Origin: an uncultured beta proteobacterium
Lineage (GTDB): Bacteria > Pseudomonadota > Gammaproteobacteria > Burkholderiales > Burkholderiaceae
Direction: 5' to 3'
Assembly: GCA_903909925.1 (NCBI GenBank)
Contig: CAIVXR010000224.1
Span: 1 to 45,046 of the forward strand
Length of the DNA: 45,046 bases
The position numbers and the translations under genes were made by a program. Shown here piece by piece: positions 1 to 45,046 of this stretch. A model generated the notes under the pieces. That model was not told the DNA's origin and ran no database searches. It saw only the letters and a list, made by a program, of their open reading frames with translations. Within the stretch, counting starts at the first letter, position 1, and each line of letters begins with the position of its first letter.

Positions 1-450
1 GGTGTCGGCAACCTCAAATCCTCAACCCTGCTTAAACGGGTTAATGCAGGTGACTTTGACGCAGTGCCGACCGAGCTGATGAAGTGGACTAAGGCTAAGG
101 GCAAGGAATTGCCGGGGCTAGTTCGTCGCCGCAGGGCAGAATCCGAATGGTGGCGTGATCTGGCCAATAAGCCCGTGGTTGAGGAAGACCAAAGGGTCGA
201 GCCAGATACCGTTCCTGTAAAGACCATTACTGAGAGCAAGCAGGCCAATGGAGCCGTTGTCCTTGGAGCTTTGGGGTCTGTAGGGGCCGCCAAGGAAGTC
301 ATGACGCAGGTTCAGGAGGCTAATGGCTTGTTTGGGTCAGCTATCGCCATGGCTCAGGACATGAATTTCCTCATCATGGTGGCTGTGGTCGGCATCGGGG
401 CTGCTATCTGGTACTGGCGCAAACAAAACTTAGAGAAGCACGGGATATGA
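1..450 (+). CDS. GH24 phage lysozyme (endolysin), 5' truncated, with C-terminal membrane segment
   Basis: The reading frame is open from base 1, so the gene begins before the window; the catalytic Glu is not visible. The first ~45 residues match the end of the GH24 muramidase fold (GVGNLKSSTLLKRVNAGDF, then LPGLVRRRRAE), known from lambdoid and P22-type endolysins that cut peptidoglycan. After a hydrophilic linker of about 55 residues comes a hydrophobic stretch (MNFLIMVAVVGIGAAIWYW) followed by a basic tail. By the positive-inside rule this suggests a C-terminal anchor with the tail in the cytoplasm and the enzyme outside, so no soluble release through a large holin may be needed. The stop overlaps the spanin start. 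Family certain; topology inferred. Confidence 0.88.
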   Translation, partial: GVGNLKSSTLLKRVNAGDFDAVPTELMKWTKAKGKELPGLVRRRRAESEWWRDLANKPVVEEDQRVEPDTVPVKTITESKQANGAVVLGALGSVGAAKEVMTQVQEANGLFGSAIAMAQDMNFLIMVAVVGIGAAIWYWRKQNLEKHGI

Positions 451-677
451 TAGCCTTTCTATTCACCCCCGTAGGTCGGTATGTCGCCATAGGAATCATT
501 GTTTTTATGGCGGCGGCTGGCGCTTATTGGAAGATTAGGGCTGATGCGGTGGCTGAGATTGAAGCGGCGGCGCAAGCTGACGTTCTTAGGAGAACACAAA
601 ATGCGCTTACTGCTGGTGATGCTATTGGTACTTCCCCTGACAAATTGCGCGAGCCTGACGGCAACGCCCGTGACTAA
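447..677 (+). CDS. Inner-membrane spanin candidate (Rz-like)
   Basis: A 76-residue protein with an N-terminal membrane helix (about residues 8-27) followed by an Ala/Glu-rich helix, the layout of an i-spanin. The start shares ATGA with the lysozyme stop, so translation is coupled. The next gene starts inside this one in another frame, the classic Rz/Rz1 nesting. The periplasmic part is short (about 50 residues) compared with lambda Rz, so bridging would rely on the partner or on short coiled coils. Function is inferred from position, topology and nesting, not from sequence similarity. Confidence 0.7.
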   Translation: MIAFLFTPVGRYVAIGIIVFMAAAGAYWKIRADAVAEIEAAAQADVLRRTQNALTAGDAIGTSPDKLREPDGNARD

Positions 678-798
678 TGGGGCCGTCTGTGGCGTATGGA
701 AACCTATCTCCTGGTCTAAAAAAGACACCGATCTGACCATTACAGAAATAAAAGTTAGCAATGCCCGCCGAGAGGGGTGGTGCGAAGGCCAGAAATAA
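601..798 (+). CDS. Outer-membrane spanin lipoprotein candidate (Rz1-like)
   Basis: ATG 601 follows AGGAGA at 588-593; upstream codons in the frame lack such a site, so the start is well placed. The 65-residue product opens with a lipoprotein signal (MRLLLVMLLVLPLTNC, lipobox LTNC), giving a short mature lipoprotein. The rest has two further Cys and the pattern C-x2-W-K-P-I-x2-S-x2-D...LT...C, which I recall from small proteins next to endolysins of many alphaproteobacterial phages. The first 77 bases overlap the inner-membrane spanin gene out of frame. Expected role: outer-membrane disruption at lysis. Confidence 0.78.
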   Translation: MRLLLVMLLVLPLTNCASLTATPVTNGAVCGVWKPISWSKKDTDLTITEIKVSNARREGWCEGQK

Positions 799-817
799 GT
801 GCTATAATAAGCACTTA
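796..817 (+). promoter_or_regulatory. Perfect 8-bp hairpin around a TATAAT, at the spanin stop
   Basis: TAAGTGCT and AGCACTTA form a perfect 8-bp inverted repeat with a 6-base loop. The left arm contains the spanin stop TAA. The sequence across arm and loop includes TATAAT (803-808), with no good -35 upstream. The right arm runs into the Shine-Dalgarno AAGGAG (817-822) of the adaptor gene. It has no T-run, so it is not a classic terminator; mRNA processing or control of adaptor translation is possible. Confidence 0.5.
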
Positions 818-830
818 AAGGAGCCGTAAC

Positions 831-1568
831 ATGACTACGGGATTGTCGTATAACGGGACTGTATCTGGGACCAACAGCTACATTGACCAGATTGCCACTT
901 TGGCAGTGGTTGATGTGACTGATCCTGCCTACCAGATTATCCTACCCCAGATGATAACTTATGCGGAAAACCGCATGTATCGTGATCTGGATTTTATGTA
1001 CACATCAACATCCATTTCAGGGTATGCAGTCTCTGGTGGAACCCGCAGCATTACAATTCCAGAAGGAACAATTGTTGTTCTTGAGCAGATCAATTTGATC
1101 ACGCCTCCAGGGCAGCAAAATCCTAATGCAGGAACACGCACACCGCTTCTCCCAACCACCAAAGAATTCTTAGATGCTGTCTATGGTTCATCAACCTATA
1201 CTGCCGTCCCGCAATATTTTTGCCCGTTTGATGACAACGTGTTTTTGGTTGGCCCGTTTGCTGATCAAACTTACTTCGTCGAAATTGTAGGAACTTATCG
1301 TCCTGCCAGCTTGTCGGCGACCAACACAACAACATTCATCAGTCTTTACTTGCCTGATGTATTTATCATGGCCTCCATGATTTACATTTCAGCTTATCAG
1401 CGCAACTTTGGCCGGATGTCGGATGATCCGCAAATGGCTCAGAGCTATGAAGCTCAGTATCAAGCATTGCTAAAAGGCGCGGCTGTTGAAGAAGCCCGCA
1501 AGAAATTTGAATCTTCCGGCTGGACTTCACAATCTCCGTCACCTGTCGCTACTCCAAGCAGAGGGTGA
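831..1568 (+). CDS. SU10-like head-to-tail adaptor protein
   Basis: A 245-residue protein with AAGGAG nine bases before ATG. The N-terminal half (SYIDQIATLAVVDVTDPAY, then LPQMITYAENRMYRDLDF) looks like the helical adaptor that docks under the portal in SU10- and P22-like podoviruses. The middle is beta-rich, and the C-terminus has a helix (QSYEAQYQALLKGAAVEEAR) and a Ser/Pro tail. The nozzle-like gene follows immediately, and this adaptor-nozzle pairing supports the call. Virion protein in the neck. No close homologue could be checked. Confidence 0.7.
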   Translation: MTTGLSYNGTVSGTNSYIDQIATLAVVDVTDPAYQIILPQMITYAENRMYRDLDFMYTSTSISGYAVSGGTRSITIPEGTIVVLEQINLITPPGQQNPNAGTRTPLLPTTKEFLDAVYGSSTYTAVPQYFCPFDDNVFLVGPFADQTYFVEIVGTYRPASLSATNTTTFISLYLPDVFIMASMIYISAYQRNFGRMSDDPQMAQSYEAQYQALLKGAAVEEARKKFESSGWTSQSPSPVATPSRG

Positions 1569-1571
1569 TAA

Positions 1572-3653
1572 ATGCCCCATTCCTCGCTTAAGCTTATACC
1601 AGGCGTTGATGTTAACCGCACTCCTGCACTCAACGAAGCTGCCATATCGTTCTCAAATCTAATTAGATTTGTTCCAGATCGGCAGGGGCTTGGTCTTGTT
1701 CAAAAGCTGGGTGGATGGACACGCTACTATCAGAACGCGATTGAATCTATTATCCGCTGCCTTTGGGCATGGGAAGATACTAACGCTAACTCGTATTTAG
1801 CTGTTGGTGCTGAAGCGTCCCTATCTGTTATTAGCGGTACAACAACTAAAAACAGACGGATCATTACGCCTAGAAAGCGCATAGATAATGTTGCTGTGGA
1901 TGTAAATACAGTATCTGGGACAAATGTTGTTACGATCAACGACACTGGCTCAAACATCACTAACTATGATTTTGTGTATATTTCTACGCAAATCAGTGTA
2001 GGCGGCCTTATCTTGTTTGGCATTTACCAATGTTTTTCAATTGGTGCTAATAGCTTCAACATTTACACGTATGACGTGCTAGGCAACCCTGTATTAGCAA
2101 CGGCTACAGTTACAAACGGCGGCGATGTTGCTGTCTTTGATACAGTGCTTGATAGCCCGTTTGTTACTGCAACATTGGCTAACCATGGATATGTAGTCGG
2201 GGATACATTTCCCGTGCTTGTTTCAACAACTGTGGGCGGCATCCCAATATTTGGAAACTATATTGTTCAGACGGTTCCAACAGTAGATACGTTTACGTTT
2301 GCAACCAACTACCTAGCAACATCTAACGATACTGGAGCAATGAACGGCGGCGATGCTCGATACGAGTTTTATGCTGGCGTTGGACCAGTACCCGCAGGTA
2401 GCGGCTATGGTGTTGGTGGCTATGGCGTTGGCGGTTATGGGTCAGGCTCTGGTATTGCGCCTAATATTAACACAATTACAGCATCAGATTGGACGCTAGA
2501 TAATTGGGGTGAAATACTTATTGCTTGCCCCCTTGGCGGCGGTATTTTCCAATGGTCGCCAACAGCAGGTAACAGCGTTTTAACGCTAATCCCACAAGCA
2601 CCTATTGTTAATCAGGGTATTGTGGTTGCGATGCCTCAACGGCAGATCATTGCGTGGGGCAGTACATTTACAGGCATCCCAGATCCGCTTTTGATCCGTT
2701 GGTGTGATGTTAATAACTTCAATGTCTGGCTTGGTACTGTAACTAACCAAGCAGGTTCGTACCGTATTCCTAAAGGCTCACGCATCGTTGAGTGCATACA
2801 AGGCCCGCAACAAACTTTGGTTTGGACGGATCTTGGCCTTTGGGCTATGCAATATATCGGTTTCCCTGACGTTTATGGGTTCAGTGAGATCGGCACGGGC
2901 TGCGGTCTGATTGGAAGAAAAGCAGCTACATCCCTTGGCGGCGCTGTCTATTGGATGGGTCAAAGCCAGTTCTACAGACTAGCAAATGGCGGCGTAGAAC
3001 CTGTATCTTGCCCAATTTGGGATGTTGTTTTCCAGGACTTGGACACCGATAACCTCGATAGAATTCGTGTCGCACCAAATTCACGGTTTGGTGAAATTGC
3101 TTGGTACTTCCCTACCAAAGGCAATGGCGGCGAACCAAGCCATTACATCAAGTACAATATCTTTTTGAACCAGTGGGATTACGGTACTTTGAGCCGTACA
3201 GCATGGATTAATGAATCTGTTCTTGGGCCGCCGATTGGTGCAGGTAAGCTGCCTGGAAGCGCATTGGATTATGTTATTCAACATGAAACATCTCCAGATG
3301 CTGTAAATGCAGACGGCAATCCAGTAGCTATCAATGCTTCGTTCGAAACAGGTTATTTTGTTATCAGTGAAGCCGATCTGAAGATGTTTGTGGACCAAGT
3401 ATGGCCTGATATGAAATGGGGCTATTACGGCGGTACACAGAACGCTAACGTAAATCTTACGTTCTATGTGGCTGACTATCCGGGGCAAACACCATTGACG
3501 TATGGCCCGTATGTAATGACGCAAAACACCACATTCATAACACCGCGTTTTCGTGGCCGCTTGGTGTCTATCAAGATGGATAGCAATGACATCGGGACGT
3601 TCTGGCGTATTGGTAATATGCGCTATCGTTCACAGCCGGATGGGAAATTCTGA
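1572..3653 (+). CDS. Tail nozzle / tail tubular protein (packaged-DNA stabilisation type)
   Basis: A 693-residue protein starting three bases after the adaptor stop, with GAGGG just upstream. The opening ([18 protein letters not shown], then [12 protein letters not shown]) is the typical start of podovirus nozzle or T7 gp12/P22 gp10-like proteins. It continues as a beta-rich protein with a short Gly/Tyr repeat ([13 protein letters not shown], about residues 277-289). Such proteins form the hexameric nozzle below the adaptor and close the DNA channel. The stop overlaps the next start (TGATG). Confidence 0.75.
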
Positions 3654-3928
3654 TGGCTAGTTTAACAGACATCCTCACAGTCCAGAAAAACGCTGTTGTT
3701 GCGATTAACAATCTCAATCAAACCATGCAGCAAATTCTTGGTCAAATTACAATCCTAACCGGGAATGTGACTGCTGTTGTGGGGCCTACCGGGCCTACAG
3801 GTTTTGGCGGACCAACGGGTCCTACCGGACCCACTGGACCTACCGGAACAAGTGGCGGGCCTCCTGGTCCAACAGGACCCACCGGGGCTAGAGGTCCTAC
3901 TGGGCCGACTGGTCCTACAGGACCATGA
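3653..3928 (+). CDS. Short collagen-like virion protein
   Basis: A 91-residue protein. Residues 1-42 form a hydrophobic, helical N-terminus suited to trimerisation. Residues 43-91 are almost entirely Gly-X-Y triplets, mostly Gly-Pro-Thr, with one GARG and two breaks. Collagen-like segments in phages form trimeric rods in fibres and head decorations. The gene is coupled to the nozzle gene through a shared A (TGATG) and ends abruptly on a GPTGP triplet with two stops in tandem, so there is no C-terminal knob. It may trimerise through its N-terminus or dock another fibre. Tandem triplets make repeat-number variation likely. Confidence 0.8.
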
Positions 3929-3938
3929 TGAGGATGCT

Positions 3939-4715
3939 ATGCCGTTAAAAAAAGGTTCATCGCAAAAAACAACCAGCTACAATATCCGCGAGATGATCAA
4001 ATCGGGTCATCCGCAAAAACAAGCTATTGCGGCTGCGTTAAATGTAGCTAGGCGGTCAAAACGAGCTGACGGCGGCGATATTAAAAGCTTACCGCACATA
4101 AATGATACGCCCCAAGCTGTAAAAGATTTGCTTAATCTTAATGGGCCGCGTCTTCCAAATATTAAAGACACGCCGGAAAACGTAAAGATCAAATTAAACA
4201 TGCAAGATACCAAAGCTGGTGGCGGTAAAATCAAACCACCGCCGCCAAAAATAACAACCAACAAAATGCACACCGGACCGATTCGTAGCCTTGTTGCCGG
4301 CCGGACTGATCATTTGCCCATGCACGTTCCGTCTGGTTCTTATGTTATCCCCGCAGATATTATTTCGGCTATGGGAGAAGGGAACACCGAGGCTGGGTTT
4401 CGTGTGGCTAAAAACATCTTTAGCAAACCTAAAATGCCTTTAACGGGTATGCCTTATAAGGCTAGTGGCCTACCATATGGAGCAAAAGGTGCGCCTTTTT
4501 CTGGCAGTTTTAAGGCTAATGGAGGCGCTACCGTTGCTCCGCCAGTACCTATTGTGGCGGCTGGAGGAGAATACGTCATCCACCCGGATGATATTAAATA
4601 TCTTTCTGGCGGCGATTTAGATGAGGGGCATAAGGGTTTGGATGATTTTGTGGTCAAAATGAGAGCTAAGACCGTAAAAACACTTCGAAAATTGCCGGGT
4701 CCAAAGAAAGATTGA
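3939..4715 (+). CDS. Conserved phage protein with GG motifs, function unknown
   Basis: The start was set at ATG 3939 because the frame further upstream only reads the collagen repeats out of frame; AGG lies five bases before. The 258-residue product opens MPLKKGSSQKTTSYNIREM, then HPQKQAIAAALNVARRSK, an opening I recall from many uncultured phage proteins. A second conserved block is GRTDHLPMHVPSGSYVIPAD, then MGEGNTEAGF. Three short GG signatures occur (RADGGDIK, KAGGGKIK, KANGGATV), related to those in other virion proteins here. Location among tail genes suggests a virion or assembly role. Confidence 0.6.
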   Translation: MPLKKGSSQKTTSYNIREMIKSGHPQKQAIAAALNVARRSKRADGGDIKSLPHINDTPQAVKDLLNLNGPRLPNIKDTPENVKIKLNMQDTKAGGGKIKPPPPKITTNKMHTGPIRSLVAGRTDHLPMHVPSGSYVIPADIISAMGEGNTEAGFRVAKNIFSKPKMPLTGMPYKASGLPYGAKGAPFSGSFKANGGATVAPPVPIVAAGGEYVIHPDDIKYLSGGDLDEGHKGLDDFVVKMRAKTVKTLRKLPGPKKD

Positions 4716-4738
4716 TTGGCATAAACAAGGGGGACTAA

Positions 4739-5254
4739 ATGAATTATGATGAAGATAAAGCTGGTGATCGAAAAGATAACTTAATTGTTCGGCTGGGTAC
4801 GCCAGCAGATCTAGATTTAGTAATGAAGTATGCTGTTGAAGCTATTGAAGAAATTGGGTTAGTAGATCCTGACGCAGAGCGTCTTTTGGGGGATATTTGG
4901 CCCGCATTAAATCAAGACCGTGGTTTAATCGGAATTATTTGCAAGCCAAATGGAGAACCTGAGGGTGGAGTCCTTCTACGTATAGGAAAAATGTGGTATT
5001 CAAATCAGGACGTTCTGGAGGAAAGGGTAATTTTTGTATTACCTGAGTTCAGGGCGTCAAAGCCGAGCCGAGCAATAGAGCTGTTAAAGTTTAGTAAAAA
5101 GGCCGCTGAAAACTTAGGGTTGCCGCTTCTGATAGGAGTGATGTCAACCGTAAGGACTGAGGCAAAAGTGAGAATGTACGAGCGTCAATTAGGAAAACCT
5201 ATGGGGGCAGTTTTCCTTTACAACGCTGGGCCTGATACCCTGAAAGGGATTTAA
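4739..5254 (+). CDS. GNAT-family N-acetyltransferase-like protein
   Basis: A 171-residue protein with GGGGGA before ATG. It shows the GNAT order: N-terminal RLGTPADLDLVMKYA, a central strand pair (GLIGIICKPNGEPEGGVLLR), then VIFVLPEFRASKPSRAIELL, matching the V-x-P-x-[FY]-[RQ] acetyl-CoA loop and helix, and a C-terminal MYERQLGKPMGAVF. Such enzymes move acetyl from acetyl-CoA to amines. In phages they often sit among tail genes, with substrate unknown; virion protein modification or a host target are options. Confidence 0.75.
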   Translation: MNYDEDKAGDRKDNLIVRLGTPADLDLVMKYAVEAIEEIGLVDPDAERLLGDIWPALNQDRGLIGIICKPNGEPEGGVLLRIGKMWYSNQDVLEERVIFVLPEFRASKPSRAIELLKFSKKAAENLGLPLLIGVMSTVRTEAKVRMYERQLGKPMGAVFLYNAGPDTLKGI

Positions 5255-5255
5255 T

Positions 5256-8200
5256 ATGTGTGGTGGCGGTGGAACTTCATCCGTATCATCGGTCAACATC
5301 CCCCCCGAGGTACTACAGAACTATAAAGATGTCTTTGAGCGGGCCAAAGGGGTCGCTGCACAGCCATTTGTTCCGTACTCACAGGACCCAAATGCCTTTG
5401 TCGCGGGGATGACGCCGACGCAACAAGCCGCCATTGCAAATACTAATGCCGCTCAAGGCATGGCTAATCCTGATGTCCAAGCTGGCCAGGCCATGATTGG
5501 TCGCGGTATGCAGCAGGCATCTCCCTATATGAACCAAGCTGGTGGCTTGACCAATAGAGGGCTTGGAGCTGGCCAACAGTACGCCAATATGGCTAACCGA
5601 TACCTTGGCGCTGGTACACAGAACGTAAATCCCGGCAATTTAAACACTCAACAATATATGTCGCCATATACCGAATCAGTTGTGCAAACGACTCAACGGG
5701 CTATGAACCAGCAACAAGCCCAACAGCTTGCTCAGCAGCAGGCAGATCAAATCCGTTCGGGTGCGTTCGGTGGTGATCGTGGCGGTATTTCACGCGCTAA
5801 CTTGATGGGACAGCAGAGCCTTGCCCAAGCTCAAGCTATAGCTCCGCTTTATCAACAGGGTTATCAAAATGCCCAACAGACCGCAGCGCAACAACAGGCT
5901 CAAGCCCTGGCGGCTGCTCAGGCTAACAGAGCTGCTCAACAGTATGGCGCACAGCAGGCTGCTGCATTAGGCCAGCAACAGTTTGGCCAGAACCTTTCCG
6001 CAGCCCAGCAACAGATGGGTCTTGGGCAGGCTCTATATGGTCAAAATCTTGGGCAAGGTCAGGCTTACGCTGGTCTTGGCCTCCAGAACCAAGCCGCCCA
6101 ATTGGCAGCAGCTCAACAACAGATGCAAGCTGGTCAAACTCAACAACAGACCGATCAGGCCGCCAAAACGGCTATGTATAATCAGTTTCAACAGCAGCAG
6201 GGCTTCCCCTATCAACAAGCTCAGTTCCTTGGGAACTTGGCTATGGGTACGGGTGCTTTGTCTGGATCGACAACGACAACCAATTCTTCTAGCAGCGGGT
6301 TGTTCTCCGACAAGCGCCTAAAGGAAGGTGCTGAACAGGTCGGTAAGACTAACGATGGTCTGCCAATATATCGGTATCGGTATAAAGGTGACGATAGAAC
6401 GCAGATCGGCCTCATGGCTCAGGACGTTGAGAAAGAACATCCTGACGCTGTTGGATCGTCTCATGGATACAAGACCGTTGATTATAAGAAAGCTACTGAC
6501 GGCGCTGTTCGCGCAAGTAGAGCTTACGGCGGCGGGCTAGATCCCAATTCCATGGGCGGATCTGTCTATGAGCCAGGTGCATATGCTGATGGCGGCTTAC
6601 TTCCCCGTGGCGGCTATGCGGACGGCGGTACACCATATGATCTGTCTTCTACTGGGTATCAGTTCAATCCAGAGACAGGCATGTACCAAAGAGATCTGGG
6701 CGACGGCGAAAGCGCGTCTATGACCCCTGCTGAATTGCAACAATATGATGTTAGTTCATATTTGCCGTCAACGATTGGCAGTCAAACAGCGGATGCAAAC
6801 GCTCAGCAAATTGCTCAAATTTATAGAGACCAGCTTGGTCGTTCACCTAGCAGCTCTGCTGAAACTTACTATTGGCAAAATGAACTTGCCAGTGGCAAAA
6901 CTATTGACCAAGTAAAAGCTGAGATTGCGGGTTCTCCAGAATCTGTTGGTTATCACCAACTACCCGGCACTAAAGTTGTTGATCCAGTCACCAAAGTTGT
7001 TGATCCAGTCACCAAAGTTGTCGATCCGGGAACTAAAGTTGTTGATCCAAGCACCAAGGTTGTCACACCTATAAAGACACCTACCACTACAGCAGCGGCT
7101 GGGGCGGCCAACCCTAATATTCAGACCCCTTTGACTTATGACGCATCCAAGTTTGCACCATCTATGGCTCCTATGCGTAACCGTTATGGTTCTTATGTTG
7201 CGCCTTTGTGGAATACTGCATCCTCGTTTGACATGACTGCGCCGATTCAGAGCATGTACCAGGGTGTTCTTGGGCGTGAGGCAGACGAACAGGGCATGAA
7301 CTACTGGAAAAATGATTTAGCCAATGGCGGCCAAAACCTTCAAGATATGTACTTCAATTTCCTAAAGTCTAATGAGTACCAAAATCAATCTCAGGCTGGT
7401 CTCGGCAATACATATGGTGGGTATGGTGGGCCATTAGGCGGCTATGGAGATTCTTCTGGGTCGCTTGGCGGTTTTGGTGGTTACGGAAACCAGTTTGGCG
7501 GCATGGGCGGCTACGGCTCTAACTTTGGCGGTTATGGCAACCAAGGATTTGGTGGCTACGGCGGCGGTTACGGCGGCATGGGTGGTTATCAATCCATGGG
7601 TGGCTATGGCGGTGGCCTAGGCGGTTTTGGCAACATGGGAAGCTATGGCGGCTATGACAGCAGCGGTTGGGGCGGCCAACCTTCCTTTGGCGGCTTTGGA
7701 AACAGCGGTGGTTATGGTGGTGGCTATGGCGGGATGAGCCAGGGCTTCTCCCCCATGGGCGGTTATGGCGGTTATCAGGCTCTTGGCGGCTACGGAAACC
7801 TTGGCGGTTATGGTGGCGGTTATGGTGGCCTTATGCCTCCACAGCAGACACAACAAGCTTCCCCAAGCTCGTCTACTTCTTCATCAACAGCACCGACATC
7901 GGGACCTGCCGCATTTAACCGTGGTGGCAGAACTGGATATGCTTATGGCAGCGTAGTAGATGCAAATGATGCAGCGGCACTTCAGGCACAAATTGCGGCG
8001 GGTATTCCCGGCCAAACAATGCCAGGCGCGCAATCCGCTATTCCGAACAAGCTCCTGCATGTTCCTAAGCTGATTGTATCCGACTATCGCCCACCAGCTC
8101 AAAAAACTCCATTTGAACACGCTCAAGAAATGGTTGCTTTTAGTAGGGGAGTAAATGAATTAGCAGGTAAAGATACCTTAACCCGCAACCTTTTTGACTG

Positions 8201-10742
8201 GGGTAAAGAAAAAATAACTGGAAAGTCAGCAGATACCTCCCCAAGCAGCGGCGTTACTCCGCAAAAACCAGCAGCGGCGCCTACAACAACACCAGCTCCG
8301 GCTGCTGTTAAAGCAGATTTGAACGATGATGGGCTTGGTGCGGGTCAAAAAGTTGCGGCTACATCACCTCCTGTAATGGAAGATGATCTGCCTATAGATT
8401 TTGCAAACCGTGGTGGCCGTATGGGCTACGCATTAGGTAGCAGTATCCCTTACGGCGGATCTCAAGGTTACATCCCAGAAGAAGCTTATGAGATGCAACC
8501 TCCGCAAAAATTGCCAAGCAATGACGCTGAAATGAAAGCTGCGGCTCAAAGAGCTACATCGCAATCTAGCGGTTTAGGCACGGCTCTTAAAGGAGCAGCG
8601 GGCCTTAACTCAGCCTATAAATTGGGTAGCAAATACGCTCCTGAAACTATGGGTGCAATCAAGAGTGGCCTTTCCACCCTAACTGGAATTGGTGGCTCTG
8701 GTGCTGCCGCTGCTGGAACAGGTACTGCCGCCACGGAAGCCGCTGCTGCGGGCTTGGGTGCTGCTGCGCCGACCGCTGAAGCTGCATTAGGTGCTGCTGG
8801 AGCTACAGAAGCCGCTGGCGGCCTTGGTGCGTTAGCGTCAGGTGCTGGCAGCTTATTAGCTGATCTTGGACCGTTAGCTTTCCTTTTTGCTCTCAAGGAT
8901 GGTGGTCGTGCAGGCCATTACTCTGGCGGCATTGTCCCCCAACGCAAAGGCTATGACGGAGAAAATGGTAGCGCTGTCAAATCTGCATATGATCCCACTG
9001 AAATATTAACTCAAGCAGCAACCAATGCTGGCATTGATCCTGAGGAAATTAAATCTATTGGCAACGCCGAGAGCAGATTGAAGCCTCTCGGACCTGGAAC
9101 AATTGGCGATGATGGATCATCGGCTGGTTGGCTGCAAATGCACGTTGGTAATGTATCTCCCAAGTTTCCTAATCCAGGATTGGGTGATGACGCAATTAAA
9201 GCCATTCGGCCAGACCTTCATACAACTCTTTCACCTCAAGAAAAAGTTAATTGGCTTAATCAACCAGAAAACCAACTAGATATTGCTAAATTTGCTGCTA
9301 ATCATGCCTCCAAAAATGGGTGGGGTGCATGGTCTACTGCGAAAGGTCTTGGCCTTATGCCGGGCGGAGGAGAGTCCGCAGCAAGTTCAGGTCTTGGTAA
9401 AGCCTTAGATACAGGCACATTCCCAATCAGGCCCCCAGCTAACACTAAAGGCGATAAACAGGATTGGTCTGACTTCCTTACCAGCCGTCAGTTCATCATT
9501 CCAGCCCTGACAGCTATTGGGACAATGGGATCAACACCTACCCGTAACTTTGGCACAGCCCTTTCTGCTGGCCTGTTAGCTGGCGCACAAGCGTATCAGC
9601 CAACAGAAACATCAGCTATTGAACAAGAAAAGAAGCGTGCTGAAGCCGAAGAAAAAGGCGTTGATGTACAGATTAAGAAAGCTGCTCTCTATCAACGTAG
9701 ATTTGTTCAAGGTTATGGTTGGGAAGTTCTCGACCTCACTAAGCCTTATGCTGGATACGTTCCGATCACGGATGCAAAGGGGCAGCCTTTGCCCGGTATT
9801 GATCCTGTATTTGGTAAACAAATTCCAGTTGCTAAAGACAGCCAAGAAGGCCCGGAGATTAGTTCTCAATCCGCCGCTCAGACTAACATTCAAACTGGTA
9901 AGACTGAAACTCCAAACACAACAAAAACATCAACAATAGAGCCTTCAAAAGTCGAGGGTGTTGATCAAACTGTTGGATGGAAGGCAAGTACAAACATTCC
10001 CCAAAATTATCTGCCGCAAAACCAGTATGAAATTGCCAATGTTCCAGAGCAAGCAGCATCCATGCGGGATATTGGCAAGACAACTGTTGGCGAACAAAAT
10101 AAAAAAGCAAATGCTGCTTATGATCAGCTTACTCAGTTGAAAGCGATGGAAGCTGATTTTGAAGCTATACCGAAGACTGGCTTCAATACATTGGGGGCAT
10201 ACGCACCAGAAAAAACAAACATTGCTCGTAAAATCAATGATGTTTTGGCTACATTTGGGGCTGAACCGATGTTTGACAGCAGTGTTTTGGCAAATATTGA
10301 GCAGATTCATAAAGGCAGTACGCGCCTTGGATATGCTACATCATCTGCCATCAATAGCCGTGAGCCGGGATACATCATCACTGGCGCTATCAGAGCAAAC
10401 CCGAACATTGAGAATACGCCAGAAGGCTTTAAGCGCCTTACTAATGCGTTGCAGCAAGAGGCTCAAATCCAGCGAGATAAAGGCCAATTCTACAGCAATT
10501 ATATGGCTCGTTTCGGTCACTTAGATGGAGCTGAGGATATGTTCTTTAAGTTGAATCCACCTGAGAGATATATTGCTAGGGCAGTTGCTGCATCGGTCGA
10601 TCCTGTATGGATACAAAATTTGCGCGAACATAGCCCAGACACAAAAGAGAACAAGAATGGTCCGACATTGCGTGAATTGATTGATGAAAAGTACGGCAAA
10701 GGTACAACCAATATCTTGATGGGCGGAGGTCCACGTGGCTGA
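5256..10742 (+). CDS. Giant 1,828-residue virion protein: Q/A-rich, S74-like, DUF4214-like, Gly-rich and lysozyme-like regions
   Basis: AAAGGGA precedes ATG 5256. Regions in order: Cys2 in MCGGGG; Gln/Ala-rich helix (about 70-320); a Peptidase_S74-type intramolecular chaperone block at 349-420 (FSDKRLKEG with candidate nucleophile Ser351, then TQIGLMAQDVEKEHPDAVG); DUF4214-like segments near 512-552 and 664-709; five 7-residue TKVVDPx repeats; a Gly/Tyr-rich stretch (717-860); repeated RGGR-x-GYA motifs; an Ala-rich helix; a transglycosylase-like domain around 1250-1372 (IGNAESRLKPL with candidate catalytic Glu1272, then SSAGWLQMH); and a helical C-terminus. Size and muralytic domain suggest an ejection protein comparable in role to T7 gp16. 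It overlaps the next gene by 8 bases. An S74 domain with 1,400 residues after it is unusual. Confidence 0.72.
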   Translation: MCGGGGTSSVSSVNIPPEVLQNYKDVFERAKGVAAQPFVPYSQDPNAFVAGMTPTQQAAIANTNAAQGMANPDVQAGQAMIGRGMQQASPYMNQAGGLTNRGLGAGQQYANMANRYLGAGTQNVNPGNLNTQQYMSPYTESVVQTTQRAMNQQQAQQLAQQQADQIRSGAFGGDRGGISRANLMGQQSLAQAQAIAPLYQQGYQNAQQTAAQQQAQALAAAQANRAAQQYGAQQAAALGQQQFGQNLSAAQQQMGLGQALYGQNLGQGQAYAGLGLQNQAAQLAAAQQQMQAGQTQQQTDQAAKTAMYNQFQQQQGFPYQQAQFLGNLAMGTGALSGSTTTTNSSSSGLFSDKRLKEGAEQVGKTNDGLPIYRYRYKGDDRTQIGLMAQDVEKEHPDAVGSSHGYKTVDYKKATDGAVRASRAYGGGLDPNSMGGSVYEPGAYADGGLLPRGGYADGGTPYDLSSTGYQFNPETGMYQRDLGDGESASMTPAELQQYDVSSYLPSTIGSQTADANAQQIAQIYRDQLGRSPSSSAETYYWQNELASGKTIDQVKAEIAGSPESVGYHQLPGTKVVDPVTKVVDPVTKVVDPGTKVVDPSTKVVTPIKTPTTTAAAGAANPNIQTPLTYDASKFAPSMAPMRNRYGSYVAPLWNTASSFDMTAPIQSMYQGVLGREADEQGMNYWKNDLANGGQNLQDMYFNFLKSNEYQNQSQAGLGNTYGGYGGPLGGYGDSSGSLGGFGGYGNQFGGMGGYGSNFGGYGNQGFGGYGGGYGGMGGYQSMGGYGGGLGGFGNMGSYGGYDSSGWGGQPSFGGFGNSGGYGGGYGGMSQGFSPMGGYGGYQALGGYGNLGGYGGGYGGLMPPQQTQQASPSSSTSSSTAPTSGPAAFNRGGRTGYAYGSVVDANDAAALQAQIAAGIPGQTMPGAQSAIPNKLLHVPKLIVSDYRPPAQKTPFEHAQEMVAFSRGVNELAGKDTLTRNLFDWGKEKITGKSADTSPSSGVTPQKPAAAPTTTPAPAAVKADLNDDGLGAGQKVAATSPPVMEDDLPIDFANRGGRMGYALGSSIPYGGSQGYIPEEAYEMQPPQKLPSNDAEMKAAAQRATSQSSGLGTALKGAAGLNSAYKLGSKYAPETMGAIKSGLSTLTGIGGSGAAAAGTGTAATEAAAAGLGAAAPTAEAALGAAGATEAAGGLGALASGAGSLLADLGPLAFLFALKDGGRAGHYSGGIVPQRKGYDGENGSAVKSAYDPTEILTQAATNAGIDPEEIKSIGNAESRLKPLGPGTIGDDGSSAGWLQMHVGNVSPKFPNPGLGDDAIKAIRPDLHTTLSPQEKVNWLNQPENQLDIAKFAANHASKNGWGAWSTAKGLGLMPGGGESAASSGLGKALDTGTFPIRPPANTKGDKQDWSDFLTSRQFIIPALTAIGTMGSTPTRNFGTALSAGLLAGAQAYQPTETSAIEQEKKRAEAEEKGVDVQIKKAALYQRRFVQGYGWEVLDLTKPYAGYVPITDAKGQPLPGIDPVFGKQIPVAKDSQEGPEISSQSAAQTNIQTGKTETPNTTKTSTIEPSKVEGVDQTVGWKASTNIPQNYLPQNQYEIANVPEQAASMRDIGKTTVGEQNKKANAAYDQLTQLKAMEADFEAIPKTGFNTLGAYAPEKTNIARKINDVLATFGAEPMFDSSVLANIEQIHKGSTRLGYATSSAINSREPGYIITGAIRANPNIENTPEGFKRLTNALQQEAQIQRDKGQFYSNYMARFGHLDGAEDMFFKLNPPERYIARAVAASVDPVWIQNLREHSPDTKENKNGPTLRELIDEKYGKGTTNILMGGGPRG
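6969..7073 (+). repeat. Five tandem 21-bp repeats coding TKVVDPx
   Basis: Five in-frame units of 21 bases encode TKVVDPV, TKVVDPV, TKVVDPG, TKVVDPS and TKVVTPI. The first two units are nearly identical in DNA and the later ones diverge at third positions, so the array grew by duplication. It links the first DUF4214-like segment to a Thr/Ala-rich spacer in the giant virion protein. Confidence 0.9.
7404..7836 (+). repeat. Gly-Tyr-rich low-complexity coding repeat (GGYGG)
   Basis: About 145 codons are dominated by GGYGG/GGFG units built from short DNA words such as ggtggctatggc. It is flanked by a DUF4214-like segment and a Ser/Thr-rich linker. Composition resembles flexible or phase-separating Gly/Tyr tracts. 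Apparent long frames on either strand here are by-products of the repeat. Confidence 0.85.
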
Positions 10743-13425
10743 TAATCTTCCCGAAGGCACTTTTTTTGCCCGCCCAAAGTCTGACGAAGAGAAGCAGCGT
10801 GAAGCAAGTGCTGGGGTGGAGCCTTTGGCTCAGGGCGTTAAATTCAAGCGTCCTGCGGGAGAAGAAGAGCCTGTTGGCCAATTAAAAGACGTCGGCATGG
10901 GGGCTGCGTCTGGCTTAACAAAGGGTGTTATTGGATTGCCCGGAATGGTGGGCGGAATTGGTCAAATTTATGATATGGCCGGAGCAAAAAAAGACGAGCT
11001 AATAGCATCTGCTGCGGAAAACTTGGGATTGCTCCCTAAAGGGAAAACTGCTGAAGATTTATTAAAAAGCACAAGAAAATTAGAATCTTCTTTTCAAACT
11101 CCCGCAGAACAAGCCGGATACGTTAATAAAATATACGGGATTCCCTTTCCTACCCCATCTGGATCAATTAAAGCAGCAGAAGATATTGTTGCTAAAACTG
11201 GTGCAAACATATCCCCCCTTACTCAATATGAAGCTAAAACAGGTCCGGGGCGTATTGCGCAAGGCACGACGGAATTTATACCATCAGCTTTAGCTGGCCC
11301 TGGCGGCATATTATCAAAATTAGCAACTGGATCTGTTGGCGGATTGACAGGACAGACAGCAAAAGAAATTGCGCGCCAATCTAATATGTCCCCTGGATAC
11401 CAAACTTTTTGGGAAACTCTTGGAACAGTTTTAGGAAGCGGTGCTATTAGCGCGGGACTATCTAGGTATGCCGCAAAGGACCCTGCAAAGCAACTTGAAA
11501 TGGCTCAAAGGTTTGCTGGTCAGGGTCTCAGAGAAAGTGTTAAAAACCCTTCTCAGATCCAAACTGATTTACAACGTCGATCAGCATTAGCTGCCAGGCC
11601 GGGTGCTTTGCCGACTGATGTTCAATTAACGCCAGCGCAATTGTTGAAAAGCGGTGAACTGCAAAATCTTCAACAGCGCCTTATGGGACTTGCGCCAAAT
11701 AGCCCTGAGGCAAACGCATTACAGCAGCAAATCATTGCATCAAAAAATGCCATGCAGTCGTCTGCTGAACAGGTTAAAGGAATTGTTGAGCCGACAATTC
11801 CAACAACCAATATGTCATCTGCAATTGGTTTATCTGGAGATAATCCCCAAAATTTATCTTCAATTGCAGCCAGGGGTGCGTTTGACGCGCTACATACGGC
11901 CAAAAAATCTGCTTCAGATTTGGCGTGGGAAAATCCATTGCTCAAGCAGACTAATGTTTATAAAGACAGAGCATTAAATTTAATTAAAGAGCATTTAGAC
12001 GACATTGGGTTAACTGATAGATCTAGAATTGACCCAGAGGTTACCAACTTAATAAATACGTTTGAAAAATCAAAAGGTTCAACAATACCACTAATGGACG
12101 TTCAAAATTTGCGCGCTATGGTCGGTGATAAAAGCCGAAGGGCATATGCATCTAATGAACCCGCCCTTGGAAAAATACATAAAGATTTAGCAACTAAACT
12201 CCATGACATTTTAGCCGATAGCCCTAACATGCAATTTGGTGATACGGCTGGTGCAAAGTTTGCTGCTTGGGACCAAGCTAGAGCTGCTACAAAAGATTAT
12301 TATGATACTTTTCGGCCCGATTTTATGGGCAAATTAGCGGCTAAAAACGCGGGTGCGCCAGTAATATCTTCGGAAGCGGTTTTTGATAATATGTTTTCTG
12401 GCAGAAATGCTGCTAGAAACCTTCAAGAAACAAGATCAGCGCTTGGTACATCAATTGATCCCCATGTCTCAGATTGGATCATGGGCGATCTTACTAAAAA
12501 CGGAACAAAACTTGATATTAAGCAAAGCGATGTCAGCAGGTATCTTGCTGACCCAAAGAACGCAGCAATTGTTGATCAGGTTCCCGGATTGCGCGATAGG
12601 CTTACTAACCTTGCGCAGAAGGCTGGAGAGTCAGAACAGCAAGCTCTTGTTAGGAATGCGAAGGATGCTTTTGGCAGGATTGCTGAATCTGGCAACCCTC
12701 AAAGAATTTCCGATTTTTTAAGTACGCATGGGGACCTTCTAAAAAGCACCCTTACTAATCCCAATGAGCGGCAATTCATTGACTCCATCCAGCGCGCAGC
12801 GAACCTAATGGCTCCTGCTCAGGCTGGTATTTCGTCATACAGTAAAACACTCAATGCCCTTGAAAATGGCAGAATGATTGATGTCATTCTTGGCAATAAA
12901 ATTGGCATATTATCTGATTATGCTGCTGGTGAAATTTTATCACAACTTTTCTCCGTTGCGTCTGGAGTCCAGACCGGAATTGGAACTGGTGCTGGATTTA
13001 TAGCGGCTGGTAAAACGCTACTCGGCGGAGGCCAAGCATCCAATTTAGCTGATGCAGTAAGCAAAGTCATTTTGGGTGATGTAAAGGGATTGACAGTTCA
13101 GCAGCTCCAAAAAGCTGCCGCCGATCCAGAACTAATGCGCCTGCTGATGAGCAAACCATCATCAGAAGTAGCAATGAATCTTCATAAACGCCTAATGGCT
13201 ATGGGACTTGGTATTGAACAAGTTCATGCGGTTGAGAATAAGCCTGATCAAAACCGCCGTGTCCGTGCTTCTGGTGGCCGTATCTCAACGTCATCATTAG
13301 GCGATAAGCTTGTCTTGGCGGCAGAAAGAGCTAAAAAGGAAAACAGCAAGGCTACTGAGCCGCTGTTGAATGTCAATGATGAGAGCATCGCCAAAGCTCT
13401 GGAAATCGCCAATAGGAACCTCTGA
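10735..13425 (+). CDS. Large helical virion protein, likely ejection (internal virion) protein
   Basis: GTG start at 10735, five bases after GGAGG (10725-10729) and inside the end of the previous gene. The 896-residue product is mostly helical, with Gly/Ala amphipathic or hydrophobic stretches near 55-80 (VGMGAASGLTKGVIGLPG, MVGGIGQIYDMAG), 190-210, and 735-780 (GTGAGFIAAGKTLLGGG), as expected for a protein that enters or crosses a membrane. The C-terminus has RRVRASGGRISTSSLGDKL and then a Lys/Glu-rich helix ending KALEIANRNL, a GG motif plus helix shared with other proteins here. Role inferred from size, order and composition; no enzyme motif seen. Confidence 0.55.
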   Translation: MADNLPEGTFFARPKSDEEKQREASAGVEPLAQGVKFKRPAGEEEPVGQLKDVGMGAASGLTKGVIGLPGMVGGIGQIYDMAGAKKDELIASAAENLGLLPKGKTAEDLLKSTRKLESSFQTPAEQAGYVNKIYGIPFPTPSGSIKAAEDIVAKTGANISPLTQYEAKTGPGRIAQGTTEFIPSALAGPGGILSKLATGSVGGLTGQTAKEIARQSNMSPGYQTFWETLGTVLGSGAISAGLSRYAAKDPAKQLEMAQRFAGQGLRESVKNPSQIQTDLQRRSALAARPGALPTDVQLTPAQLLKSGELQNLQQRLMGLAPNSPEANALQQQIIASKNAMQSSAEQVKGIVEPTIPTTNMSSAIGLSGDNPQNLSSIAARGAFDALHTAKKSASDLAWENPLLKQTNVYKDRALNLIKEHLDDIGLTDRSRIDPEVTNLINTFEKSKGSTIPLMDVQNLRAMVGDKSRRAYASNEPALGKIHKDLATKLHDILADSPNMQFGDTAGAKFAAWDQARAATKDYYDTFRPDFMGKLAAKNAGAPVISSEAVFDNMFSGRNAARNLQETRSALGTSIDPHVSDWIMGDLTKNGTKLDIKQSDVSRYLADPKNAAIVDQVPGLRDRLTNLAQKAGESEQQALVRNAKDAFGRIAESGNPQRISDFLSTHGDLLKSTLTNPNERQFIDSIQRAANLMAPAQAGISSYSKTLNALENGRMIDVILGNKIGILSDYAAGEILSQLFSVASGVQTGIGTGAGFIAAGKTLLGGGQASNLADAVSKVILGDVKGLTVQQLQKAAADPELMRLLMSKPSSEVAMNLHKRLMAMGLGIEQVHAVENKPDQNRRVRASGGRISTSSLGDKLVLAAERAKKENSKATEPLLNVNDESIAKALEIANRNL

Positions 13426-13433
13426 GGGTAAAA

Positions 13434-14117
13434 ATGGTTGACTATACGCTCACTACGAACAAGGCGATCATCAAGCCTAATTTCAACACCTATATTGATG
13501 ACTGGAACACCCCGGTAAATACCGACTGGGACATCATTGATAAGGCGTTTGGCGGTACGTACACAGTCTCGCTTTCAAGCAGCGATGTGACGCTTTCACA
13601 GGCTAATTGCCAGAACGTGCATATCCTATTGACTGGGGCATTGTCAGCAAATGTGACGGTTAAGTTCCCATCTGGTGTGTCTGGCTTCTTCATCGTCGAT
13701 AACACCACCACAGGGGCTTATAACATTACCCTGTCATCTAATGCTGGTGGCCCCTATTCGGTCTTGGCAGTCAAAGACGCTAATACCTTGATCTGGACAG
13801 ACGGCAGCAGCGTTTATCTAGCTGACAACTCACCTGTCACTGGCGGCGCTGGCATTGATGTCACAGGCACGGTGATCTCGCTTCAGGTTCCTGTAGCGGT
13901 TGCTAATGGCGGTACAGGCCAAACAGCCTTCACTAATGGCCAACTGCTGATCGGTAATACTGGCACTGGCGGCCTTTCATCAGCAACTCTGACTGCTGGT
14001 TCCAATATCACCATAACCAATGGGCCTGGCACGATTACCATTGCCTCCAGTGGAGGGGGTGGGGGTGGCGGTCTGCCAAACCCCTTTGCTGTCAGCTATC
14101 TTATTGCTGGGATCTGA
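13434..14117 (+). CDS. Tail fibre-like protein
   Basis: A 227-residue protein with GAGGGT before ATG. It is beta-rich and full of Gly, Thr, Ser and Asn. The segment VANGGTGQTAFTNGQLLIGN followed by a run ending GTITIAS is a repeat type frequent in phage fibres. A Gly7 run (13 bases from agtgg on are nearly pure G) and a short C-terminus (PFAVSYLIAGI) end it. No chaperone or lectin tip is evident, so it may be a basal fibre or adaptor. Its last 17 bases overlap the convergent glycosyltransferase gene. Confidence 0.7.
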   Translation: MVDYTLTTNKAIIKPNFNTYIDDWNTPVNTDWDIIDKAFGGTYTVSLSSSDVTLSQANCQNVHILLTGALSANVTVKFPSGVSGFFIVDNTTTGAYNITLSSNAGGPYSVLAVKDANTLIWTDGSSVYLADNSPVTGGAGIDVTGTVISLQVPVAVANGGTGQTAFTNGQLLIGNTGTGGLSSATLTAGSNITITNGPGTITIASSGGGGGGGLPNPFAVSYLIAGI

Positions 14118-14868
14118 TAATATCGCCAAGCAAAAGCGATAATATGCTATTGTATTTGACCATGTAGGCATCGTCTATGTGGTCAAACTGCCCTCTAAAG
14201 TACGTCTCATAGGCATGAACAGCGTAGCAGTTAAATAGCTTCTTAAACTCCACAATATGCTCCCTAGGATCAAGCAAAAGGTAGTTCTGCTTTAGATCGA
14301 GCGGGAAGAACAGCTCTTGAGGGGCAATCTTGCATAGATCGGGGTACATTAGCGCCAGGTCGTGAGGCAGGTTAACAGCATGGCTGGCCCACTTGCCGCT
14401 TGCCATGTACTCAGGGATTTTATCCCGCCACATCTTCAAGAACTCAGATCCGGGCTTAGCGATGATCGGAGCCATAGCAACGGAGTCAGGGCTTTCTCGG
14501 CCTAGGGTCAGGTCAGCGTTCTGGAACGGGGACAATCCACGGAGGACTAATGTGTCTGTATCGAGATAATACCCACCATATTCGATCATAATATCGAGGC
14601 GCAAAGTGTCTGCTTGATATTGGACATATTCCAGCACAACCCTGCCAATGCAGTCTGGCGGTGTGATAGGAACAATCTCAAATAGCTTTGAGGCACGATC
14701 CCAATGAATACTCCCCTCTGGCGGCTTGTTATTGTGCATGAGGATCTTATCAAACTTGCCATAGGTCTTTGCCGCCATGATAGCCAGCATGTTTAGATAG
14801 CTGAACGGTCTGGATTTTGGACCAGTGATCCATATGAAATGGGCAATATTGGGTACAGGATCAGTCAT
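14101..14868 (-). CDS. GT32-like glycosyltransferase (DXD)
   Basis: A 255-residue protein. It opens PNIAHFIWITGPKSRPFSY, like the IPKxIHxIW start of GT32 (Och1/capsular) enzymes, and carries IEYGGYYLDTDTLVLRGL with the metal- and nucleotide-sugar-binding DXD at Asp103/Asp105. No signal peptide or membrane helix is seen, so it is cytoplasmic. It is the last gene of the leftward operon, converging on the fibre gene. It could modify host surface glycans, DNA or virion proteins; the sequence does not say which. Confidence 0.82.
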   Translation of the reverse strand: MTDPVPNIAHFIWITGPKSRPFSYLNMLAIMAAKTYGKFDKILMHNNKPPEGSIHWDRASKLFEIVPITPPDCIGRVVLEYVQYQADTLRLDIMIEYGGYYLDTDTLVLRGLSPFQNADLTLGRESPDSVAMAPIIAKPGSEFLKMWRDKIPEYMASGKWASHAVNLPHDLALMYPDLCKIAPQELFFPLDLKQNYLLLDPREHIVEFKKLFNCYAVHAYETYFRGQFDHIDDAYMVKYNSILSLLLGDIIRSQQ

Positions 14869-14869
14869 T

Positions 14870-15214
14870 TCACTTCTCCAAATACTCTGATGTTAACACA
14901 ATAAATCCATCTTGCGGTTGATCAGTGTCAAAATATCGAACTACCCCTGTAGTAGGATTATATTGCGTATGCTTTAGCGTGAATGTATGGCCATTCAATC
15001 GCGTCAGTGTTTGACCGTAGTAAGGTGGTTTCATATCGAAGCTAGGATCTGGATATTTGGTAGAATCTCTAAGCCTACCAAGGCCCATAATAGTGAAGGC
15101 ATTGTCTACAAGTTCATGATCTTTTTTATTTTGGTGATTAAATTTCCATTCATTCTTGAATGATTGCCAAGAAGATTTAAATCGCAGCCATTGTCGTTTG
15201 ATGTAGTTAAGCAT
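14870..15214 (-). CDS. Small hypothetical protein
   Basis: A 114-residue protein with a basic, Trp-rich helical N-terminus (MLNYIKRQWLRFKSSWQSF) and a more ordered C-terminal half (LTRLNGHTFTLKHTQYNPT, then VRYFDTDQPQDGF). I do not recognise the family. It sits one base from the glycosyltransferase gene and three bases from the preceding gene, so it is co-transcribed. The basic N-terminus could bind nucleic acid or membrane lipid, which is speculation. Confidence 0.6.
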   Translation of the reverse strand: MLNYIKRQWLRFKSSWQSFKNEWKFNHQNKKDHELVDNAFTIMGLGRLRDSTKYPDPSFDMKPPYYGQTLTRLNGHTFTLKHTQYNPTTGVVRYFDTDQPQDGFIVLTSEYLEK

Positions 15215-15217
15215 TTT

Positions 15218-15511
15218 TCATTCCCCCTTAGGTGCAGCTGGCAAAGGCATCCATTGTTTCATCCAATCTTCGTTAATCACGGGGGGAGCATAAGCGCTTA
15301 ACCACCACCCCTCGTTAGTATAAATAACTATTTCAATGTCACCACTGCCCATATGCGCTAAAAATGGCTTTCCGTCTTTGGGTGCTGTACGGATAGGTTT
15401 CCATTTAATTTTATCCAGTTTTTTTGTGATCAATCTTCCCATATCAATGCAAAGATCTAGTTGTTCTCTCAACAATTTGTTTTCTTTTTTGCAATCCTCC
15501 AGCTCATCCAT
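15218..15511 (-). CDS. DUF551-like small protein (copy 1)
   Basis: The start is at 15511 (MDELEDCKKENKLLREQ), preceded by GGAG, rather than at an upstream in-frame Met inside the neighbour. The product is 97 residues: a coiled-coil N-terminus, then a DUF551-type domain (WKPIRTAPKDGKPFLAH, later W-M-P-L-P-A-A-P). DUF551 proteins are common in phages and prophages, with no known function. The next upstream gene is a paralogue. The first bases overlap the paralogue's stop (15504). Confidence 0.8.
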   Translation of the reverse strand: MDELEDCKKENKLLREQLDLCIDMGRLITKKLDKIKWKPIRTAPKDGKPFLAHMGSGDIEIVIYTNEGWWLSAYAPPVINEDWMKQWMPLPAAPKGE

Positions 15512-15758
15512 TTGTTTTCTCCTTAGGTGGCTCCGACAAAGGCATCCAATGTGTCGGAATGACGGCTCCAGATGAAGCCGAATTTCTCCAAAACCCACCA
15601 TCTCTTGTTTGGTGAAAATACATGAGTTTGTGCTTTAGTTTTGTAGCTTTTGGATCATAACCCAAGACAATCCTGCCATCTTTAGGTGCGGTGTCCATCG
15701 GTTGCCAATTAAGAACATTAAATTGGCTGTAATGATCGGTGGTTGTGTAGTCAGTCAT
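15504..15758 (-). CDS. DUF551-like small protein (copy 2)
   Basis: ATG at 15758 follows AGGGGG; an in-frame Met 15 codons upstream lacks a site. The 84-residue product has the DUF551 signature at both ends: WQPMDTAPKDGRIVLGY and THWMPLSEPP. It shares W-x-P-x-x-TAPKDG with the downstream gene, so the two arose by tandem duplication and diverged greatly. Function unknown. Confidence 0.8.
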   Translation of the reverse strand: MTDYTTTDHYSQFNVLNWQPMDTAPKDGRIVLGYDPKATKLKHKLMYFHQTRDGGFWRNSASSGAVIPTHWMPLSEPPKEKTNG

Positions 15759-15783
15759 ATTGCCCCCTAATGTTTCTATGTCG

Positions 15784-16011
15784 TTATCCATTGCTCGTAA
15801 CAAAATGGGATAGATTTACTTCTCTTTCGAGTAACCCAATGATGTCGCCCAAGACATCCAGTTTTGTGATCCCATCCATCCCCAAAAACTCTAATGTTAA
15901 CGTAACATCACCTTCAACCACATTTTCTTTCAGCCATAATGTTCCAATTCTTGTCCCTTTTGTCCGTTCTCCTTCATAGGATTCACCAGCAAATCTTTCA
16001 GGATTCCTCAT
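15784..16011 (-). CDS. Small hypothetical protein at the end of the LEGK gene array
   Basis: ATG 16011 lies inside the end of the preceding gene, and the ribosome-binding site is the GGAGGGGAAAG that encodes that gene's LEGK codons. The 75-residue product (MRNPERFAGESYEGERTKG, then LWLKENVVEGDVTLTLEFLG) is beta-rich, followed by a helix (LDVLGDIIGLLEREV). It lacks the leucine-zipper repeat of its neighbours. Not recognised. Confidence 0.65.
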   Translation of the reverse strand: MRNPERFAGESYEGERTKGTRIGTLWLKENVVEGDVTLTLEFLGMDGITKLDVLGDIIGLLEREVNLSHFVTSNG

Positions 16012-16216
16012 GTTCTTTCCCCTCCAATGCTTTTCTGGCGCGTTCAAGGTCTTGATGCGACACCATGCCATAATCAATCAAACGCCGCAGCGCCGCCTCC
16101 AGCTTTTCGATACGATTCGCTCGTTTTGTCAGTTCTTTGTTGTAATGAACTAAGCAATCTTGCCACATATGCAGTGTCATTTCCCCAAGCTCTGGTAACT
16201 TGATATTGTCACTCAT
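15998..16216 (-). CDS. Tandem mini-gene family member D (coiled coil, KALEGK C-terminus)
   Basis: ATG 16216 overlaps the stop of member C. The 72-residue protein has RIEKLEAALRRLIDYGMV (short coiled coil) and ends ARKALEGKEHEES. The codons for LEGK contain GGAGGGGAAAG, which serves as the Shine-Dalgarno site of the next gene (start 16011). Paralogous with the genes at 16209, 16545 and 16753. Function unknown; the short zipper suggests homo- or hetero-oligomers. Confidence 0.75.
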   Translation of the reverse strand: MSDNIKLPELGEMTLHMWQDCLVHYNKELTKRANRIEKLEAALRRLIDYGMVSHQDLERARKALEGKEHEES

Positions 16217-16454
16217 CTTTCCCCTCCAGTGCTTTACGGGCGATTCGTCCGGGCCAATATTTGTCTTCAGGCTCCGTGTAAGCGATTTCCCGCAGCGCCG
16301 CTTGTAGTTCTTCAACACGGTGAAAACAGTGATGTAAATCATCCTCCAGCGTCTCGATGCGGTCGGCGGATTCTACGCACACTGGATTGCCACATAGACA
16401 GTTAATGTCAGATGCTCCCCTATCGCGCAGCCGCTTCACAAGATCGTCGGTCAT
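16209..16454 (-). CDS. Tandem mini-gene family member C (MTDDLVKRLR type)
   Basis: An 81-residue protein opening MTDDLVKRLRDRG, identical in its first ten residues to member A. It has a Cys cluster (CLCGNPVC), a helical stretch with the degenerate repeat RVEELQAALREIAY, and the ending ARKALEGKDE. The start codon overlaps the stop of the 34-residue membrane protein (ATGA, 16451-16454). Its C-terminal codons carry the ribosome-binding site for member D. Family seen in many phages, function unknown. Confidence 0.75.
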   Translation of the reverse strand: MTDDLVKRLRDRGASDINCLCGNPVCVESADRIETLEDDLHHCFHRVEELQAALREIAYTEPEDKYWPGRIARKALEGKDE

Positions 16455-16555
16455 GGCGCGTTCCTTAGAACGTTAACTATCACCCAAGCTACAATTCCGA
16501 TGAAAACAATATCGGTTAAAGGGTCCATAAATGCCTTTATAATTTCAGTTGTCAC
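16451..16555 (-). CDS. 34-residue single-span membrane protein
   Basis: This gene is too short for normal calling but well supported. GTG 16555 follows GGAGGGG, the LEGK-type codons of member B, and the stop shares ATGA with member C. Translation starts MTTEIIKAFMDPLTD and continues as one membrane helix (IVFIGIVAWVIVNVL) ending RNAP. It is embedded between two soluble paralogues. A small membrane partner, antiholin-like or superinfection role is conceivable; nothing in the sequence decides. Confidence 0.68.
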   Translation of the reverse strand: MTTEIIKAFMDPLTDIVFIGIVAWVIVNVLRNAP

Positions 16556-16760
16556 TTTTCCCCTCCATTGCTTTGCGGACGATGTTCATAACGTCACCCA
16601 AAAATGGCCCATCCTCAACTACAAGCGTGCTGTCCCAATCAATCACCGCCCGCAGCGCCGCCTCCAGCTTCTCGATGCGGACTTCTAATTTTGCAACGTG
16701 TCCGGCGCGACGCATTGCCTCAAGCGTGTCAGGGTTGATAACTTTATAACGATCACTCAT
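16545..16760 (-). CDS. Tandem mini-gene family member B
   Basis: ATG 16760 overlaps the end of member A (GATGAGTGA), with GGAGGGGAAA as ribosome-binding site inside A's LEGK codons. The 71-residue product opens MSDRYKVINPDTLEAM, contains VRIEKLEAALRAVIDW and ends VRKAMEGKSDN. The MSD start is shared with member D (MSDNIK), and members A and C share MTDD, so two N-terminal types alternate along the array. Function unknown. Confidence 0.75.
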   Translation of the reverse strand: MSDRYKVINPDTLEAMRRAGHVAKLEVRIEKLEAALRAVIDWDSTLVVEDGPFLGDVMNIVRKAMEGKSDN

Positions 16761-16995
16761 CTTTCCCCTCCAGTGCTTCACGAGCGAAACGTTGCATTGC
16801 TTCCAACACAGTGCAGCATTCCCACTTATCGCACAGATCCCGCAGCGCCGCCTCCAACTGTTCGATGCGCCTACCATCCTCCATCATATTATTGAAGGAT
16901 CGAACAAGCGCGGCGTCCAGCTCCTCAATGCGTTCGGCGGCCTCATCGTATCTCCCTGCAAGCTCACGCAGCCGCTTCACAAGATCGTCAGTCAC
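16753..16995 (-). CDS. Tandem mini-gene family member A (two zipper repeats)
   Basis: GTG 16995 overlaps the upstream TGA, with GAAGG close by. The 80-residue protein opens MTDDLVKRLRELAGRYDE and carries two copies of the zipper repeat (RIEELDAALVRS and RIEQLEAALRDL), then a Cys pair, ending AREALEGKDE. It looks like the head of the array. The two internal repeats show that the zipper unit duplicates within genes as well as between them. Confidence 0.75.
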   Translation of the reverse strand: MTDDLVKRLRELAGRYDEAAERIEELDAALVRSFNNMMEDGRRIEQLEAALRDLCDKWECCTVLEAMQRFAREALEGKDE

Positions 16996-17372
16996 AGCCC
17001 TTCCCCCTCTTCACAATCAATCTCAACTTGCACACACCCGATGCGATGCGGCATAGCTTGGTCGTCAGCTTGTCTCTTCATAGCTTGGTCGTCAGCTTGT
17101 CTCTTCTCGTGATAAGCGCCTAAGCACTGATCGGGATAAACATTGATCCAGACCCGTTGCTTGATGCGCGGTTTGACTTCGATTAGGTCTTCATCTCGTT
17201 CGTATCCATAGCCAGAAAGCCCATCTTCTGACCAACTATAAACGTACCAGATACCTTCTTTTGTTTTGATTGCGCCATGAACCGATGCAACGCCGAAACC
17301 TTTATCAGTCGCATAGATACGAACTTCACGGCCATTGCGGGTGCGGTACTTTTTTTTAATATCAATTGTCAT
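16992..17372 (-). CDS. Paralogue 1 of a phage protein pair (YRTRxGREVRIYATD)
   Basis: A 126-residue protein opening MTIDIKKKYRTRNGREVRIY, near-identical in its N-terminus to the next upstream gene. It then has VHGAIKTKEGIWYVYSW and ends in an acidic EVEIDCEEGEGL-like tail, and looks like a small beta-rich fold. It contains an exact 27-bp tandem duplication (KRQADDQAM twice). The start overlaps the upstream stop (ATGA). Function unknown. Confidence 0.72.
   Translation of the reverse strand: MTIDIKKKYRTRNGREVRIYATDKGFGVASVHGAIKTKEGIWYVYSWSEDGLSGYGYERDEDLIEVKPRIKQRVWINVYPDQCLGAYHEKRQADDQAMKRQADDQAMPHRIGCVQVEIDCEEGEGL
17052..17105. repeat. Exact 27-bp tandem duplication in coding sequence
   Basis: Two identical 27-bp units (17052-17078 and 17079-17105) encode KRQADDQAM twice on the minus strand. 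No base differs, so the event is recent. It keeps the frame, and the paralogue at 17369 has a single, diverged version. Confidence 0.95.
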
Positions 17373-17737
17373 AAGCCATCCCCCTCTTCAAAATCCAACT
17401 CGACCTTGATGCAAGCGATGCGGTCAAAAGAAGCCCTATTTGCCCGTGCATCAGCGTGTTCTTTGTTGTCCCAGTTGCTGATAGATTTTTCATACACATT
17501 CAACCACACCGTCCGCTTGTGGCGGGGGCGAACTTCAATTAAATCAATTTTCGATATTGCTGCTGAGTTTGCGTAGTTTTTCCCGGTTTCTGCATTCCAG
17601 ATAGCAAATACCCAATTATTGCCATTCAATACTGCCCCATGAATGGTTTGCCCTTCAACAAGATCGCCCCCATCAGTCGCATAGATGCGGACTTCGCGAC
17701 CATCGCGTGTGCGATACTTTTTGGTGATGTCGATCAT
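17369..17737 (-). CDS. Paralogue 2 of a phage protein pair (YRTRxGREVRIYATD)
   Basis: A 122-residue protein: MIDITKKYRTRDGREVRIYA, then IHGAVLNGNNWVFAIW, then DLIEVRPRHKRTVWLNVY, ending in an acidic ELDFEEGDGL. It aligns along its full length with the next gene (YATD, HGA, DLIEV, VWxNVY and EGxGL are shared), so the pair is a tandem duplication. Overlaps of four bases at both ends show translational coupling. Function unknown. Confidence 0.72.
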   Translation of the reverse strand: MIDITKKYRTRDGREVRIYATDGGDLVEGQTIHGAVLNGNNWVFAIWNAETGKNYANSAAISKIDLIEVRPRHKRTVWLNVYEKSISNWDNKEHADARANRASFDRIACIKVELDFEEGDGL

Positions 17738-18063
17738 GAGAATAATCCTTTGCGCTGCGGTGTGAACATTATGTCCAATGTGCGTTTATCAATATCAATT
17801 GGATTGTTTTCTAATGCCTCCATGACAATTTGCCTGAACAAATCCATATTGTTTTGCGGTGCTATATTGTCAAAAGCAGTTTGACCGCCTTCTGTTTTAA
17901 TCGGGGCAAGACCAAAAAAACGCATTTCAGCTCCAACCAAACTTTCAGGCTGGAAAATTGTCTTCACCTGCATCAACTGATCAACTTTAATGACTGCTGG
18001 GGCAGCAATTACGCCAGTCAGTACTTTCAGGAATGATCTTCGTGGAAGGAGGATGTCGATCAT
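17734..18063 (-). CDS. Small protein with Tat-like signal (RRSFLK)
   Basis: The start was set at ATG 18063, which follows GGGG and overlaps the upstream gene's stop. The 109-residue product opens MIDILLPRRSFLKVLTGVIA and then APAVIK, a good twin-arginine signal (R-R-x-F-L-K, hydrophobic core, Ala-rich end) without an obvious cleavage box. The remainder is soluble (TIFQPESLVGAEMRFFGLAP, then FRQIVMEALENNP). Tat-like small proteins occur in other alphaproteobacterial phages, as I recall; role unknown. Export of a folded protein or membrane anchoring would follow if the signal is used. Confidence 0.65.
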   Translation of the reverse strand: MIDILLPRRSFLKVLTGVIAAPAVIKVDQLMQVKTIFQPESLVGAEMRFFGLAPIKTEGGQTAFDNIAPQNNMDLFRQIVMEALENNPIDIDKRTLDIMFTPQRKGLFS

Positions 18064-18221
18064 TACCAGTCCCCTTTGTAAATTTCGCGTAAAACTTGCC
18101 ACATACAGGCTGTCATAATAATCATTGCTCCGATAAGTAGGGCTATTAGCCAAACTGAAATAACTAATAGCCCGATAAAAGAAATCAACTCCACGATGTA
18201 TGTTAAAAATTCGTACATCAT
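18063..18221 (-). CDS. 52-residue membrane protein
   Basis: This gene is below usual length cut-offs. ATG 18221 overlaps the upstream TGA (ATGA), and the stop TAA touches the next gene's ATG. The product (MMYEFLTYIVELISFIGLLV, then ISVWLIALLIGAMIIMTACM, then WQVLREIYKGDW) is one long or two short membrane helices with a charged C-terminus. Coupling on both sides makes it a real gene. Function unknown; small membrane proteins of early operons are often superinfection or host-takeover factors. Confidence 0.7.
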   Translation of the reverse strand: MMYEFLTYIVELISFIGLLVISVWLIALLIGAMIIMTACMWQVLREIYKGDW

Positions 18222-18559
18222 TTCACCTTAAGAGCCGCTTCGATTTGGTCCATGAGAGACAACACTGCTTCTTCATTTGGAAGCTCATCGTGGCCTTCTA
18301 CAATGTGTGTGTATTGAGTTAATAGATCGTGGGATTCCTGTAATAGACCCTCTAGCCGTTTGATCCTACCAAAACTGGCTATCTGCTGGCGGTAAAAATA
18401 TCCCGATATGTATTCACAAACCTCATGCAAAGTATGGTTCCGTAATCGGTCCACAAATAGACGCATAATTTCATGCCCATATATTCCAGTGCGTATATTG
18501 TCTACTGATTTAGGGAGTTTACCGTATCTATTCAATTTGACTTTGTTAATGTCCGGCAT
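18218..18559 (-). CDS. Hypothetical helical protein
   Basis: A 113-residue protein, with AAAGGTGA before ATG. It opens MPDINKVKLNRYGKLPKS and is then largely helical (IMRLFVDRLRNHTLHEVCEY, then RIKRLEGLLQESHDLLTQY), ending in EAALKVK. There is no domain I can name. Part of the overlapping leftward operon. Confidence 0.6.
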   Translation of the reverse strand: MPDINKVKLNRYGKLPKSVDNIRTGIYGHEIMRLFVDRLRNHTLHEVCEYISGYFYRQQIASFGRIKRLEGLLQESHDLLTQYTHIVEGHDELPNEEAVLSLMDQIEAALKVK

Positions 18560-18585
18560 AGATCACCTTTAAAATTAAGATTGTT

Positions 18586-19068
18586 TTACCAACCGCCAGT
18601 AACAGGGCGTATCTTCTTGGGCTTCAGGATTTCCTTTGCCCGCTTTAAAGCAGAATCTGGATGCGCACGAGCTATGTGCAGCAGGTTCTTCAATTGCAAA
18701 ATAAGCGGATATATTTCCCTGGAGACTATGGAAATAGCTGCGTTTAAATCATCAATATGCCTACGCACGAAAGCTGCACAATTTATTAGTTTATTGTGGA
18801 GCATATCCAAATCATCTAATGATGCATATTTGTCTAGATCATTTACGAAATTAGCAATTACGTGAGTACGTGGCACAAATCCGTTCTCATCTTCAATATG
18901 CTCCGAAGCCGGATCTTTTACTTCTGTCTCCTCTTCGCCTTCAGCTTTCTTTTTCTTTTTATTTGACTTTTTAGGCCGTGTCAGTTCATCAATCCTACGA
19001 ATTCCAGCAGCAATTACTTTGCTTAAGGAGACTTCGACTTCAATCAAAACCAGTTGGTATTTATCCAT
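18586..19068 (-). CDS. Hypothetical helical protein with Lys-rich linker
   Basis: A 160-residue protein: an N-terminal helix (YQLVLIEVEVSLSKVIAAG), a highly charged linker (PKKSNKKKKKAEGEEETE) and a helical C-terminal domain (DDLDMLHNKLINCAAFVRR, then YPLILQLKNLLHIARAHPDS). The linker separates two parts that may bind different partners. The start lies inside the end of the small gene at 19061. Not recognised. Confidence 0.6.
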   Translation of the reverse strand: MDKYQLVLIEVEVSLSKVIAAGIRRIDELTRPKKSNKKKKKAEGEEETEVKDPASEHIEDENGFVPRTHVIANFVNDLDKYASLDDLDMLHNKLINCAAFVRRHIDDLNAAISIVSREIYPLILQLKNLLHIARAHPDSALKRAKEILKPKKIRPVTGGW

Positions 19069-19213
19069 TGTTATGCCCCCATGTTGCTATGTATTTTCCG
19101 TTAAGGGTAAGTATTGTTATATGCCTTTTGTTGCTCGCCAATTTGATACGGTACAAACGCGGCTTTGTGTAGAAATGGAACATTGCAGTGAAAGCTTCAA
19201 AGCAACGCTCCAT
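19061..19213 (-). CDS. 50-residue basic hypothetical protein
   Basis: This gene is below usual length cut-offs. ATG 19213 follows GAGGG eight bases upstream, just after the DUF6378-like stop, and the stop overlaps the next start. The product MERCFEAFTAMFHFYTKPRL, then YRIKLASNKRHITILTLNGK, then YIATWGHNNG is basic with beta-like alternation. It fills the only gap between two coupled genes, which supports it. Function unknown. Confidence 0.55.
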   Translation of the reverse strand: MERCFEAFTAMFHFYTKPRLYRIKLASNKRHITILTLNGKYIATWGHNNG

Positions 19214-19224
19214 TTCAATAACCC

Positions 19225-19569
19225 TCAATACTGTGCGGGATCTGGTCTAGGTGCATACTTCTTGGCAAACTCAGCAATATCATCTTCTATGGTGGCATTG
19301 TCTGGCTTGGCGCTAATGAACTGTGCTGCAAATGCCAAGTAGTTAATGGAATCTATGTAGTTATCTTGCAGATCCCTAGCGTTCTGCAATCGACCCAATT
19401 TTACAGCTACTTCAATCATAGCCACTTCATAAGGCGTTACAGTGCGGTTTAGCATGACGCTGGCAATAGAGCAGACGCGATCAAAGCACTCTTCGACCGG
19501 GCCGTACTGGTCGCCCCTTTCCCTCAAAGTCATTACGGCTGAACTTAGGATTTCCGTGTGAGTTGTCAT
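19225..19569 (-). CDS. DUF6378-like protein
   Basis: The start was set at ATG 19569 (MTTHTEILSSAVMTLRERG), with GGAG upstream; an in-frame Met 12 codons earlier has no site. The pattern ILSSAVMTLRERGDQYGPVE, then VAMIEVAVKLGRLQNARD, then DNYIDSINYLAFA is the signature of the small all-helical phage family DUF6378, known near nucleotide and recombination genes. It overlaps the upstream gene by 89 bases in another frame. Function unknown. Confidence 0.75.
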   Translation of the reverse strand: MTTHTEILSSAVMTLRERGDQYGPVEECFDRVCSIASVMLNRTVTPYEVAMIEVAVKLGRLQNARDLQDNYIDSINYLAFAAQFISAKPDNATIEDDIAEFAKKYAPRPDPAQY

Positions 19570-19825
19570 AGCTTTGTTTATCTCCGTGTATTTGAATTTT
19601 ACCAATTTTGTCTGTGTTTACGCCGATATCACCCTTATCAATCCAGATAATTTCACCTTTTTCAGATAAAGAATCACCCTTATAGAGTTGATTAACCGCG
19701 ATGAATGTTAATTTGTTTAATTCTTCGCATAGCTCTCTAACTGAATTGGCTGAATGTTCTATCGTGACTTGGTGAACCAGTGATCCTTGGGAAGATGGCA
19801 TATCCAATGTAAGTACAAATTTCAT
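19481..19825 (-). CDS. Hypothetical protein with long out-of-frame overlap
   Basis: A 114-residue protein: MKFVLTLDMPSSQGSLVHQV, then SVRELCEELNKLTFIAVNQL, then GEIIWIDKGDIGVNTDKIGK. The start overlaps the HNH stop (ATGA). The last ~30 residues (ending GRPVRPGRRVL) are read from the same DNA as the start of the DUF6378-like gene, giving a low-complexity tail, so the functional part probably ends near residue 85. Either a true overlap or a lost stop. Not recognised. Confidence 0.6.
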   Translation of the reverse strand: MKFVLTLDMPSSQGSLVHQVTIEHSANSVRELCEELNKLTFIAVNQLYKGDSLSEKGEIIWIDKGDIGVNTDKIGKIQIHGDKQSYDNSHGNPKFSRNDFEGKGRPVRPGRRVL

Positions 19826-20169
19826 CCATTCCTCCTAACTACTGTTCCATCCATCTTACGTTTCCATTTTGAGTTTTTGCTTCCGGGCATTGTACCCTTC
19901 GGTCTTGTTGCTCCTATATGCTTTTGGTGTACTCGTTTCACTTTTGCGATGAGCGGCATGTCAACTTTTGCAGTATGCTGTCTATGGCAACTACGATGAG
20001 CAACAAACCAATTGCTATCGTCATCCTTGCCGCCTGCCTCCAGGGGTATCTCATGGCTTACATCCCAATCTTGCCCTGGCGTAACCTTCATGCTGCACAT
20101 ATGGCAAACACCACCATGCCTCAAGAAAATATCGGCCCGCATCTTTGCGGTTATACGAACACGTTTCAT
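19822..20169 (-). CDS. HNH endonuclease
   Basis: A 115-residue protein with a zinc-binding HNH core: C22-x2-C25, DWDVSHEIPLEAGGKDD (D36 and the general-base-type H39), N53, then C61-H62 and H65. The C-terminus is basic (KNSKWKRKMDGTVVRR). HNH enzymes nick or cut DNA; in phages they serve in homing, packaging or defence. It is not next to the terminase, so a packaging role is less likely. Coupled by ATGA to the downstream gene. Confidence 0.85.
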   Translation of the reverse strand: MKRVRITAKMRADIFLRHGGVCHMCSMKVTPGQDWDVSHEIPLEAGGKDDDSNWFVAHRSCHRQHTAKVDMPLIAKVKRVHQKHIGATRPKGTMPGSKNSKWKRKMDGTVVRRNG

Positions 20170-20426
20170 TATTGAACTGTCTCGCCATCATCCATTTCTT
20201 CAATCTTATCTATAGCATCCACAAAAAGGTCGATATACCATGCAATACTTTCCTCCAAGTCTACGGCGGTATCGACTAACACATTGGCGGCAACTACCGA
20301 GGTTGCAAATAAAACAACCGCTACAGATTTGCCTTCTATAAGTTTGTGCATTTGCGTTAACAGAGCTACAGTTTCTTTTGCTGCACGAGTAGCCTCTACA
20401 ACAATCGGGTTTTCTTCTATTTCCAT
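20169..20426 (-). CDS. Small acidic helical protein
   Basis: An 85-residue acidic protein: MEIEENPIVVEATRAAKETV, then KLIEGKSVAVVLFATSVVAA, then WYIDLFVDAIDKIEEMDDGE. The central hydrophobic helix may pack in a bundle or associate with membrane. AGGA precedes ATG, which overlaps the nuclease-like gene. Not recognised. Confidence 0.6.
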   Translation of the reverse strand: MEIEENPIVVEATRAAKETVALLTQMHKLIEGKSVAVVLFATSVVAANVLVDTAVDLEESIAWYIDLFVDAIDKIEEMDDGETVQ

Positions 20427-20884
20427 TGGCGTAAATCCTGTTGTTCTATGGCGTAGGTTTCCCCATGGCCTAAGTTTGTTAATTTGCTTTCATCGTAGAG
20501 TTCAGATGCCAGCGCATATCCTGGAAACGTAACTTGGTTTCCTTCTAATATAGCTAAGACAAATATATCTACATCAGGGTTTTTCTTGGTTGTTGCTATC
20601 AATCTTCCGTTAGTTACTCTGGTTGTTTTTATGTCTATTCGTTTCCCTTTATACATACAGTCATAACTGCCTGACCTTGGGCTTAAAGAAACATCCAAGA
20701 AGATATTGTAATGTTTGCAGAACGCATATTCTCCAATCATTCCATCTTCATCTGTCTCATACGCTTCTTGTTTGCCCATCTGCCGATCTTTGACATTTTG
20801 TGTACGGCTGGAAATGGTTTTCATATTCCCAATCAAGCGGCATGACAAAGCTTCTAAATCGGTCAGATGGACAACAATACTCAT
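20417..20884 (-). CDS. PD-(D/E)XK nuclease-like protein
   Basis: A 155-residue protein. E52 in GMIGEYAFCKHYN, D75 in GSYDCMYKGK and D84-I-K86 in KRIDIKTTRV fit the E...D...(D/E)-x-K metal-binding pattern of the PD-(D/E)XK fold, followed by a strand and a Lys-rich loop (IATTKKNPDVD). The fold would make it a nuclease acting on DNA during recombination or host-DNA breakdown. It is set in the recombination operon two genes downstream of the SSB-tailed protein. Motif-level inference only. Confidence 0.62.
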   Translation of the reverse strand: MSIVVHLTDLEALSCRLIGNMKTISSRTQNVKDRQMGKQEAYETDEDGMIGEYAFCKHYNIFLDVSLSPRSGSYDCMYKGKRIDIKTTRVTNGRLIATTKKNPDVDIFVLAILEGNQVTFPGYALASELYDESKLTNLGHGETYAIEQQDLRQWK

Positions 20885-21198
20885 AGTTTCATCTCTGCTC
20901 TTTTGGTTGCTTCATAGGATTGCCATTCGTGGAATCGCATCCTGATATATTCAAGCTGTACTTTAAGAAGCGCAGCACTTTTCCGCGCCTCTACCATTTG
21001 GGTTACGTAGGTTGTCCATTTCTCAGATGCTTTTACAGACATCTCAGCTTTAGACACAGGCATATCGCCCATGGAGGCCATTAACTGCGAGAGGAAAGCG
21101 GACTTGCTCTCCTCAAGCAGGCTGGCAGCAGCATCCGCATCAACCCAACGCTTTGCAATGATGCGAAATTGCTCGGAAAGTGGTGCGTTCTGTTCCAC
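20881..21198 (-). CDS. Helical recombination-operon protein, unknown
   Basis: A 105-residue helical protein with a GTG start at 21198 that shares its G with the upstream TAG. It opens MEQNAPLSEQFRIIAKRWVD and continues as amphipathic helices (DAAASLLEESKSAFLSQLMA, then VEARKSAALLKVQLEYIRMR). Similar short helical proteins lie beside ERF/exonuclease pairs in other phages, as I recall, without assigned function. Confidence 0.6.
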   Translation of the reverse strand: MEQNAPLSEQFRIIAKRWVDADAAASLLEESKSAFLSQLMASMGDMPVSKAEMSVKASEKWTTYVTQMVEARKSAALLKVQLEYIRMRFHEWQSYEATKRAEMKL

Positions 21199-21461
21199 TA
21201 GAAAGGCACCTCGTCATCTACAGCCTGACTGATGTTCTTAACTGGAACCTCATCGTGTGTTGTTATGTTTTGACGCGGGCCTTTTTCTCTTATGGTAATG
21301 CCAAAATATGTATTCCCTGTCTTGCTGCTTATATTTTCATATAAGTCGATCCAATACTCTTTGTTATTATCCATCTTGATAGTTCCGCTCCATGCTGATT
21401 TGCCCCTACCTGAATCATTTTTAAACACAGATCCCGACATTGGTTTTGTTTCATACGCCAT
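21198..21461 (-). CDS. Small protein with SSB-type acidic tip (DDEVPF)
   Basis: The start was set at ATG 21461 (MAYETKPMSGSVFKND), six bases after GAGG, not at the Met four codons earlier. The 87-residue product has an OB-like strand pattern (SAWSGTIKMDNNKEYWIDLY, then NTYFGITIREKG) and ends QAVDDEVPF, matching the C-terminal tip by which bacterial SSB (DDDIPF) recruits repair and replication proteins. It sits between the exonuclease and other recombination genes. A single-stranded-DNA binding or SSB-mimic role is likely. Confidence 0.65.
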   Translation of the reverse strand: MAYETKPMSGSVFKNDSGRGKSAWSGTIKMDNNKEYWIDLYENISSKTGNTYFGITIREKGPRQNITTHDEVPVKNISQAVDDEVPF

Positions 21462-21462
21462 A

Positions 21463-22080
21463 TCAAACCTCATACTTTTGTTTAAGTTGCGCTATCTTTT
21501 CATCAAGCTCACCCAAGAACTTGATAACTTCTTGTTCCATATCCGCTATCAACTTGTCATCACGGTTAATGCGTTGGATGAATAGTTGCATGTTCTCAGG
21601 CAAGCGCGGATCATAAGATACGAAGTCGCACCACTGGCGGCCCGTACATGCCATCTGCCATTGCATCTGAGAGACGTACTTTGATGGGGCTTCTTGCCCT
21701 AGCAGCGTATCGACATGCGTGGCTGTGTTGGGGCATTTGATCTCAACTAAACCATCCTCGCCAATCAAGCCGTCTGGACTAGCCCCAGACATCTCAATGA
21801 TGGAATGGGGAACAAAGCCAGTTTCAACAACGATAGAGCCAGTCTCGACTTCATATGCGGCTCTAGCATTAGGTTCTTGCTCTGTCCCCCACTGCATAGC
21901 GGCGTTCTGGTAGTAGTCCCCCTGCCTACCGCTCAGCCGCTCCACCAACAGGTCAGCCATATAGTTTGCTCGGCTGGCCCCGTATCCTGTCTTGGTCTTA
22001 GCCATCACATCCGCAACGCGGGAAGCTGTCACCTTCCCAAGCCGCGCCTGATGCCATTCATCAGTTCCCTGATCCATCAC
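21463..22080 (-). CDS. YqaJ/lambda-exonuclease-type recombinase nuclease
   Basis: A 205-residue protein. GTDEWHQARLGKVTASRVAD is the classic YqaJ opening. WGTEQEPNARAAYE supplies the first acidic residues, and SGASPDGLIGEDGLVEIKCP the D...E-x-K catalytic set. Length fits the family. These enzymes resect DNA 5' to 3' and hand the strand to an annealing protein, here the ERF gene directly upstream (4-base overlap). Together they form a phage single-strand annealing system. Confidence 0.93.
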   Translation of the reverse strand: MMDQGTDEWHQARLGKVTASRVADVMAKTKTGYGASRANYMADLLVERLSGRQGDYYQNAAMQWGTEQEPNARAAYEVETGSIVVETGFVPHSIIEMSGASPDGLIGEDGLVEIKCPNTATHVDTLLGQEAPSKYVSQMQWQMACTGRQWCDFVSYDPRLPENMQLFIQRINRDDKLIADMEQEVIKFLGELDEKIAQLKQKYEV

Positions 22081-22646
22081 TTGTCATCCTTCTTGGAAAC
22101 CGCATCAGCAACCTTCTTCAGTTCAGCAATCTCTTCATTGGAAAAAGCCTTACGGGCATCGGAGGACATGGACTTCCAGTATTCGGTCAAAGCAACCGTA
22201 CCTTGGGCGGCAATCTCTTTGGCAGCGTCAAACTGATCGTTCTTCTTCTTCGCTGCGGAAGCTGTAGCGGCATTGCCATCATCATCATCAGCCGCCAGAT
22301 TAAGGATGCTGCTCAAGCTGTAGCGGCGGCAATAGGACAATGCAGACCCGATAGCTTGGGGAGTGTTCTGTCCATAAGGCATACGCAACACCTCGGAAAT
22401 GTATTCACCCGACTTATGTATCAGCATGGTTTCAACTTCGACATTGCTGCCGTCAACACGAGGCAGCTGAACGATAGATAAATCGTTAACAGCAAGCGGT
22501 TCACGGATAGCTTCCCGCAAAGAGTTAAGATCCGCATAGCGACTTTTGAAATGCGGGTTTAAGGAACTCTTGGTAGCAGCATCGATCTGGCCCTGTGCTT
22601 TAGACAAAGCTGTGGCGATCTCTGCAATGGTGTCAGACATTTTCAT
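22077..22646 (-). CDS. erf: ERF-family single-strand annealing protein
   Basis: A 189-residue protein. SLNPHFKSRYADLNSLREAI and LSIVQLPRVDGSNVEVETML are ERF-superfamily core motifs, followed by TPQAIGSALSYCRRYSLSSI, then LAADDDDGNAA, a nearly invariant ERF stretch. The C-terminus is a Lys/Glu helix. The protein anneals complementary strands during recombination and genome circularisation. AAGGA precedes ATG 22646. It works with the exonuclease downstream. Confidence 0.95.
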   Translation of the reverse strand: MKMSDTIAEIATALSKAQGQIDAATKSSLNPHFKSRYADLNSLREAIREPLAVNDLSIVQLPRVDGSNVEVETMLIHKSGEYISEVLRMPYGQNTPQAIGSALSYCRRYSLSSILNLAADDDDGNAATASAAKKKNDQFDAAKEIAAQGTVALTEYWKSMSSDARKAFSNEEIAELKKVADAVSKKDDK

Positions 22647-22656
22647 TGGATTATCC

Positions 22657-22929
22657 TTAGATGTTGTTAATAAATTCTTCGTGAGCGGCTTCGTAAAGCA
22701 GCGTCATCATTTTGTGATCGGAATGAATTGACAGGATCAAAGCCTTAATAAAGGCATTAGGGATTAGATCTGTCTCGCTTGGCTGGTCAGGGAAAAATAT
22801 TTCGGACACATATATTTCACTATATGAGACGCCGACTTCCAGCTCTGCCCCGTATATTACGATGCCTGCCATTCCGAATGGTGCGTATTCGTCTAATGTA
22901 TATCGTGTTGGACTAAGTTCTTGCTTCAT
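22657..22929 (-). CDS. First gene of the leftward early operon, hypothetical
   Basis: A 90-residue acidic protein with GGAG eight bases before ATG. It reads MKQELSPTRYTLDEYAPFGM, then AGIVIYGAELEVGVSY, ending HEEFINNI. It is first in the early operon and thus probably expressed at once on infection, as anti-host or regulatory proteins often are. Not recognised. Confidence 0.6.
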   Translation of the reverse strand: MKQELSPTRYTLDEYAPFGMAGIVIYGAELEVGVSYSEIYVSEIFFPDQPSETDLIPNAFIKALILSIHSDHKMMTLLYEAAHEEFINNI

Positions 22930-23028
22930 TGCTTCGCTCCGTAAACCGGATGTGAATGGTTTAGTATATCAGCCAAAACTTGTCAAGCCTGTGTTGACAT
23001 TGCAGGAATGTTTTTATAAGTTGCTGAA
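22930..23028. promoter_or_regulatory. Divergent early/regulator promoter region with back-to-back -35 boxes
   Basis: TGTCAA (22981-22986) and TTGACA (22994-22999) form a perfect inverted repeat 7 bases apart: two divergent -35 boxes. Rightward, TATAAG lies at 23015-23020 (15-base spacer), placing the start of transcription within a few bases of ATG 23029, which has no Shine-Dalgarno site. Leftward, the minus strand carries TGATATACT, an extended -10 (TATACT at 22968-22963), about 35 bases before the leftward ATG. The palindrome is also the natural operator for the HTH product of 23029. Confidence 0.68.
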
Positions 23029-23220
23029 ATGAAAACCAGAGATCCAATTCTAGACAAGATACTGGCTCAGCGCGGTTCAGTTTCTGCGCTGTCCCGCCAG
23101 TTAGGAATCACCCGCCAAGCTATATCCTTCTGGCGGCAAGTCCCCTTGCATCATATAAAACTCATTTCCAAGATCACAGGCATACCACGTGAAAAACTGA
23201 GGCCAGATTTATATGACTAA
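23029..23220 (+). CDS. Cro/YdaS-like DNA-binding regulator
   Basis: A 63-residue protein with a single HTH: SVSALSRQLGITRQAISFWR (helix 2-turn-recognition helix), then QVPLHHIKLISKITGIPREK and LRPDLYD, the ending typical of Cro/YdaS-type repressors. It is probably translated from a leaderless or near-leaderless mRNA, since no ribosome-binding site precedes ATG. It likely binds the divergent region directly upstream and sets early transcription. No CI-like partner was found, so a lysogeny switch is not shown. Confidence 0.85.
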   Translation: MKTRDPILDKILAQRGSVSALSRQLGITRQAISFWRQVPLHHIKLISKITGIPREKLRPDLYD

Positions 23221-23446
23221 TTTTGTCACCCCTGAAAAGGTTTTAAAGAACTTCAAGGCTGGAATGAATACGCAGGAAATGGCTGTTGTGTTTAATATAC
23301 CGGAATACACAGTTTACTGGCTGCTGAATAATGCGAGGGAGCAAGAGCGTGAAAATTCAAATAATTCTGCCCTTGCCGCCAAGCGTAAACAGGCTGTGGA
23401 GATCGGGGAAGGGCGGGAAAGTCTATCGCTCCCCGAAATACACTGA
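23213..23446 (+). CDS. Small HTH protein overlapping rusA
   Basis: A 77-residue frame whose first 45 residues form an HTH-like unit (FKAGMNTQEMAVVFNIPEYT, then VYWLLNNAREQER). It overlaps the regulator stop by 8 bases. The last ~33 residues are read out of frame through the start of the RusA gene and look unconstrained. Probably a transcription factor of the right operon; how much of the tail is functional is unclear. Confidence 0.6.
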   Translation: MTNFVTPEKVLKNFKAGMNTQEMAVVFNIPEYTVYWLLNNAREQERENSNNSALAAKRKQAVEIGEGRESLSLPEIH

Positions 23447-23723
23447 ATGGCGTAACCCAGCTTTATGGTCGGCAGCCATCCAGGCCAAAAAGCAAACCAT
23501 CGAAGGTCCTTACAAATTGACCTTGTTGGCAGTCAAGCCAGACAAGCGCCATAGAGATTTAGACAACCTATTCAAAGCCGCTAGTGACGTTTTGGAAGGC
23601 GCAGGGGTAGTTAGCAACGATGCTAACTGTATGTGGATCGAAGCGAGATGGGTTCCCTCTGGGCCGCAATGCACTTTAATCGTTGAATCATTAGAGGGTG
23701 AATCTAATGGGGAAGAGAAGTGA
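23349..23723 (+). CDS. rusA: RusA-type Holliday junction resolvase
   Basis: GTG 23349 was chosen because GAGGGAG lies just upstream and the product then starts MKIQIILPLPPSVNRLWR, the normal RusA opening. The length of 124 residues is typical. D70 and D72 in KRHRDLDNLFKAASDVLEG and D91 in VSNDAN match the catalytic Asp triad known from E. coli RusA (D70, D72, D91). It cuts four-way junctions produced by the ERF/exonuclease system before packaging. Confidence 0.94.
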   Translation: MKIQIILPLPPSVNRLWRSGKGGKVYRSPKYTEWRNPALWSAAIQAKKQTIEGPYKLTLLAVKPDKRHRDLDNLFKAASDVLEGAGVVSNDANCMWIEARWVPSGPQCTLIVESLEGESNGEEK

Positions 23724-24234
23724 TTTTGAGCGGAAAGGCATGGATTTCTATCCAACCCCCATGGATGCCGTCAAGCCTTTGATCAATCGGTTAAGGCGGA
23801 ACGCAACCTTCTGTGAGCCGTGTGCGGGTGAGGGGCATCTGGTCCGCCATCTGGAGGCATTAGGCCATCAATGCGTGTCTAAGTTTGACGCCCAGCCTAG
23901 ATCTCCTGATATACGCCAGCAAGATGCTTCATGGATAACAAGTAAAGATATTAACAAGGCGGATTTAATCATTACCAACCCGCCATGGGATCGACCACCG
24001 CTCCATCAGATCATCGAAAGATGTGCAACTTTAGCACCGACATGGCTGCTCTTTGATGCCGATTGGATGCATACCCGACAGGCCGCTCCGTTCCTGCTGA
24101 TGTGCGAGGAAATCGTGTCTGTAGGCAGGGTGAAGTGGATCGAAGGGTCCAGCATGGCTGGAAAAGACAATTGCTGTTGGTATCTTTTTGATGCCAGCTT
24201 TCACGGGTTTCCAAAGTTTTACGGTAAACAATGA
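23707..24234 (+). CDS. DNA adenine (N6) methyltransferase-like protein
   Basis: ATG 23707 follows GAGGG at 23694-23698; an in-frame GTG three codons earlier has no site. The 175-residue protein has the SAM-binding loop CEPCAGEGHL (residues 36-45) and the amino-methyltransferase motif NPPW (91-94) in the order of class I enzymes. It lacks a clear target-recognition domain, as in small orphan phage methyltransferases. It would modify phage DNA, for protection or regulation; specificity cannot be read. See the GANTC finding for one target worth testing. Confidence 0.86.
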   Translation: MGKRSDFERKGMDFYPTPMDAVKPLINRLRRNATFCEPCAGEGHLVRHLEALGHQCVSKFDAQPRSPDIRQQDASWITSKDINKADLIITNPPWDRPPLHQIIERCATLAPTWLLFDADWMHTRQAAPFLLMCEEIVSVGRVKWIEGSSMAGKDNCCWYLFDASFHGFPKFYGKQ

Positions 24235-24452
24235 GCAAGATAACCTTAGACCAGCAGATAGCCGCCATGGAATTGGAGTGTGTCAACACTCGCGGTTCAT
24301 TAGCTATTTTTAAAGATAATATTGCCAAAAAGCGGGCTGACCCAATTCTATTAAATCATAAACAACAGCATTTAGAAGAATTATATGCAGTGTTAAAAAC
24401 ATTAAAATGGCTGCTACAAAATGAACAAAAGATTAAATCAACATTAACGTAA
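24231..24452 (+). CDS. Small coiled-coil hypothetical protein
   Basis: A 73-residue protein coupled to the methyltransferase (ATGA). It is helical: MSKITLDQQIAAMELECVNT, then HKQQHLEELYAVLKTLKWLL. Could assist the methyltransferase or the replication proteins; no family recognised. About 90 bases of A/T-rich DNA and a promoter follow. Confidence 0.6.
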   Translation: MSKITLDQQIAAMELECVNTRGSLAIFKDNIAKKRADPILLNHKQQHLEELYAVLKTLKWLLQNEQKIKSTLT

Positions 24453-24495
24453 GTTGCGGATTTTATTAAACAAATAATTATTATTAAATGACTAT

Positions 24496-24524
24496 TTGAC
24501 AGTGACAATTCTTCATGCAATATA
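24496..24524 (+). promoter_or_regulatory. Promoter candidate for the replication genes
   Basis: TTGACA (24496-24501), a 17-base spacer, then AATATA (24519-24524) within an A/T-rich stretch. AGGAG (24533-24537) and ATG 24544 follow directly, giving a very short leader. It would drive the small HTH gene, the initiator-like gene and perhaps the helicase and primase. Confidence 0.55.
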
Positions 24525-24543
24525 TGATATATAGGAGAAGCAC

Positions 24544-24717
24544 ATGAAGAAAACTGACAATGATAAACTGCGTGATTTATTATCTAATTTAGATATTACC
24601 AACGAGACAGCGGCAGCGTTCCTGGGCGTCTCGATCAGGACGATGTACCGCTACCTGTCGGGTGAGGTTCGTATCCCTAAAATGGTGTTCTTGGCTCTCT
24701 CAATCTACAAGGATTGA
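24544..24717 (+). CDS. 57-residue HTH protein
   Basis: This gene is too short for common cut-offs. AGGAG six bases before ATG 24544 and a promoter upstream support it. It reads MKKTDNDKLRDLLSNLDITN, then ETAAAFLGVSIRTMYRYLSG, then EVRIPKMVFLALSIYKD; the middle is a standard HTH (AAAFLGVSIRTMYRYLSGE). It is likely a regulator of the replication genes or an accessory for origin binding. The stop lies four bases before the next ATG. Confidence 0.78.
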   Translation: MKKTDNDKLRDLLSNLDITNETAAAFLGVSIRTMYRYLSGEVRIPKMVFLALSIYKD

Positions 24718-24721
24718 GCCA

Positions 24722-25084
24722 ATGGGAAGGTGGTTCAAGTTCTACGAAGATTGCGTAGATGACCCGCAAATACAAAAGCTTAGCCCTGAACTGTTCAAGT
24801 CTTGGGTGAACTTGCTTTGCCTTACCGCAAAGTACGATGGCTTTTTGCCGGACCTTTCCGACATCTCTTTTGCCCTCAGGATGCCGCCAGAGCAAGCCGA
24901 GAAGGCTGTCATGGCGCTGGTCAAAGAGGGTCTATTGGTGATCGAAAACTCCGTTTTAGTCCCCGATGACTGGGCTGGAAGGGTTGGCCCTAATGTAAAC
25001 AACGCTAAACGCCAAAAACGCTTTAGAGACAATAAGAAAGCTAAACTTCTTAATGCAAAACATGAAGAACAGGCAAAACCGTAA
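24722..25084 (+). CDS. Replication-initiator-like protein (O/DnaT-type N-terminal domain)
   Basis: ATG 24722 follows AAGGA; the frame extends upstream only through the previous gene. The 120-residue product opens MGRWFKFYEDCVDDPQIQKL, then FKSWVNLLCLTAKYDGFLPD and EQAEKAVMALVKEGLLV, a winged-helix layout used by phage replication proteins. It ends in a basic tail (NNAKRQKRFRDNKKAKLLNA) suited to DNA binding. It directly precedes an iteron-rich stretch and the helicase, as lambda O precedes P. It lacks a separate helicase-loading domain. Confidence 0.68.
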   Translation: MGRWFKFYEDCVDDPQIQKLSPELFKSWVNLLCLTAKYDGFLPDLSDISFALRMPPEQAEKAVMALVKEGLLVIENSVLVPDDWAGRVGPNVNNAKRQKRFRDNKKAKLLNAKHEEQAKP

Positions 25085-25239
25085 CGTAACGCGTAACGTC
25101 TGCGTAACTCTCTAGAGAAGAGAAGAAGGTTACTTATAGGTAAGAGGTTACTTAGAGGTAAGAGGTTACTTCTACCCTTGTTACTTAAACCTAACAGCCA
25201 CCAGAAGAAGAAACCTAAGAAGGTTACTTAGAGGTTAGA
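25081..25239. repeat. Iteron cluster, candidate replication origin
   Basis: 18-bp repeats with the core GGTTACTT-ayAGGTAAGA occur at 25128-25145 and 25146-25163 (one mismatch), with a partial copy from 25164, a degenerate copy near 25179 (TTGTTACTTAAACC) and another at 25222-25239. Just upstream, CGTAAC occurs four times (25080-25107). The interval to the helicase GTG (25295) has no gene. Position between initiator-like and helicase genes, and direct repeats, are the marks of an iteron origin. Confidence 0.62.
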
Positions 25240-25294
25240 AGAAGAGGAACTAGAGCTTGAGCATGGGCTTGAGCTTAACCGTAGGAATAGAACC

Positions 25295-26773
25295 GTGGAA
25301 CTGAGAACATACCAAAACGATGCAATAGCCAAGCTAAGATCTTCCTTGGCGGCTGGACACAAGCGGCCTGTGATCCAAGCACCCACCGGATCGGGTAAGA
25401 CCGTGATTGCCGCTGCGCTGGTCCAGATGGCCCGTGCCAAAGGGAACCGAGTGCTGTTCTGCGTCCCAGCCATCGAGCTGATCGACCAGACTGTCGAGCG
25501 GTTTGCCAGAAACGGGATACACGAGGTTGGGGTCATCCAAGCCAACCACGAGATGACCGACTACCGCCAGCCAGTCCAAGTCTGCTCGGTCCAGACCCTG
25601 AGCCGCCGTGACATCCCGATGGCTGACATGGTGATCCTCGATGAGGCCCATGTGCGGTTCAAGCTGTACGAGCGTTGGGTTGATCTGCCTCAGTGGCAGA
25701 AGATCCCGTTTGTTGGTCTGACGGCTACCCCGTGGTCCAAGGGCATGGGCAAGATCTTCGACGATCTGATCATTGGCGTCACCATGCAGGAATTGATCGA
25801 CCAAGGCCACCTATCGGATTTCAGGGTTTACGCTCCAGCGCATCCTGACCTGAGCGGGGTCAAGACGGTTTTGGGCGATTACGAGATCAAGGGCCTTGGC
25901 AGCGCCATGAACAAAAACGCTTTGGTGGCCGACATCGTCTCGACTTGGCTGGAGCGGGGCGAGAACAGGCCAACCCTGTGCTTTGCGGTCAATCGGCTTC
26001 ACGCCAAAAACATCCAGATGCGTTTCGAGGAGGCTGGCGTTTCCACGGGATACGTCGATGCCTACACCGAGCGGGAAGAACGCAAGGAGCTGGCTGACAA
26101 GTTCGCACGGGGCGAGATCAAGGTTGTCTGCAACGTGGGCGTCCTGACCACAGGCGTTGATTGGGATGTTCGTTGCCTGATCTTGGCGCGGCCAACCAGA
26201 TCAGAAATACTGTACTGCCAGATTATCGGGCGGGCATTGCGTCCGGCTGATGGCAAGGATCACGCCCTGATCCTCGATCACAGCGACACCACGCTGCGGT
26301 TGGGATTTGTCACGGACATTTCCCACGACAAGCTCGATGACGGCTACACGAGCAAGGGCAAAATCGAGAAGGTTGTGCCGCTGCCCAAAGAGTGTCCCAA
26401 GTGCGCGTTCCTCAAGCCGCCCAAAACACGCCAGTGTCCAGCTTGCGGGTTTTTGGCTGAACCCGTGAACAAGATCGAGAACGATGCGGGTGAGCTGCTG
26501 GAGCTGACACGGGACAAAAAACAGAAATCCCAGAAATTCACCATGATCGAGAAAATCAGTTTTTATTCCGAGTTGCTGTGCTATGCGCGGTCCAAGGGCT
26601 ACGCCGACGGTTGGGCCTATTGGTCCTACAAGGATAAATTCGGGGTTGCCCCGTCGATCAAACCCATGGCGGCCCTCGAATGCTCGCCAGCGACGATCTC
26701 GTGGATCAAACACCGCAACATCGCTAAGGCCAAGGCTCGTGAGAAAGCGGGACTGTCGAGGCAACGTGCATGA
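25295..26773 (+). CDS. Superfamily 2 DEAH helicase with zinc ribbon
   Basis: GTG 25295 with AGGA upstream. The 492-residue protein has motif I APTGSGKT (residues 29-36), motif II LDEAH (114-118), motif III LTATPW (about 142-147) and motif VI QIIGRALRP (about 310), so it is complete. A Cys4 zinc ribbon (CPKC...CPAC, about 367-384) and a helical C-terminus follow. It resembles phage replication or repair helicases of the ResIII/UvsW type, unwinding or remodelling DNA with ATP. G+C content is visibly higher than in neighbouring genes. It overlaps the primase by 4 bases. Confidence 0.92.
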   Translation: MELRTYQNDAIAKLRSSLAAGHKRPVIQAPTGSGKTVIAAALVQMARAKGNRVLFCVPAIELIDQTVERFARNGIHEVGVIQANHEMTDYRQPVQVCSVQTLSRRDIPMADMVILDEAHVRFKLYERWVDLPQWQKIPFVGLTATPWSKGMGKIFDDLIIGVTMQELIDQGHLSDFRVYAPAHPDLSGVKTVLGDYEIKGLGSAMNKNALVADIVSTWLERGENRPTLCFAVNRLHAKNIQMRFEEAGVSTGYVDAYTEREERKELADKFARGEIKVVCNVGVLTTGVDWDVRCLILARPTRSEILYCQIIGRALRPADGKDHALILDHSDTTLRLGFVTDISHDKLDDGYTSKGKIEKVVPLPKECPKCAFLKPPKTRQCPACGFLAEPVNKIENDAGELLELTRDKKQKSQKFTMIEKISFYSELLCYARSKGYADGWAYWSYKDKFGVAPSIKPMAALECSPATISWIKHRNIAKAKAREKAGLSRQRA

Positions 26774-27696
26774 AGATCACCGACGCAGCCAATGGCAAGT
26801 GGCGTGAACTCCTGCCAAACTTCGGCTATCACCCCCCGTCCAACCCAAAGCTCCACGGTCCATGCCCTTTTTGTGGCGGCAAGGATCGGTTCCGGTTTGA
26901 TGATCGGGATGGGACAGGCTCGTGGTTCTGCAACCAATGCGGCAGCGGGGATGGGATCGACATGGTTCGGAACCTGACAGGCAGGACCTTCACCGAGGTC
27001 CGGCTCGAATTGTTCAAAATCCTCAAGATTGACCCCGGCCCACCATCCAATGGACCATCAGACCTCGATACCAAGTTTAAAATAGCTCTAGAAAGAGTTT
27101 GGAGTGGGGCTACATTCGCGGAAGCGACCAGTCCGCTGGGTATGTACCTGAAGAAAAGAACTGGCATCAGTGAGCCTCCTAAAGGCCTGCGCTATCACGC
27201 TGGGTTATTCAACCCCTCGGTCCAGTCCAGACTGCCAGCCATGGTTGCCAAAGTTGCCAGTGCGGAAGGGAGGGCTGTTAACCTGCATTGCACGTTCCTC
27301 ACCCATGGTGGCGAGAAGGCAGACGTCAGTCCAGCCAAGCGGGTTATGCGCGGTCCATTGCCGGATGGGTGTGCTATCCGCCTCGGTCCAGCTGCCCGTG
27401 TTATGGGAATAGCTGAAGGGATCGAGACAGCATTGAGTGCCTCGGTCCTTCATAGGATGCCAGTCTGGGCAGCGGTCAATGGGAGCCTGTTGGCCAAATG
27501 GACGCCACCGGATACTGCCAAAGAGATTTATGTTTTTGCCGACAATGATCAGAATTACACAGGCCAGTCCAAGGCTTATGCACTAGCTAACAGGCTGTCA
27601 GTCCAACACAAGCTATCAGTCCACGTTATGTTGCCGCCAATGCAGGGACATGACTGGAACGATCACCACAGGGTTATTCTGGAGGCAATGCCTTGA
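26770..27696 (+). CDS. DNA primase with CHC2-type zinc finger and TOPRIM domain
   Basis: A 308-residue protein. Zinc ligands C32-x2-C35 and C54-x2-C57 in CPFCGGKDRFRF and SWFCNQCG; TOPRIM motifs MGIAEGIETALSASVL (Glu216) and IYVFADNDQNYTG (Asp257, Asp259). This is the short P4/phage primase architecture without a fused helicase, so the upstream helicase may act with it. It starts in the helicase stop (ATGA). A strong terminator follows at 27764. Confidence 0.92.
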   Translation: MKITDAANGKWRELLPNFGYHPPSNPKLHGPCPFCGGKDRFRFDDRDGTGSWFCNQCGSGDGIDMVRNLTGRTFTEVRLELFKILKIDPGPPSNGPSDLDTKFKIALERVWSGATFAEATSPLGMYLKKRTGISEPPKGLRYHAGLFNPSVQSRLPAMVAKVASAEGRAVNLHCTFLTHGGEKADVSPAKRVMRGPLPDGCAIRLGPAARVMGIAEGIETALSASVLHRMPVWAAVNGSLLAKWTPPDTAKEIYVFADNDQNYTGQSKAYALANRLSVQHKLSVHVMLPPMQGHDWNDHHRVILEAMP

Positions 27697-27763
27697 CCTT
27701 GGTCCACCCTTGGTCCATTGTGATCAAGCCGTAATTCGTTTGCGGCAAACCCGAAACTGACTA

Positions 27764-27789
27764 GGGGGCAGCAATGCCCTCTTTTTTTT
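27764..27789 (+). terminator. Intrinsic terminator of the replication operon
   Basis: GGGCA-gcaa-TGCCC (27766-27779), extendable by flanking pairs, followed by TCTTTTTTTT. The stem and T-run are classical. It lies 70 bases after the primase stop. Confidence 0.85.
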
Positions 27790-27796
27790 GTCCTCG

Positions 27797-27861
27797 GTCC
27801 ACCAGTCCATCAGTCCATCAGTCCAACGGTCCACCCTCGGTCCAACGGTCCAACGGTCCAA
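27797..27861. repeat. GTCCA array with 8-bp period
   Basis: GTCCA starts at 27797, 27805, 27813, 27821, 27829, 27840, 27848 and 27856: seven intervals, six of 8 bp and one of 11 bp. Units read agtccatc or ggtccaac. Two more copies (about 27702 and 27712) lie just before the first terminator. The array is non-coding and sits between two terminators, like a protein-binding or secondary origin array. Confidence 0.72.
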
Positions 27862-27941
27862 CGCCAATGGAATTAGCCAAAGCGATTGCTGCCGATCGGC
27901 AACGCCTGGTCAGAACACAACAAAATTGCAGACAAAAAAAA

Positions 27942-27964
27942 AGCGGCATTGCTGCCGCTCTTTT
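27942..27964. terminator. Second, probably bidirectional terminator
   Basis: AGCGGCA-ttgc-TGCCGCT (27942-27959) is a perfect 7-bp stem with a run of nine A before it and CTTTTC after it, so it can stop transcription from either side. From here to 28,128 there is only A/T-rich sequence without a supported gene. Confidence 0.75.
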
Positions 27965-28128
27965 CAGTGGTGTCCTTTGCTTTTAGGTAATGTTGCCATG
28001 CTTTTTAAGATAAGCAATAGAATCAGGCCTAAAAATAAGATAGCTTTAAGAAAAGCCCATAAATACTGCTTTATTGTGCCATGGGATTGGTTCCTTCTAT
28101 TAGGGGATTGCGGGCTATATATGACAAT

Positions 28129-28158
28129 TTGACACCTGACAAGCTGGCATGATAGGAT
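28129..28158 (+). promoter_or_regulatory. Promoter candidate for the GANTC-rich cassette
   Basis: TTGACA (28129-28134), an 18-base spacer and TAGGAT (28153-28158). About 60 bases of leader follow, including the palindrome AGCTATAGCT and the ribosome-binding site AAGGA before ATG 28220. The -10 is imperfect, so this is moderate evidence. Confidence 0.45.
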
Positions 28159-28219
28159 TCCCGTATGGTCAAGACTTAGCTATAGCTTGGCCATATAAAG
28201 CAATCGAAAGGAATCTATC

Positions 28220-29629
28220 ATGTTTAATGTTATAGACTTAGAATCCGCGCAGATTGTCGGAGTCAATTTCGAGACTGGCGAACAAGCTGCTAGCTTTGCG
28301 CGTCAGTATTTTGAAAGCACTGGCAAAAAGGCACAAGTGCGAGTCATGATAAATGATGACTGGCAAAAGCGCGAGCAATTGAGATTCGAGTCTGGTGATT
28401 ACTTGCCCGTAGCATGGCACAAATCATCATTCTGGCTCGATAATCAAGAGATTCACAAATTGCACTTTGCGCACAGATCGAAAATAAAGGACTCCTGCAT
28501 TGCTTACACTGAATCGCCAGAGAAAGGGACACAGGACAGACAGACTCGCATAAAAGCTGGCGCTTATCTCACGAAATATTTCAGTCACATTCTAAACGAG
28601 TCGCAAATAAATTATTATGCACGACTCCACACCGCAATATCAGGTGATCTAGAGTCGACAATTAAAATAGCAATAACAGCGAACGAAATTGAGCAGGTTT
28701 ATATAAACGGACCTGAATCGTGCATGGCTTACAGTGCTAGCGACTTTGAAGGTCACTGTCACCCCGTTAGAGTCTATGGGGATTCAGACTTACAGCTTGC
28801 TTACGTAGAAAGGCAATCTGACTATCATGACAAGCCTATTGCGGCGCGTGCCTTGATCTGGCCGGATCGGAAAATTTACGGGAGAGTCTATCCGACTCCT
28901 GAGCGTTATAGTGATGACAAGCGCACAATCGCAAGAGCCGAATATTCGGCACTGATCACAGCTCTGGAGTCGCTTGGTTATACGTCTGGCAGATTTGACG
29001 GCGCAAAGATTCAAAAGATTGAAAATAACAATCGTCGCGGCGGATATATTATGCCTTATCTGGACGGGACTCAAGGCATTGATGATATTGGCAGCTATTT
29101 TCTGATCACATCAAATGGCGATTATAGCGCCACAGAAACAAGCGGACTCGTTTCAGAAAGAAGCGCTTTCACGTGTGAGCATTGTGGCGATGATTGCAGC
29201 GAAGAGGATTCTTCAATTGTAAACGTAACAGCGAGTCGTAGCACTGAGTCATGGTGTGAGCATTGCGCCAGCAGCCATACTTTCCATTGCAATGGTTATG
29301 ACGAAATTTTCTCTGAGTATGTGGATTCAATTGTCGCGGATGATGACTGCATTTACTCATCGCGCTACGCTGAACGAAATTTGGAATTCTGCGCGAGAAC
29401 CGAGTCTTTTATCGTCACCGAATCTGTGGATCAAGTAAACACTGCAAACGGAACCGAACAATGGTGCGATTCTGCAATTTCGGACCATGCTTTCTGGTGC
29501 AATCGCAACGACTCGTACTATTGCAGTGATGATTTCGAATCCGTCGAAATTGATGGTTTGAGATATGAAAAGCAAAGCGCAATCAACGCTGGCCTATTAG
29601 TCGAAGAGTCCGAATCTGAATCAGTCTAA
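28220..29629 (+). CDS. 469-residue Cys-rich protein, function unknown (GANTC-dense gene)
   Basis: AAGGA precedes ATG. The N-terminal and central parts (about 1-310) are mixed alpha/beta; a recognisable block is ESCMAYSASDFEGHCHPVRV, then YGDSDLQLAYVE, then ARALIWPDRKIYGRVY. The C-terminal third has repeated Cys clusters (FTCEHCGDDC, then WCEHCASSHTFHC; later WCDSAISDHAFWCNRNDSYYC), probably two zinc-binding units, and an acidic end (EESESESV). It resembles hypothetical proteins of other phages but I cannot name the family. It is co-transcribed with the metallopeptidase. The DNA carries 34 GANTC sites over this gene and its short leader, in all three frames. Confidence 0.7.
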   Translation: MFNVIDLESAQIVGVNFETGEQAASFARQYFESTGKKAQVRVMINDDWQKREQLRFESGDYLPVAWHKSSFWLDNQEIHKLHFAHRSKIKDSCIAYTESPEKGTQDRQTRIKAGAYLTKYFSHILNESQINYYARLHTAISGDLESTIKIAITANEIEQVYINGPESCMAYSASDFEGHCHPVRVYGDSDLQLAYVERQSDYHDKPIAARALIWPDRKIYGRVYPTPERYSDDKRTIARAEYSALITALESLGYTSGRFDGAKIQKIENNNRRGGYIMPYLDGTQGIDDIGSYFLITSNGDYSATETSGLVSERSAFTCEHCGDDCSEEDSSIVNVTASRSTESWCEHCASSHTFHCNGYDEIFSEYVDSIVADDDCIYSSRYAERNLEFCARTESFIVTESVDQVNTANGTEQWCDSAISDHAFWCNRNDSYYCSDDFESVEIDGLRYEKQSAINAGLLVEESESESV

Positions 29630-29644
29630 TTTGGGGGATTTATC

Positions 29645-30604
29645 ATGTCTTATGCAAACACAACGAAAACACAGCCTGACACGCAAACACTATGGGACAT
29701 GCTGCAAACAATGCGACCTGCTGGCAGCAACGCAGAGAAAGCATTCATAAAAAAGCATATAGATTCGATCAAAGGTATAAAGCACGACTCTTATGGGAAT
29801 CGTTATATTCGCATCGGCAAAGCGCCAGTCGCTTGGTCATGTCACACTGATACAGTTCACAAGCAATCGGGCAATCAGCGGATAGTATACAATAAAAATA
29901 AAGGCCTTATTGCCCTATCTCAATTTGAGAAACAGGCCAATTGCCTTGGTTCGGACGACACTGCTGGAGTCTGGCTCATGCTTGAGCTGATTAAACACAA
30001 AAAAGAAGGGCTTTATATATTTCATCGCGCTGAGGAGATTGGCGGATTAGGTTCGGACTATATCTCAAAAAAGACTCCTGAGCTTGTCGACGGAATCCAG
30101 ATCATGATTGCTCTTGATCGCAAAGGCACGGACTCGATCATAACGCATCAAATGGGTGGCCGCTGCGCCAGTGATGCTTTTGCCGCGAGTCTGGCAAATC
30201 AGCTGCAAGGTTATCGGGCGGATTCTACTGGCTCATTCACGGACTCTGCAAATTATACAGGCCTGATTCCAGAATGCACTAATCTAAGTGTAGGTTATGA
30301 ATCAGCACACAGCTCGCAGGAGTCTTTAGACTATTTTCATCTGATAGGCCTCAGGGATTCATTGCTGGCGCTGGATTACAGCAAATTGATAATTGAGCGG
30401 ACTCCTGCGATTGATGATTATGACGACTCTTATTGGCGAGCTGGCGCGTATAGCGCAAAATGGACCGATACGCCCGTCGCTGGCAGAGATTGCCGCTCGA
30501 TTTATGACTTCTGTGAATCCTATCCTGATATTGTGGCTGATTTGCTTGAACAATATGGGATCACTTTGCAGGATTTATACGACTCCGCGCCATACGTTAA
30601 CTGA
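29645..30604 (+). CDS. M20/M28-like zinc metallopeptidase
   Basis: A 319-residue protein with GGGGGA before ATG. The clan MH ligand set is in order: H67-T-D69 (SCHTDTVH), D104/D105 (LGSDDTAG), E130-E131 (HRAEEIGGLGS), D158 (IALDRKG) and H222 (YESAHSSQESL). These two-zinc enzymes remove N-terminal residues or cut small peptides or amides. Absence of a signal peptide means it is cytoplasmic. Such enzymes are rare in phages; a role with the Cys-rich neighbour or against a host peptide is possible. GANTC-dense like the gene before it. Confidence 0.85.
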   Translation: MSYANTTKTQPDTQTLWDMLQTMRPAGSNAEKAFIKKHIDSIKGIKHDSYGNRYIRIGKAPVAWSCHTDTVHKQSGNQRIVYNKNKGLIALSQFEKQANCLGSDDTAGVWLMLELIKHKKEGLYIFHRAEEIGGLGSDYISKKTPELVDGIQIMIALDRKGTDSIITHQMGGRCASDAFAASLANQLQGYRADSTGSFTDSANYTGLIPECTNLSVGYESAHSSQESLDYFHLIGLRDSLLALDYSKLIIERTPAIDDYDDSYWRAGAYSAKWTDTPVAGRDCRSIYDFCESYPDIVADLLEQYGITLQDLYDSAPYVN

Positions 30605-30657
30605 GCGAGAATTGATGAAACAGCGATAAAATCGGATAAATTCACTTCCGAATAACA

Positions 30658-30686
30658 GGCTGGGGAGCAATCTCCAGCCTTTTTTT
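30658..30686 (+). terminator. Intrinsic terminator after the metallopeptidase
   Basis: GGCTGGGGA-gcaa-TCTCCAGCC (30658-30679) is a 9-bp stem with one G-T pair, followed by seven T. It ends the two-gene cassette and separates it from the packaging genes. Confidence 0.92.
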
Positions 30687-30804
30687 GTGTCTTAAAGCAC
30701 TGTATTATTTGGATATTGAGATAAAAAGACCAGGCGATTCATGGTGCAAAGTAAACGGATTAAATCAGGCAAATTGAGCGATTCTATAAATCAGGGACAA
30801 GGCA

Positions 30805-31536
30805 ATGAACAAGGCAAGAGCTGTGCCAGATCATACGCTGGCAGCAAATGAGACTGAGCAAGGCAAAGCGCAAGGCAAGCCAGCTAAGGTCAAAAAGCCT
30901 ATTGAGCAACGAGTCAGGTTCTCAGGCGCAGAGTTAAGACAAGAGCTGCAAAAGAGACTGCCAGAAGTGAAGGCTAAACGTGTCCCTGCTAGTGAAGTGC
31001 TTATGGGAAGGCCAAGCACATACGATCCTGCAATAGGCGAGACAATACTAAACCTTATGAGTGAAGGTATGACTCTCACAGAGGCTTGTGATCATTTAAA
31101 GATTAAACGTAGCACTGTGTATAGTTGGGCAGAAAAGAGACAAGACTTCTCGGCAATTCTCGCACGCGCCAAGCTCGCTCTTGCGGAGCATGCTTTCACG
31201 CAAGCTCACCTAATCCCTAAAAAGCTTTATGAATCAGCGCTAAACGGGGAAGAGCTATCTGGCCCAATGGTAGCAGCCGCTAGACTCTACACTGACTCTC
31301 TCAAATGGTATGCCGAACGGTTGAACCCGCGAGACTATGCTCAGCAATCAAAGCAAAGCATTGAATTGACAGGCAAGAATGGCGGTCCGATCCAAACAAC
31401 GGCGCTTGTGTTTGACTCGCGTGACCTATCGCCGGAGGCAAGAGACGCTTTGCGCCTTGCTCTCATGTCCGCAAAGCCCAATGAAATCAATGACTTAGAG
31501 GCTATTGACGTGACGCCTGAAGCTGAGGAAGACTAA
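30805..31536 (+). CDS. terS: Terminase small subunit-like protein
   Basis: A 243-residue protein. After a charged N-terminus comes GRPSTYDPAIGETILNLMSE and then GMTLTEACDHLKIKRSTVYS, an HTH of the kind used by small terminases to bind the packaging site, followed by a helical oligomerisation region (FSAILARAKLALAEHAF, then YTDSLKWYAERLNPRDYAQQ) and an acidic tail. It would form the ring that recruits the large terminase (2 kb downstream). It is separated from the large subunit by five other genes, which is unusual. Still moderately GANTC-rich. Confidence 0.78.
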   Translation: MNKARAVPDHTLAANETEQGKAQGKPAKVKKPIEQRVRFSGAELRQELQKRLPEVKAKRVPASEVLMGRPSTYDPAIGETILNLMSEGMTLTEACDHLKIKRSTVYSWAEKRQDFSAILARAKLALAEHAFTQAHLIPKKLYESALNGEELSGPMVAAARLYTDSLKWYAERLNPRDYAQQSKQSIELTGKNGGPIQTTALVFDSRDLSPEARDALRLALMSAKPNEINDLEAIDVTPEAEED

Positions 31537-31803
31537 GTACCTAAGCAAATAGGGTACCTCGATATGGGATAGGGGGGAGGGGCTAATAGGATTTCCCTAA
31601 CAAAGTCTTAGGCTTCCACCTCCCCTTAATTACCTACAAAAACTCAAAATCCCTTTAAAAATGCCCTTTTTACCCCCCTGCAAGTTTGCCTTGACAAAAT
31701 CCCGCAACCTAATAGGTTCCATTTTGGGTCCCAGATGGGTCCCCCTTCCTTGGCGGCCAATCCTTGCTGAGGCCTACATAACTAGTTGATACATGGGGGT
31801 TAT
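31537..31803. promoter_or_regulatory. Intergenic region, possible late promoter
   Basis: These 267 bases have no supported gene. TTGACA at 31691-31696 is followed at 16 bases by the poor -10 TAGGTT (31713-31718). GGGTCCC occurs twice (31724-31742). A G-rich stretch (ggggggagggg, about 31569) can pair with cctcccc (about 31618) over a 40-base loop. It probably holds regulatory sequence for the packaging operon, but nothing is decisive. Confidence 0.35.
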
Positions 31804-32019
31804 ATGGTTGATGGTATTGTGAAGAGCATTGATGTGGCTCCTAATTGGGTCCCCCTAGCGCCTCATGAGGTAGCTTGGTTGCGGGATCAGGCTGCTCTGG
31901 CGGCTGTTAAGGGTATGGCTGGTAGTCTGGAATTGTCCGAACAATGGATAGCCAAGCGGGCGTATGCGATTGCGGATGCCCTGTTGGATCAGCGGGAATA
32001 CCACCCGGATCAGGATTAA
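31804..32019 (+). CDS. Small hypothetical protein
   Basis: A 71-residue helical protein: MVDGIVKSIDVAPNWVPLAP, then SEQWIAKRAYAIADALLDQR. ATG 31804 was chosen over an upstream TTG because GGGGGT precedes it. Not recognised. First of three small genes ahead of the DnaA-like gene. Confidence 0.6.
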   Translation: MVDGIVKSIDVAPNWVPLAPHEVAWLRDQAALAAVKGMAGSLELSEQWIAKRAYAIADALLDQREYHPDQD

Positions 32020-32028
32020 GGAGCTACC

Positions 32029-32328
32029 ATGAGGGGGAATTTTACGAACCATAAGTGGCTTATCCATGAGCTGACAAAAGCTTTGAATGGTTCCGTCAGG
32101 CAGGAGGAGTATGTTTCTGTCCTGGCGGCCCTGTCCAGATGCCGTGATTTGCTGGAGAAGGTGTCACCAAAGATTAAAGATGCCGAACTTAAGGATGAGG
32201 TTGACCTTTACCTCAACGTCCTGAGCGGGATTGTTGAGGATATTAAAGATTATCCAACTTCTTACATTACAGATGATGATTGGAAGGGTGCTGAAAATCA
32301 TTTGAGGAAGAAGGGTGTCATCAAGTGA
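32029..32328 (+). CDS. Small helical hypothetical protein
   Basis: A 99-residue protein with AAGGAG before ATG. It is all-helical: HKWLIHELTKALNGSVRQEE, then VLAALSRCRDLLEKVSPKIK, then LYLNVLSGIVEDIKDY. The stop shares a base with the next start. No family recognised. Confidence 0.6.
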   Translation: MRGNFTNHKWLIHELTKALNGSVRQEEYVSVLAALSRCRDLLEKVSPKIKDAELKDEVDLYLNVLSGIVEDIKDYPTSYITDDDWKGAENHLRKKGVIK

Positions 32329-32513
32329 TGCTCCAGCTTGATCCGCCCCTGCCTGTAGTTACTCCGGCAGGAAAAGCCCTAGCCCATGTATTGATTGATT
32401 ACGGAGCCGAGCATGACCTGCTCTGGGTTTGCTTTCAGGATAACGGGGAGTGCTGGACATGGAAGAACCAGGATATCAAAGCTGAGAAGAATATTACCTT
32501 TGGGAGAAAATGA
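32328..32513 (+). CDS. Conserved small phage protein (DYGAEHDLLWVCF)
   Basis: A 61-residue protein: MLQLDPPLPVVTPAGKALAH, then VLIDYGAEHDLLWVCFQDNG, then ECWTWKNQDIKAEKNITFGR. I recall near-identical small proteins in many uncultured podovirus genomes near the terminase. It is a compact beta fold rich in Trp. Function unknown. Tight overlaps with both neighbours (TGATG). Confidence 0.75.
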   Translation: MLQLDPPLPVVTPAGKALAHVLIDYGAEHDLLWVCFQDNGECWTWKNQDIKAEKNITFGRK

Positions 32514-33022
32514 TGTACTCCACTGAGTTAATTCAACATTATAGGGAAGTAAGAAAACGCCTGCATGGGTCCCCTGTTAAGGTCGCACCTCCTGTTAAAC
32601 AGGTTGAGCTGGTTGTTATATTGAATGAGCCACCACCTCCCCCTCCTGTAGTACCGGAACCCTCACCCATTGAGCTACAACCCATGTTTGTTCCGATCAT
32701 TACCCGTAAGAACCGGATGATGGAAGTGATTAAACAAATGATTGAAGCTGAAGGCATGGTTTGGGAAAAGGTGTTTTCTTATAACAGGATCCAGAAGTAC
32801 GTCATCGTACGCCGCAAAATCTGGGCATGGCTCCATAGTTGTAAGATGACCGTTATGCAGATTGCCAAGTTTTGTCGGCCTGAGAAGCCCTATGATCATA
32901 CGACAGTTATTCATGGGCTAAGGAAATTTGCTGAAAACCCAGTTCAGTTGCCACCTCCCATTCTATGTGGGACAATCCCTCCCCATCAAGACAAGAACCA
33001 GATGGAGACTGCCGCACTCTGA
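32513..33022 (+). CDS. DnaA domain IV-like DNA-binding protein
   Basis: ATG 32513 is better spaced from GGGAG than the ATG three bases upstream. The 169-residue product has a Pro-rich linker (EPPPPPPVVPEPSP, about 39-52) and a C-terminal domain like DnaA domain IV: RRKIWAWLHSCKMTVMQIAK, then the signature DHTTVIHGLRKF (about 128-139). In DnaA this HTH reads DnaA boxes. There is no AAA+ domain. It could mimic or block host DnaA, or bind phage sites such as a packaging or replication region. Confidence 0.75.
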   Translation: MYSTELIQHYREVRKRLHGSPVKVAPPVKQVELVVILNEPPPPPPVVPEPSPIELQPMFVPIITRKNRMMEVIKQMIEAEGMVWEKVFSYNRIQKYVIVRRKIWAWLHSCKMTVMQIAKFCRPEKPYDHTTVIHGLRKFAENPVQLPPPILCGTIPPHQDKNQMETAAL

Positions 33023-33039
33023 CGAAGTGCAAACAGAAA

Positions 33040-33055
33040 GGTTTCACGTGAAACA
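33040..33055. promoter_or_regulatory. parS-like palindrome (15 of 16 match) over a start codon
   Basis: GGTTTCACGTGAAACA differs from the bacterial chromosomal parS consensus TGTTTCACGTGAAACA only at the first base; the inner 14 bases (33041-33054) are a perfect palindrome. The GTG start of the transglycosylase (33048) is its centre. A given 14-mer is expected about 0.0002 times in a window of this size. Would bind host ParB. Confidence 0.75.
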
Positions 33056-33650
33056 AGCAATTATTCCTGCCCTGGCGGCCATGGCCTGTATGTCGATCGG
33101 TACTTGGGCCTTCGAGGGAGATGACAATCCCGCAATCTTTGCACAACGAGACAAAATGGGATGGGGCAAGCAATCTGAAAACTTTGCCGGATATGGCTGG
33201 GTGGATTCTATGACCAAGAACCGCCAACAGGTTGCTCAGGAAATTGCCACCAAGGTACGATCCCGCATGGGAGCTGAATGGGTAGAACCAGCACTGAAGA
33301 TTGCTAAAATAGAAAGCGGATACAGCTGTGACGTAAAAGGTCCCAAGACTGCTCATGGTAGAGCTGTCGGGCCTCTACAGGTCTTGGTCGGTAGTGCTGA
33401 AAGTCTGGGTATTAGTGCATATGAGTTGAATTCATCTTGCACAGCCCAGATCGAAGCTGGCGTCCGGCATATGGAACGGTGCGTTAAACTGGGAGCTAAA
33501 ACAGCCGCCCAGATGGCATCATGCCATGTGTCAGGCAATCCGTTCAATAAGAAGCTGACCCGTAAAGCAGAACGCTATCGCCAGAAATACATCAAGATGG
33601 CAATGGCAGCAAAAGTGCCTACATGGGTAGGAACGCTCTATTACTGGTAG
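33048..33650 (+). CDS. Secreted or virion lytic transglycosylase (SLT-like)
   Basis: GTG 33048, six bases after AAAGG; the frame extends upstream only through the previous gene. The 200-residue protein has an N-terminal hydrophobic signal (MKQAIIPALAAMACMSIGTW, then AFEG). The catalytic SLT motif is LKIAKIESGYSC (Glu89), followed by GRAVGPLQVL (the GxxGxxQ-like element) and a helical end with CHVSGNPFNKKL. It cleaves peptidoglycan glycan strands. Placement directly before the large terminase suggests a virion-entry or early cell-wall role separate from the GH24 lysozyme. Confidence 0.82.
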   Translation: MKQAIIPALAAMACMSIGTWAFEGDDNPAIFAQRDKMGWGKQSENFAGYGWVDSMTKNRQQVAQEIATKVRSRMGAEWVEPALKIAKIESGYSCDVKGPKTAHGRAVGPLQVLVGSAESLGISAYELNSSCTAQIEAGVRHMERCVKLGAKTAAQMASCHVSGNPFNKKLTRKAERYRQKYIKMAMAAKVPTWVGTLYYW

Positions 33651-33655
33651 GCACA

Positions 33656-35425
33656 ATGGGTATCGTTACAATAGATGGGGTGGATGTGGATCTGGATCGG
33701 CAACTTGCTGATTTGGACCGCGCCGACTGTGAAGACAGCCTGTATAAGTTCCTGCAATACGCTTGGAAATATATAGACTCTAGCACCTTTACCAACGGCT
33801 GGCCCATTGAAGCTGTAGCTGAACACCTTCAAGCGGTAACAGACGGGGATATTAAAAAGCTTATTATTAACATCCCGCCGCGTTGCGCCAAATCATCTCT
33901 GGTGTCTGTAGCCTTTCCTGCATGGGTTTGGGGTCAGCCCCGTATCTGGGACAGCCCGACTTCAGGGCCAGGTGTGCAGTTCCTTCATGCGTCTTATGCT
34001 CAGCAGCTTTCTCTCAGAGACAGCACCAAATGCCGCCGCCTGATTGAAAGCCCGTGGTATCAGCAGCTATGGGGTGATCGGTTCAAGCTCAGCTCGGATC
34101 AAAATACCAAAACCAGATTTGATAATGACCAATCAGGGTCCCGCCTGGCAACCTCCGTAGGGTCCGCCCTGACGGGTGAAGGTGGTAATATCATTGTTGT
34201 TGACGATCCCAACGCCGCCCAGGAAGCTTTCTCCGAAGCAACCATTCATTCAACTATTGAATGGTGGGATACAGCCCTGTCTACCCGTCTTAACGATCCC
34301 AAGACAGGCGCGTTTATTGTTATTCAACAAAGGCTGTCAGAAGAAGACCTGACTGGTCATATCCTATCCAAGAACAGTGATGACTGGGTGCATCTCTGCT
34401 TGCCTATGCGTTACGAATGGAAAAGACATAGTTACACTTCTATTGATTGGAACGACCCAAGAGGCATGGATACCCAAGGTAATCCCCTGGTGGCCATTGA
34501 CCCTGACGGCAATCGTATACCTGTCAGCATGGAAGCCGAGAAAGAACTGGAGCGTAGGGAAGGAACCCTGCTTTGGCCTGAGCGTTTTGATGCCCGTGTG
34601 GTTGATAGTCTGGAGAAAGAACAGGGTCCTTGGACCTTTGCAGGGCAGTTCCAGCAACGCCCGGAACCAAAAGGCGGCGGTATCATCAAATCCGACTGGT
34701 GGCAGCCATGGCAAAACGAAGAATATCCGCCTATGGACCTGATTATTGCCACGCTAGATACAGCCTATACAGCCAAAACCCAGAATGATCCCTCCGCCAT
34801 GACGGTATGGGGAGTGTTTACGGGTGCAAAAGCCGAAATGTCCAATAGATATATCAACAAGAACAATAAAAACCGCGATAGTGAAACCCAATCTGCCTTG
34901 TTTGATGATGCAGTAGGGACAAAGTTTGGTCGCAGATACACCGAAAACTCAGCCCCCAAAGTTATGATGATGAATGCCTGGGAGGGTCGGTACGAGCTGC
35001 ACCAGCTTGTGCTGAAAGTTGCCCAGACATGCCGTGCCATGAAGGTAGATCGGCTCCTGATCGAGAATAAAGCTGCCGGACATAGCGTGGCACAAGAGAT
35101 ACAGCGCCTATACGGTTATGAAAACTTTGCCGTCCAGCTCTATGATCCTAAATCTCAGGACAAATTAGCCAGATTGCACTCTGTAGAGCATCTGTTTGCT
35201 GAAGGAATGATCTTCGCACCCAATAAACAATGGGCCGAGATGGTCATCAATCAGGTCTCCCAGTTCCCTAAAGGCAAACATGATGACTTGGTAGATACCG
35301 TCTCCATGGCATTAAGGCATTTACGCGAGAGCGGGGTATTGGTAAGGCAGGTTGAATGGACATCAGACATGGAGTCATCCATGATGTTCAAAGGCAACAC
35401 TACTGTCCCTCTATATCCGGTTTGA
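33656..35425 (+). CDS. terL: Terminase large subunit (ATPase and nuclease)
   Basis: ATG 33656 was chosen; an upstream in-frame ATG (33623) lies inside the transglycosylase gene. The 589-residue protein has a Walker A-like loop NIPPRCAKSS (about 72-81), Walker B IIVVDDP (about 180), and the RNase H-like nuclease acidic residues in IATLDTAY (about 365), LLIENKAAG (about 467) and KHDDLVDTVSMAL (about 541). It drives DNA into the head and cuts it. An insert near NRYINKNNKNRDSETQ is more divergent. Length and motifs are complete. Confidence 0.95.
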   Translation: MGIVTIDGVDVDLDRQLADLDRADCEDSLYKFLQYAWKYIDSSTFTNGWPIEAVAEHLQAVTDGDIKKLIINIPPRCAKSSLVSVAFPAWVWGQPRIWDSPTSGPGVQFLHASYAQQLSLRDSTKCRRLIESPWYQQLWGDRFKLSSDQNTKTRFDNDQSGSRLATSVGSALTGEGGNIIVVDDPNAAQEAFSEATIHSTIEWWDTALSTRLNDPKTGAFIVIQQRLSEEDLTGHILSKNSDDWVHLCLPMRYEWKRHSYTSIDWNDPRGMDTQGNPLVAIDPDGNRIPVSMEAEKELERREGTLLWPERFDARVVDSLEKEQGPWTFAGQFQQRPEPKGGGIIKSDWWQPWQNEEYPPMDLIIATLDTAYTAKTQNDPSAMTVWGVFTGAKAEMSNRYINKNNKNRDSETQSALFDDAVGTKFGRRYTENSAPKVMMMNAWEGRYELHQLVLKVAQTCRAMKVDRLLIENKAAGHSVAQEIQRLYGYENFAVQLYDPKSQDKLARLHSVEHLFAEGMIFAPNKQWAEMVINQVSQFPKGKHDDLVDTVSMALRHLRESGVLVRQVEWTSDMESSMMFKGNTTVPLYPV

Positions 35426-35427
35426 AA

Positions 35428-35640
35428 ATGCAAAGAGTTCTAGCAAATGCCATAGTTGACGTCCTTCAGGAGCCTACTCCCTTCACAATGGGTAAGTTCG
35501 AGATCAAAGTCTGGGGTAAAGAACCCTATGATTATGTTCGGCACTATGAAATCTCAGCAAAAACAGATACAGTTGCTGCTCAAGAAGGTCTTCGACGGTT
35601 TGTTGAAGAGATGGAGCAGCTTGACCCTGCAAAGGACTGA
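35428..35640 (+). CDS. Small conserved protein between terminase and portal
   Basis: A 70-residue protein: MQRVLANAIVDVLQEPTPFT, then KFEIKVWGKEPYDYVRHYEI, then AAQEGLRRFVEEMEQL. The start lies two bases after the terminase stop; the longer upstream frame only overlaps the terminase. A small alpha/beta fold, as I recall, at the same place in related phages. Function unknown. Confidence 0.68.
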   Translation: MQRVLANAIVDVLQEPTPFTMGKFEIKVWGKEPYDYVRHYEISAKTDTVAAQEGLRRFVEEMEQLDPAKD

Positions 35641-35643
35641 CCC

Positions 35644-37905
35644 ATGCCCATGGTTCCGGGGCTTATGCCCAATATTCGCCAGCCCCAACCCGACGCTGAC
35701 CCTTCTCTTGATCCCTCTGAAATCATTATAGAAATGGTTGACGATCAGGCAGACAAGCCTGAGCTGGATATGAATGGTAATGTACTCAAGATTGAACATG
35801 CTGACGGGTCTGTCAGTGTTTCTCTTGATGGGAAGCCAATCCAGGAAGCTGAAAGCGAGTATAACGAAGAGTTCTTTGAGAACCTCGTTGATAAAATTGA
35901 AGATTCCGAGCTAAGCCGCATTGCGGACGAACTGATTCGAGGCGTCAGTGATGACATTGAAAGCCGTAGAGAGTGGATCGAGGACCGTGCGCTTGGTATC
36001 AAGCTGCTTGGTTTGAAGATCGAGATCCCGAACTTGCAGGGTGCAGCCGATGGTGCGCCTGTCGAGGGCATGAGCAAGGTTCGCCACCCCCTTCTTCTGG
36101 AGGCCGTACTTCGCTTTCAAGCTAACGCACGTTCCGAGCTGCTTCCTACCGATGGCCCAGTCAAAATCAGGGATGATGGCAACAATACGGACCTGCAAAA
36201 AGACCAACTAGCCAATTTCCTAGAGCGTGATCTGAACCATTATCTTACAACGACCGCATCTGAATATTATCCCGACACGGATCGTATGCTGCTCATGCTT
36301 GGTTTTGGCGGAACGTCTTTTAAGAAGGTGTATTTTTGTCCGTTACGAAATCGCCCCATCTCCGAAAGCGTTGATGCGGATGATTTGGTGGTTAATAATG
36401 CCGCCACGGACTTGGAAAACGCCCGCCGCGTCACCCACCGCACGTTTATGAAGCCATCCACGGTTAAAAGGCTTCAGATCCTTGGTGTTTACCGCGATGT
36501 AGACCTTTCAACGCCGTCTTCTCCGCAGTTAGACAGCGTCCAGCGGGAAAAGAACTCCGTACAAGGCATTGTAGCTGAATCCTTGCGTCCCGAAGATCGT
36601 GATCGTGAGATTTATGAGTGCTATTGCGAATTAAACATCAAAGGCTTCGAGCATAAATGGAAAGGCAAGGAGACGGGGTTAGAAATCCCGTACCGTGTGA
36701 CCATTGATGTCTCGTCCAAAGAAATTTTGTCTATTGTTCGCAATTATGACGAGGAAGATGATGAGCTTCCCACCTCAAGGCGCAATTTTGTCAAATATAC
36801 GTTTGTTCCGGGCATGGGTTTCTATGACATTGGCCTCCTGCACATACTGGGCAATACGACTAATGCTATTACTGCTGCGTGGCGTGAGCTTCTTGATGCT
36901 GGCATGTATGCAAACTTCCCTGGCTTCCTCATGGCCGATACTGGTGCGCGCCAGAATACAAATATCTTTCGCGTTCCTCCTGGCGGAGGCGCACTTGTTA
37001 AAACGGGTGGTATGCCCCTAAGCGAAGCCATCATGCCATTGCCATACAAGGAGCCATCAGGAGCCTTGATGACGCTGGTAGACAACATCGCCCAGACGGG
37101 TATGCGTATTGGCGGCGTATCCGAGCAGCAGGTTGGCGAAGGCAAGAGCGAAATGCCTGTTGGCACAACGCTGGCAATGCTTGAGCAGGCCGCCAAGGTA
37201 TTAAATGCCGTTCACAAAAGGCTTCATTCTGCTCAGTCAGAAGAGTTCGAGCTTATTGTACGTACATTTAAAGAACACCCAAGCGCTTTCTGGCAACGGA
37301 ACAAGAAGCCTGCCTATCAGTGGGACGAAGAAACATTCCTGGCGGCCATTAACAACTGCGATTTTGTTCCTCAAGCTGATCCAAACACAGCCTCTCAAGC
37401 CCAGCGCCTTGTTAAGATCAGCGCCTTAAAGCAACTTCAACAAGCCAATCCGGGATTGTATGATGCGGTAGCTGTTGAGACAGCTTCCTTGCAGGCGCTT
37501 GGATGGAACAACCCGCAACAGTTCCTTGCCCCGCCTGATCAGCGTAACAAGCCCTCGCCAGAACAACAGAAGGCTATGTCTGACGCCCAGAACGATGCCA
37601 AGAACTCTGATGCCCGTATGTTGGATAGCCAGACACGCGCCAAGGAGTCTGAAGCCAAGATTGTTCTGGATCAGCAACGCGCACAAATGGATGCCGCCAA
37701 GACCCAAGGCAACATTATGCGTAATTCTCAAACTTCAGATGACAAAGAAAAAGATCGGCAATCCAACGAGCGTATTCAATTGCTCGACTTTGCCCAGGAT
37801 CTTGTCAAAAACCCAGAGGCTCTTCCAATGATTGAGCCAATTATTGCACCAGCCCTTCAGCAATTGGGCGTTGGCGGTCTTAAGCCGCCAGGCATGGGAG
37901 GTTAA
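35644..37905 (+). CDS. Portal protein (SU10/P22-like)
   Basis: A 753-residue protein with AAGGA before ATG. Portal features: SRREWIEDRALGIKLLGLKI, VRHPLLLEAVLRFQANARSE, and the long Met/Gly segment FVPGMGFYDIGLLHILGNTT, then NAITAAWRELLDAGMYANFP, typical of the wing/stem of P22-like portals; then IAQTGMRIGGVSEQQVGEGK. The C-terminal ~150 residues are a Gln/Ala-rich coiled coil (barrel). It forms the dodecameric DNA channel at the head vertex. Confidence 0.92.
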   Translation: MPMVPGLMPNIRQPQPDADPSLDPSEIIIEMVDDQADKPELDMNGNVLKIEHADGSVSVSLDGKPIQEAESEYNEEFFENLVDKIEDSELSRIADELIRGVSDDIESRREWIEDRALGIKLLGLKIEIPNLQGAADGAPVEGMSKVRHPLLLEAVLRFQANARSELLPTDGPVKIRDDGNNTDLQKDQLANFLERDLNHYLTTTASEYYPDTDRMLLMLGFGGTSFKKVYFCPLRNRPISESVDADDLVVNNAATDLENARRVTHRTFMKPSTVKRLQILGVYRDVDLSTPSSPQLDSVQREKNSVQGIVAESLRPEDRDREIYECYCELNIKGFEHKWKGKETGLEIPYRVTIDVSSKEILSIVRNYDEEDDELPTSRRNFVKYTFVPGMGFYDIGLLHILGNTTNAITAAWRELLDAGMYANFPGFLMADTGARQNTNIFRVPPGGGALVKTGGMPLSEAIMPLPYKEPSGALMTLVDNIAQTGMRIGGVSEQQVGEGKSEMPVGTTLAMLEQAAKVLNAVHKRLHSAQSEEFELIVRTFKEHPSAFWQRNKKPAYQWDEETFLAAINNCDFVPQADPNTASQAQRLVKISALKQLQQANPGLYDAVAVETASLQALGWNNPQQFLAPPDQRNKPSPEQQKAMSDAQNDAKNSDARMLDSQTRAKESEAKIVLDQQRAQMDAAKTQGNIMRNSQTSDDKEKDRQSNERIQLLDFAQDLVKNPEALPMIEPIIAPALQQLGVGGLKPPGMGG

Positions 37906-37907
37906 CT

Positions 37908-39362
37908 ATGGCTGATCGCAAAGCAGTAACGCCTCGCTCCATGGCGGCCCAGATCCAAGGCCCGGAAAGTCGTCCTGGCTATCAGGAATATGTGTCCGAT
38001 CCCCGCAATCAAGATGCAGCAATAGAAGCTGCATTAAATATTGCAGGATTATTTCCGATGCTGAGCGGATTGAGGCTTCCGGGAATCTTGCAAGCCGCCA
38101 AGAGATCGTCAGATCTAGTTCGCGCTGCTAATAAAGCGGATCAGTATTTCCGGCCAGATACACCGCGTCCTAACTCGATGCAGCCTGAAGAAATGCTGCG
38201 TACAGAGCAGATTCCTACGGTTCGCCCCAAAGAACTTACGTATGATGCAAATTATCGCGATCCTGCTTACTTTGGAAAACGCACCGAGCCAGACCCTCGC
38301 CTAGTTGCTGGCGATGAAGGGTTTGGTTCAAGCGCCGCCAATCTTGGCAAAAATCAAAACATGTCCCGTCAAGCTGAACAAGATTTTGTTCGAGATCAGC
38401 TCGCCCGTATGGGGGATGAAGGCAATGTAGGGCCTTTAAATGAGCTTTTGCGCCGACAAATCAATGAGGCGGCGGATCGAAACTATTCTCAAAATCAATT
38501 GTCTACTCTTGAAGGCGAAGGCGGTGTTACTGCTGATGCCATTCAAGCAGCAAAGGACTTGCACAATAACCGCATAGCTAAAGAGCAAGCCATTAGAGAA
38601 GCTGAAGTAGCTCGGTGGGAAGACGAAGGCGGTGGCATGGCCCACAGCCGCGTTCCTCCTGTATTCACCCGTGATTTTACCATGGGCGAAACAGTTCCAA
38701 TGACGCATGGTATCCTGCAAGGAAAACCCTATTATGGGCCGCTTGCTACCCGCTCATCAACCGAAATGGTAGGCACTCTTGGACCAGAAATTACACCTGA
38801 AATTGCCGCAGCTCTCAATGCTGCAAAAGGCGCGGGTAATGCTAATCTTCCTTTACTTGCTGCCCTCGGACTTGGCGGTTTTGGTGGCGGTTACGCTCTT
38901 AGCCAGCTTTACGGTGGCCAACCTGGCGCAGCAGTACCTCCCTCTGGTGGCCCAATCCCTCAAGAAACTAACGCATCGCAGCCTCAAGGCCGCAGCGTAG
39001 CACCATCAGCTCGTCAGCCACTTAATTTACCGCCAGACGCTCCTGACGGGTTTGTATTAACGCGTGACGCAGAAGGAAAACGGGCTAGTCCTGTAATCCA
39101 ACAAGCTATAGAAGCAGCTTTTCAAAGCGCGGCCAATCGACAAGAAGCACCTAAGGCCCCAGAACGCACTACTATTGACTGGGGCGATCCTAATCGTGCA
39201 TCCGACTTCTTCCGTGCATCAAAGCAAATGCAAGAAGCCATCAATGCAGGTAAAGATGTCGGGTACTACGGACAAAAAGAAAAACGTGGCGGATCTGTAG
39301 AAAAGAAGCCTGATTCGGTTCACAAAGCTCTTGAGATTATTCACCACCTTATTACTCGGTGA
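37908..39362 (+). CDS. Large virion-type protein with GG C-terminal motif
   Basis: GGAGG seven bases before ATG. The 484-residue product has an N-terminal helix (QDAAIEAALNIAGLFPMLSG), a polar middle with QDFVRDQLARMGDEG, one Gly-rich hydrophobic segment (LLAALGLGGFGGGYALSQL, about 322-340), a Pro-rich linker and the C-terminus KRGGSVEKKPDSVHKALEII. The membrane-like segment and the ending suggest an internal or ejection protein. Not recognised as a family. Confidence 0.55.
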   Translation: MADRKAVTPRSMAAQIQGPESRPGYQEYVSDPRNQDAAIEAALNIAGLFPMLSGLRLPGILQAAKRSSDLVRAANKADQYFRPDTPRPNSMQPEEMLRTEQIPTVRPKELTYDANYRDPAYFGKRTEPDPRLVAGDEGFGSSAANLGKNQNMSRQAEQDFVRDQLARMGDEGNVGPLNELLRRQINEAADRNYSQNQLSTLEGEGGVTADAIQAAKDLHNNRIAKEQAIREAEVARWEDEGGGMAHSRVPPVFTRDFTMGETVPMTHGILQGKPYYGPLATRSSTEMVGTLGPEITPEIAAALNAAKGAGNANLPLLAALGLGGFGGGYALSQLYGGQPGAAVPPSGGPIPQETNASQPQGRSVAPSARQPLNLPPDAPDGFVLTRDAEGKRASPVIQQAIEAAFQSAANRQEAPKAPERTTIDWGDPNRASDFFRASKQMQEAINAGKDVGYYGQKEKRGGSVEKKPDSVHKALEIIHHLITR

Positions 39363-39366
39363 CATC

Positions 39367-40767
39367 ATGCGGGACAAAAGCAAGGTTGTAAGAACTGCCC
39401 TGCGAGCTGCCAAGCGCCGCCGCTATGATATTGGCGGTATTGCTGACCCATATGGAATGATGGAAACAGAAGAAGAACTGCGTAAGAAAAACCCGCTGTA
39501 TCAAAATACGGGTGACTTAGGATTTTTAAATCCGCATCCTTATGATCCAGCCACAGATCCAACAACACTTGGCACAAATACCAACGCTGGACAGCTTGGT
39601 ACTGGCCTCCCTAACGGCTTTGGCGGCGCGCTTACACCGACAGGTCCGAAAGGAAACGATCTAGTTCCTTACGATAATTCAAACTACCAGCCAGGAGCGG
39701 TACAAACATTTGGTCTTCCGACCAATGATTTTGTTGCATACAATAATGCAAATTATCAGCCCGGAGCTGTTCAATCATTTTCCCTTGCGCCTCCCTCGTC
39801 CACGGCATTAACCTCTACCCCAGCCCAAGTAGCAGCGTTAAATGTCGCAACAAATCCAAATCAAATGTTTACGGATAGCGGCAAAATTACAAGTCATTTT
39901 AACGAACCGTTGCCCGGCTATCTGGGGCCTCTACAACAGGCTTTTGTTGACGAATCAAAAGCAGCGATGGCCGCATATGGTAATTTGGCAGATACTTTTG
40001 CTGCAAACCAAACAGCAACACCTACTGCTGCAGAAGTAGATCAAAGTTTGCCCGGTGCTGTTGCAGGGGCAAATTTAGCTGGAACATTTGATCCTATGGC
40101 ATCTCAAGATGTTTTGGGCGATGTTTCACATGGAGCATTTGGTTTATCAGGCCCGATGGGTCTTTCAAATGCCATGCAAGAAACCAACGAACAGGTTGAT
40201 GCACAAGAAGCTGAACAAGCAGCAGCAGAGCAAGCAGCAGCAGAGCAAGCAGCAGCGGAACAGGCTGCCGCAGCAGAAACAGAAAATGCCGGATCTGAAA
40301 CTGAAAACGGTGGCCCTGAAGAAGGTGGCGGCGCGCCTGAAGGTGGCGGTGGTGGTGCGCCTGAAGGTGGGGGCGGCGGGCCAGATGAAAAGCGCGGCGG
40401 GCGTATTCACATGCGCCATAAATATGATGTTGACTATCCTTTGGACAAGGACAGAGATAACAAACTTACATACATGAAGCCCAAAGAGTTCTTAAAGAAA
40501 GCCCGTCCACTTAATATGGACAAGGATGACAAGAAGGACATTAAGGGTTTCAAGCACTCAATAGAAAATGGCCACAAGCTCGATCCTCTGGCGCTTTACC
40601 CTCATAACAGGGAAAACGGCAGGCACAGGGCGGTTGCTGCTAAAGAATTGGGAATTAAAGAAGTTCCGGTTCACAATTATCGGAAAGAAGCCCATGGTGG
40701 CTCTATTGTGGACAAGGCACTTATGTTAACTTCGCGTAGGCTTTCTGCTGCCAAAGCCCCCAAATAG
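39367..40767 (+). CDS. Virion-type protein with ParB/Srx-like C-terminal domain
   Basis: Start ATG 39367, four bases after the previous stop. The 466-residue product has a basic N-terminus (MRDKSKVVRTALRAAKRRRY, then DIGGIADPYG), two copies of NYQPGAVQ (about 107-138), an Ala/Glu repeat (EQAAA four times), a Gly-rich stretch, then a compact domain: YMKPKEFLKKARPLN and KLDPLALYPHNRENGRHRAV, then AAKELGIKEVPVHNY. NGRHRAVAAKELGIKEVPV is the core of the ParB/Srx fold. It ends GGSIVDKALMLTSRRLSA. Likely a virion protein; nuclease, nucleotide-binding or DNA-linked role possible. Confidence 0.62.
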   Translation: MRDKSKVVRTALRAAKRRRYDIGGIADPYGMMETEEELRKKNPLYQNTGDLGFLNPHPYDPATDPTTLGTNTNAGQLGTGLPNGFGGALTPTGPKGNDLVPYDNSNYQPGAVQTFGLPTNDFVAYNNANYQPGAVQSFSLAPPSSTALTSTPAQVAALNVATNPNQMFTDSGKITSHFNEPLPGYLGPLQQAFVDESKAAMAAYGNLADTFAANQTATPTAAEVDQSLPGAVAGANLAGTFDPMASQDVLGDVSHGAFGLSGPMGLSNAMQETNEQVDAQEAEQAAAEQAAAEQAAAEQAAAAETENAGSETENGGPEEGGGAPEGGGGGAPEGGGGGPDEKRGGRIHMRHKYDVDYPLDKDRDNKLTYMKPKEFLKKARPLNMDKDDKKDIKGFKHSIENGHKLDPLALYPHNRENGRHRAVAAKELGIKEVPVHNYRKEAHGGSIVDKALMLTSRRLSAAKAPK

Positions 40768-40774
40768 GGCAGCG

Positions 40775-40802
40775 CCGGGGACGCCCGGAAACTCCTTGGA
40801 GT
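40775..40802 (+). promoter_or_regulatory. Hairpins before the GG-repeat protein; SD can be masked
   Basis: CCGGG-gacg-CCCGG (40775-40788) is followed by ACTC-cttg-GAGT (40791-40802), whose right arm includes the GGAG of the next gene's ribosome-binding site. The two stems stand in tandem in a 40-base spacer, which suggests translational control. No T-run, so not a terminator. Confidence 0.45.
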
Positions 40803-40807
40803 ACATT

Positions 40808-42616
40808 ATGTCTGAGATGGCAAAAAAGGCCCGTGCGGCCATGAAGGCGAAAGCCAAAAGCATAACCACTGATCCACACCAGAAAGTTGATTCCTCAACT
40901 TGGACACCCCCTGAGCCTTTGGAGACAACGGCTAAAACTGGGATGCGTCCTGTCAGCCGCCGTGCCTACAAGAAGGGCGGCAAGGTTGAAGGTGCTAATG
41001 CTAAGGCTAACATGGGCAAAAAGGCTCGTGCCTCTGGCGGCCAAACCATGGCTAATGATTGGATCAATCGTAATGCCAAAGAAGCCAATGAGCTTCGCCC
41101 TGGCATCAAGCACGTTGGCGGCATGAAGAAGGGTGGCCGAGCTGCCCATGCAACAAAAGGCTTTGTCCCACCCAAGAACCCGCCTCTTCCTCCCGTTCGC
41201 CCAAAGGATCTAGACGATGGTCCTGTTGATGCCAATATGCTCAACAAGCTGACCACACCTGAGTACCGCAATGCTTTGGAAAACAAATCACCTCAGCCTA
41301 CCGATCTGTATGATGCCGATCAGGTAAAAGCTTTGGAGCGTGGCACTAACAAGCGCGGTGGCCGCACAGGAAAGGTCCGTGGAGGCGAACTTAATTATGC
41401 GCAAAAACGATTACTTACAGGTAGCGACAAATCTAAAAAACGATTGGAACGCATTTTTAGGGCAAGCGATTACGCAACAAAAAATGCCACTAATGACATG
41501 TATCCAGGTGGATGGAAAAACCCTAAATACCGGGATCCAGTTTCAAACTTTCTAGATACTTCCAAATTTGATGATATTGCTTCCCAGACCGACCAAGCCC
41601 GCAAAAACTATAAAACTGATTCAGCAACGGTGGACCCGACATTTAAAGATTGGTCCGGCAAAATGAAGGACGAGATGGGGGCAAAAAAAGGTGGCCGTAT
41701 TAGACGCATGGATGGCGGCATGATGCCTCCTCCCGGCATGGCTCAACCCATGGACCCTCGCCTTGGGATTGTAAAACCAAAGGCCATGAATTTCACCAAT
41801 AACCCTGTTGTTCCCGGCCAGAAAAAAGGCGGCAAAGTCGAGAAGCATGAGGATGTGAAGGAAGACAAAGCCCTCATCCGCAAGATGGTAAAGCCTTCTG
41901 CCCGCACAGGCAAATTGGGCGGCGGTTTGTTGTCCGATCCAGCTTTCATGCAAGGTATGACTGCAATGCGCGCACATGCAGCTAACCGAAAAGATGGCGG
42001 TGACGCTGAGAAAAAGGAAAAAAAGTCAGAGAAGCGTGAGAAACGCGCTAATGGCGGCGGCATCTTCTCTGGACCTAGTTATCCTGGCAAGGTTCCTGGC
42101 GTAACTGGTGGTCGCATTGCCCGTGCTTCTGGCGGCAAGACAAAAGGCAAGACCGACATTAACATCATCATCAATGGTGGCGGCAAAGATCAGGGGCAAA
42201 TGGGCGGTATGCCTGGTATGCCTCGTCCGATTGGTATGGCTGGCGGTATGCCTCCGCCTCCACCTCCCGGACCAATGCCTCCTCCCGGCATGATGGCTGG
42301 CGCACCTCCTATGCCTCCAATGCCCGCTGGTGGTCCTCCCGGCTTGCCTCCGGGCATGATGCCTCCAGGTATGCCTCCAAGTGGACCTCCATTGCAGCGT
42401 AAGTCAGGTGGCCGCGCTTACCATTCAGCTAAAGACATGGATGCAGGTGCTGCTTCTGGCGAAGGGCGTTTGGAAAAGACAGAAATTGCCAAGTTCCAGC
42501 GCAACAAACGCAAGGCTGGTGGCCGCACGTATCGGTCCTACAAAGACATGGATGCCGGCGCTGCATCAGGCCTCGGTCGATTAGAAAAGACTGAGATAGC
42601 TGCACACAAAGGATAA
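40808..42616 (+). CDS. 602-residue repeat protein with many [KR]xGG[RK] motifs
   Basis: ATG 40808 follows GGAG; a TTG four codons upstream is inside the ribosome-binding site. The Lys/Arg-rich protein has about nine GG signatures: KKGGKVEG, RASGGQTM, KKGGRAAH, KRGGRTGK, KKGGRIRRMDGG, KKGGKVEK, RASGGKTK, RKSGGRAY and RKAGGRTY. A Pro/Met/Gly-rich stretch lies at about 480-525. The end is a tandem repeat of ~40 residues (KDMDAGAASG-x-GRLEKTEIA twice), a unit I recall at the C-termini of other phage proteins. Disordered and basic: it may condense DNA or bind the head interior. Confidence 0.65.
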   Translation: MSEMAKKARAAMKAKAKSITTDPHQKVDSSTWTPPEPLETTAKTGMRPVSRRAYKKGGKVEGANAKANMGKKARASGGQTMANDWINRNAKEANELRPGIKHVGGMKKGGRAAHATKGFVPPKNPPLPPVRPKDLDDGPVDANMLNKLTTPEYRNALENKSPQPTDLYDADQVKALERGTNKRGGRTGKVRGGELNYAQKRLLTGSDKSKKRLERIFRASDYATKNATNDMYPGGWKNPKYRDPVSNFLDTSKFDDIASQTDQARKNYKTDSATVDPTFKDWSGKMKDEMGAKKGGRIRRMDGGMMPPPGMAQPMDPRLGIVKPKAMNFTNNPVVPGQKKGGKVEKHEDVKEDKALIRKMVKPSARTGKLGGGLLSDPAFMQGMTAMRAHAANRKDGGDAEKKEKKSEKREKRANGGGIFSGPSYPGKVPGVTGGRIARASGGKTKGKTDINIIINGGGKDQGQMGGMPGMPRPIGMAGGMPPPPPPGPMPPPGMMAGAPPMPPMPAGGPPGLPPGMMPPGMPPSGPPLQRKSGGRAYHSAKDMDAGAASGEGRLEKTEIAKFQRNKRKAGGRTYRSYKDMDAGAASGLGRLEKTEIAAHKG

Positions 42617-42678
42617 CTTACGGAAGTTGCTCATCCGTAAGCTAGGGGTGGGAATGTGGTCCCCCTGCATTTCCACCC
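42617..42678 (+). promoter_or_regulatory. Two consecutive hairpins after the repeat protein
   Basis: CTTACGGA and TCCGTAAG (42617-42624 and 42634-42641) make a perfect 8-bp stem with a 9-base loop, starting right after the stop codon. GGGGTGGGAA and TTTCCACCCC (about 42645-42678) form a second long stem with one mismatch. No T-run follows. mRNA processing, 3'-end protection or attenuation are plausible. Confidence 0.5.
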
Positions 42679-42715
42679 CGTTACTAATTGGGGGATAGCG
42701 TCTAAGGGGGACGGT

Positions 42716-42928
42716 ATGTTGACGCACCAAGCATTTTACGATGCAGAGCTTAGAAAGCTTATTTCTGATGAAATCGAGAGACGGAAAAACAACCTCGTGG
42801 CCGGACATCAGGCTAAGGGGTTTGATTTTCCTATGTTCAAACACCATGTTGGTATTATCGAAGGACTTCAGGTAGCCCTAGGGCTATGTGACGAGGCCGA
42901 AAAGAAGGTCAACCAAACGTACAGATAA
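42716..42928 (+). CDS. Small hypothetical protein before the GroES-like gene
   Basis: GGGGGA precedes ATG 42716. The 70-residue helical protein reads MLTHQAFYDAELRKLISDEI, then FDFPMFKHHVGIIEGLQVAL. Likely a small head-assembly or regulatory factor by position; not recognised. Confidence 0.62.
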   Translation: MLTHQAFYDAELRKLISDEIERRKNNLVAGHQAKGFDFPMFKHHVGIIEGLQVALGLCDEAEKKVNQTYR

Positions 42929-42938
42929 GGGGGATATA

Positions 42939-43331
42939 ATGCCGTATATGCGAATGACACATGATGTAGATCCAGCAAAAAAGCTAGTTGAAGAACTGGG
43001 TGATATATCTGAAATTGAAATCTTTAATAATCACATTCTGGTGGCAGTGTATCTAAGGCCAGAAAAGACCCAATCAGGCATTTTCATGCCGGATAAGCAT
43101 CGAGAAGAAGATAAGTACCAGTCAAAAGTAGGTCTTGTTGTCAAGAAAGGCCCATCTGCCTTTGTTGATGCCGGAGAAAACTGGTTTAAGGACGTAAATA
43201 TAAGTCTTAATGATTGGATCATGTACCGCGCTACAGATGGGTGGAGCATTACGGTTAATAATGTCTTGTGCCGTGTGTTGGAAGATACGTCTGTAAAGGG
43301 CCGTATCCCGCACCCAGATTCCGTTTGGTAA
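42939..43331 (+). CDS. GroES-like co-chaperonin (Cpn10-type)
   Basis: GGGGGA before ATG 42939; the frame reaches upstream only through the previous gene. The 130-residue product has the Cpn10 barrel pattern: NNHILVAVYLRPEKTQSGIF, then MPDKHREEDKYQSKVGLVVK, then NISLNDWIMYRATDG and VNNVLCRVLEDTSVKGRI. A phage GroES analogue, such as T4 gp31, works with host GroEL to fold the large capsid protein. Position directly before scaffold supports that role here. Confidence 0.78.
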   Translation: MPYMRMTHDVDPAKKLVEELGDISEIEIFNNHILVAVYLRPEKTQSGIFMPDKHREEDKYQSKVGLVVKKGPSAFVDAGENWFKDVNISLNDWIMYRATDGWSITVNNVLCRVLEDTSVKGRIPHPDSVW

Positions 43332-43341
43332 GGAGAACACA

Positions 43342-44256
43342 ATGTCTGGAATAGATGGCGATATTGAAATTGAAATTGAAAATACTCCAACAAAGCCTGA
43401 TGAAATTAAGGTTGTTCATGCTGAAGATCTTTCTGTTGCTGTTGAAAGTGATGACAGTGAAGGGGAAACTGATGTAGAAAAAGCCCTTAAAAAAATGGAC
43501 AAAAAGCTAAAACGCGAGCGTAAGGCTCGTGAAGAAGCTGAAAAATATGCCCAATATGTTGCTCAACAGGCAAATCAGGCATTTGCGGAAGTGGGGGACA
43601 CCCAGCTTCATTTAGTTTCCAATGCTTTAGACACAGTAAAACAGGAAAATAACATCCTAAAAGCCCATTTGGCTGATGCTACAGCGTCTGGTGACTATGC
43701 CCGTATGGCAGAAATTCAAGAAGCCATGAGCATGAACGCTGTTAAGCTCAATCAACTTGAGCAAGGCAAGCGGGAAATGGAGTCCCGGCCTAAGCAGCAG
43801 AACTATGTGCCGCCACCACCATCCCGTCCGAAGTCAGCTGATCCTTTAGATGATATTATTGCAGCTGTAACCCCAGCTTCTGCCAAGTGGCTGGAGAGAA
43901 ACCGCGATAATATTAAAGACCAGAATGACATTAACGACATGTTTAACGCCCATAATTCGGCTGTTAACCGTGGAATTAAGCCGGACACGGAAGCCTATTT
44001 CCGATTTGTTGAAAATCGGCTTGGGATTACCGGATATGAAGGAGAATCTTCAGTGCCATCAACCCCAACACCGCAAAAGAAGTCTGCGCCACCCTCTGCA
44101 CCTGTTACCCGCAGTGGAAATGGTACAGGAACGCGGCCTAATGTTGTCCGTTTATCCAGCGATGAGCGGGAAATAGCCTCCACGATGGGGATGACTGAAC
44201 AAGAATACGCTCTTAACAAGTTTGCTTTGCAAAAAGCAGGCAAATTACCAAATTGA
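43342..44256 (+). CDS. Head scaffolding protein
   Basis: AAGGAG before ATG. A 304-residue acidic, helical protein: acidic start, coiled coil (VEKALKKMDKKLKRERKARE, then EAEKYAQYVAQQANQAFAEV), then KQENNILKAHLADATASGDY, a Pro-rich linker and the conserved end SSDEREIASTMGMTEQEYAL, then NKFALQKAGKLPN. That ending is typical of phage scaffolds and binds the capsid shell. It follows the GroES-like gene and lies upstream of the expected capsid gene. Confidence 0.8.
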   Translation: MSGIDGDIEIEIENTPTKPDEIKVVHAEDLSVAVESDDSEGETDVEKALKKMDKKLKRERKAREEAEKYAQYVAQQANQAFAEVGDTQLHLVSNALDTVKQENNILKAHLADATASGDYARMAEIQEAMSMNAVKLNQLEQGKREMESRPKQQNYVPPPPSRPKSADPLDDIIAAVTPASAKWLERNRDNIKDQNDINDMFNAHNSAVNRGIKPDTEAYFRFVENRLGITGYEGESSVPSTPTPQKKSAPPSAPVTRSGNGTGTRPNVVRLSSDEREIASTMGMTEQEYALNKFALQKAGKLPN

Positions 44257-44266
44257 GGAGGCTTAA

Positions 44267-44869
44267 ATGGCTGAAGTAAAAGCAGGTGCGCGCCGTAGAG
44301 GGCGTCCAGTCCGTACACTGGCGGCAAAAGGCCCTGAAATAGTAGAGATTGCAGTTGAACCTGTGTCAGAGCGTCCTTCTATGCGGGCTAAAATGAGAGA
44401 AGATGACCCAAGAGCTGCCGCAACACGCCGTGCAGCCGAAATTATGGGCAATCTAGGCAATCTAGACACTGGATCTGATGAATTTTACGTAGATCCAAAC
44501 AGCGTCCCCGATGGTTGGACATATGAATGGAAGCGCAAAACTGTGATGGGTCAGGAAGATCCTGCCTATCAGGTTTCGCTTGCAAGAACTGGCTGGGAAC
44601 CTGTTCCGACCAAGGCTCACCCTGAGATGATGCCCGGAAATGGTAATCATCCGATCATTGAGCGTAAGGGTCAGATCCTGATGATGCGTCCTCAGGAAAT
44701 TACGGATCAGGTACGTTATATTGATTCGCAACGGGCTAAGGGGCAGGTTCAAGTTAAGATTGAGCAGCTTGCCGGAACACCAGAAGGTGGCTTGGGGCAT
44801 CGAAATCACCCTAGCGTTAAGCCAAAAATCAGTAAATCATACGAAGCTATCCCTGTTCCAAAAGATTAA
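44267..44869 (+). CDS. Head-associated conserved protein
   Basis: GGAGG before ATG. The 200-residue protein has a basic N-terminus (RRRGRPVRTLAAKG) and a conserved part: VDPNSVPDGWTYEWKRKTVM, then YQVSLARTGWEPVPTKAHPE and PIIERKGQILMMRPQEITDQ. I recall this P-x-GW-x-YEWK pattern from proteins just before the capsid gene in podovirus metagenomes. Likely a structural or assembly protein; function unknown. Confidence 0.65.
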   Translation: MAEVKAGARRRGRPVRTLAAKGPEIVEIAVEPVSERPSMRAKMREDDPRAAATRRAAEIMGNLGNLDTGSDEFYVDPNSVPDGWTYEWKRKTVMGQEDPAYQVSLARTGWEPVPTKAHPEMMPGNGNHPIIERKGQILMMRPQEITDQVRYIDSQRAKGQVQVKIEQLAGTPEGGLGHRNHPSVKPKISKSYEAIPVPKD

Positions 44870-44892
44870 ATGGAATAAATAGAGTTAGTTGA

Positions 44893-44917
44893 GGGGTCGC
44901 TTATAGGCGGCCCCTTT
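44893..44917 (+). terminator. Stem-loop after the head protein, weak terminator
   Basis: GGGGTCGC-ttatag-GCGGCCCC (44893-44914) is an 8-bp stem with one G-T pair, followed by TTTACATTT. A partial terminator would set the ratio between scaffold-side genes and the downstream (probable capsid) gene. The T-run is interrupted. Confidence 0.55.
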
Positions 44918-44965
44918 ACATTTGAAATTTAATTGTAGATATTTGTTGCGGACCCGTATGGGGCT

Positions 44966-45021
44966 GCCTCCCCCGGCGTGGAGGCTCAAACTTCCTGTTC
45001 CTAGCTACCCCGGCGTGTAGT
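44966..45021 (+). promoter_or_regulatory. Two hairpins with an identical 8-base loop in the last leader
   Basis: GCCTCC-cccggcgt-GGAGGC (44966-44985) and GCTAC-cccggcgt-GTAGT (45004-45021). The loops are identical, while the stems differ in sequence but both pair, which points to conserved RNA structure and loop. AAGGAGA ends the window, so the two hairpins lie in the leader of the next gene, probably the major capsid gene. Confidence 0.62.
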
Positions 45022-45046
45022 GATGGGACTTCTTGTAAAAAGGAGA

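Follow-up and report, generated by a model that had tools for sequence, protein, structure and literature searches.

A probable two-joint array of exchangeable half-genes in a freshwater-type tailed-phage genome

The window analysed here, meaning the whole stretch of DNA under study (45,046 nucleotides), is a single contig (C224) within a 1.8-Mb bin in which no 16S gene was found. It makes up all or much of the genome of a freshwater-type tailed phage, with genes for a Terminase_6C-type terminase, an SU10-type portal, an Sf6-like small terminase, RusA and a primase. On the minus strand, an operon-like run leads from an ERF annealase and a YqaJ exonuclease, adjoining genes that form a Red-like module, through many small genes to an array of tiny genes (16995-15784), followed by a DUF551 gene and a glycosyltransferase gene (Table 1). 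The array is housed in a phage operon of early type, and its gene content suggests early expression. Scans for promoters and terminators gave no excess over chance, and no integrase or resolvase was found among the window genes scanned. The same run contains an HNH endonuclease gene (19822-20169), of which a copy 82% identical can be found in another array locus (L126). Immediately upstream of the array lie two neighbouring, diverged paralogues (16992-17372 and 17369-17737; KKYRTRDGREVRIYAT...), with relatives in about 36 array loci. The DUF551 gene and the gene adjoining it (15218-15511) have a W.PxxTAPKDG motif in common.

Table 1. Positions of the array genes, their joints and selected neighbouring genes in the window.
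Feature	Position	Strand	Remarks
ERF-superfamily single-strand annealing recombinase	22077..22646	-	Pfam PF04404, E 8e-24
YqaJ-type exonuclease	21463..22080	-	Pfam PF09588, E 3e-30; upstream of array, same strand
u1, GTG start; N half + zipper + C half; end ALEGKDE	16753..16995	-	read directly
Start-side repeat coding TDDLVKRLR, u1 copy	16964..16994	-	repeat D4, 94%
Zipper joint in u1 (RIEQLEAALR)	16840..16869	-	
Seam joint u1/u2, GCACTGGAGGGGAAAGATGA	16757..16776	-	
u2; end AMEGKSDN	16545..16760	-	read directly
Zipper joint in u2 (RIEKLEAALR), exact consensus CGCATCGAGAAGCTGGAGGCGGCGCTGCGG	16650..16679	-	
Seam joint u2/u3, GCAATGGAGGGGAAAAGTGA	16552..16571	-	
u3, 34-aa membrane protein, one-piece cassette, GTG start	16451..16555	-	homologues L380, L085, L170, L116
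u4; C half separated from the zipper by an 18-aa middle module (DDLHHCFHRVEELQAALR); end ALEGKDE	16209..16454	-	read directly
Start-side repeat coding TDDLVKRLR, u4 copy	16423..16453	-	repeat D4
Broken zipper of u4, comprising the first half of the zipper, the middle module and the second AALR end	16290..16361	-	
Seam joint u4/u5, GCACTGGAGGGGAAAGATGA	16213..16232	-	
u5; end ALEGKEHEES	15998..16216	-	read directly
Zipper joint in u5	16085..16114	-	
Seam joint u5/u6, GCATTGGAGGGGAAAGAACATGA	16008..16030	-	
u6, unrelated 75-aa gene, started from u5 seam	15784..16011	-	homologues L196, L154, L189, L132
DUF551 protein, directly 3' of array	15504..15758	-	Pfam PF04448, E 1e-7

The original prediction stated that four of the array genes are paralogues ending in x-A-[LM]-E-G-K, and that the codons of this tail form a Shine-Dalgarno (SD) site for a next gene whose start overlaps the stop. 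Direct reading bears out both points. Three genes end in ALEGK and one (u2) in AMEGK, the tail codons of u1, u2, u4 and u5 place GGAGGGGAAA ahead of the next start, and the stop/start overlaps at these four ends are 8, 11, 8 and 14 nt long (GATGAGTGA twice, GTGACAACTGA and ATGAGGAATCCTGA). TGGAGGGGAAA occurs four times in the window, every time at one of these seams, against an expectation of 0.06 from shuffles. Unrelated genes use the seam as well, as had been claimed, namely u3 and u6 (16011-15784). The claim that each unit carries the signal for its successor holds for u1, u2, u4 and u5 and fails for u3, which is without LEGK and supplies a different SD. In an alignment of 182 related seams, for which the presence of GGAGG was a selection requirement, the gap from GGAGG to the NTG is 6 nt in 161, a good Shine-Dalgarno spacing, and the conserved stretch around the GGAGG runs from about -14 to +18.

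A 20-base seam pattern matches at least 120 viral-contig stretches. When 121 distinct sites were translated, the upstream frame in nearly all of them ended in A-LEGKD[DE] and the downstream frame began at the overlapping ATG, with downstream products ranging from membrane proteins of 23-45 aa up to proteins of 176 aa. The cargo between seams varies, as predicted: across 292 non-redundant junctions with diverse downstream genes, more than one downstream neighbour is found for 44 of the 45 recurring upstream C ends, and more than one upstream neighbour for 33 of the 36 recurring downstream starts. Among junction pairs, 283 share one side at 85% or more with the other side unrelated, and 7 share both. 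A 26-aa protein (MSEYEVAAFWxVIFI...) was found after 11 different C ends, and the u2 start of the window belongs to a group of nine such junctions in which no two upstream genes are the same. These comparisons show that neighbours assort almost freely at the seam. In 84,980 bacterial and archaeal genomes the exact pattern occurs in only six stretches, where a rough estimate of chance gives about four, although two contigs binned as Opitutae (L202 and L204, see below) do have true cassettes.

The proteins had also been said to share a zipper repeat. The repeat is real, forming in the window a 43-nt family of 60-86% identity whose 30-bp cores at 16650-16679 and 16085-16114 differ, by eye, at two bases. 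What had been overlooked is that the zipper is a second joint, inside genes and as important as the seam, so that half-genes move and not whole genes alone. It divides most array genes into an N half and a C half. When the two kinds of half were clustered separately, each of the 22 recurring N clusters was combined with at least two different C halves, and 20 of the 21 recurring C clusters were combined with at least two N halves. In an enlarged set of 184 distinct genes, 143 gene pairs share one half at a DNA identity of at least 85% with the other half unrelated, and only two pairs share both. In zipper-anchored alignments, gene pairs with a common C half lose identity exactly at the 5' edge of the zipper (0.97 before the drop, about 0.3 after it), and those with a common N half do so at its 3' edge (about 0.9 and about 0.25). 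The ends of long local alignments of one array with another lie within joints in 627 of 832 cases (circular-shift mean 298, sd 19), and zippers and seams are each enriched for such ends about twofold. On this evidence halves, like neighbours, assort almost freely.

The genes of the window take part in this assortment. The N half of u2 recurs in eight further loci, each time with other C halves, and its C half can be found with other N halves in L393, L375, L086 and L019; the C half of u1 is joined to other N halves in L204 and L202. The last two are phage-like contigs binned as Opitutae bacteria, with true cassettes in which the u1 C half is recognizable at 59-68%; this binning could be a host lead or a mis-binning. 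The window array is itself imperfect, since an 18-aa module interrupts the zipper of u4. A middle module (ELHHCFHRIEELQAALR), a third exchangeable piece, stands between zipper and C half in about 20 loci, including L164, L187, L005 and L049. We compared u5 with the L049 gene, which it matches at 91% in the N half and 89% in the C half while being without the 18-aa middle module of that gene; the difference counts among the directly visible events.

Both joints are conserved at the level of DNA. Because the first seam set had been picked by its DNA, we checked codon use on loci fetched by protein query instead, in which 56 genes end in [x][LM]EGK. The seam GAG is used in 55 of these (background 0.49), GGG in 50 (0.19) and AAA in 54 (0.40), and a start codon follows 1-4 nt past the AAA in 54. 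In a wider set the tail peptide drifts (LEEK, LEDK, LEEN, LEER, LEGE, LEAT) with GGAGG retained, and GGAGG is absent from only 3 of 138 LEGK ends, one of which (L180) is without a next gene. The codon bias and the constancy of GGAGG despite peptide drift show that it is the DNA of the seam that is preserved, in line with its use as an SD site. Since the SD is retained as the peptide drifts, the pattern named in the original prediction as speaking against it, synonymous loss of GGAGGGG with the next gene kept, is not what these ends display; cross-tabulating the SD against the presence of a next start was non-discriminating, the next-start rule being permissive. The span conserved at DNA level is wider than an SD requires. 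Of 70 independent combinations, the two codons of the zipper GCG-GCG pair are used in 66 and 69 (background 0.22) and CGG in 59 (0.19). Exact zipper runs of at least 23 bp occur in 11.3% of unrelated-half pairs, compared with 0.04% when codons are redrawn, and the zipper codons are frozen far past any protein requirement.

Two pairs of collinear, nearly identical contigs contain alternative forms of the array. L128 and L185 are 98-99% identical across about 11 kb, with L185 longer by 322 bp. In L185, one gene joins a 'CEEHWPLDW' N half to an 'EIADCC' C half and a second joins a 'LIGEKRLQC' N half to a 'RIKDMHDG' C half, where L128 has a single gene made of 'CEEHWPLDW' and 'RIKDMHDG', with its junction in 24 bp identical between both zippers. 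The difference reads as a 322-bp zipper-to-zipper indel that fuses two genes. The gene that follows shares the N half and has a different C half. Between L006 and L007 there is a 379-bp insertion with the seam at its edges, which supports, broadly, the idea of a gene-acquisition site, for acquisition and for replacement. Clean indels between close relatives number four by automated listing, too few for statistics; the differences within most close pairs are larger replacements, of which one end or neither lies at a joint.

The idea that the array propagates itself by duplication is not supported: none of about 81 same-locus gene pairs in the sampled arrays share a half at 80% or more. Halves are drawn instead from a pool common to different phages. 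Among 122 half-sharing pairs, 88 have less than 5% DNA similarity over the remaining locus, although the loci may cover different genome regions, and this low similarity shows halves crossing phage backbones. The halves are under purifying selection (pN/pS 0.56 for N halves and 0.28 for C halves).

Taken together, the locus is very probably a two-joint combinatorial array of half-gene cassettes that are exchanged between phages by homologous recombination at joints of about 30 bp. A typical unit runs from an N half-gene through a zipper joint of about 30 bp, placed mid-helix, to a C half-gene and a seam joint of about 30 bp (ARKALEGKDD*/start), which supplies the SD site and the start context of the next unit; one-piece units (membrane proteins of 26-45 aa and others) also insert at the seam. 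Since exchange at the zipper leaves the codon phase of a helix undisturbed, and exchange at the seam does not part start, stop and SD from one another, almost all exchanges would yield intact, translated genes. Exchange would take place between co-infecting phages or between repeats within one genome, and phage exonuclease/annealase systems such as the YqaJ and ERF pair of the window would probably perform it. Measurements put the shortest length that can pair at 23-27 bp with Red-beta and 31-34 bp with RecA (PMC3945230), to which joints of about 30 bp come near. Erf-type annealases use short diverged homology, and the Erf/exo pair of phage D3 recombines diverged DNA well (PMC3945230). Searches of 35 longer array contigs, many of them incomplete, for ERF, AAA_24 and RecT found ERF in six, a Sak4-like AAA_24 in three and a weak RecT match in three, and pointed to no recombinase common to all arrays, so that the link to any one enzyme is weak. 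The array does not track the exonuclease lineage, since it lies nearby in only 6 of 80 loci with exonuclease relatives. Selection could account for the conservation of the joints, and so could repeated exchange itself.

Other explanations were weighed against homologous exchange at the joints. Phage operons, the lambda nin region among them, often have starts that overlap the preceding gene and SDs inside it, and the window paralogues do share their seam, so that it might represent ordinary tight packing, with an SD inside each upstream gene, inherited by tandem duplication of four paralogues without any movement. We regard this as very improbable, given that at least 120 contig stretches have one and the same seam between genes that are unrelated and assort almost freely, that the sampled arrays hold no recent duplicates and that the zipper joint would be left unexplained; as a full account, tight packing is refuted by the absent duplicates and the junction assortment. 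Most loci are metagenome assemblies, largely from short reads, and many IMG datasets re-assemble identical reads, which raises the question of whether assemblers joined wrong halves at repeats of about 30 bp. Usual assembly k-mers exceed 30 bp, however, and the window comes from a separate assembly. Joint-spanning sequences (30 nt of the N side, the zipper and 36 nt of the C side) are exact in at least two loci in 68 of 184 cases, and many of the exact groups span IMG datasets (for example L003/L004/L005, L010/L011/L012, L054/L056/L057, L060/L064/L066). This recurrence argues against chimeras, not fully, because some datasets may re-assemble the same reads; with the alternative forms in L128/L185 and L006/L007, which are otherwise collinear, it leaves chimeras little chance of being the explanation.

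A dedicated site-specific enzyme, either the HNH endonuclease or an unknown recombinase that cuts or recombines at the joints, would fit the position of the HNH gene near the array and its similarity to the L126 copy. Yet the two joints differ in sequence and inverted symmetry was not seen, the genes scanned in the window include no integrase or resolvase, and HNH relatives occur in only nine loci, which makes such an enzyme highly unlikely. The joints might also be conserved only through protein need, for a zipper helix and an LEGK tail, with illegitimate exchange everywhere and survivors joined there. In both of two AlphaFold models (mean pLDDT 79 and 72) the zipper lies in the middle of a long continuous helix flanked by two other helices, and the model of u2 has three helices at low to moderate confidence; fusions at the zipper would then keep the helix continuous and be tolerated. 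The classical view of phage mosaicism is likewise one of illegitimate recombination and selection (as cited in PMC3203893). Protein need does not account for the frozen third codon positions, for exact DNA runs more than 200-fold above the codon-redrawn expectation at 23 bp, or for a seam whose DNA core stays constant as its peptide changes, and we consider it unlikely.

If homologous exchange at the joints is accepted, a bolder version of it can be put forward only tentatively and is rather improbable as it stands: that the joints are selected as recombination substrates, and that phages of different lineages within a habitat share one pool of half-genes, re-paired at each co-infection, so that small proteins directed at the host or at its defences would gain a combinatorial, V(D)J-like diversity and the seam would ensure their expression. 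As to function, Pfam and PHROGs family searches with the array genes gave only chance-level coiled-coil matches, and the u4 model had no significant match when its fold was compared with viral models. Our likeliest guess is that the array proteins are small regulators which act on host or phage and are exposed to changing selection, as Ea22 is in lambda.

Related ideas are known, among them HsdS domain movement, Start Associated Sequences (SAS), Ea22 mosaicism and annealase mosaicism; the open literature searched yielded no earlier description of such arrays or of this combination. A chain of interlinked small genes with overlapping stop/start junctions and internal SD sites was reportedly described in lambda ninR by Kroger and Hobom in 1982, and we know of no half-gene exchange in that chain. 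The array resembles Ea22 of lambda and Stx phages (exo-xis region) in its operon position by an exonuclease gene (PMC10834534). Ea22 variants have a common N part and coiled coil with unrelated C domains (PMC10834534), and the array genes have a similar plan of a short variable N part, a central helix and unrelated C parts, although their coiled coil is predicted and their helix modelled. The portable domains of Ea22 include DUF551 (PMC10834534), and a DUF551 gene follows the window array. In contrast to the array, Ea22 comprises a few variants of one gene, without half-gene arrays, conserved DNA joints or a shared SD seam, and the Ead_Ea22 profile (PF13935) gave no match up to E=1 in any of the six array genes. 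We read the likeness as a resemblance of kind rather than membership.

In the domain movement (DOMO) of HsdS in type I restriction, repeats of about 19-37 bp flank variable domains, and recombination swaps, deletes or duplicates domains (PMC3077401). The array has the same near-identical DNA repeats flanking exchangeable, unrelated domains, but HsdS involves two domains of one specificity gene, whereas the array consists of strings of tiny phage genes with joints inside and between them; no Pfam match to an HsdS or target recognition domain profile was found among the array genes. SAS of cluster K mycobacteriophages are SD-bearing 13-bp sequences (GGGATAGGAGCCC), conserved beyond rRNA pairing, ahead of unrelated small non-structural genes (PMC3203893). 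The seam is likewise an SD-bearing repeat a few bases ahead of unrelated small gene starts, but its consensus is GCACTGGAGGGGAAAGATGA, and SAS have not been reported to serve as joints that encode the C-terminus of the preceding gene, nor to be paired with an intragenic joint (PMC3203893). Mosaicism driven by Rad52-like annealases also relies on short diverged homology, and exo and annealase genes are present in the window; that homology is incidental and longer (hundreds of bp), whereas the array has joints of about 30 bp recurring between hundreds of cassettes (PMC3945230, PMC2327257). Integron cassette arrays are marked by an integron integrase and attC hairpins, and the window genes scanned include no integrase.

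The array bears on an old question, namely why phage mosaicism so often gives in-frame, expressed genes, whether by illegitimate joining and selection or by homology-guided exchange. Its joints are short, defined and countable, and therefore open to direct tests of how long and how similar they must be for exchange to occur, of which enzyme acts and of what the products are used for. Small phage protein 'families' may be combinations of separately inherited halves, and the seam would be a natural plug-in site that brings its own ribosome-binding site.

Some further observations concern the joints and their relatives. CTGGAGG is common to seam and zipper, and the zipper joint (for example at 16650-16679) contains GCTGGAGG, which is one base off the E. 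coli Chi sequence (GCTGGTGG). In L154, the first 24 or so amino acids of the paralogue family found upstream of the array (16992-17737) are joined to a TRKALEGKDD seam, a cross-family exchange at the seam. Among cultured phages only Roseobacter phage CRP-831 has a relative, a weak one, and another occurs in the uncultured Manatee Spring genome. The CRP-831 gene (L205, 3007-3471) is a single MTDDLVKRLR...RIEQLE gene that starts within the preceding gene, and is the nearest laboratory-accessible relative found.
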